NCBI GenBank assembly: GCA_029982755.1
Contig: JARRBR010000023.1
Location: forward strand, 1 to 36,842
Origin: Rhodocyclaceae bacterium
GTDB taxonomy: Bacteria; Pseudomonadota; Gammaproteobacteria; Burkholderiales; Rhodocyclaceae
Length of the DNA stretch: 36,842 nt
Reading direction: 5' to 3'
How positions within the stretch are numbered: position 1 is the stretch's first letter; each line of letters opens with the position of its first letter. The position numbers and the translations under genes are program-made. A model generated the notes under the pieces. It saw only the letters and a program-made list of their open reading frames with translations, made no database searches and was not told the DNA's origin. Shown one piece after another: positions 1 to 36,842 of the stretch.

Positions 1-23
1 TTCGCGGGCAAGCCCGCTCCCAC
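1..23. repeat. REP-type palindrome, half unit at the window edge
   Basis: The first 23 bases match, with at most one change, the right arms of the paired repeats at 4325-4347 and 17607-17629. The core is CGCGGGCAAGCCCGCTCCCAC, itself a short hairpin. The partner unit would lie to the left of the window. The repeat sits between an upstream gene outside the window and thiG, as expected of an intergenic REP element. Confidence 0.75.
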
Positions 24-110
24 AGGGCGTCGCTCCCAAAGCGCGCAGTCTCCCATTGATCTGCGCCCGGCCATATTCACTCTTCAGACAAACCCTCACA
101 GGTCCCCAAC

Positions 111-896
111 ATGAACGACCCCCTGGTCATCGCCGGCAAGGCCTATCACTCCCGACTGCTCGTCGGCACCGGCAAGTACAAGGACTTCGCCGAGACCCGC
201 GAAGCCATCGACGCCAGCGGCGCCGAGATCGTCACCGTCGCCATCCGCCGCACCAACATCGGCCAGAACCCGGGCGAACCCAACCTGCTCGACGTGCTGC
301 CGCCGGAGAAATTCACCATCCTGCCCAACACCGCCGGCTGCTACACCGCCGACGACGCGGTGCGCACGCTGCGCCTGGCGCGCGAGCTGCTCGATGGGCA
401 CGCGCTGGTCAAGCTCGAGGTGCTCGGCGACCCGAAGAACCTGTTCCCCAACATGCCCGAGACGCTCAAGGCCGCCGAGACGCTGGTGAAGGACGGCTTC
501 GACGTCATGGTCTACTGCGCCGACGACCCCATCCAGGCGAAGATGCTCGAAGACATCGGCTGCTGCGCGATCATGCCGCTGGCCTCGCTGATCGGCTCCG
601 GCATGGGCATCCTCAACCCGTGGAATCTGCGCCTGATCATCGACAACGCCAAGGTGCCGGTGGTGGTCGATGCGGGTGTCGGGACGGCCTCCGACGCCGC
701 CATCGCCATGGAGCTCGGCTGCGCTGCGGTGCTCATGAACACCGCGATCGCCGGCGCCGCCAGGCCGGTGCTGATGGCGAGCGCGATGAAGAAGGCGGTC
801 GAGGCCGGGCGCGAGGCCTTCCTCGCCGGGCGCATGCCGCGCAAGTTCTACTCGGCCGACCCGAGCTCGCCGACGCAGGGGCTGATCGGTTCATGA
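111..896 (+). CDS. thiG: Thiazole synthase ThiG
   Basis: ThiG forms the thiazole phosphate ring of thiamine from 1-deoxy-D-xylulose 5-phosphate, dehydroglycine and the ThiS thiocarboxylate, in the cytoplasm. The 261-residue product has the usual family length and fold markers: LLVGTGKYK near the N-terminus, NTAGC at residues 73-77, the VKLEVLGD strand with the presumed Schiff-base lysine K101, and the phosphate-binding [13 protein letters not shown] and MNTAIAGA segments. The ATG at 111 follows a short leader after a REP element. The stop overlaps the start of trmB (ATGA), so the two are probably co-transcribed. ThiS would be expected just upstream, outside the window. Confidence 0.96.
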
Positions 897-1627
897 GCGA
901 GACGCAGAACGCGCAGGTCGAGATCATCGGCCGCGACAGCCCGGAACACCGCTTCTCCAGCCGCAGCATCCGCAGCTTCGTGCTGCGCCAGGGCCGCATG
1001 TCCGAGGCCCAGCAGCGCTACCTCGACGACATGCTGCCGAAGATCGGCATCGACTACCGCGTCGCGCCGCTCGACCTCGACGCCGCCTTCGGCCGCCAGG
1101 CACCGAAGATCCTCGAGATCGGTTTCGGCATGGGCGAGACCACGGCGAAGATCGCCGCCGCGATGCCCGACCACGACTTCCTCGGCATCGAGGTGCATAC
1201 GCCGGGCGTCGGCGCGCTGTGCAAGCTGATCGCCGAAGGCAATCTGACCAACCTGCGGATCATGCAGCATGACGCCGTCGAGGTGATGCGCGACATGATC
1301 GCGGACGGCGCGCTCGCCGGCGTGCACCTGTTCTTCCCCGACCCCTGGCGCAAGAAGCGTCACTTCAAGCGCCGCATCGTGCAGGCGGATTTCGTCGCCC
1401 TGGTGGCACAGAAGCTCGCGCCCGGCGGCTACTTCCACTGTGCCACCGACTGGGAGGACTACGCGCACTGGATGCTCGAGATCCTGTCCGCCGAGCCGGC
1501 GCTGCAGAACACTGCCGACGGTTTCGCGCCGCGTCCCGACTATCGGCCGCTGACGAAATTCGAAAACCGTGGTCTGAAGCTGGGTCATGGCGTGTGGGAC
1601 CTGGTGTTCCGCCGCCGTCCCGCATGA
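893..1627 (+). CDS. trmB: tRNA (guanine-N7-)-methyltransferase TrmB
   Basis: TrmB methylates N7 of G46 in the variable loop of tRNA using S-adenosylmethionine. The 244-residue protein carries the SAM-binding loop EIGFGMG at residues 75-81, the following acidic strand [10 protein letters not shown], and the family signature [15 protein letters not shown] beginning at residue 147. The conserved N-terminal [13 protein letters not shown] segment is also present. The ATG at 893 overlaps the thiG stop by four bases, which fixes the start and implies translational coupling. An in-frame extension upstream lies in the wrong frame of thiG and is not coding. Confidence 0.95.
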
Positions 1628-1656
1628 AAACGCTCTTCTGACGAGGAAACCGCGGC

Positions 1657-3498
1657 GTGATACGAGGCCTGTTCCGCTTCATCTACAACGTGCTGCGCAT
1701 GTTCGTGCGCCTGCTCGACCTGGTCGTGCGCGGTGCCTTCTATGCGCTGCTGATCTTCGGGCTGGGCGTGCTGGTGGCGTTCTTCTTCCACCCCGAGCCC
1801 GAGGTGCCGCAGGGCTCCGCGCTGGTGCTGCGGCCGGTGGGGACGATCGTCGAGCAGGCCGAGCTCGAGCCGCCGCTTGCCCTGCTGCGCGCGGGCGGTG
1901 CGCCTGCGGGGCAGATGCGACTGGCCGACCTGGTCGAAGCGGTGCGCAGCGCGCGCGACGACGCGCGCATCAGCGCGCTGGTGATCGAGACCGATGAGCT
2001 GGTCGGCGGCGGCCTGTCCAAGCTCGCCGAGCTGCGTGCCGCGATCGCCGACTTCAAGGCCTCGGGCAAGCCCGTGCTCGCACGCGGCGAACGCTTCACC
2101 CAGTCGCAGTACTACCTCGCCTCGGTCGCCGACGAGCTGCATGTGTCGCCGGACGGCTTCGTGCTGCTGCGCGGCCTGGCGCGCTACGGCAGCTACTTCA
2201 AGGACGCGCTCGACAAGCTCGGGGTCAAGGTCCATGTGTTCCGCGTCGGCGAGTACAAGTCGTTCTCCGAGCCCTTCACCCGCACCGACATGTCGGACGA
2301 GGACCGCGAATCCACGCGCGACCTCCTCGACGGCCTGTGGCGGATCATGCGCGACGACATCGCCGTAAGCCGCAAGCTCACGCCGGAAGCGGTCGACGCG
2401 CATGTGAACGACATTGCCGGTGCGCTCGCCCGCGCGGGCGGAGACGCGGCCAAGGCCGCGCTCGATGCCGGGCTGGTGGACCGCTTCAGCACCCGCGACG
2501 AATGGCGCCAGCGCCTGCTCGAGGCGGTCGGCCAGAGCGCCGAGGGCGAGGAGCCGCGCCGTATCGAGGTCGGGCAGTACCTTGCCGTGGTCGAGGCGCA
2601 GAAGGACGCCGCGCCCGCCAGCGTGGCGGTGATCGTCGCCCAGGGCACCATCGTCGATGGCGCGGAGCCCGCTGGCGTGGTCGCCGGCGACACCTTCGCA
2701 CGCCTGATCCGCGAGGCGCGCGAGAACGACAGCATCAAGGCGGTGGTGCTGCGCATCGACAGCCCCGGCGGCAGCGCCTGGGCCTCCGAGCTGATCCGCC
2801 GCGAACTCGAGCTGACCCGGCAGGCAGGCAAGCCGGTGATCGCCTCGATGAGCTCGGTTGCGGCCTCGGGGGGATACTGGATCGCCTCCGGTGCCGACGA
2901 GATCTGGGCCGCGCCGGCGACGCTCACCGGCTCGATCGGCATCTTCGGCCTGTTCCCGGAGTTCTCCGAACCGCTGCGCCGGCTGGGCATCGGCGTCGAT
3001 GGCGTGACCACGGCACCGCTTGCCGGCGCGCTCGATCCGCGCCGCCCGCTCGATCCCGCCGCGGCCGAGGCCATGCAGCTCAGCATCGAGCACGGTTACC
3101 GGCGCTTCCTCGAGGTCGTCGCCAAGGCGCGCAACATGAGCACGGCCGAGGTCGATGCCGTGGCCCGCGGTCGCGTGTGGACAGGCGAGGCGGCCAGCGG
3201 GCTGGGCCTGGTCGACAAGCTCGGCGGCCTGCAGGAGGCGGTCGCTGCCGCGGCAGCACGCGCCGGGCTCACCGACTACCAGCTGATATGGCCGGCGGCG
3301 GTGGAGTCCTTCGAGCAGCGCCTGCTGCGCCGGCTGCTGCGTGCGGGCGAGGATTTCGGACTCGATCTGGCCGGGACCGGCGTGGCGAGGGGGCCGCTGG
3401 CCGGCCTGGTGGGCGAGGTGCAGCGCTCCACCGCCGACCTGTTGCGCTGGAACGATCCGCGCCACCTGTATCTGCACTGCCTGTGCGAGACGCCCTGA
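1657..3498 (+). CDS. sppA: Signal peptide peptidase SppA, 67 kDa type
   Basis: SppA is an inner-membrane serine protease, active site facing the periplasm, that degrades cleaved signal peptides. This 613-residue protein is the long two-domain type (the E. coli protein is 618). One membrane anchor lies at about residues 27-44. The Ser/Lys dyad is probably K201 in EYKSFSEPF of the N-terminal repeat and S404 in [10 protein letters not shown] of the C-terminal repeat, close to K209 and S409 of E. coli. The start is GTG 1657, preceded by ACGAGGAAAC as ribosome-binding site. It lies 29 bases after trmB and may belong to the same transcript. Confidence 0.94.
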
Positions 3499-3574
3499 GC
3501 GCGCGCAGGCCGTGGCCAACCGAGCACCGCAGCACGACGACCCAGTGTTCACTTCAACTTGCGAGGAGAATGCC

Positions 3575-4207
3575 TTGAAACTCACCAGCCAGAGCTTCGC
3601 AGACGGCGCCCGCATCCCGGGCGAATTCGCCTTCTGCATACCGGCCGCCGAAGGCCACGTCTGCCTCGGCGCCAACCGCAACCCGCAGCTGGCGTGGTCC
3701 GACGCGCCCGCCGGCACGAAGTCCTTCGCGCTCATCTGCCACGACCCGGACGTGCCGAGCCGGGGCGACGATGTGAACCAGGAAGGCCGCACGGTGCCGG
3801 CCAGCCTGCCGCGGGTGGATTTCTTCCACTGGGTGGTGGTGGACCTGCCCGCCGAGCTGCGCGCGATCGACGCCGGCCACTTCTCCGGCGAGGTCACCCC
3901 CGGCGGCAAGCCCGGCCCGGAGACCGCGCTCGGCGCCCGCCACGGCGTCAATGACTACACCGCCTGGTTCGCCGGTGACGATGCGATGAAGGGCGACTAC
4001 CACGGCTACGACGGCCCCTGCCCGCCGTGGAACGACGAGATTATCCACCACTACGTGTTCACGCTGTATGCGCTGGATGTGCCGCGCTGCGCCGTGGAAG
4101 GCCGCTTCACCGGGCAGGACGTGCGGGCCGCGATCGCCGGCCACGTGCTCGCCGAGGCCCGGCTCACCGGCACCTACACGCTCAACCCGGCGCTCGGCGC
4201 CACCTAA
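3575..4207 (+). CDS. YbhB/YbcL-type phosphatidylethanolamine-binding-like protein
   Basis: The 210-residue product matches the bacterial PEBP family, often annotated as Raf-kinase-inhibitor-like. Markers are the CHDPDVPS segment that lines the anion pocket, FFHWVVVDLP, and the late YDGPCPPWNDEIIHHYVFTLYALDV strand region. No signal peptide is visible, so it is probably cytoplasmic. The bacterial proteins have no settled biochemical role. The start is uncertain: ATG 3570 reads into a stop at once, so TTG 3575 is chosen because GAGGAGA lies 6 bases upstream and the product then begins MKLTSQSF, typical of the family. It is separated from sppA by 76 bases. Confidence 0.85.
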   Translation: MKLTSQSFADGARIPGEFAFCIPAAEGHVCLGANRNPQLAWSDAPAGTKSFALICHDPDVPSRGDDVNQEGRTVPASLPRVDFFHWVVVDLPAELRAIDAGHFSGEVTPGGKPGPETALGARHGVNDYTAWFAGDDAMKGDYHGYDGPCPPWNDEIIHHYVFTLYALDVPRCAVEGRFTGQDVRAAIAGHVLAEARLTGTYTLNPALGAT

Positions 4208-4272
4208 GCGGCATGCGGGAATGGGACTGCGGGCGTGAAGGGATTGACGCAGCGCCTGCTTGAGCAGCCCCC

Positions 4273-4347
4273 GTGGGAGCGGGCTTGCCCGCGAGTGGCG
4301 GATGCCTCTTGTGGCGCGGCTGCATTCGCGGGAAAGCCCGCTCCCAC
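4273..4347. repeat. REP-type inverted pair
   Basis: Two copies of a 23-base unit, GTGGGAGCGGGCTTGCCCGC at the left (4273-4295) and its inverse at 4325-4347, flank a 29-base spacer. Each arm is itself a hairpin and the two arms can pair with each other. One arm has AAAGC where the other copies have CAAGC. The same unit occurs at 1-23 and 17562-17629. The motif is very like REP sequences of Pseudomonas that are mobilised by RAYT (REP-associated tyrosine) transposases; no such gene is in the window. Confidence 0.88.
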
Positions 4348-4362
4348 GAGGACCTGCGGCGC

Positions 4363-4391
4363 GGGAAATCGGGGTCTGTCCCCTATTTCCC
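4363..4391. repeat. Second palindromic repeat abutting a coding region
   Basis: GGGAAAT and GGGG pair with CCCC and ATTTCCC around the loop TCTGT, with one mismatch, giving an 11-bp imperfect stem. It sits 15 bases right of the REP pair and is followed immediately by hydrophobic coding sequence of the XpaC-like gene. I recall GGGGTCTGTCCCC-type palindromes as widespread intergenic repeats in proteobacteria, some near RAYT genes; that link is knowledge, not seen here. Confidence 0.6.
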
Positions 4392-4422
4392 GGGGCTCGC
4401 TTTCGGACTGCTGGTGTCGTTC

Positions 4423-5310
4423 ATGCCCTGGTTCATGGCCGGGCTGTACGACCCGCGGCTGGTCGTGCCCGAGGAGGTGGCCTCGCGCTGGCAGGTGATC
4501 CTGCGCTATGCGGTGGCGATGCCCGCGGTGGCGATGCTGCTCTTCCTTACCTCGCTGTGGGGCGGCTTCGGCGCCAGCCTCGGCGGCTGGCTGGCCGGGC
4601 TGGCCGCGGTGCCGGTGGAGCTCTTCATCGAAAGACGCTGGCGGCGCTGGCGGGCCGCGCGCGCCGGCCGTGATCGCGCCGCCGCCCGCGAACGCCAGCG
4701 CCACGACGTCGCCAACGCGCGCCGCGAGCGTGACCTCCTGACCCTGGACCCGGACTTCGCCCCCACCGGCGCCGACACCGTGGTCATGCAGCTGTGGGAG
4801 GTCAAGCGCGAGTTGGTCGAACTGCGTCGGCCCGACCTTGCCGTGCAGGCCGACCGCCTGTTCACCCGCTACCACCGCGCGCTCGACGTGCTCGACGACA
4901 AGTTCGACGTGCGCGAAGTCACCTACGAGCGCGCCCGCGGCCTGGTCGGCGAGGTCGGCCGCGAGGCCGCCGCCGGGCTGGGGGCGATGGTCGAGCTGGT
5001 GCACGGCAGCGCTGGCCTGGACGCCGACTTCGTGCGCGAACGGCTCGAGCGCGAGGCCGCGCGCCTCAACCCCACCGAGCGCGAGGCGCTGCGCCGCCGC
5101 CTGGCGATCGCCGACGAGACCGAGCGCCGGCTGGCCGAGATCGCCGCCGGCAACGAGGCTGCGCTCACCGCGCTCGACGACGTCGCGGTCGCCGTCGCCC
5201 GCATCGACACCGGCCGCGGCCAGGGTGCCGCCGCCGGCAACATGGAGCAGGCGCTGCAGGAACTGCGCCGTTTCGCCGAGCGCGCCGGTCTGTACGGCCG
5301 CCAGCCGTGA
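4423..5310 (+). CDS. XpaC-like membrane/coiled-coil protein, start uncertain
   Basis: The protein has two hydrophobic segments, around LLVSFMPWFMAGLY and YAVAMPAVAMLLFLTSLWGGFG, followed by a basic stretch and a long charged alpha-helical tail rich in Arg, Glu and Ala. It lies 16 bases upstream of a TelA-family gene. XpaC (5-bromo-4-chloroindolyl phosphate hydrolysis family) proteins have this layout and usually neighbour telA, so I infer an XpaC relative; the sequence alone does not prove it. ATG 4423 gives 295 residues but cuts into the first hydrophobic helix and has no clear ribosome-binding site. The open frame runs back through both palindromic repeats to 4273, so the native start may have been lost or displaced by repeat insertion. 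GTG 4414 is an alternative. Confidence 0.55.
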   Translation: MPWFMAGLYDPRLVVPEEVASRWQVILRYAVAMPAVAMLLFLTSLWGGFGASLGGWLAGLAAVPVELFIERRWRRWRAARAGRDRAAARERQRHDVANARRERDLLTLDPDFAPTGADTVVMQLWEVKRELVELRRPDLAVQADRLFTRYHRALDVLDDKFDVREVTYERARGLVGEVGREAAAGLGAMVELVHGSAGLDADFVRERLEREAARLNPTEREALRRRLAIADETERRLAEIAAGNEAALTALDDVAVAVARIDTGRGQGAAAGNMEQALQELRRFAERAGLYGRQP

Positions 5311-5326
5311 TCCGAGGAGTTTCGCG

Positions 5327-6562
5327 ATGAGTCTGCCGCTGCTGTCCCTTCTTCATCCGCTGTTGCAGGCACCCGTGGGCGAGCAGGGCGGCGGTGGCCA
5401 GCCCCCGGGCGGGGGAGCGCGCGCGGGCCTTTCATTGCCCCCGATCGAGGACATCGCGCGCGAAGCGGTTCCGCCCCAGCCCGCGCAAGCGCCCGAAGAT
5501 CCCGAGCTCGCCGCCACCGCCGACGCCTTCGTGCGCGACGCGCTCGCCGCCGGCGAAGCCGAACTTCACCGCCAGCGCGAGGCGGTCGACACCATGGGCA
5601 TCGAGCTGCAGCGCCAGGCCGCCTGGCGCAGCGAGATGCTGCAGGCGCCGATCCGCAAGCTCGCCCATCAGGGCGACGAGGGCGGTCCGGTGGCGCAGGC
5701 GCTGATCGCGCTGCGCGACAAGATGCAGGAGCTCGACCCCGCCCGCCAGAAGCTGAGCGGCGAGGGCCTGTCGCGCGCGCTGTCCTTCATCCCCGGCGTC
5801 GGCAAGCCGATGCAGCGCTACTTCCAGAAGTACGAGAAGGCGCAGGACGCGCTCGACGCCATCATCGGCGACCTGCAGGGCGGCGCCGACATGCTGCGCC
5901 GCGACAACCTCACCCTCGCCGACGACCAGCAGTCGCTGCGCGCCATCCTCGCCCAGCTCGAACGCCAGGTCGAACTCGGGCGCATGATTGACCGGCGGCT
6001 GGCCCGCGAGGCCGCCTCCGCCAGCCTGCCCGCGCCGCGGCGCGCCTTCGTCGAGGAGGAGCTCCTCTTCCCGCTGCGCCAGCGCATCGTCGACCTGCAG
6101 CAACAGGTGGCGGTGAGCCAGCAGGGCGTGCTCGCGCTCGAGGTCGTCATCCGCAACAACCGCGAGCTGATCCGCGGCGTGGACCGCGCCATCAACGTCA
6201 CCGTGTCGGCGCTCAACGTCGCCGTCACCGTGGCGCTCGGCCTGGCCAACCAGCGCCTGGTGCTCGACCGCGTCGCCGCGCTCAACCAGACCACCTCCGC
6301 GCTCATCGCCGGCACCGCGCAGGCGCTGCGCACCCAGGGCGTGGACATCCAGACCCGCGCCTCCTCGGCGATGCTCGACATGGGCCAGCTCGAACAGGCC
6401 TTCGCCGACGTGATCGGCGCCATCGACGACCTGTCGCGCTACCGCCGCGAGGCCCTGCCCAGGCTCGACGCCCAGATCGACCGCCTCGCCGCGCTCGCGC
6501 AGCAGGGCGGCGCGGCCATCCGCCGCATGGACGAAGGCAATCGCGCCGAGCCGGCGCCCTGA
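5327..6562 (+). CDS. TelA-family (toxic anion resistance) protein
   Basis: The 411-residue product matches the TelA/YceH family, named for tellurite resistance but also linked to cell-envelope stress and peptide or beta-lactam tolerance. The family core is visible as ALSFIPGVGKPMQRYFQKYEKAQ (roughly residues 145-170), the GADMLRRDNLTLADDQ segment, and a C-terminal helix rich in NVAVTVALGLANQRLVLDRVAALNQTTS. The N-terminal 50 residues are low-complexity Gly/Pro. The protein has no membrane span and is predicted largely helical. GAGGAG at 5314-5319 precedes the ATG. It probably forms an operon with the XpaC-like gene. The substrate or stress cannot be told from sequence. Confidence 0.82.
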   Translation: MSLPLLSLLHPLLQAPVGEQGGGGQPPGGGARAGLSLPPIEDIAREAVPPQPAQAPEDPELAATADAFVRDALAAGEAELHRQREAVDTMGIELQRQAAWRSEMLQAPIRKLAHQGDEGGPVAQALIALRDKMQELDPARQKLSGEGLSRALSFIPGVGKPMQRYFQKYEKAQDALDAIIGDLQGGADMLRRDNLTLADDQQSLRAILAQLERQVELGRMIDRRLAREAASASLPAPRRAFVEEELLFPLRQRIVDLQQQVAVSQQGVLALEVVIRNNRELIRGVDRAINVTVSALNVAVTVALGLANQRLVLDRVAALNQTTSALIAGTAQALRTQGVDIQTRASSAMLDMGQLEQAFADVIGAIDDLSRYRREALPRLDAQIDRLAALAQQGGAAIRRMDEGNRAEPAP

Positions 6563-6583
6563 CCACCCTCCGAATCTCCTGAA

Positions 6584-7387
6584 ATGAGCACGAGACACCA
6601 ACACACCACGAGCCAGGACACCGCGGTCGATGGCCAGCACGGCCGGCTGTTCGTCCGCACCTGGTCGCCCGAGGTGCCCTCGCACCTGGCGCCCATCGTG
6701 CTGCTGCACGACTCGCTCGGCAGCGTCGAGCTGTGGCGCGGGTTTCCCGCAGCGCTGTGCAAGGCCACCGACCGTCAGGTGGTCGCCTACGACCGTCTCG
6801 GCTTCGGCAAGTCCGACCCGCATCCGGGCACGTTGGCGCTGGACTTCATCGCCAGCGAGGCGGACGGCGACTTCGCCGCCGTCGTCCGCCAGCTCGGCAT
6901 CCCACGTTTCATCGTCTTCGGCCACAGCGTGGGTGGCGGCATGGCGGTGAACTGCGCCGCGCACCACGGCGCCGCCTGCGTTGCGCTGATCACCGAATCC
7001 GCCCAGGCCTTCGTCGAGGACCGCACCATCGAGGGGCTGGAGGATGCACGCGAACTGTTCAAGGACCCCGGCCAGGTCGATCGGCTCAAGCGCTACCACG
7101 GCGACAAGGCGCGCTGGGTGCTCGACGCCTGGATCGAGTCCTGGCTGGCCCCCGCGTTTGCGAGCTGGTCCCTGCGCCCCGTGCTGCCGCAGGTCGCGTG
7201 TCCGACGCTGGTCATTCACGGCATCGACGACGAATACGGCTCGTCCACGCATCCCAGGCTGATCGCCGAACTCGGCGGCGGCACGGCGCGGCTGGCGCTC
7301 ATGCCCGATACGCGGCATGTGCCGCATCGCGAGCGTGAGGCCGAAGTCATCGCCATGGTCAGAGCCTTCGTCAGCACGCTGCCCTGA
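6584..7387 (+). CDS. Alpha/beta-fold hydrolase
   Basis: The 267-residue protein is a typical cytoplasmic alpha/beta hydrolase. The nucleophile elbow is GHSVGG with S115. An oxyanion-side loop, LLHDSLGS, replaces the usual HGxxG. The acid is probably in HGIDDEYG and the histidine in MPDTRHVPH near the C-terminus. The segment VVAYDRLGFGKSDPHPG is characteristic of esterase/peroxidase-like members. The serine nucleophile argues against an epoxide hydrolase or haloalkane dehalogenase, which use aspartate. It starts 21 bases after the TelA-family gene and 142 bases before the dehalogenase-like pseudogene. The substrate is unknown. Confidence 0.82.
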   Translation: MSTRHQHTTSQDTAVDGQHGRLFVRTWSPEVPSHLAPIVLLHDSLGSVELWRGFPAALCKATDRQVVAYDRLGFGKSDPHPGTLALDFIASEADGDFAAVVRQLGIPRFIVFGHSVGGGMAVNCAAHHGAACVALITESAQAFVEDRTIEGLEDARELFKDPGQVDRLKRYHGDKARWVLDAWIESWLAPAFASWSLRPVLPQVACPTLVIHGIDDEYGSSTHPRLIAELGGGTARLALMPDTRHVPHREREAEVIAMVRAFVSTLP

Positions 7388-7529
7388 GCCGGAAGCCCGA
7401 CCCGCCAGCGTGTCCGCCGCTTCGCCACCGCGCGCGCCGCGATCGCCAGCCGAGGGCGCGCCCGCTTGCTATAAGTAAGGGAACGCAGCCTGCATTCGCG
7501 CGCGCTGCAAACACGCGAGGGAACGGATC

Positions 7530-8212
7530 ATGGAAAACGCACTGGCCGGCAAGCGCGTCCTCATCACCCAGGCGACCGCCTTCATGGGCCCCGTGCTGTG
7601 CGAGGTCTTCGCGGAGCAGGGCGCCGAGGTGATCGCCAACGCCGATGAGCTCGTCGAGGCCGATGCCGCCGAGCGCATCGTCCACGCGGCCGGGCGCATC
7701 GACGTCCTGGTCGCCAACCTCGCCATCACGGCCCCATCGACCGCGGCGCTCGAGGTCGCCGAGGCCGAATGGCGCGACGTCTTCGCCGCGCTGGTCGACC
7801 CGCTGCCGCGCCTGGTGCGCGCCGTCGCGCCCGCCATGGTCGAGCGCCGCGCCGGCAAGATCCTGGTGATGGGCAGCGCCTCCGCCCTGCGCGGCATGAA
7901 GCGCGCCTCCACCTACAGCGCCGCGCGCGGCGCGCAACTGGCCTATGTGCAGGCCATCGGCGTGGAGCTCTGGCGGCGCACAACGTGCAGGTCAATGCCG
8001 TCGCGCAGAACTTCGTCGACAACCCGACCTACTTCCCGCCCGAGGTGCAGGCCAACCCGCGCTTCCAGGAGCGGCTGGCGCGAGAAGTGCCGCTGGGCCG
8101 GCTGGTGTCGGCGCGCGAGGATGCGCTGTTTGCCGCCTACCTGTGCAGCAGCGCGGCGGACTGCTTCGTCGGCCAGGTGTTTCCGGTGTGTGGCGGCTGG
8201 GTGGGGCGGTAG
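7530..8212 (+). pseudogene. Halohydrin dehalogenase-like SDR protein, frameshifted
   Basis: Reading 7530 to about 7970 and then continuing in the frame that ends at the TAG at 8210 gives a continuous 226-residue SDR-fold protein. The break is a CTCT at 7968-7971; removing one CT joins GVEL to AAHNVQVNA. The cofactor glycine motif of SDR enzymes is absent and replaced by T13-x4-F18-x-G20, and the catalytic triad is S116-x12-Y129-x3-R133, with Arg where SDRs have Lys. These two patterns are the published signature of halohydrin dehalogenases, which release halide from vicinal haloalcohols to give epoxides and bind no NAD(P). Length is close to the family norm of about 230-250. Whether the frameshift is real or a sequencing error cannot be decided here. 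Without a correction, the product would lose the C-terminal third and gain a long unrelated tail. Confidence 0.78.
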
Positions 8213-8233
8213 GCGAGGCCCCAGGCCGCCGCG

Positions 8234-8884
8234 CTACACCGCTGCGCCGCCGGGCGGCCAGTCGGGCAGGGCGGCGGGCAGCAGCGCGCGCAGGCCCTGG
8301 GTGAGCGTGCCCGCGCGCTCGAGTTCGTACGCCACGCGCTCGACCACGGCCCATACATCCGGCCGCTGCAAGGTGAGCACCGTCAGCGCGGCCGCGTGGT
8401 CGAACGCATCGCGCGCCGGCAGCAGCCAGGACAGATCCTCCGCCTGCCGCACTTCATCGAACTCGCCCGCCGGGCCCAGGCGCACCGCCTCGCCCCTGAA
8501 CATTTGCTCGGCCGCTGGCCCGGCCATCAGGCCCATCATCTGCGCACGGATCTCGCGCTGCAGCCGCACGCCGAAGCCTTCCACCTGCGCCCGCCCCTCG
8601 GGGCGCTGCAACAACTGCGGGTGGCCCCGGCCGTCCGGGTGCAGGCAGCCCTCGTTCATCAGCCAGCGCAGGAATTGCCGCGGCAGCACCAGGTCCGCCT
8701 TCTCGCACAGTCCCCACAGGCCGGTGCACATGCGTCCGTTGCGGATGTCAGTGCGCCAGGCCTCGGCGCCTTCGTCCGCCACTTCCAGCCGATAGACCGA
8801 CACGCCGCCCAGCGCGAACGCCACCGCGTGGCCGGCTTCGTGGATGCAGGTGGCGCGGCGCTGGGCGGGGGTCAGTGTGGTCAT
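8234..8884 (-). CDS. Orphan zinc metallopeptidase, FtsH (M41)-like
   Basis: The 216-residue product starts MTTLTPAQRRATC and has HEAGH at residues 15-19, the HExxH zinc site. It is followed by a hydrophobic AVAFALGG strand as in the peptidase domain of FtsH. Further on, GPAAEQMFRGEA and the acidic EFDEVRQAEDLSWLL resemble the M41 segment that supplies the third metal ligand. There is no AAA ATPase module and no clear membrane span, so it is a stand-alone peptidase-like domain of unknown role. ATG 8884 is chosen because an upstream extension (to 8953) is Arg/Pro-rich and unlike the family. It is convergent with the dehalogenase-like gene, 21 bases apart. Confidence 0.65.
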   Translation of the reverse strand: MTTLTPAQRRATCIHEAGHAVAFALGGVSVYRLEVADEGAEAWRTDIRNGRMCTGLWGLCEKADLVLPRQFLRWLMNEGCLHPDGRGHPQLLQRPEGRAQVEGFGVRLQREIRAQMMGLMAGPAAEQMFRGEAVRLGPAGEFDEVRQAEDLSWLLPARDAFDHAAALTVLTLQRPDVWAVVERVAYELERAGTLTQGLRALLPAALPDWPPGGAAV

Positions 8885-9264
8885 GCTTGCGGTCCGTGCG
8901 GGATGCCGGGGCGCCGCCATGGAATCGCGGCGGCGGGGCGAAGCTTTGCACATCGCACCGGTGCCCGGAATCAGGGGCGCGCCGAGTGGGACAAGTTAAG
9001 TGCGCTATGTTCGGGCGTTCAACCAACGGTAGTGGGTGGGGGCGTTCAACGCGAACTCACACATTCGGCAATCAGGAGACATAGCGGCTGAGAAATTTCC
9101 TCCAACGCGAACGGCGGGTAACCGATCTGGGACTGGTCATCGGCCTTCGACAAGTACTCGGTCTGCGCTGATCGCCATTTTGCACGGCCCACTGTCTTCA
9201 CTCTGGGCATCCGGATTCCAGTTGTGGCCGGCACTTCCTCTCGACAAATCCGCCTTCACCGCTT
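8885..9264. other. Intergenic stretch, lower GC, no convincing gene
   Basis: These 380 bases separate the metallopeptidase gene from the toxin-antitoxin promoter. A direct repeat GGGCGTTCAAC occurs at 9013-9023 and 9040-9050. A 62-codon reverse open frame at 9046-9234 has an ATG but no recognised family and no clear ribosome-binding site, so I do not call it a gene. Base composition drops relative to the flanks, which suggests foreign DNA starts about here. Confidence 0.5.
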
Positions 9265-9295
9265 GCGCAATATACGTCATTGACGTATATTGCGC
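9265..9295 (+). promoter_or_regulatory. 31-bp perfect palindrome, higBA promoter and operator
   Basis: GCGCAATATACGTCA (9265-9279) and its exact reverse complement (9281-9295) flank a single T. A promoter fits inside it: TTGCGC at 9263-9268 as -35, a 17-base spacer and TATATT at 9286-9291 as -10. Transcription would start near 9298, at or next to the toxin GTG. In HigBA-type systems the antitoxin HTH protein binds such a palindrome and represses its own operon; binding here is inferred from position and symmetry. Confidence 0.75.
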
Positions 9296-9297
9296 GA

Positions 9298-9612
9298 GTG
9301 AGAACAGTTGCTGAAACCGCTATCTTCCAACGCTATGCCAGCGAAGTCTGGTCGGAAGTCGAGCGCGTTGAGTTCATCAACTGGATCGCGGCCAATCCAG
9401 AAGCCGGTGACGTCATCCGGGGAAGTGGCGGCTGCCGTAAGGTGCGTTGGACATCTGCGGGACAAGGAAAACGCGGCGGTGCCAGGGTCATCTACTTCAA
9501 CGCGAACACCGAGACCATTTGGCTATTGATCGTCTACAAGAAAGCCAAGTTCGACAATCTCCCCACGTCCTTCTTGGCGGAGTTGAAGCAAGGAGTCGAA
9601 GATGCCCTCTGA
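9298..9612 (+). CDS. RelE/HigB-type toxin of a type II TA system
   Basis: The 104-residue product begins MRTVAETAIFQRYA and contains EFINWIAANPEAGDVIRGSGGCRKVRW, KRGGARVIYF and ETIWLLIVYKKAKFDNL, the order seen in HigB-2-like RelE-superfamily toxins that cleave mRNA on the ribosome. It precedes and overlaps an XRE antitoxin gene by 11 bases, the inverted order (toxin first) typical of higBA. GTG 9298 is chosen because it lies where transcription would begin, right after the palindromic promoter. TTG 9280 in the palindrome centre is an in-frame alternative. No ribosome-binding site is visible for either, so leaderless translation is likely. Confidence 0.85.
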   Translation: MRTVAETAIFQRYASEVWSEVERVEFINWIAANPEAGDVIRGSGGCRKVRWTSAGQGKRGGARVIYFNANTETIWLLIVYKKAKFDNLPTSFLAELKQGVEDAL

Positions 9613-9883
9613 GATCGAAAAGTTCCAGCAGGATTTGCTTGAGTCCGTCAAGCAAATGAGACGTGGCGACGCCGTGTGCACCACGCGTGTCGAGTTGCCC
9701 GAAGCAGCTCAGGCTCGCGCAAAGACGGGTTTGTCTCAGCAAGCCTTTGCGGAGCTCCTTGGCGTGTCCTCCAGAACGCTCCAGGAGTGGGAGCAGGGTC
9801 GTCGCTCGCCCACGGGTGCCGCCAAGACGCTGCTCCGTGTTGCCGTTGCTCACCCCGAAGTCTTGCAAGAATTGCGTATTTGA
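9602..9883 (+). CDS. XRE-family antitoxin (HigA-type)
   Basis: The 93-residue protein has an N-terminal EIEKFQQDLLESVKQMRRGDA region, which in this family contacts the toxin, and a C-terminal helix-turn-helix at about residues 42-75 with TGLSQQAFAELLGVSSRTLQEWEQG. It would neutralise the RelE/HigB-like toxin and repress the operon through the palindrome at 9265-9295. ATG 9602 lies inside the toxin gene, 11 bases before its stop, so translation is probably coupled. Base composition is lower in GC than the neighbouring core genes, consistent with horizontal acquisition. Confidence 0.88.
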   Translation: MPSEIEKFQQDLLESVKQMRRGDAVCTTRVELPEAAQARAKTGLSQQAFAELLGVSSRTLQEWEQGRRSPTGAAKTLLRVAVAHPEVLQELRI

Positions 9884-10091
9884 ATCAATGCAGATCGGGT
9901 AGTTTCAAAAGTCCACATGGGCGGCAGCTTGACGACCTGCATGCTGCCGTCGCGCTTGAGAATGTCATCAGGCGGCTCCGGGTCGGATACAGACGGCTAG
10001 GAGTGAGTCAATGAAAGACCGGGCCCCTGACGCCCGCAGATGCCGCCCTGCGCCGGAATTGAAAAGTCGGCGCTGGGGTTACGGCCGCCAG

Positions 10092-10553
10092 ATGCGCATC
10101 GGACGGTCAGCCCTCGCGATACTTCTCCTTGCCGGCTGCGCCTCATCGGGGCCACAGCCGCTCGGCCTCGGCCTGGGCGGAACTGCTTGGCAACTGGTGG
10201 CGATCCAGTCGATGGACGACACCCAGGGCACGACGAAGATCAACGCGCCCGAGCGGTTCACCCTGCAGTTTGGCTCCGATGGGCAAGCCAACCTGCGACT
10301 GGATTGCAACCGCGGCATGGGGCGATACGATGCTACGGCGGCAAGCGACGGTCGTTCCGGGTCAATCCAGTTCGGCCCCATCGCCGCCACCCGCGCGCGC
10401 TGCCCGCCGCCGCACCTGGACGAGCGCATTGCGCGCGACTTGCCCCATGTGCGTGGCTACCTGCTCAAGGACGGCAAGCTGTTTCTGTCATTGATGGCCG
10501 ATGGGGGCATCTACGAGTGGGCGCCCATTACAAGTAAGGAAACGATCCGATGA
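10092..10553 (+). CDS. META-domain lipoprotein
   Basis: From ATG 10092 the 153-residue product starts MRIGRSALAILLLAGC, a lipoprotein signal with a lipobox LLAG|C (Cys16), so it is predicted to be lipid-anchored. The mature part resembles META/HslJ domains: GGTAWQLVAIQSMDD, FTLQFGSDGQANLRLDCNRGMGRY and a late LKDGKLFLSLMADGGIYEW strand. A longer frame from 10011 adds an Arg/Pro-rich N-terminus without a signal and is rejected. The stop overlaps the start of the PliG-like gene (ATGA), so the two are co-translated. HslJ-type proteins are tied to heat or envelope stress, but this one's function is not known. Confidence 0.72.
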   Translation: MRIGRSALAILLLAGCASSGPQPLGLGLGGTAWQLVAIQSMDDTQGTTKINAPERFTLQFGSDGQANLRLDCNRGMGRYDATAASDGRSGSIQFGPIAATRARCPPPHLDERIARDLPHVRGYLLKDGKLFLSLMADGGIYEWAPITSKETIR

Positions 10554-11293
10554 TCCGCTTTCTTCTGCTGTTGCTGATGGCGTTTGCCTCCGCGACGGCT
10601 GTAGCCACCGATGCCGACCGCACCGTCAGCGCCGTGCAGTTTCCCAAGGGCAAGAGCAGTATCGTGATTACCGGCAGCATCGAGGGGCGCCGTTACATCG
10701 ACTATCGGTTACGTGCCGGCGCCGGGCAGACCTTGAACGTGAGCCTGACGGGCAGCAACGGTGCCAATTATTTCAACCTTCTGCCGCCGGGATCCAATGA
10801 CGCGGCGATGGCCATCGGCGAGTTGAACGGCAACCGTTTCTCGGGCCTGCTGCCGGATGACGGGCTCTACACGATCCGCGTGTTCCTGATGCGCTCGGCG
10901 GCCCGGCGCAACGAGACCAGCAACTTCAAGCTCTCGGTCGCCATTACGGGCAAGCCGCTGAAGCCTGTTTCGGCCAAGGTCGATGCGGTCATTCCCGGCA
11001 CGCCCTTCCATGCGCGCACGACGGCGCCCTGCGAACCCGCCTACTCAGCTGTGCGCGAGTGCGAGGTATGGGTGATCAGGCGCGGGTATGACGGCACGGC
11101 CACCGTGGAGTTGCGCTGGGCCAACGACAGCAAGCAGCCCGCGAAACTCCGCATCCTGTTCATCAAGGGCGAACCGGTGGCGGCGGATGTGTCACCACCA
11201 ATGACCTTTACCCGCACTGAGCGCGGCTGGCAGGTGATCTTCAACGGCGATGTGCGCTTTGAGGTCCCGGAACCGTTGGTGTTTGGGGGATAG
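10550..11293 (+). CDS. Periplasmic PliG-like protein (g-type lysozyme inhibitor family)
   Basis: The 247-residue protein has a signal peptide (MIRFLLLLLMAFASATAVA). Its N-terminal half has the pattern VQFPKGKSSIVITGSIEG, AGQTLNVSLTGSNGANYFNLLPPGS, NRFSGLLPDDGLYTIRVFLMRSAARRNETSNF, which matches PliG inhibitors of goose-type lysozyme. The C-terminal half is a second beta-rich domain with two cysteines (ACEPAYSAVRECEVWV-like region) that I cannot assign. It overlaps the META lipoprotein gene by four bases. The likely setting is defence of the envelope against host or environmental lysozyme; this is inferred from the family. Confidence 0.7.
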   Translation: MIRFLLLLLMAFASATAVATDADRTVSAVQFPKGKSSIVITGSIEGRRYIDYRLRAGAGQTLNVSLTGSNGANYFNLLPPGSNDAAMAIGELNGNRFSGLLPDDGLYTIRVFLMRSAARRNETSNFKLSVAITGKPLKPVSAKVDAVIPGTPFHARTTAPCEPAYSAVRECEVWVIRRGYDGTATVELRWANDSKQPAKLRILFIKGEPVAADVSPPMTFTRTERGWQVIFNGDVRFEVPEPLVFGG

Positions 11294-11426
11294 CCGCTGC
11301 GAGTTTCACATCAATAACTGCGAGAAGCCAACCTGCCACCAGATTGCTGACCGATGTTGTCTAGATCTGGGCCGGTCACCCAGTTCGAGAACTTTCACTT
11401 GATCGTGACGTGGAGCTACTGCTTGA

Positions 11427-11515
11427 TACCGATCACGGCCTGGCCTCTAGGTGCCGATCACGCGTTGGCTCCATTGTGCCGATCATCAACTGGCTCCAAC
11501 GTGCCGGTCGGTGAC
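11427..11515. repeat. 25-bp imperfect tandem repeats, IS-end-like
   Basis: Three full copies start at 11427, 11452 and 11477, and a partial one at 11502. Each has the form TGCCGATCA-n6-TGGCTCC-n3, with exact 25-base periodicity. A degenerate further copy may precede them. Arrays of this sort, with repeated GCCGATCA and TGGCTCC blocks, resemble the multiple terminal repeats bound by IS21-family transposases, but no istAB gene is nearby, so this would be an orphan end. The surrounding gap, 11294-11585, holds nothing else I can identify. Confidence 0.55.
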
Positions 11516-11585
11516 ACCGCGTCCCTGAGTCGTGTCAGCGGCGTAGCGGCCGCGCCGGGTGGGCGCAAACCGGGGTGCTGTGGCG

Positions 11586-11906
11586 ATGCCTGATCAGCAG
11601 ACGACCGACAAGCGACGGCCCGATCCGGTCGCGCGGTTTCTCTTTGCCCTCATCAGCCTGACGGTCGTGGCCCTGGGGGTGCTCGCGGTCGTCACGGCGT
11701 ACGCGCCGGCGCGTTCGACGCGCTTCGGCATGGCGGGGCCGCTGTTCGACGGCGATGCGGTGCATTTTGGCGTGACGATGATCTTCGTCGGGCTCGCGCC
11801 GCTCGGGTTCTTCGCCAGGACCGCGCGGGGCGCGGGCTGGTGGGCGGGGGGCTGCATGGCGCTGGCCCTGCTCACCCTGTTCGTCGGCCTGAGGCTGGTG
11901 CCCTGA
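11586..11906 (+). CDS. Small hypothetical inner-membrane protein
   Basis: The 106-residue product has a hydrophilic N-terminus (MPDQQTTDKRRPDPVAR) and three hydrophobic segments: FLFALISLTVVALGVLAVVTAY, FGVTMIFVGLAPLGFFA and WWAGGCMALALLTLFVGLRLV. I recognise no family. ATG 11586 is preferred to GTG 11559 because the upstream extension is short and lacks a ribosome-binding site. Codon use is GC-rich like the core genes. It is followed by a 101-base gap before the SDR gene. Real gene status rests on the clean membrane topology only. Confidence 0.5.
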   Translation: MPDQQTTDKRRPDPVARFLFALISLTVVALGVLAVVTAYAPARSTRFGMAGPLFDGDAVHFGVTMIFVGLAPLGFFARTARGAGWWAGGCMALALLTLFVGLRLVP

Positions 11907-12007
11907 GCCTGCGGCGCCGGACCGTCTTGATCAGCGTCAACGAGAATTGCTTTCGTTTCAAACACGCTTCCACGACCCCGGGCTCGGGATCATTTCAGGA
12001 GCGAGAC

Positions 12008-12760
12008 ATGGCAAGAAAGCTTGAAGGCAAGGTCGCAGTCGTCACTGGCGCCAGCAGCGGGATCGGAAAATCGATCGTCGAGAAATACGTGGAAGAAGGC
12101 GCCCGGGTCGTCGCGTTTGCGCGCAATCTCGACGCCCTGAAGGCGCTGGAGGCGAGCCATCCCGGCCAGGTCACGGCGGTGGCGGGCGATGTGACGAAGC
12201 CCGAAGACCTGAAGCGCCTGGTCGATGAAGCCGTCCGCGCCCATGGCGGCGTGGATGTCGTCGTCCCGAACGCCGGTATTGCGCGCGTCGTGTCTTTCGA
12301 GGACAGCACCGCCGAAGCCTTCAACACCCAGTTCTCGGTCAATCTCTTCGGCGCGGCGGAAACCGCGCGCCTGTTCGTGCCCCACATCCGCAAGGGCGGA
12401 TCGATCCAGTTCATCACCACCTTCCTCACCCAGGTCGGCTTTCCCGGTCTGGCCATCTACAGTGCCAGCAAGGCGGCGCTGAAGTCCCTCTCCCAGACCC
12501 TGGCCGCAGAACTCGCACCCCAGGGCATCCGGGTCAATTCCATCGCACCGGGCCCGATCGGCACGCCGCTGTGGGGAACGGTCGGACTGCCGCCCGAGGT
12601 CCTGGGTGCGGTCGCGGAGAAGATCAATTCCCGGCTCATGCCCGGCGCATTCGGTCAGCCGGAGGATATTGCCGAGCTCTCGGTGTTCCTGGCCTCGGAT
12701 GCTGCGAAGAACATCTTCGGGCAGGAGATCGTCGTGGATGGCGGCTATACGGTAGGGTGA
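12008..12760 (+). CDS. Short-chain dehydrogenase/reductase
   Basis: The 250-residue protein is a classical SDR. It has the cofactor motif TGASSGIG near residue 15, the NAG motif (PNAGIA), a YSASK active site preceded by a threonine-rich strand where the catalytic Ser normally lies (FITTFLTQ), and the C-terminal PGPIGTPLW and GQEIVVDGGY segments. The family reduces or oxidises keto or hydroxyl groups with NAD(P)H; the substrate cannot be read from sequence. The position usually holding the catalytic Ser appears as Thr, which is seen in some members. It converges on the DMSP-lyase-like pseudogene, with a shared hairpin between them. Confidence 0.88.
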   Translation: MARKLEGKVAVVTGASSGIGKSIVEKYVEEGARVVAFARNLDALKALEASHPGQVTAVAGDVTKPEDLKRLVDEAVRAHGGVDVVVPNAGIARVVSFEDSTAEAFNTQFSVNLFGAAETARLFVPHIRKGGSIQFITTFLTQVGFPGLAIYSASKAALKSLSQTLAAELAPQGIRVNSIAPGPIGTPLWGTVGLPPEVLGAVAEKINSRLMPGAFGQPEDIAELSVFLASDAAKNIFGQEIVVDGGYTVG

Positions 12761-12839
12761 CGCGGTCGGGATCTCCCGCATCTGAGCCGCCCGCCCGGCG
12801 GAGCGGGCAAGTGAAAGACCTGAGCCTGCATTTCGCGCG

Positions 12840-12877
12840 CGGTTGGGCGGTTTCGTATTCTCCGTACCGCCCAACCG
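12840..12877. terminator. Stem-loop between convergent genes
   Basis: GGTTGGGCGGT at 12841-12851 pairs perfectly with ACCGCCCAACC at 12866-12876, extended by one C-G pair, around a 14-base loop. It lies 80 bases after the SDR stop and 10 bases after the stop of the reverse-strand pseudogene. It lacks a clear T-run, so bidirectional termination is plausible but not certain. Confidence 0.55.
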
Positions 12878-12886
12878 TCAGCTGAA

Positions 12887-13788
12887 TCAGGGTTTCCAGT
12901 CGCGCAGTTCGCACACCGCCGTGTCGTCGGGTTGCATGACCTTGCCTCCGCCTGGTGACTTGCAGAGCCGCGTCGACTGTTCGTTGTCCTGCGCAGTGGA
13001 GCGTGCCCACACCGTGACCAGTCCCGAGTTCTCGATCGTCTGATTGCAGCCTTCCTTCGCGTGGAAGGCGTGAATCGCGTTGCGCTCGAAGTAGGTCAGC
13101 CACTCGTGGCTCGGGTCCTGGTTGGCGAACCATTTCTTCCAGCGTCCATCCGAGCCGTCGATGTTCACCGTCCATCCATCGGCGCGACGCTCGTGGTCGA
13201 ACTCGTGGCTGTCCCAGTGCATGACCATGTACTTGTTCTGGTCGATGCACTGAGGCTTGGTCAGTGTCATGTAGATTTCCTGCGGGTGGTGGTAGTGGAA
13301 GGGGTACGAGGTATTGAACAACTGCACCGTCATGCCGATCTCTGCCCCAACCGTCTCGCCATCGATCTGCTTGATGCGCAGGTTGCCCCACGGTCCCATC
13401 AGCTCGGCGTAGAGATAGCCGCCGCGGAAGCGGTCGGCGCCGGCATCCGGGTTCTCCGCATAGAACGGGATCCAGCCGACCGAGGACCACAGCGTCGGCA
13501 GCCCCTTGATGCTCACGTCGCGGCTCCAGTGCACGCTGGTATCGGTGCGGGACGTCACGGCGACGAAGTTCTCATTGAGCTCCAGGCCTGCTGCGCCGAT
13601 CTCGCCGCCCAGCTTGCGGTAGTAGTCCGTCAGCAAGGGCCGGTCGCCGCGTCATACGTTTGAATCGTCGCCTCTGCCGAATCCTTGCACTCGCCCGTCG
13701 GGGTTTCCAAGGCCCGCAAGTACTGACCGAGATATGTCAGTGATTCTTCCCAGAACTGGTCGACCAGGCGCTGCTCCTCCGCTGAAAC
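12887..13788 (-). pseudogene. DMSP lyase-like cupin (DddY/DddL type), truncated and frameshifted
   Basis: Two adjacent frames join near 13637-13643: the first reads [20 protein letters not shown] and ends ATGPC-stop, the second continues [14 protein letters not shown] to the stop at 12887. One base appears lost. The first frame has no start codon; an in-frame TGA lies just upstream in a hairpin. The cupin metal motif is HYHHPQEIY (13271-13297), that is HxHxxxExY, and a further His in RNAIHAF lies 67 residues after the Tyr. As I recall, this matches the metal and catalytic residues of periplasmic DddY (H, H, E, Y and a late H). DddY proteins are about 400 residues with a signal peptide, so roughly 100 N-terminal residues are missing. 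The enzyme class cleaves dimethylsulfoniopropionate to DMS and acrylate. Position after acuR-acuI supports the call. Confidence 0.7.
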
Positions 13789-13821
13789 GGGTGACCGGCC
13801 GCGCGAGACGGCCGGTCACCC
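13789..13821 (-). terminator. Perfect hairpin downstream of acuI
   Basis: GGGTGACCGGCCG and CGGCCGGTCACCC (13-bp arms) flank the 7-base loop CGCGAGA. It lies 14 bases beyond the acuI stop, on the same strand. Only a short T-run follows, so it may be a weak terminator. It also marks the point where the N-terminal part of the lyase-like gene is cut off. Confidence 0.55.
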
Positions 13822-13834
13822 TGGCTCAGCTGGT

Positions 13835-14818
13835 TCAGCGATTGACGTCCACGATCACGCGGCCGCGGATCTCGCCATTGATCAGCTTCGATGCGGCGGG
13901 GATCGCGTCGGCCAACGAAATCTCGGTGCTGATCGTCTCGAGCTTGGAGATGTCGAGATCGGCGCCGAGGCGGCGCCAGGCCTCGAGGCGCTCGGCACGC
14001 GGGCACATCACGCTGTCGATGCCGGCGAGCGTGACGCCGCGCAGAATGAAGGGCGCAACCGTGGCCGGGAAGTCCATTCCGCCGGCAAGCCCGCAAGCGG
14101 TGACGACGCCCCGGTACTTGGTGGTGGCGCAGACGTTCGCGAGGGTATGGCTGCCGACGACATCGACCGCCCCCGCCCAGCGTTCCTTGCCAAGCGGCTT
14201 GCCCGGCGCCGCGAACTCCGCGCGACCGAGCACTTCGGAGGCGCCCAGGCGCTTGAGGTAGTCGGCCTCCTCGGTGCGACCGCTGACCGCGACGACGGTG
14301 TAGCCGAGCTTCGCCAGCACCGCGATCGCCACGCTGCCGACCCCGCCTGCGGCGCCGGTGACGAGGATCTCGCCGTGGGCCGGGGTCACGCCATGGCGCT
14401 CCAGCGCGAGCACGCAGAGCATGGCGGTGTAGCCGGCGGTGCCGATCGCCATCGCCTGCTGGGGAGAGAACCGCTCGGGCAGCGGCACCAGCCAGTCGCC
14501 CTTGAGGCGCGCCTTCTGTGCGAGTCCGCCCCAATGCACTTCGCCGACGCCCCAGCCATTGAGGACCACCTGGTCGCCGGGCTTGTAGTCGGGGTGGCTG
14601 CTCGATTCGACGGCGCCCACGAGGTCGATGCCCGGCACCATCGGGAAGCGGCGAACCACAGGCCCCTTGCCGGTTATTGCAAGGCCGTCCTTGTAGTTGA
14701 GCGTCGAGTGGCTGACGCGGACCGTGACGTCGCCATCGGGCAACTGTGCCTCGTCGATGTCCTTGATGGCGGCACGGTAACCGGCGTCGTCCTTCTCAAT
14801 CAGAATGCCCTTGAACAT
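13835..14818 (-). CDS. acuI: Acryloyl-CoA reductase AcuI (MDR/YhdH family)
   Basis: AcuI reduces acryloyl-CoA to propionyl-CoA with NADPH and detoxifies the acrylate made from DMSP. The 327-residue protein has the MDR fold: an N-terminal catalytic domain with [31 protein letters not shown], the [10 protein letters not shown] segment, and a Rossmann half with [11 protein letters not shown] as the NADPH loop. The late [25 protein letters not shown] stretch is typical of YhdH/AcuI. No structural zinc cysteines are seen. AGGAGGAG precedes the ATG. It lies 49 bases after the TetR gene and is followed by the broken lyase gene. A general quinone-oxidoreductase role is possible, but the neighbours favour AcuI. 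Confidence 0.85.
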
Positions 14819-14835
14819 GCTTCGCTCCTCCTGTT

Positions 14836-14852
14836 TTAGACTGATCGTCTAC
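14836..14852 (-). promoter_or_regulatory. TetR-type operator upstream of acuI
   Basis: TTAGAC-TGATC-GTCTAC is an inverted repeat with arms TAGAC and GTCTA. It lies 17 bases before the acuI ATG, between acuR and acuI, next to an A/T-rich tract that could hold a promoter. The same arms and the same 5-base spacing recur upstream of acuR at 15516-15532. The shared pattern and the adjacent TetR gene support an AcuR operator. Confidence 0.75.
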
Positions 14853-14867
14853 TAAAAATGAAAAAAA

Positions 14868-15506
14868 TTAGGCCTTCTTCAGCCCGGCGAAAAAACCGCG
14901 GGCAAAGAGCTCGAGGGCTTTGTCACTGCGTTCGAGCTTCGCCCGCAACACCGCACCCTCCCAGCCGATCCAGAAAAAGACGGCCGCCTGCTCGCAGTCC
15001 ACGGAACGGGGAATCTCTCCCTGCTGCTGTGCTGCTTCGAGGCAGCGCGCGAAGCGCTGCTCCCAGTCGTGAAACACCGCGTTGAGACGCGCCCGATAAC
15101 TTTCCGGTAACGCGGCCATCTCCTGACCGAGGTTGCCGATCAGGCAGCCGCGGCGGAAATCGTGTCGCTTCATGCCTGCCCGCGCGTCTTCGACGAAGGC
15201 CCACAGGCGATCGAGTGGCCGCATCGACGCATCACCGAAGTGGCGCTCCAGCTTGTGGGCAAAGTAGCGCGCGTACCGCTCGATCAACTCTGCCCCGAAG
15301 GCTTCCTTGCTGTCGAAGTAGTGATAGAACGAGCCCTTCGGCACGCCCACCCGCTTGAGCACCTCGTCGATTCCCGTGGACGAAAAGCCCTTCTCGGTCA
15401 GCGCCTCGAGCCCGGCACGCACCAGCAACTCCCGCGTTTCCAGGGACTGTTCGGGCCGCTTGGGGGGGCGGCCGCGTCGGCGGACTGCGGTTTGCTGTGC
15501 TTCCAT
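14868..15506 (-). CDS. acuR: TetR-family repressor, AcuR-like
   Basis: The 212-residue product starts with a basic RRRGRPPKRPEQSLETRE arm, then a TetR helix-turn-helix (GFSSTGIDEVLKRVGVPKGSFYHYFDSKEAFG). The ligand domain contains RHDFRRGCLIGNLGQEMAALPESYR and FFWIGWEGAVLRAKLE, which closely resemble what I recall of Rhodobacter sphaeroides AcuR, the repressor that responds to acrylate/acryloyl-CoA. It is immediately upstream of acuI on the same strand, as in acuR-acuI-dddL. The ATG at 15506 has no good ribosome-binding site and sits 10 bases after an operator, so translation may be leaderless. Autoregulation is likely. Confidence 0.82.
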   Translation of the reverse strand: MEAQQTAVRRRGRPPKRPEQSLETRELLVRAGLEALTEKGFSSTGIDEVLKRVGVPKGSFYHYFDSKEAFGAELIERYARYFAHKLERHFGDASMRPLDRLWAFVEDARAGMKRHDFRRGCLIGNLGQEMAALPESYRARLNAVFHDWEQRFARCLEAAQQQGEIPRSVDCEQAAVFFWIGWEGAVLRAKLERSDKALELFARGFFAGLKKA

Positions 15507-15515
15507 GGATCAATA

Positions 15516-15532
15516 TTAGACCGCTCGTCTAA
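15516..15532 (-). promoter_or_regulatory. TetR-type operator upstream of acuR
   Basis: TTAGAC-CGCTC-GTCTAA is a perfect inverted repeat with 6-base arms and a 5-base spacer, matching the acuI-proximal site. On the reverse strand it covers a candidate -10 (TCTAAT) that is 16 bases after TTGCAT, so repressor binding would block the promoter. It lies 10 bases before the acuR start. Confidence 0.75.
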
Positions 15533-15611
15533 TTAAATGCAAGCACTTCTTCGCCCTGCGAGGACCCCGATCAGGATGAAGGCTCCCGGAGCCCGGGCCG
15601 GTGCTGCGAAC

Positions 15612-16106
15612 TTACTGCACCCGCACCTCGACCCTACGCGCTTCGGCGGCGTCGGCGCCGCCCAGGGTGACGGCCGGGCGGCGCATCAGCACGCGCTCGG
15701 CGGACACGCCGGCGGCGATCAGCGCCTGGCGCACCGAAAGCGCGCGGTTCTTCGCGACCTCGGCGTTGACGGCCGCGCCGCCGGTTTCATCGTGATAGCC
15801 GGACAGCAGCGCGCTGGCCTGCGGCGCGGCGGCGAGGGCGGCGACCACGGTGGCGATCTGATCAGGCGCTGTGGCTGGCAGCGTGCTCTGGCCGAGCTCG
15901 AAGTGGATCTTCACCAGCGGTTCGCCGACTTCGGCGATCTCCACGAAGGCCACCTCGCCGGCGCCGGGTGCCGCGACCGCCGGTGCCGCCTGCCGGGTGC
16001 CCATCTGGTAACTGGCCAGGCCGATGACCAAGGCGATGACCAGCGCGATGATGCCGAACACCACACCCATCACGACGTTGAGCTCGCTGTCTTCCTGATC
16101 GAACAT
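15612..16106 (-). CDS. Membrane-anchored OmpA-like protein
   Basis: The 164-residue product has a short N-terminal acidic tail, one membrane helix (VVMGVVFGIIALVIALVIGLASY, about residues 11-33), an Ala/Pro/Gly linker, and an OmpA C-terminal-like domain: VKIHFELGQSTL, LLSGYHDETGGAAVNAEVAKNRALSVRQALIAAGV and the terminal RRVEVRVQ. Such domains bind peptidoglycan, so an inner-membrane-to-wall tether is a reasonable inference. The usual NxxLSxxRA motif appears as NAEVAKNRALSVRQAL. It stands alone between acuR and hemW, with 176 bases before hemW that hold nothing else I recognise. Confidence 0.75.
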   Translation of the reverse strand: MFDQEDSELNVVMGVVFGIIALVIALVIGLASYQMGTRQAAPAVAAPGAGEVAFVEIAEVGEPLVKIHFELGQSTLPATAPDQIATVVAALAAAPQASALLSGYHDETGGAAVNAEVAKNRALSVRQALIAAGVSAERVLMRRPAVTLGGADAAEARRVEVRVQ

Positions 16107-16282
16107 GTGCTGAATTCTCCGGTAGCGAAGCGACCCGAGGGTTCGGGCCGCTTGGCCGGGATTCTATCGGAATGCGCTTGCAGCGGTATCCGTCGCTGCA
16201 CGAGGGCAAGGCCGGGGAGACTCGACCGCTGGTTGAGCGCGGCAGCCGTGCTTCATCCCCATGGTCGTGAGGGCCGCAGCCC

Positions 16283-17506
16283 TCAATCCCGCAGGAACAC
16301 CTGCAGCAACTCGTTCAGGAAGCGCCGCCCGCGCAGCGTCGGCCGCAGCTGGCCCTCGGCGGTCTCCAGCAGTCCCCGTTCGCGCGCCTGCGCCAGCTCG
16401 TCGGTGATGGCCTCGAGCGGCACGCCGGTGCGCGCCGCGAACAGCTTCGCCGGCACGCCTTCGGTGAGCCGCAGGGCGTTCATCATGAACTCGAAGGGCA
16501 GCTCGGCCACCGAGACCTCGCGCGCTTCCTGGATGAAATCGCCGCGCGCCGCGCCTTCGAGGTAGCGCCCGGGGTGCTTGTGGCGCATCTCGCGGCGGAT
16601 GCCTTCATGGCTGGAGAGCTTGCCGTGGGCGCCGGGGCCGAGGCCGAGGTAGTCGCCGAAGGTCCAGTAGTTGAGGTTGTGGCGGCTCTGCTCGTGCGGG
16701 CGGGCGAAGGCGGAGGTCTCGTAGTGGGCGAAGCCGGCCGCGGCCAGGCGGGCCTCGATGGCTTCCTGCATGTCGGCGGCGATGTCGTCGTCGGGCAGCG
16801 GCGGCGGGTCGTGGGCGAAGGGGGTGTTGGGCTCGAGCGTCAGGTGGTAGCAGGACAGGTGCTGTACGCCGAAGCCGATCGCGGTCTCGAGGTCGGCGAG
16901 CGCCATGTCCGGGGTCTGGCCGGGCAGGGCGTACATGAGGTCGAGGTTGACGCGCTCGAAGTGGGTGCGCGCGGCGTCGATCGCGCGCCTCGCCTCGTCG
17001 CCGCCGTGGATGCGGCCGATCTTCGCCAGCATGGCGTCGTCGAAGCTCTGGATGCCGAGCGACAGGCGATTGACGCCGGCGGCGCGATAGTCGCGGAAGC
17101 GGCCGGCTTCGACCGTGCCCGGGTTGGCCTCGAGCGTGATCTCGGCGAGCGGGTCGAGCGGCAGCAGCATGCGGATGCCGGTGAGCAGGCCGTCGAGCGT
17201 GGCCGCCGACATCAGGCTGGGTGTGCCGCCGCCGATGAAGACGCTATGCACCCGCCGGCCCCAGACCTGGGGCAGGGCGTGCTGCAGGTCGGCGAGTACG
17301 GCGTCCAGCCAGGCCTGCTCGGGGATGCCGCCTTCGCGCGGGGCGTGGGAGTTGAAGTCGCAGTAGGGGCACTTCTTCACGCACCACGGGAAATGCACGT
17401 ACACCGACAGCGGCGGTGGGGCCTCGAGTTGCGGGCGTTCGGGCAGCGGCAGGGCGCGCGCCGGCGCGGCGGCGGGGGCGAGCGGGATGATGCGGCGGGT
17501 GGTCAC
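16283..17506 (-). CDS. hemW: Radical SAM heme chaperone HemW
   Basis: HemW is related to oxygen-independent coproporphyrinogen oxidase HemN but acts as a heme-binding chaperone. The protein has YVHFPWCVKKCPYC with the radical SAM CxxxCxxC motif, FIGGGTPSLM, and the SLGIQSFDDAMLAKIGRIH and LNYWTFGDYLGLGPGAHGKLS segments. From GTG 17506 it is 407 residues, near the family norm; the N-terminal 40 are Ala/Pro-rich. A longer open frame reaches 17629 only by translating the REP repeats and is rejected. It runs on the same strand as rdgB, with the REP pair between them, an arrangement common in betaproteobacteria. Confidence 0.92.
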   Translation of the reverse strand: MTTRRIIPLAPAAAPARALPLPERPQLEAPPPLSVYVHFPWCVKKCPYCDFNSHAPREGGIPEQAWLDAVLADLQHALPQVWGRRVHSVFIGGGTPSLMSAATLDGLLTGIRMLLPLDPLAEITLEANPGTVEAGRFRDYRAAGVNRLSLGIQSFDDAMLAKIGRIHGGDEARRAIDAARTHFERVNLDLMYALPGQTPDMALADLETAIGFGVQHLSCYHLTLEPNTPFAHDPPPLPDDDIAADMQEAIEARLAAAGFAHYETSAFARPHEQSRHNLNYWTFGDYLGLGPGAHGKLSSHEGIRREMRHKHPGRYLEGAARGDFIQEAREVSVAELPFEFMMNALRLTEGVPAKLFAARTGVPLEAITDELAQARERGLLETAEGQLRPTLRGRRFLNELLQVFLRD

Positions 17507-17561
17507 GGCGAGGGGCGGTCCGGTGCGGTCTGCTCGTGTAGCAGCAGCGGTGGGTGTAGCC

Positions 17562-17629
17562 GTGGGAGCGGGCTTGCCCGCGAATACAGCGCTACAGCAT
17601 GCAAAATTCGCGGGCAAGCCCGCTCCCAC
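17562..17629. repeat. REP-type inverted pair between rdgB and hemW
   Basis: GTGGGAGCGGGCTTGCCCGC begins at 17562 and its inverse, TTCGCGGGCAAGCCCGCTCC, begins at 17607, flanking a 23-base spacer. The left unit matches 4273-4295 and the right unit matches 1-23. The pair fills the gap after rdgB and before hemW on the reverse strand and can form a large hairpin in the message. Confidence 0.88.
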
Positions 17630-17641
17630 AGGGCGGCGGCG

Positions 17642-18247
17642 TCAGAGCGGATGTGCGGCAAGCCGGTCGAGCAGGTGGCGCATGGCGGCGCCGCGGTGGC
17701 TGAGGGTGTTCTTGAGCGCCGGATCGAGTTCGGCAGCGGTCTGCTCGAGCTCGGGCAGCCAGAACAGCGGGTCGTAGCCGAAGCCGCCCTCGCCGCGTGC
17801 GGCAGGGAGGATCTCGCCGTGCCATTCGCCATCGGCGATCAGCGGGCGCGGGTCTTCGGCGTGGCGCACCAGCACCACTGCCGAATAGAAATAGGCGCGG
17901 CGCTGGGCGGGCTCGGTCAGGTGGGCGAGCTTTTCCAGCAGCAGGGCGTTGTTGCGCGCATCCGACTTGGGCTCGCCGGCGAAGCGGGCGGAGATGACGC
18001 CGGGTGCGCCGCCGAGCGCCTCGACGCACAGGCCGGAGTCGTCGGCCACCGCGGGCAGGCCGGTGGCGGCCGCGGCGTGGCGGGCCTTGGCAAGGGCGTT
18101 CTCGACGAAAGTGGGGTGCGGCTCCTCGGCCTCGCCGACGCCGAACACGGATTGCGGGATGACCTCGATGCCGAGCGGGGCGAGCAGGGCCTGCATCTCG
18201 GCGGCCTTCTTGGCGTTGTTGCTGGCGAGGACGAGTCGGGTGCTCAT
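17642..18247 (-). CDS. rdgB: XTP/dITP diphosphatase RdgB
   Basis: RdgB (Ham1 family) hydrolyses dITP, XTP and related non-canonical purine nucleotides to the monophosphate, keeping them out of DNA and RNA. The 201-residue protein has the opening LVLASNNAKKAAEM, the PHPTFVENALAKARHAA helix, ADDSGLCVEALGGAPGVISARFAGE, and GFGYDPLFWLPE near the middle of the C-terminal half, then SHRGAAMRHLLDRL. Length matches the family. It follows rph by 24 bases on the same strand, the usual rph-rdgB-hemW order. Confidence 0.95.
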   Translation of the reverse strand: MSTRLVLASNNAKKAAEMQALLAPLGIEVIPQSVFGVGEAEEPHPTFVENALAKARHAAAATGLPAVADDSGLCVEALGGAPGVISARFAGEPKSDARNNALLLEKLAHLTEPAQRRAYFYSAVVLVRHAEDPRPLIADGEWHGEILPAARGEGGFGYDPLFWLPELEQTAAELDPALKNTLSHRGAAMRHLLDRLAAHPL

Positions 18248-18271
18248 GCGTGATCTCCTGGCGCGCCGGGC

Positions 18272-19003
<732 letters not shown>

Positions 19004-19012
19004 GGGGTGGTC

Positions 19013-19936
19013 CTATCGTTTCTGGTCGAATTTGCGGATGGTTTCGTTGATTTCGCGGATGGCGCGCTCGATCTCGTCTTCGTCGAGGTCCTTCGTTGGC
19101 CCCGGGCCCATGCTCGACATGTCGAGCCGGGTGGTGAAGTCGTCGAGTTCCATCGTGTGCGTGGAGATCGATTCGGCGCTCGCCGGGCCGGCATTGTCCT
19201 CGTCATGCCAGCACATCGCCACCATCGACAGATTGTCGGCGGTCGCGCCGGCACGACGCTCGGCTTCCTCGAGCAGGCGGGGTACGCCCTGGCTCAGCGG
19301 CGCGGCGGTCAGGTTGCCGAGCAGGCAGTCGTCGCTGACCGGTCCCCACACCCCATCGCTGCACAGCGCGACGATGTCGCCGTCGCGCAGCGGGGTGCGC
19401 GGCGAGTGCTCGATCTGCGGGGCGTGGTTGCCGCCAAGGCAGGAATAGAGCCGGTTGCGGCCGGGGTGGTTGGCCGCGTCCTCGGCGTCGAGCAGGCCCT
19501 GGTCGATGAGCAGCTGCGTGCGCGAGTGGTCGCGCGTGTGCGTGACGATGCGTCCACGCCGCAGCAGGTAGAGCCGCGAATCGCCCGCATGGGCCCAGAA
19601 GGCGGCGCCGTCCTGGACCACGCAGGCGACCAGGGTGGTGCGCGGCGCCTCGGGCAGCATGCGGTCGAGCGCATCGTCGAGGATGGCGTGGTGGGCACTC
19701 GCCAGGACGCGCGACAGGAACAGCCCGGGGTCGGGCAGCCGCGGCTGCGCCTCGCGCTGGAAGGCCTGGGTGAGATGCTGGGCGGCGATCTGCGCGGCGA
19801 GCTCGCCATGGAGATGGCCGCCCATGCCGTCGGCGACCAGCATCAGCAGCGCCTCGCGCGAGTAGCAGTGGGCGATCCGGTCCTGGTTGCTGCGGCGGCG
19901 GCCGGTCCGGCTTTCCTGGTAGATGGTGAAGCGCAT
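19013..19936 (-). CDS. PP2C-type protein phosphatase
   Basis: The 307-residue protein is a PPM/PP2C Ser/Thr phosphatase. The metal-binding motifs are all visible: RRRSNQDR near residue 15, LMLVADGMGGHLHGE, FWAHAGDSRLYLLR, ALCSDGVWGPVSDD and TADNLSMVAM. The C-terminal 50 residues are acidic and end in a helical DLDEDEIERAIREINETIRKF, an extension beyond the catalytic domain. ATG 19936 is chosen because the longer frame upstream overlaps the kinase gene. It starts 11 bases after the kinase stop, so the two form a writer/eraser pair for protein phosphorylation. Confidence 0.9.
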   Translation of the reverse strand: MRFTIYQESRTGRRRSNQDRIAHCYSREALLMLVADGMGGHLHGELAAQIAAQHLTQAFQREAQPRLPDPGLFLSRVLASAHHAILDDALDRMLPEAPRTTLVACVVQDGAAFWAHAGDSRLYLLRRGRIVTHTRDHSRTQLLIDQGLLDAEDAANHPGRNRLYSCLGGNHAPQIEHSPRTPLRDGDIVALCSDGVWGPVSDDCLLGNLTAAPLSQGVPRLLEEAERRAGATADNLSMVAMCWHDEDNAGPASAESISTHTMELDDFTTRLDMSSMGPGPTKDLDEDEIERAIREINETIRKFDQKR

Positions 19937-19947
19937 GGGGGGCTCTT

Positions 19948-20895
19948 TCAGCTGCGGCCGATGAAGGACTTGAGCCGATTGCCCAGGTCCGCAAACCAGT
20001 TTTCGGGGCGGTCGGCGCCACCGTGGCGGTGAATCAGCGCCTTCTGCACGGTATAGACGCTTTGCGGGCGAGCGAGGGGGTCGAGTTGCAGGCACCAGTC
20101 GATGAGCTCGAGCAGCTGGGGGTCGTAGCGCCCGGCCTGGGTCTTCGCCACCGGCTGCAGGGTGTCGGTCTTGACGCGCTCGTCGGCGCGCGGCGGGGCG
20201 CTGCCGGTGACGCAGGCATGGAGGCTGGCGCCCACGCTGTAGATGTCGCTCCATGGCCCGAGCAGCTCGCGCTTGTCGTACTGCTCGGGCGCCGCGTAGC
20301 CCGGCGTGTACATGGGCTTGAGCACCGGCTGGTCGGAGAGCAGCGTCTGGCGCGCGGCGCCGAAGTCGAGCAGCACCGGGGTGCCGTCGTTGCGGAGGTA
20401 GATGTTCGCGGGCTTGATGTCGAGGTGCAGCAGCTTGTGCGCGTGCACCTCGCGCAGACCGTTGAGCATGCGCGCGAACACCGAGCGGATCAGCATCTCC
20501 TTGACCTCGCCGCGGTGCTTCTGGATGTATTCGTGCAGGGTGCGGCCGCGCTCGAACTGCATGACCATGTACACCGTGCCGTTGGCGCGAAAGAAGTTGA
20601 GCACCCGCACCACGTTCGGATGCATGAGCTTGGCGAGCGCGCGCCCCTCCTCGAAGAAGCACTTCATGCCGTAGCGGAAGGCGAGCCGATGCTCGTCGGA
20701 GACCTGTGGCTCGGTCTGGCCTTCCTTGCGCAGCGCGAGCGAGTTGGGCAGGTATTCCTTGATCGCCACCGGGGTGTCGTGGGCGTCGAAGGCGAGATAG
20801 ACGATCGAGAAACCGCCCAGCGACAGCTGGCGCTCGATGCGGTACTGATCGAGCTGAAAGCCCTGTGGCAGCGCGCAGTTGGCTTGAGACGGCAT
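19948..20895 (-). CDS. Hanks-type Ser/Thr protein kinase
   Basis: The 315-residue protein has a complete kinase domain: glycine loop LSLGGFSIVY, VAIKEYLP with the ATP-binding Lys, catalytic LLHLDIKPANIYL, metal-binding VLLDFGAA, and YAAPEQY for the APE motif. A short C-terminal tail follows (ADLGNRLKSFIGRS) with no membrane helix, so it is soluble. The catalytic loop has HLD in place of HRD, typical of some bacterial kinases without Arg-dependent activation. It is divergent from yicC and upstream of the PP2C gene. Its targets are unknown. Confidence 0.9.
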   Translation of the reverse strand: MPSQANCALPQGFQLDQYRIERQLSLGGFSIVYLAFDAHDTPVAIKEYLPNSLALRKEGQTEPQVSDEHRLAFRYGMKCFFEEGRALAKLMHPNVVRVLNFFRANGTVYMVMQFERGRTLHEYIQKHRGEVKEMLIRSVFARMLNGLREVHAHKLLHLDIKPANIYLRNDGTPVLLDFGAARQTLLSDQPVLKPMYTPGYAAPEQYDKRELLGPWSDIYSVGASLHACVTGSAPPRADERVKTDTLQPVAKTQAGRYDPQLLELIDWCLQLDPLARPQSVYTVQKALIHRHGGADRPENWFADLGNRLKSFIGRS

Positions 20896-20989
20896 CTTCG
20901 GGGGCGCTAGAATCGCGACTTTCGCGGTTTTTCTTTCCTGATCGGACCCCGCAGTCTAATCGATGGCAGCGGGTTCCCGGAGCGCCTCA

Positions 20990-21856
20990 ATGGTCCAAAG
21001 CATGACAGGTTTCGCGGTGCAGACGCGAGACTTGGGGAGTGTCAGCCTTCACCTCGAGCTGCGCAGCGTCAATTCGCGCTATCTCGACCTGGGTTTCCGC
21101 ATCGTCGATGACCTGCGCGCGGCGGAGCCGGCGATCCGCGAGCGCATCTCGGCGCGGCTGGGCCGCGGCAAGGTCGAGTGCCGCCTCAACCTGCAGACCG
21201 GCCACGCCGCGCCGCGCCGCCTCGCGCTCAACGCCACGCTGCTCGACCAGCTTGCCGACGCGCAGGCCGGCCTGCGCGCCCGTTTCCCCGACGCCGCGCC
21301 CTTGTCGGTGAGCGAGCTGCTGCGCTGGCCCGGCATGCTCGCCGACGACAGCCTCGGCTTCGACGAGATGCTGCCGGCGATCGTCGCCCTCACCGAGGCC
21401 GCGCTCGACGAGCTCGTCGCCACCCGTCGCCGCGAGGGCGAGAAGCTCGCCGACATGATCCGCGAGCGCGTGGCGCGCATGCGCGAGCTGGTCGCCCAGG
21501 CCCTGCCGCGCTTGCCGGCGGTGGTGATCGAGTACCAGGAGCGCCTCACCGCCAAGCTGCGCGACGCCGCTGCGAGCCTGGACGAGGACCGCATCCGCCA
21601 GGAGGTGGCGCTCTACGCCCAGCGCATCGATGTGGACGAGGAGCTGACGCGCCTGATCACGCACCTCGACGAGGTCGAGCGCATCCTCAAGGCCGGCGGC
21701 GCGGCGGGCAAGCGGCTCGACTTCCTGATGCAGGAGCTCAACCGCGAGGCCAACACCCTGGCCTCCAAGTCGCCCGCGACCGACATCACCGCCATCGCCA
21801 TGGAGATGAAGGTGCTCATCGAGCAGATGCGCGAACAGGTGCAGAACCTGGAATAA
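20990..21856 (+). CDS. YicC-family endoribonuclease
   Basis: YicC-family proteins act as endoribonucleases; the E. coli member affects small-RNA turnover. This 288-residue product opens [16 protein letters not shown], has the conserved [16 protein letters not shown] and [16 protein letters not shown], and ends with the DUF1732 block [45 protein letters not shown] 20990 fits the family start MxxSMTGF; the ATG at 20963 adds nine unlike residues. It opens the forward yicC-gmk-rpoZ-spoT cluster, 94 bases from the divergent kinase gene, so both promoters lie in that gap. Confidence 0.93.
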
Positions 21857-21892
21857 CGGCTCCACGCCAAGGCACCCACAGGAACGCAGGCC

Positions 21893-22507
21893 ATGCCCGG
21901 AACACTTTTCATCGTCACCGCGCCCTCGGGCGCCGGCAAGACCACCCTGGTGCGCGGCCTGCTGCAGCGCGATGCGCGGGTGCAGCTGTCGATCTCCTAC
22001 ACCACGCGCGCGCCGCGCCCCGGCGAGCAGGACGGGCGCGAATACCACTTCGTCGACGTGCCGACCTTCCGCGCGCTGCGCGACCGCGGCGAGTTCCTCG
22101 AATGGGCGGAAGTGCACGGCAACTACTACGCCACCTCGAAGGTCTGGCTCAAGGCGCAGATCGATGCAGGGCGCGACACCCTGCTCGAAATCGACTGGCA
22201 GGGCGCGCAGCAGGTGAGGAAGCACTTCCCCGGCGCGGTCGGCGTCTTCATCCTGCCGCCGTCGATGGAGGAACTCGAAGCCCGTCTGCGTGGCCGAAAC
22301 ACCGACAGCGACGACGTGATCAGCCGCCGCCTGCTCGGTGCCCGCGGGGAAATGCGCCATGTCGCCGAATTCGACTACGTTATAATCAACGACGAAATCG
22401 ATGCCGCGCTCGACGACCTCGTTGCCGTCGTGCGCGCTGCGCGTTTGCGCTACGCCAACCAGCATCAGCGGCATCCCGAATATTTCGCCTTTCTCGAACA
22501 GGATTGA
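21893..22507 (+). CDS. gmk: Guanylate kinase
   Basis: Gmk phosphorylates GMP to GDP with ATP, an essential step of purine supply. The 204-residue protein has the P-loop [10 protein letters not shown] at residues 9-18, the GMP-binding [50 protein letters not shown], and the lid [17 protein letters not shown]. The C-terminus is standard. It is 36 bases after yicC and two bases before the rpoZ ATG, so it is surely in the same transcript. Confidence 0.97.
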
Positions 22508-22509
22508 AC

Positions 22510-22725
22510 ATGGCCCGCATCACCGTCGAAGACTGCCTGAAAAGGATTCCGAACCGCTTCCAGCTCACCCTGGCGGCAACCTATCGTGCCCGCCAGCTCA
22601 CTGCCGGCGGCACGCCGCAGATCGAACTCGAGCCCGGCGACAACGACAAGCCCACCGTGATCGCGCTGCGTGAAGTGGCGGCGGGCAAGGTCGGTCTCGA
22701 GATGCTCAATCGCGGCCAGGCCTGA
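22510..22725 (+). CDS. rpoZ: RNA polymerase omega subunit
   Basis: The 71-residue product begins [19 protein letters not shown], the hallmark of the omega subunit, and continues with [13 protein letters not shown] and the [16 protein letters not shown] helix. Omega helps assemble the beta' subunit and forms part of a ppGpp site in proteobacteria. It is two bases after gmk and 17 bases before the (p)ppGpp synthase/hydrolase gene, the usual gmk-rpoZ-spoT order. Confidence 0.97.
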
Positions 22726-22742
22726 CCACGCCGGGGGGTCGC

Positions 22743-24950
22743 ATGAAGACCGCAGAAGCGGGCCCAGCCCCCCAGCCTTACCGGCCGCCCCCCTCGAGCG
22801 TGCTCTCGCTCGATTTCCAGCAGCTCAAGACCAAGCTCGAGACCTACCTCAAGGCCGAGGACGTGGGTCGCGTCGAGGCGGCCTACCATTTCTCGGCCGA
22901 CGCCCACGCCGGGCAGTTCCGCGTCAGCGGCGAACCCTACGTCAGCCACCCGGTTGCGGTGTGTTCCCTGGTCGCCGACTGGCATCTCGACCCCCAGGCG
23001 CTGATCGCTGCGCTCCTCCACGACGTGATGGAGGACACCCACATCACCAAGGCGGAGATCGCCGAGCGCTTCGGCAAGGTCTCCGCCGAACTCGTCGACG
23101 GCCTCTCCAAGCTCGACAAGATCGAGTTCCGCTCGCAGGAAGAGGCGCAGGCGGAGAACTTCCGCAAGATGCTGCTGGCGATGGCGAGCGACCTGCGCGT
23201 CATCCTCATCAAGCTCGCCGACCGCCTGCACAACATGCGCACGCTGGACCACATGCGTCCGGCCAAGCGCCGCCGCATCGCCAACGAGACGCTCGAGATC
23301 TACGCGCCGATCGCCAACCGGCTCGGCCTCAACGATCTGTTCCGTGAGCTGCAGGAACTCTCCTTCCGCAACAAGTACCCGCTGCGCTTCGAGGTGCTGT
23401 CCAAGGCCATCCGCTCGGCGCGCGGCAATCGCCGCGAGGTGGTCGGCAAGATCCTCGCCAGCATCGAGGAGCGCCTGCCGCAGTGGGGCATCGTCGCGGA
23501 GGTGCAGGGCCGCGAGAAGCACCTCTACGGCATCTACCGCAAGATGGTCGAGAAGCACCTGTCGTTTTCGCAGGTGCTCGACATCTACGGCTTCCGCGTC
23601 ATCGTCAAGGACGTGCCGAGCTGCTACCTCGCGCTCGGCGCGCTGCACTCGATGTACAAGCCGGTGCCGGGCAAGTTCAAGGACTACCTGGCGATCCCCA
23701 AGGCCAACGGCTACCAGAGCCTGCACACCACGCTGATCGGTCCCTTCGGCATGCCGGTCGAGGTGCAGATCCGCACCCGCGAGATGCACCACATCGCCGA
23801 GACCGGGGTGGCCTCGCACTGGCTGTACAAGGAAGACGAGAAGACGCTGACCGAGCTGCAGCAGAAGACGCACTCCTGGCTGCAGTCGCTGCTCGAGCTG
23901 CAATCCACCTCGGGCGAGGCCACCGAGTTCCTCGAGCACGTCAAGATCGACCTCTTCCCCGGCGAGGTCTATGTGTTCTCGCCGATGGGCAAGATCTTCT
24001 CCATGCCCAAGGGCTCGACGCCGGTGGACTTCGCCTACGCGGTGCACACCGACGTCGGCAATCGCTGCGTGGCCTGCCGCATCAACGGCGACCTGATGCC
24101 GCTGCGCAGCGAACTGCGCAATGGCGACCAGGTCGAGATCATCACCGCCGCGCACGCCAACCCCAATCCGGCCTGGCTGTCCTACGCGCGCACCGGCAAG
24201 GCGCGCTCGCAGATCCGCCACTTCCTCAAGAACGCGCAGCAGGACGAATCGGTCGCGCTCGGCGAGCGCCTGCTCAACCAGGCCCTGCGCCCGCACGGCC
24301 TCACCCTGGGGCAGATCTCCACCTTCGCCTGGGACCGCTTCCTGCGCGACCGCGGGGTGCGCAACAAGAAGGACGTGTTCGCCGACATCGGCCTCGGCAA
24401 GCGCCTGCCGGTGATCGTCGCCCGCCGCCTGGCCGAGGCCCAGGATCTCGAATCGGGCCGGCCCGACGTGGTCAAGCCCAAGCCCGCGGGCGCGATCACC
24501 ATCCGCGGCTCGGAAGGCGTGGCGGTGCAGCTCGCGCGCTGCTGCCACCCGATCCCCGGCGACCCGATCATCGGCACGCTGCGCAAGGGCCAGGGGCTGG
24601 AGGTGCATACGCACGACTGTCCCAACGTCGCCAAGCTGCGCGGCGACCGCGGGCGCTGGGTGGACGTGGAATGGGAGCACGTGGTCGACGAGCGCATGTT
24701 CGACGTCGGCATCCGCGTGCTCAGCCGCAACTCGCGCGGGGTGCTGGCGCGGGTGGCGAGCGCGATCGCCGAGGAAGACTGCAACATCCAGAGCGTCAGC
24801 ATGGAAAGCGAGCAGGGCGACTACACCGCGCTCAGCTTCACCCTGCAGGTACATGACCGCATGCATCTGGCGCGGGTCATGCGCGCGGTGCGCCGGGTGC
24901 AGGAAGTCGTGCGCATCGGCCGGGTGAAGGCCGACGGGCGCGTGGGCTGA
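22743..24950 (+). CDS. spoT: Bifunctional (p)ppGpp synthetase/hydrolase (SpoT/Rel)
   Basis: The 735-residue enzyme makes and degrades the alarmone (p)ppGpp. The N-terminal HD hydrolase domain has the HD of ALLHDVMEDT and the KLADRLHNMRTL helix. The synthetase follows with YGFRVIVKD and KFKDYLAIPKANGYQSLHTT, where KFKD stands for the RFKD seen in bifunctional enzymes. Next come a TGS domain (VFSPMGKIFSMPKGSTPVDFAYAVHTDVGN), a zinc/helical region with ARCCHPIPGDPI, and a C-terminal ACT domain (VLSRNSRGVLARVASAIAEEDCNI). The intact HD motif supports active hydrolysis. The start ATG 22743 lies 17 bases after rpoZ. Confidence 0.95.
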   Translation: MKTAEAGPAPQPYRPPPSSVLSLDFQQLKTKLETYLKAEDVGRVEAAYHFSADAHAGQFRVSGEPYVSHPVAVCSLVADWHLDPQALIAALLHDVMEDTHITKAEIAERFGKVSAELVDGLSKLDKIEFRSQEEAQAENFRKMLLAMASDLRVILIKLADRLHNMRTLDHMRPAKRRRIANETLEIYAPIANRLGLNDLFRELQELSFRNKYPLRFEVLSKAIRSARGNRREVVGKILASIEERLPQWGIVAEVQGREKHLYGIYRKMVEKHLSFSQVLDIYGFRVIVKDVPSCYLALGALHSMYKPVPGKFKDYLAIPKANGYQSLHTTLIGPFGMPVEVQIRTREMHHIAETGVASHWLYKEDEKTLTELQQKTHSWLQSLLELQSTSGEATEFLEHVKIDLFPGEVYVFSPMGKIFSMPKGSTPVDFAYAVHTDVGNRCVACRINGDLMPLRSELRNGDQVEIITAAHANPNPAWLSYARTGKARSQIRHFLKNAQQDESVALGERLLNQALRPHGLTLGQISTFAWDRFLRDRGVRNKKDVFADIGLGKRLPVIVARRLAEAQDLESGRPDVVKPKPAGAITIRGSEGVAVQLARCCHPIPGDPIIGTLRKGQGLEVHTHDCPNVAKLRGDRGRWVDVEWEHVVDERMFDVGIRVLSRNSRGVLARVASAIAEEDCNIQSVSMESEQGDYTALSFTLQVHDRMHLARVMRAVRRVQEVVRIGRVKADGRVG

Positions 24951-25025
24951 GCGGCGCCGGCGCTGGTAGAATGCGGGCCGACCGCAGCGCAACGCGCGCT
25001 GCAATCACATCAACAGGGGCCCGAC

Positions 25026-25214
25026 ATGGCGATGTACGAATCCGATCACACGAAGTTCATGCGCGAGTGGATGGAGAAGCATCCGGAGCAGCGCGACGAG
25101 CAGAAGAAGGGCCGCGCCCTGTGGTGGGACAAGCCGCAGAGCGTGGACGAGCAGCAGCGTATCGCCACCGCGCGCGTGCCGGTCAAGCCCTATTACTACG
25201 ACTCGAACCACTGA
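25026..25214 (+). CDS. DUF3460 family small protein
   Basis: The 62-residue product, beginning MAMYESDHTKFMREWMEKHP and ending in VPVKPYYYDSNH, matches the betaproteobacterial DUF3460 family. It is hydrophilic, with no signal or membrane helix. The central ALWWDKPQ is conserved in the family. Its role is unknown. A TAGAAT (24967-24972) upstream could be a -10 box, so it may have its own promoter although it follows spoT by 75 bases. Confidence 0.85.
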   Translation: MAMYESDHTKFMREWMEKHPEQRDEQKKGRALWWDKPQSVDEQQRIATARVPVKPYYYDSNH

Positions 25215-25329
25215 GCCTGTGCGCATTTCGTGCTGACCGGGCGCCGCGGGGCCGTGCACTGCGGCCTCGCGGTCGTGCTTCCCGGCGGCCGTTCGTGAGC
25301 CGAACACCGATCCCGCGTGGCGGGCCGGC

Positions 25330-26766
25330 ATGAGCCTGCCGCGTCGCCTGGCCATCATCGATGTCGAGAGCACCGGTGCGCATCCGGTGCGCGACCGCAT
25401 CACCGAGATCGCCATCCTGCGCGTCGAGGACGGCGAGGTGGTCGCGCGCTGGGAGAGCCTGGTCGCCCCCGGCCAGCCCATCCCGCCGCTGATCGAGCAG
25501 GTCACCGGCATCTCCGACGCCATGGTCGCCGGCGCGCCGGCCTTCGAGGCGGTGGCCGACACCGTCGCCGCGCTGCTCGAAGGCTGCGTGTTCGTCGCCC
25601 ACAGCGCGCGCTTCGACTTCGGCTTCATCAAGAACGCCTTCACCCGCATCGGCCGCGAGTTCGATGCGCCGGTGCTGTGCACCGTCAAGCTGTCGCGCGC
25701 GCTGTTTCCCGAACATCATCGCCACGGCCTCGATGCGCTGATCGAGCGTCACGGCCTGGTCTGCGAGGCACGCCATCGCGCGATGGGCGACGTCGAGGTG
25801 CTGTGGCAGTTCGTGCGCCAGGTGGAGGCGGGGTTCGCACCCGAGGTGCTGGCGCGCGCCGTCGAGCGCGCGATGAAGGCCCCGGCGCTGCCGCCCGGCC
25901 TGCCCGAAGGCATGCTCGAAGCGGTGCCCGACGTGCCCGGCCTCTATCTCTTCCACGCCGCCGAGGAGCCGCCGGCCGACGGGCGGCGCGAGCAGCCGCT
26001 GTTCGTCGGCCGCGCGCAGAGCCTGCGCGCGCGGGTGCGCGAGCACTTCGCCCCCAACGTGCGCAAGGGGCGCGACGCCGAGCTGGCGGCGAAGGTCAGG
26101 CGCGTGGAGTGGATCGAGACCGCGGGCGAGCTCGACACCTCGCTGCAGGAACTCGTGCTGCTGCGCGACCTGCGCCCGCCCTTCAACCGCCCGCAGGAGC
26201 CCGCCGACGGCGCCTTCGCGCTGCGCCTGCTGGCCAACCGGCGGCGGGCGCCGATGCATGAGGCGGTGCCGATCGCGGGCACCGATCCGGCCGGCTGGGC
26301 GGGCCTGTACGGCGTGTTCCGCAACCGCCGCGAGGCCGACAACCTGCTGCGCGAGCTGGCCATGCTGTATCGCCTGTGTCCGCGCCGCCTCGGCCTGGAG
26401 GGCGGCAGCGGGGCGTGCTCGGCCCATGCCGCCCGGCGCTGCGCCGGCGTGTGCGCCGGCCGCGAGTCGGCGGCCGAGCACGATGCGCGCCTGGCCGCGG
26501 CGCTTGCCGGCGTGGGGACGAAGCCCTGGCCGTGGTCGGGCGCGGTGGGCGTCGCCGAGCATCATCCGGCGAGTCCCTTCACCCGCGTCCACGTCTTCGA
26601 CCGCTGGTGCTACCTGGGGAGTGTGGCCGACGCGGGTGTGGCGCGGGAGCTGGCGACGACCGCCGTGCGTGCCTTCGACGCCGACATCTGGCGCATCTTC
26701 AGCCGCTGGCTCGCCGTTCCGGCGCACCTGCAGCACATCCTGCCCCTGGCTGGGGGCGAGGCCTGA
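25330..26766 (+). CDS. Exonuclease/GIY-YIG fusion protein (DnaQ-Cho like)
   Basis: The 478-residue protein joins two nuclease domains. Residues 1-180 form a DEDDh 3'-5' exonuclease of the DNA polymerase III epsilon type: LAIIDVESTGAHP (DxE), VFVAHSARFDFGFI, and HRAMGDVEVLW (H and D). Residues about 195-290 are a GIY-YIG domain as in UvrC and Cho: DVPGLYLFH, LFVGRAQSLRARVREHF, and ELVLLRDLRPPFNRP. The C-terminal third has no clear family beyond Cho-like proteins and includes a Cys-containing CSAHAARRCAGVCAGRES stretch. It probably acts in DNA repair. The start after CCGGC is uncertain, but the exonuclease motif begins within ten residues of ATG 25330. Confidence 0.85.
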   Translation: MSLPRRLAIIDVESTGAHPVRDRITEIAILRVEDGEVVARWESLVAPGQPIPPLIEQVTGISDAMVAGAPAFEAVADTVAALLEGCVFVAHSARFDFGFIKNAFTRIGREFDAPVLCTVKLSRALFPEHHRHGLDALIERHGLVCEARHRAMGDVEVLWQFVRQVEAGFAPEVLARAVERAMKAPALPPGLPEGMLEAVPDVPGLYLFHAAEEPPADGRREQPLFVGRAQSLRARVREHFAPNVRKGRDAELAAKVRRVEWIETAGELDTSLQELVLLRDLRPPFNRPQEPADGAFALRLLANRRRAPMHEAVPIAGTDPAGWAGLYGVFRNRREADNLLRELAMLYRLCPRRLGLEGGSGACSAHAARRCAGVCAGRESAAEHDARLAAALAGVGTKPWPWSGAVGVAEHHPASPFTRVHVFDRWCYLGSVADAGVARELATTAVRAFDADIWRIFSRWLAVPAHLQHILPLAGGEA

Positions 26767-26806
26767 AACCTGCCGCGCGCAGATGGGTGCGCGCGTGCGC
26801 CGTTGT

Positions 26807-27505
26807 TCAGTGCGCTGCGCAGCTGCGCAGCTCGGACAGCTTGCTGAGCACGATGCCGCGCCGGCCGCGGGGCTGGATCATGCCCTCGCGGGTGAGCTGC
26901 GACAGGATGCGCGACAGGGTCTCGGGGGTGAGGTTGAGCTGCGCGGCGATGGTCTGCTTGTCGATGTCGAGGCGGATCTCGCAGCGCTCGGCATCGGCCG
27001 GGGCCAGGCGGGTGAGGTAATGCGCCACGCGCTGCGTGCCGCTCATCTGCAGCTGCATCTGCATCGTCGCCAGCAGGTCGTAGTTGGCCATCGCCAGCCG
27101 CATCGCCATCGATACCGAAAACGCCGGCGAACTCACCATGGTCTCGCGCAGGATGACGGTCGGCACCAGCAGCAGCTCGCTGGGGCACATGGCCTGCGCA
27201 TTGACGATGTGGGGACGGTTGAGCAACGCCGCGTCCTCGCCGAAGAAGCCGCCCGGTTCGCCCAGATTCACGATCTTCTCGCCGCCGGAGGGCGACAGCA
27301 CGAAGCATTTCACCCGGCCGGACAGGACCAGATAGACCCCGCGCGGACAGTCGTCCTGCTGCAGCAGCAGTTCCCCGCGCGCGGCGTGGATCGGGCGGGC
27401 GCCGGCCTGGATGCGGGCGCGCTCCCTGTCGTCGAGCATGTTGAACGGCGTGAAGCGGGCCAGAAGATCCTGGGAATCCACGGCGGGGGGCTTTTGGCAG
27501 CTCAT
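26807..27505 (-). CDS. Crp/Fnr-family transcription regulator
   Basis: The 232-residue protein has a cNMP-binding-like beta-barrel (GELLLQQDDCPRGVYLVLSGRVKCFVL, GGFFGEDAALL) and a C-terminal winged HTH (DKQTIAAQLNLTPETLSRILSQL). The recognition helix has E-x-x-SR (ETLSR), the FNR pattern that reads TTGAT. The N-terminus lacks FNR's cysteine cluster, so oxygen sensing by a [4Fe-4S] is unlikely; NO-sensing DNR/NnrR-like or other input is possible. ATG 27505 is chosen because AGGAGAG lies just upstream; the frame extends further without support. It is divergent from narX and close to nap. Confidence 0.85.
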   Translation of the reverse strand: MSCQKPPAVDSQDLLARFTPFNMLDDRERARIQAGARPIHAARGELLLQQDDCPRGVYLVLSGRVKCFVLSPSGGEKIVNLGEPGGFFGEDAALLNRPHIVNAQAMCPSELLLVPTVILRETMVSSPAFSVSMAMRLAMANYDLLATMQMQLQMSGTQRVAHYLTRLAPADAERCEIRLDIDKQTIAAQLNLTPETLSRILSQLTREGMIQPRGRRGIVLSKLSELRSCAAH

Positions 27506-27615
27506 GCGACTCTCCTGCTGACGCCAAGTGCGGCGGTCGGGCTGTAGACTAGCCGCTCGCGTGCTGGATGCATGCTGCGGCGCGCCGGCGGAAGGCGCGG
27601 CGGAGTAGATCCGGG

Positions 27616-27631
27616 TACCTCCAAAGAGGTA
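27616..27631. promoter_or_regulatory. NarL/NarP-type 7-2-7 site upstream of narX
   Basis: TACCTCC-AA-AGAGGTA is an inverted pair of NarL heptamers with 2-base spacing; the right heptamer fits the consensus and the left differs at its last base. It is centred at 27623.5. A GATAAT at 27655-27660 could be a -10; transcription from about 27667 would place the site near -43, a position for activation of narXL by its own regulator. Confidence 0.55.
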
Positions 27632-27770
27632 GATGGGAACTTTTTCAAGACATTGATAATGAAGAGAAAATGAAAGCATCAACCCGTCTTGGAGAAGGAA
27701 ACGGCGTGGAAGGGATACGTCCACGTTGCCGGTGGGAACGACGCCCACGACAAGGCCAGCAAGGAGGCCG

Positions 27771-29690
27771 ATGATGGAATTCGCGATTCCCCGCCTGCTG
27801 GTCCGGCGCTCGATCATGCTGCTGGTATCGGTGGCGATGCTTGCGCTCACGCTGATCAGCCTGGCGGGCATGAGCGCCTCGGTGCTGGTCGTGGAGAGCA
27901 CGCGCGGCAGTGCGAGCGCGATCAACATCGCCGGCAGCCTGCGCCGCTACACGCACCGGGTGGCCAACCTGATCGCGGTCGATTCCCTCAATGGCCGCTT
28001 CCAGACTGCGCGCGTCGCCGATGCGGTGAGCGACTTCGAGCGCCAGCTCGAGCATCCGGCACTGCTGCGCTTCATCGAGCGCGCGCCCGGCGACCTGTTC
28101 GCCGCCACCTACCGCGGCGTGCACGCCTCCTGGCACATGAGCCTGAAGCCGCGCATCGAGGCGCTCGGCAGCCGCTCGCCGCCGCCGCCGGCGGAGCAGG
28201 TCGAGCTGCTGCTGACCGAGGTGGACGCCTTCGTCGAGCAGCTCAACACCCTGGTGGCGGTGCTCGAGCACGACACCGAGACGCGCATTCAGGACCTGCG
28301 CTTCATTCTCGGCGTCGCCATCGGCGTGACCATCCTGGTGGTCCTGGTCGCCCTGTACATGCTCCATCGCGCGCTGCTGCGGCCGCTGCGCGGCCTGCTC
28401 GATGCGGCGCGGCGCATCGCTGACGGCGATTTCGGCGTGCGCGTGAGCTACAGCGGCGAGGACGAGCTGGGCCGGGTCGGGCGAGCGTTCAACCTGATGA
28501 CCGACAAGCTCGAGGAGCACTACCGCACGCTCGAGCAGCGTGTCGCCGACAAGACCGCGGAGCTGCAGCGCAGCAACCGCTCGCTCGAGCTGCTGTACCA
28601 CGCCATCGCGCGCCTGTATCAGACCCCGACCGCGGCCGAGGCCTACGAGGCCACGCTGCGCGACATCGACCGCGTGGCCGGGCTGGAGGGCAGCTTCGTG
28701 TGCATCGAGCCGCCCCAGGGCGGGCCGGCGACGGTGATCGCGTCGTCGATCGGCCCCTGTCCGGACCGCCTGGCGCGCGGCGACGAGGCCTGCGGTGCCT
28801 GCCGCGCCGCGTCCGGCGGCGACGGTCTGGCGCTGCACAATCCGGGCCTGCTGCGCTTTCCGCTGCGCGACCGCGAACACCACTACGGGATGCTGCGCCT
28901 GGCGCTGGCCGACGGCGTACGCCTGGCGGACTGGCAGCGCCAGCTCATCGAGGCCTTGTCGCGCCACATGGGCATGGCGCTCGGCGCGGCGCGGCGCAGC
29001 GAACAGGAGCGCCTGCTGGCGCTGCAGGAGGAGCGCTCGGCGATCGCGCGCGAACTGCACGATTCGCTGGCGCAGGCGCTGTCGTACATGAAGATCCAGG
29101 TCAGCCTGCTGCAGCCGGTGGTGGCCGATCCGGCCTGCAACGCCCAGGCCGCGCCCATCATCGCCGACCTGCGCGAGGGCATCAACGCCGTCTACCGCCA
29201 GTTGCGCGAGCTGCTGGTGTCCTTCCGCCTCGGGCTGTCCGCCGACCTCGCCACGCTGATCCAGGACGCGGTGCGCGAGTACGGCACCCGCGGTGGCGTC
29301 GACATCGCGCTCGACGTCGACCTGGGACACTGCCAGCTCAGCCCCAACCAGGAGGTGCACGTGCTGCAGATCGTGCGCGAGGCGCTGTCGAACATGGTGC
29401 GCCACGCCGGGGCGCGCACGGCGCGGGTGGCGCTCCACGGCGCCGCCGACGGCGGGGTCTGCCTCAGCGTCGAGGACGACGGCGACGGCATCGGCGGCCC
29501 GCCCGCCGATGCGCACAACCACCACGGCCTGACCATCATGCGCGAGCGCGCGCGCAGCATGGGCGGGGAGATCGAGATCGCCCCCATGGAGCGGGGCGGA
29601 ACCCGGGTCTGCGTCCGCTTCCGGGCCGCGACCGGGGGCGCGGCGTCGGCGGCGGACGCGCCCGTCGCACAGGGAGGGTCCGGCACATGA
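27771..29690 (+). CDS. narX: Nitrate/nitrite sensor kinase NarX-like
   Basis: The 639-residue membrane kinase has two membrane helices (about residues 12-40 and 178-200) enclosing a periplasmic sensor. Just after the first lies a NarX P-box-like stretch, SASAINIAGSLRRYTHRV (47-64), with LRRYTH where E. coli has LRMQSY. A HAMP domain follows (about 200-255), then a coiled coil, a GAF-like region with Cys 311, 330, 341 and 344, and an HPK7-type kinase with ERSAIARELHDSLAQ (H430) and C-terminal ATP site (DDGDGIGG). ATG 27771 follows AAGGAGG. It overlaps narL by four bases. Confidence 0.88.
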   Translation: MMEFAIPRLLVRRSIMLLVSVAMLALTLISLAGMSASVLVVESTRGSASAINIAGSLRRYTHRVANLIAVDSLNGRFQTARVADAVSDFERQLEHPALLRFIERAPGDLFAATYRGVHASWHMSLKPRIEALGSRSPPPPAEQVELLLTEVDAFVEQLNTLVAVLEHDTETRIQDLRFILGVAIGVTILVVLVALYMLHRALLRPLRGLLDAARRIADGDFGVRVSYSGEDELGRVGRAFNLMTDKLEEHYRTLEQRVADKTAELQRSNRSLELLYHAIARLYQTPTAAEAYEATLRDIDRVAGLEGSFVCIEPPQGGPATVIASSIGPCPDRLARGDEACGACRAASGGDGLALHNPGLLRFPLRDREHHYGMLRLALADGVRLADWQRQLIEALSRHMGMALGAARRSEQERLLALQEERSAIARELHDSLAQALSYMKIQVSLLQPVVADPACNAQAAPIIADLREGINAVYRQLRELLVSFRLGLSADLATLIQDAVREYGTRGGVDIALDVDLGHCQLSPNQEVHVLQIVREALSNMVRHAGARTARVALHGAADGGVCLSVEDDGDGIGGPPADAHNHHGLTIMRERARSMGGEIEIAPMERGGTRVCVRFRAATGGAASAADAPVAQGGSGT

Positions 29691-30331
29691 CCGAAACGCA
29701 ACGCGTGCTCATCGTCGATGACCATCCGCTGTTCCGCCGCGGGATGGTGCAGCTGCTGCAGGTGATCCCGGGCTTCCAGCTCGTCGGCGAGGCGGCCGGC
29801 GGCGCGGAGGGGCTCACGCTCGCCCGCGAGCTGCGTCCCGACCTGGTCCTGCTCGACCTCAACATGCGCGACATGAGCGGGCTCGAGGTGCTGCGCGGCT
29901 TGCGCGCCGCGCGTCTCGACATGCGGGTGGTCATGGTCACCGTGTCGGACTCGGGCGAGGACGTGGTGTCGGCGCTGCGCGGCGGTGTCGACGGCTACCT
30001 GCTCAAGGACATGGAGCCCGAGGCCATGCTCGAGGCGCTGCAGGCCGTCGCCGCCGGCCGCACGGTGATCCCCGAGCAGCTCAACAACCTGCTCGCCGCC
30101 GCGCTGCGCAGCGAGTCGCGGCCGCAGTCGGTGGGGGCGGCCGGCCTCACCGAGCAGGAGACGCGCATCCTGGAGAAGATCGCCGAGGGCCTGTCGAACA
30201 AGCAGATCGGGCGCGAACTCGACATCGCCGAGGGCACGGTGAAGGTGCACGTGAAGCACATCCTGCGCAAGCTCGACCTGCGCTCGCGGGTCGAGGCGGC
30301 GGTGTGGGCGGTGGAGCGCATGCGCGGCTGA
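29687..30331 (+). CDS. narL: Response regulator NarL-like (LuxR-type)
   Basis: The 214-residue protein has a receiver domain with the acidic pair in VLIVDDHPLF, phospho-acceptor D57 in VLLDLNMRDMSG and the conserved Lys in GYLLKDMEPE. A LuxR/NarL-type helix-turn-helix follows, LTEQETRILEKIAEGLSNKQIGRELDIAEGTVKVHVKHILRKL. The start ATG 29687 overlaps the narX stop (ATGA), so the pair is translationally coupled. It would activate or repress nitrate respiration genes; the adjacent nap operon and the 7-2-7 site upstream of narX are likely targets. It could equally be called NarP; the sequence does not decide. Confidence 0.88.
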   Translation: MTETQRVLIVDDHPLFRRGMVQLLQVIPGFQLVGEAAGGAEGLTLARELRPDLVLLDLNMRDMSGLEVLRGLRAARLDMRVVMVTVSDSGEDVVSALRGGVDGYLLKDMEPEAMLEALQAVAAGRTVIPEQLNNLLAAALRSESRPQSVGAAGLTEQETRILEKIAEGLSNKQIGRELDIAEGTVKVHVKHILRKLDLRSRVEAAVWAVERMRG

Positions 30332-30336
30332 AGGAC

Positions 30337-30353
30337 GCCGGCGCCGCGCCGGC
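30337..30353 (+). terminator. Short GC hairpin after narL
   Basis: GCCGGCG-CCG-CGCCGGC forms a 7-bp stem with a 3-base loop six bases after the narL stop. There is no T-run, so termination is uncertain. A perfect 12-base palindrome ATCGGTACCGAT (30362-30373) follows, of unknown meaning. Confidence 0.3.
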
Positions 30354-30400
30354 TGTGCTCGATCGGTACCGATTCTGTCGATTTGCGAGTTGTTCGCAAG

Positions 30401-30442
30401 TTGATCAGAGTCAATAACCCGGACGCTGGAGTGGGCTCTAAT
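30401..30442 (+). promoter_or_regulatory. FNR-type box and -10 of the nap promoter
   Basis: TTGAT-CAGA-GTCAA at 30401-30414 matches the FNR consensus TTGAT-N4-ATCAA at nine of ten positions. A -10 TCTAAT lies at 30437-30442. With transcription near 30449 the box is centred at -41.5, the class II FNR/CRP geometry. The neighbouring Crp/Fnr regulator, with its ETLSR helix, or a genomic FNR could bind it. Confidence 0.75.
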
Positions 30443-30471
30443 CCCGAGTGCCATTCCTTCAGGAAATCGTC

Positions 30472-31008
30472 GTGGTTGCCGAGTCGTCCTCTCTTGTTGT
30501 GCCTTCCCGCAGGGGTTTCCTGCGCATGGGACGGCCGACACTCGCGCCTGCAAGGCGTCCGCCCTGGGCGCTGGAGGAGGCGCTGTTCATCGACCGCTGC
30601 ACCCGCTGCGACCGCTGCATCGAGGCCTGCCCCACCCGCATCCTGGTCCGCATGGACGGCGGCTTCCCCGGCGTGGATTTCAGCCGCGGCGAGTGCACCT
30701 TCTGCGCCGACTGCGTGAGCAGCTGCGAGCCGCAGGCGCTGTTGCGGCGCGATGCCGATGCGGCGCCGTGGGCCATCGTGGCGACCATCGGCGAGGCCTG
30801 CCTGGCCGTGCGCGGCGTCGAATGCCGCGTCTGCGGCGAATCCTGTCCCGAAGCCGCAATCCGTTTTCGTCTGCAACTGGGCGGCGTTGCCCAGCCGGTG
30901 CTGGATGCGAGCGGCTGCACCGGCTGCGGCGCGTGCATCGGTCCCTGTCCGACACGGGCGATCGCCATGCGCTCGGACAACAACATTCCCACGGAGAGGG
31001 AAGCATGA
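30472..31008 (+). CDS. napF: Ferredoxin-type protein NapF
   Basis: NapF is a cytoplasmic iron-sulfur protein that helps mature NapA before export. The 178-residue product has cysteine clusters CTRCDRCIEACP, CTFCADCVSSCEP, CRVCGESCP and CTGCGACIGPCP, each typical of [4Fe-4S] ferredoxins, though the third is short. GTG 30472 is chosen because AGGAAA lies 5 bases upstream; GTG 30448 in the same frame is an alternative without one. It is the first gene of the nap operon and overlaps napD by four bases. Confidence 0.9.
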   Translation: MVAESSSLVVPSRRGFLRMGRPTLAPARRPPWALEEALFIDRCTRCDRCIEACPTRILVRMDGGFPGVDFSRGECTFCADCVSSCEPQALLRRDADAAPWAIVATIGEACLAVRGVECRVCGESCPEAAIRFRLQLGGVAQPVLDASGCTGCGACIGPCPTRAIAMRSDNNIPTEREA

Positions 31009-31259
31009 ATATTGCGAGTCTGGTCGTGCGGGCGTTCCCCGCCGATTTCCCCGAGGTGATCGAGGCCCTGAAGAAGATTCCCGGGGTCGAGCTGCACGGG
31101 TCGTCGACTGAGAAGGGCAGCATCGTCATCACCATCGAGGATGGTGCGGGCTGGTCGGTCACCGACTCGATCCTGGCGGTGAATCTCGCCCCGAAGGTCC
31201 AGGGACTGACGGTCGCCTACGAATACACCGATGCTGGTCTGGAATTGACGGAGGTCTGA
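31005..31259 (+). CDS. napD: NapA chaperone NapD
   Basis: NapD binds the Tat signal peptide of NapA in the cytoplasm and holds back export until cofactors are in place. The 84-residue product, starting [18 protein letters not shown], has the ferredoxin-like NapD fold: [26 protein letters not shown] and the late LSLVYEY-like strand ([12 protein letters not shown]). Length matches the family. The ATG overlaps the napF stop (ATGA) and the stop is one base before the napA start. Confidence 0.92.
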
Positions 31260-31260
31260 A

Positions 31261-33804
31261 ATGAGCATGAATCGACGCGAATTCATCAAGAACAACGCGA
31301 TTGCCGCTGCGGCTGCCACGGCAGGCATCGGCATCCCGGTCGTGACCCAGGCGCAGGAAGCGACGCCCAGCACCAAGGTGCGCTGGGACAAGGCCGCCTG
31401 CCGCTTCTGCGGTACCGGCTGCTCGGTGCTGGTCGGCGTGCAGAACGGCCGCATCGTCGCCACCCAGGGCGACCCCGATTCGCCGGTCAACCGCGGCCTG
31501 AACTGCATCAAGGGCTACTTCCTGTCCAAGATCATGTACGGCGAGGACCGTCTGACCAAGCCGCTGCTGCGCATGAAGAACGGCCAGTACGACAAGAACG
31601 GCGAATTCACGCCGATCTCGTGGGACCAGGCCTTCGACATCATGGAGCAGAAGTGGAAGAAGGCCATCAAGGAGCACGGCCCCGATTCCATCGCCATGTT
31701 CGGCTCCGGCCAGTGGACGGTGTGGGAAGGCTATGCCGCCTCCAAGCTGTACAAGGCCGGCTTCCGCACCAACAACATCGACCCCAACGCGCGCCACTGC
31801 ATGGCCTCGGCCGTGGCCGGCTTCATGCGCACCTTCGGCATCGACGAGCCGATGGGCTGCTACGACGACATCGAGAACACCGACACCTTCGTGTTGTGGG
31901 GCTCGAACATGGCCGAGATGCACCCCATCCTGTGGAGCCGCATCACCGACCGTCGCCTGTCCAAGGAGGGCTGCCAGGTCCACGTGCTGTCGACCTTCGA
32001 GCACCGCTCGTACGAGCTCGCCGACAACCCGATGATCTTCGTTCCGCAGACCGATCTGGCGATCCTGAACTACATCTGCAACCACATCATCCAGACCAAG
32101 CGCGTCAACACCGAGTTCGTCAATCGCAACGTCAAGTTCAAGATGGGCGAGACCGACATCGGCTTCGGCCTGCGCCCGAACCACACCCTCGAGGCCAGCG
32201 CGACCAGCAACGGCTATCCCGGCGCCGACGGCAAGCCGAAGGGCGACACCGGCGCGGCCAAGGACATCAGCTTCGACGAATTCGCCAGGTTCGTGTCCGA
32301 GTACACGGTCGAGAAGGTGTCCAAGCTGTCGGGCGTGCCGGAGGACCGCCTGAAGAAGCTGGCCGAGGTCTATGCCGACCCGAGCCGCAAGGTGGTGTCG
32401 TTCTGGACCATGGGCTTCAACCAGCACACCCGCGGCACCTGGGTGAACAACATGATCTACAACGTCCACCTGCTGGTGGGCAAGATCAGCGAACCCGGCA
32501 ACAGCCCGTTCTCGCTCACCGGCCAGCCCTCGGCCTGCGGCACCGCACGCGAGGTCGGCACCTTCGCCCACCGCCTGCCGGCCGACATGGTCGTCACCAA
32601 CCCGATGCACCGGGCGCTGACCGAGGAGATCTGGAAGCTGCCCGAGGGCACCATCCCGGCGAAGATCGGCTACCACGCGGTGGCGCAGAGCCGCGCGTTG
32701 AAGGACGGCAAGATCAAGTGCTACTGGACGTCCACCACCAACAACATGCAGGCGGGTCCGAACGTCAATGACGAGATCTACCCGGGCTGGCGCAATCCGG
32801 AAGCCTTCGTGGTGGTGTCCGACGTCTATCCGACTGTGTCCGCGCTGTCGGCCGACCTGATCCTGCCGTCGGCGATGTGGGCCGAGAAGGAAGGCGCCTT
32901 CGGCAACGCCGAGCGCCGAACCCAGTTCTGGCGCCAGCAGGTGGCCGCACCGGGCGAGGCCAAGTCCGACCTGTGGCAGTACATCCAGTTCGCCAAGCGC
33001 TTCAAGGTCGAGGAAGTGTGGCCCGAGGAACTGCTCGCGAAGAAGCCGGAGTACCGCGGCAAGACCCTGTACGACGTGCTCTACGCCAACGGCCAGGTCA
33101 ACAAGTTCCCGCTGGCGGACGTCGACAAGGCCAACGCCCATGCGATCCCCGGCTACATGAACGACGAGTCGAAGGAGCTCGGCTTCTACCTGCAGAAGGG
33201 CCTGTTCGAGGAGTACGCCGCCTTCGGTCGCGGCCACGGTCACGACCTTGCGGACTTCGACGTCTATCACAAGGCGCGCGGCCTGCGCTGGCCGGTGGTC
33301 GACAACAAGGAAACGCTGTGGCGCTTCCGCGAGGGCTATGACCCGTACGTGAAGGCGGGCGAGGGCGTGAAGTTCTACGGCCACAAGGACAACAAGGCGG
33401 TGGTGTTCGCGCTGCCCTACCAGGATCCGCCCGAGATGCCGGACGCCGAGTTCGACATGTGGCTGTGCACCGGCCGCGTGCTGGAGCACTGGCACACCGG
33501 CTCGATGACCCGCCGCGTGCCCGAGCTGCACCGTTCGGTCCCCGAGGCGCAGATCTTCATGCACCCGGACGACGCGCAGAAGCGTGGCCTGCAGCGCGGC
33601 ATGGCGGTCAAGGTGGTGTCGCGTCGCGGCGAGATCGTCGCCCGTCTCGAGACGCGTGGCCGCAACAAGCCGCCGGTCGGGCTGATCTTCGTGCCCTTCT
33701 TCGACGAAGGCCGGCTGGTGAACAAGCTCACGCTCGACGCCACCTGCCCGATCTCGAAGGAGACCGACTACAAGAAGTGCGCGGTCAAGGTGCTGAAGGC
33801 CTAA
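31261..33804 (+). CDS. napA: Periplasmic nitrate reductase catalytic subunit NapA
   Basis: NapA reduces nitrate to nitrite in the periplasm with a bis-MGD molybdenum centre and one [4Fe-4S] cluster. The 847-residue precursor starts with a Tat signal ([18 protein letters not shown]). Cys47, 50, 54 and 82 ([16 protein letters not shown]) bind the cluster and Cys180 in [12 protein letters not shown] is the Mo ligand. Typical NapA blocks follow, such as [35 protein letters not shown] and [23 protein letters not shown] 31261 is preferred; ATG 31267 is also possible. Confidence 0.97.
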
Positions 33805-33880
33805 GGCTCAACGACAGGAGGCGCGAGTCCCGCGCCCCGCCGACCGGGGGGACGGCTGCGGGTGCGGGCTTGCGGTGATC

Positions 33881-34759
33881 ATGAACGAAAAGGTGCAACC
33901 GACCGGACGTGCTGCAACCAGCGCCCCGTCGCCGCGCCGCCGCTTCCTCAAGGATGCGGCGGGCGTCGCCGGGGGTGCGGGCCTGCTCGCGCTCGGTGCC
34001 GGGATGTACGCGAAGCAGGCGTCGGCGCTGCCGGCGACCGCGATCCGCCCCCCCGGCGCGCTCCCCGAAGACGACTTCCTCGCGGCCTGCGTGCGCTGCG
34101 GCCTGTGCGTGCGCGACTGCCCGTACAAGACCCTGAAGCTGGCCGAGCTCGGCGACGGGGTGGCCACCGGTACGCCGTATTTCGAGGCCCGCGACATCCC
34201 CTGCGAGATGTGCGAGGACATCCCCTGCGTGGTCGCCTGTCCGACCGGTGCGCTCGATCGGGCGCTCACCGACATCGGCAAGGCCAGGATGGGGCTGGCC
34301 GTGCTCATCGACCAGGAGAACTGCCTCAACTTCCTCGGCCTGCGCTGCGACGTGTGCTACCGGGTGTGCCCGGTCATCGACAAGGCGATCACGCTCGAGC
34401 GCATCCACAACCCGCGCTCGGACCGCCACGCGATGCTGCTGCCGACCGTGCATTCCGAGCACTGTACCGGCTGCGGCAAGTGCGAGAAGGCCTGCGTGCT
34501 GCCCGGCGAGTCGGCGATCAAGGTGCTGCCGATCAGGCTGGCGCAGGGCTCGAAGGCCGAGCACTACCTGCGCGGCTGGGAGGAGAAGGAAGCCGCAGGA
34601 AAGTCCCTGATCGGCGACCAGGTCGAGCTGCCGGTGCGTGGCCTGGAGGACAAGGCCTACGGCGACACCCGCGTCGGTCCGGGTGAAAGTCCGCAGGTGC
34701 CCGATTACAAACCCGCCCAGCCTGCAGGTGGCGGTCTCGATTCGGGGTGGAAGCCATGA
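33881..34759 (+). CDS. napG: Quinol dehydrogenase ferredoxin subunit NapG
   Basis: NapG is a periplasmic protein with four [4Fe-4S] clusters that with NapH passes electrons from quinol toward NapAB. The 292-residue product has a Tat signal ([23 protein letters not shown]) and cysteine clusters in [39 protein letters not shown] and [17 protein letters not shown] 33881 is chosen over GTG 33875. The stop overlaps the napH start. A 76-base gap separates it from napA and holds only GC-rich sequence. Confidence 0.94.
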
Positions 34760-35691
34760 GCGCGCAGACGACGACCGGCGGTGTGGCGGAGCGCAAGGTC
34801 CCGCCCACCAGCGTGCGCGGCGCGGCGATGCGCGGCGTGGTGGCGAGGCCGGGACAGGAGGCGGTCGAGGCCAAGGGCTGGCTGCGCGCCCACAAGTGGC
34901 TGCTGCTGCGGCGCGCGTCGCAGCTCGGCATCCTCGCGCTGTTCCTGCTCGGGCCGTGGTTCGGGTGGTGGATCGTCAAGGGCAACCTGTCCTCGAGCCT
35001 GACGCTGGGCGTGCTGCCGCTGACCGACCCCTTCCTCATCGTCCAGCAGCTCGCGGCCGGCCACTGGCCCTACCGCGAGGCGCTGCTCGGCGGCGGCATC
35101 GTGCTCGCCTTCTACCTGCTGTTCGGCGGGCGGCTGTTCTGCTCATGGGTGTGTCCGGTGAACCTCGTCACCGACGCCGCCGCGTGGTTGCGCCGCCGCC
35201 TGGGCCTGAAGGGCGGCAAGGCGCCGGCCGGCAGCACGCGCTACTGGCTGCTCGGCTTCGTGCTGGTGATCGCGGCGGCGACCGGTGCGCTGGCCTGGGA
35301 GTGGGTGAATCCGGTGTCGATGTTCCATCGCGGGCTGATCTTCGGCTTCGGCCTGGCCTGGGGCATCGTCGGCGGCATCTTCTTCTACGACCTGCTGATC
35401 GCCCCGCGCGGCTGGTGCGGCCACCTGTGCCCGCAGGGCGCCTTCTACGCGCTGCTCGGACGCGCATCGGTCGTCAGGGTGTCGGCCGCCAGGCGCAGCG
35501 CCTGCAACGACTGCATGGACTGCTTCGCCGTCTGCCCCGAGCCGCAGGTCATCCGCCCCGCGCTCAAGGGCGTGGGCCAGGACCACCCCCTCATTCTGGA
35601 TGCCGACTGCACCACCTGCGGACGCTGCGTGGATGTGTGCGGCAAGGACGTTTTCCGTATTACGACCCGATTCAACAGGAGCGAGTCATGA
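34756..35691 (+). CDS. napH: Quinol dehydrogenase membrane subunit NapH
   Basis: NapH is an integral inner-membrane protein that oxidises quinol and partners NapG. The 311-residue product has four or more membrane helices, among them [33 protein letters not shown] and [17 protein letters not shown]. The membrane motifs CSWVCPVN and [12 protein letters not shown] are the conserved Cys-rich turns. Two [4Fe-4S] clusters at the C-terminus are in [14 protein letters not shown] and [12 protein letters not shown]. The start overlaps napG and the stop overlaps napB, so translation is coupled through napG-H-B. Confidence 0.94.
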
Positions 35692-36140
35692 AGAAGCAAA
35701 CCCGAAATCTGGTGCTCGCGCTCGTCGCCGCAGTCGGCTTCGGCGCCATGGTGCCGCCGTCGGTGATGGCGCAGACCGTCAAGAGCATTCGCGGCGCGGA
35801 CGTCGCCGATCAGGAGCTGCAGGTCGGCAACTACAAGCCGATCCCCGATCAGGCGCCGATCGAGCGCGATTACGTGCAGCAGCCGCCGCTGATCCCGCAC
35901 AAGGTCGAAGGCTATGAGGTCACGATCAACTTCAACAAGTGCATGGATTGCCACGCCTGGAGCCGCTACAAGGAGTCGGGGGCGACCAAGGTCAGCCTGA
36001 CCCACTTCAAGGACCGCGACGGCGGCGAACTGTCGAACATCTCGCCGCGGCGCTACTTCTGCATGCAGTGCCATGTGCCGCAGACGGACGCCAAACCGCT
36101 GGTGGCGAACAAATTCCAGCGCGCGGAAGGGCTGCGCTGA
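35688..36140 (+). CDS. napB: Diheme cytochrome c NapB
   Basis: NapB is the small electron-transfer subunit of periplasmic nitrate reductase. The 150-residue precursor has a Sec signal peptide ([20 protein letters not shown] to SVMAQ) and two heme c sites, CMDCH and CMQCH. The segment RDYVQQPPLIPHKVEGYEV and the late ISPRRYFCMQCHVPQTDAKPLVANKF are typical of NapB. It starts inside the napH stop codon and ends 23 bases before napC. Confidence 0.95.
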   Translation: MKKQTRNLVLALVAAVGFGAMVPPSVMAQTVKSIRGADVADQELQVGNYKPIPDQAPIERDYVQQPPLIPHKVEGYEVTINFNKCMDCHAWSRYKESGATKVSLTHFKDRDGGELSNISPRRYFCMQCHVPQTDAKPLVANKFQRAEGLR

Positions 36141-36163
36141 AGCGTCGATAAACGGGGAAAGTC

Positions 36164-36784
36164 ATGACCGACAACAACAAGAGCCTGATGCGGCGCATCC
36201 GCGGTGCAGGCTGGGGCGCCGTCGTGCTGCTCGTCGCCTTGGGCGTGGTCTTCTGGGGGGGCTTCAACTGGGCCCTGGAGATGACCAACACCGAGAAGTT
36301 CTGCATTTCCTGCCACGAGATGGAGGAAAACGTCTTCAAGGAATATCGCAACACCATCCACTATCAGAACCGCACCGGTGTGCGCGCGACCTGCCCGGAC
36401 TGCCACGTGCCCAAGGAGTGGGGGCCGAAGATGATCCGCAAGATCAAGGCCTCGCGCGAGCTGTACGGCAAGGTGATGGGCACCATCGACACGCCGGAGA
36501 AGTTCGCCCAGGAACGTCCGCGCCTGGCGCAGAACGAATGGAACCGCATGAAGGCGAACAACTCGCAGGAGTGCCGCAACTGCCACAACTACGAGTACTT
36601 CGACTACTCGGTGCAGGGCCGCCGTTCCAACCAGATGCACCAGGCCGGCTTCGCGGAAGGCAAGACCTGCATCGACTGCCACAAGGGCATCGCCCACTCG
36701 CTGCCGCCGGTCAAGCAGGACATCGGCGTCGATCGCGGCGGGGTTGCGCCCGAGGTGATGCACCCGCCGGTGCAGAAGAACTGA
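36164..36784 (+). CDS. napC: Tetraheme quinol dehydrogenase NapC
   Basis: NapC belongs to the NapC/NirT family; it is anchored in the inner membrane, oxidises quinol and feeds electrons to NapB. The 206-residue protein has one N-terminal membrane helix (GWGAVVLLVALGVVFWGGFNW) and four heme c sites: CISCH, CPDCH, CRNCH and CIDCH. The Tyr/Met-rich EKFCISCHEMEENVF opening and QRR-type central loop fit the family. It is the last gene of the operon and ends 58 bases before the window edge, with GGGGAAAG as ribosome-binding site. Confidence 0.96.
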   Translation: MTDNNKSLMRRIRGAGWGAVVLLVALGVVFWGGFNWALEMTNTEKFCISCHEMEENVFKEYRNTIHYQNRTGVRATCPDCHVPKEWGPKMIRKIKASRELYGKVMGTIDTPEKFAQERPRLAQNEWNRMKANNSQECRNCHNYEYFDYSVQGRRSNQMHQAGFAEGKTCIDCHKGIAHSLPPVKQDIGVDRGGVAPEVMHPPVQKN

Positions 36785-36842
36785 AGCCCGGACGATACGC
36801 CCGACTCGACTGAAGACGGCCCCGCGGCACGCCGATCCGCTC

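Follow-up and report, generated by a model that had tools for sequence, protein, structure and literature searches.

The 36,842-nt stretch of DNA analysed here (the window) carries intact acuR and acuI genes next to the remains of dddY, a gene of the periplasmic type of DMSP lyase, and we consider this to be, with a probability of roughly 0.8, an instance of an acrylate-regulated operon that has repeatedly lost its lyase while keeping acuR and acuI. The window spans contig C160 in full and comes from G000, a MAG of the genus Thauera (3.24 Mb in 180 contigs, 86% complete). Taken as a whole, the gene loss is of an ordinary kind and concerns an operon type that is already known, though dddY has seldom been noted in this lineage; relatives have several different broken copies, and there is one unexplained sign of constraint on the broken gene.

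An acuR-acuI operon with a disabled dddY

The acuR-acuI-dddY remnant lies between ompA-like/hemW genes and an SDR gene, the chromosomal place that the same genes occupy in Thauera sp. UBA6194 (G012), in which DddY is full (399 aa) and has an apparent signal peptide (by eye). The features of the locus are as follows.

12887-13788, minus strand: disabled dddY (DMSP-lyase-like cupin, periplasmic type), a profile match in two pieces
12887-13636, minus strand: 3' part of dddY, a 249-codon open frame with TTG as first codon, DddY model positions ~150-401, no Shine-Dalgarno ahead
13636-13788, minus strand: 5' part of dddY, an open frame of 61 codons with a profile match, in the other frame, to DddY model positions 35-85
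13641-13646, minus strand: scar of a frame-breaking 193-bp internal deletion at a CGACCG repeat (alignment with G012)
13774-13780, minus strand: scar of a 127-bp deletion at a GGAGGAG repeat (alignment with G012)
13789-13821, minus strand: strong hairpin between acuI and dddY (67-nt fold of -41.9 kcal/mol, z -4.7), without a T-run and shared in sequence with G012
13835-14818, minus strand: acuI, acrylyl-CoA reductase, intact (NF051456, 587.9 bits against a cut-off of 440)
14837-14851, no strand: AcuR-type operator TAGAC-N5-GTCTA before acuI (palindrome search)
14868-15506, minus strand: acuR, TetR-family acrylate regulator, intact (NF051457, 322.1 bits against a cut-off of 247)
15517-15531, no strand: AcuR-type operator TAGAC-N5-GTCTA before acuR (palindrome search)

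The first-pass annotation had proposed the gene order TetR regulator, AcuI, DMSP-lyase-like cupin, with the first two genes intact; profile matches on the minus strand agree with that order, and both intact genes score above their NCBIfam cut-offs. Among 14 control genomes, the AcuR model NF051457 exceeded its cut-off in none (0/14), the AcuI model NF051456 in one (1/14), and the DddY model NF043049 matched in none (0/14). The 249-aa piece matched NF043049, the DddY equivalog, with 534.9 bits (E 9.9e-161), the runner-up being a Shewanella-type DddY model at 187 bits; given an E value of about 1e-160 and the absence of matches in the 14 control genomes, this assignment is not a chance one. In the PDB, the same piece matched 5xkx (E 8e-146) and 5y4k (E 1e-144; named DMSP lyase DddY) over residues 150-401. 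In a genome-wide scan, NF043049 returned two pieces of 541 and 80 bits, both below its curated full-length cut-off of 800, and by its sequence the allele would be classed as a remnant, not as a functioning DddY member.

The gene had been labelled dddY/L, of which the DMSP lyase assignment stands, with DddY as the best match. DddL was rejected, as the NCBIfam matches listed were to DddY models only, and no family outside the lyases matched the cupin better than the DddY equivalog. PF16867 (DMSP_lyase), which spans several lyase types, had no match in the 86%-complete G000 beyond the dddY remnant. The cupin motif HxHxxxExY and downstream His noted earlier are present as HYHHPQEIY and NAIHAFH, and the remnant matches all 141 columns that are invariant across 10 homologues. 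It also retains the Tyr of NTSYP, where chain 5y4k/8hle has Ala; Tyr260Ala is described as a DddY mutation used to trap substrate (PMC10686828).

Alignment with the reference allele, the dddY of Thauera sp. UBA6194 (399 aa, 801.8 bits, barely above the cut-off of 800), revealed deletions of 127 bp and 193 bp (320 bp together), each at a short direct repeat and neither divisible by three. The first took out the ribosome site, the start codon and the signal peptide, about 38 N-terminal codons; one of the two GGAGGAG repeats in the reference is the dddY ribosome site itself, and the stretch corresponding to its signal peptide, which was judged by eye, is deleted in the window. The second took out about 64 internal codons. 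As ribosome site, start, signal peptide and these internal codons are all deleted, a normal periplasmic lyase could presumably no longer be made. Near its beginning the 61-codon frame is devoid of ATG, GTG and TTG and has only a CTG, 6 nt past the fused GGAGGAG, and no slippery site for a -1 slip that would rejoin the two pieces was seen by eye.

Earlier, the gene was thought to have lost its start, with about 100 N-terminal residues, and one base near 13640. A normal start is indeed absent and the frame is broken there, but the alignment gives the two deletions, and a single-base frameshift was rejected; likewise, the total of about 100 residues fits, but their place was wrong (~38 N-terminal and ~64 internal codons). 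Relatives were also checked for a 300-residue gene with a normal start, and none was found: those with a normal start encode about 400 residues, and G027, a Thauera genome with the same shortening, is startless too. A break produced by sequencing or assembly might be suspected in a MAG of 180 contigs, along one of which identity to G027 falls from 96-99% to 82%, but G027 is a single-contig genome and both scars are present in it. The scars are therefore not a sequencing slip, and an artefact, refuted for the scars, is very improbable as an account of the break.

Two copies of TAGAC-N5-GTCTA were observed in the window, while 0.01 would be expected by chance. A looser form of the palindrome lies upstream of acuI in several relatives; in L013, L014, L017 and L019 no such form was found. 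Upstream of acuR, a TAATAT ends 6 nt from the ATG, a leaderless-like arrangement (by eye). A general promoter scan gave 0 sigma-70-like sites, and there was one terminator-like site, at the 3' end of acuR, with 1.8 expected.

The operon resembles the acuR-acuI system of R. sphaeroides as described in PMC3017554, where the AcuR operator is given as TAATAGAC-N6-GTCTATTA and acuR as leaderless: gene order, TetR regulator, TAGAC...GTCTA operator and apparently leaderless acuR are as in the window. It differs in that the operator spacing is 5 instead of the reported 6, an extra operator lies ahead of acuI, and the lyase is DddY, of the periplasmic type, and broken. For Alcaligenes faecalis M3A, the operon order is reported as acuR-dddC-acuZ-acuI-dddY (PMC13104084), with acuI directly 5' of dddY (PMC3338564); the window shares the position of acuI directly ahead of dddY and, putatively, AcuR control, but is without dddC and acuZ between acuR and acuI, and its dddY is broken. 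In the proposed scheme, AcuR would act as a repressor that is freed by acrylate and controls acuR and acuI, and formerly dddY; the lyase, its signal peptide directing export, would have cleaved DMSP to DMS and acrylate; AcuI would reduce acrylyl-CoA; and two deletions at short direct repeats would have destroyed the lyase gene.

Full-length and broken dddY among relatives

Within the genus, dddY was matched in 4 of 29 genomes: full length in G012, with the two scars in G000 and G027, and as a tail only in G028, where 34 codons sit directly behind acuI. A sample of 297 genomes from the family contained 10 with a match (G012 lies outside that sample), and among 399 genomes of the order, dddY was found only in the window's own. 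The family total is thus 11 genomes with dddY sequence. Six are full length without stops (G012, G130, G136, G217, G259 and G279), although the genes of G130 and G217 score 759 and 770 bits, below the 800 cut-off. The other five (G000, G027, G028, G106 and G112) are broken in about four ways: in addition to the forms described above, residues 198-378 are left behind a ribosome site in G106 (A. aalborgensis), and residues 289-399 in G112, where an assembly error is possible because the contig measures 5.8 kb. AcuI exceeded its cut-off in 11/11 of these genomes and adjoins dddY in 10, the G112 copy being on a separate contig.

The DNA of the window remnant is 96-97% identical to dddY of Thauera sp. 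UBA6194. A scan of named genomes with the remnant as query yielded 12 loci, from which records very close to the window genome were possibly left out. Ten of them (L008-L017, with L008 from Thauera sp. UBA6194) have a dddY that is full length or nearly so, in one frame; L018 is the A. aalborgensis remnant; and in L019 (5593-6790, a Candidatus Accumulibacter appositus MAG) dddY lies in two frames, with no acuI found in the 12.8-kb locus. In L011 (2655-5476, an Accumulibacter MAG), an insert of about 1.8 kb splits acuI upstream of a full-length dddY. This insert holds a 456-aa ORF with YADD, which by our own reading of its sequence resembles the reverse transcriptase of a group II intron. Given the missing match in L019, the split copy in L011 and the separate contig in G112, acuI is not always kept beside dddY. 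The position of acuR also varies: it directly precedes acuI-dddY in L008, L009, L016 and L018, lies upstream of acuI at a distance of about 2.5 kb in L010 and L015, and gave no match in loci L011-L014, L017 and L019; in L014 and L017, dddY precedes acuI. The acuR-acuI-dddY order is therefore the form of Thauera and some of its kin, not of all relatives.

PMC5395565 describes dddY as rare among marine bacteria; among the relatives here, the name of Denitromonas halophila suggests a saline habitat. A limited literature search returned no report of dddY in Thauera, for which a record may exist elsewhere, and none linking dddY to Accumulibacter or a DMSP lyase to Rhodocyclaceae.

Probable exchange with a second lineage and apparent constraint on the remnant

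The window is 98-99% identical to G027 over positions 1-21,846; identity then drops to 96% as far as about 25.2 kb and to 82% between 25.3 and 31 kb, the end of the stretch compared. At three other places, G000 and G027 are mostly 83-92% identical, apart from two pieces of 0.9 kb (79%) and 0.6 kb (66%), and at one of these places G012 is closer (92-98%). Given this mosaic identity, the broken allele seems to have been carried from one lineage to another on a long segment, probably by exchange between species, unless the contig is chimeric. In G027, some 15 kb of additional sequence lies between 4102338 and 4117259. Two further features of the window are a dispersed repeat of about 80 bp (4269-4357 and 17560-17638), found also in the compared stretches of G027 and G012, and a RelE-like toxin gene (9280-9883; 22.4 bits, where the Pfam cut-off is 27) next to an HTH antitoxin-like gene.

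Between the window and G027, acuI shows 6 synonymous changes and 1 nonsynonymous change (dN/dS 0.06), acuR 4 and 1 (dN/dS 0.08), and the dddY remnant (291 codons) 4 and 0. The chance that all changes in the remnant would be synonymous is 0.002 unweighted and 0.006 with transition bias. None of its 681 nonsynonymous sites is changed, while a synonymous rate of 0.0234 predicts about 16 changes; this rate is pooled from acuI, acuR, ompA and rph and excludes hemW, rdgB and SDR, whose rates are all higher. At a three times lower rate (0.009), six nonsynonymous changes would be expected and the probability of observing none is 0.002, while the total count of changes is unremarkable (0.11). The lack of nonsynonymous changes argues against a long-dead pseudogene shared by the two genomes.

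One reading of this constraint, which we consider unlikely, is that the 249-codon remnant is translated, through coupling or in some unusual way, into a trimmed and unexported cytoplasmic DddY cupin core that is under selection. The wholly synonymous differences and the unchanged nonsynonymous sites would favor it, as would the four differences from G027 in the adjoining 54-bp gap (13781-13834, read off the alignment) and the retention of every invariant column. A strong ribosome site (dG -9.5) also lies 6 nt upstream of the CTG in the 61-codon frame, and the stop codon of this short frame overlaps the TTG with which the 249-codon one begins. That TTG, however, is the only early start of the longer frame and is without a Shine-Dalgarno: its ribosome-site strength is dG -2.1 kcal/mol, compared with -9.5 for full-length G012 and a background median of -2.5. 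The signal peptide and the N-terminal part are missing, and the changes number just four, a count that the lower rate makes unremarkable. A structure prediction for the 249-aa remnant gave a mean pLDDT of 39 (one run, 11-row alignment), too low to be of use. Other broken copies also speak against selection on a core: the G106 remnant, with 22 synonymous and 6 nonsynonymous codon changes specific to it (11 and 4 for full-length L012, 12 and 0 for L011), is likewise without clear relaxation, so recent loss may explain both remnants, and the 34-codon tail of G028 appears looser (dN/dS 0.33). The constraint may come from recombination that imported the scars after the flanking changes had arisen, from chance, or from real function.

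Retention of acuR and acuI

Recurrent loss of the lyase with acuR and acuI kept accords with the first-pass proposal that the strain lost the lyase and kept acrylate detoxification, and it fits the intact acuR and acuI, the retained operators and the low dN/dS; the acrylate role itself would follow from family membership. The pair and its two operators are most likely kept because acrylate or acrylyl-CoA still arrives from neighbors or from other chemistry. The operon acuI is perhaps not the sole detoxifier, as G000 has a second, stand-alone acuI over cut-off (L036, contig C47), which lies outside the clade of operon AcuI.

A compatible alternative is that acuR and acuI serve a substrate unrelated to the bacterium's own DMSP cleavage, such as acrylate from elsewhere, 3-hydroxypropionate or another enoyl-CoA, and that dddY was a passenger; we hold this to be possible, if somewhat doubtful. 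AcuR exceeded its cut-off in 8 of 29 genomes of the genus, always beside acuI, and four of these have acuR-acuI without a dddY match; moreover, of the 399 genomes of the order, just the window's own has dddY, and PMC3017554 and PMC3338564 describe pairs of acuR and acuI that have no known connection to DMSP, as well as resistance to acrylate through AcuI/YhdH. The AcuI tree, on the other hand, suggests a lasting partnership and not a recent insertion. In this tree of 30 rows (the split L011 copy, the stand-alone copies of G001 and G017, and the second copies of G136, G259 and G279 are not in it), the 10 dddY-linked copies of the family, including that of the window, form one clade (97/97) with the four acuR-acuI-only Thauera copies, while 13/13 stand-alone copies fall outside it; the grouping of the dddY-linked copies beside those four is weak (80/51). 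The dddY-linked AcuI of Competibacter and two Rhodospirillales also fall outside the 97/97 clade.

Taken together, recurrent lyase loss would leave these bacteria with an acrylate-responsive pair after probable loss of DMSP cleavage. Pairs of acuI and dddY, some with acuR, are now placed in Thauera, Accumulibacter, Denitromonas and their kin, where different kinds of damage have struck the lyase gene and acuI has mostly been retained. Full-length and broken alleles at one locus offer a comparison that may distinguish whether acuR and acuI serve the bacterium's own DMSP cleavage or acrylate produced by others.
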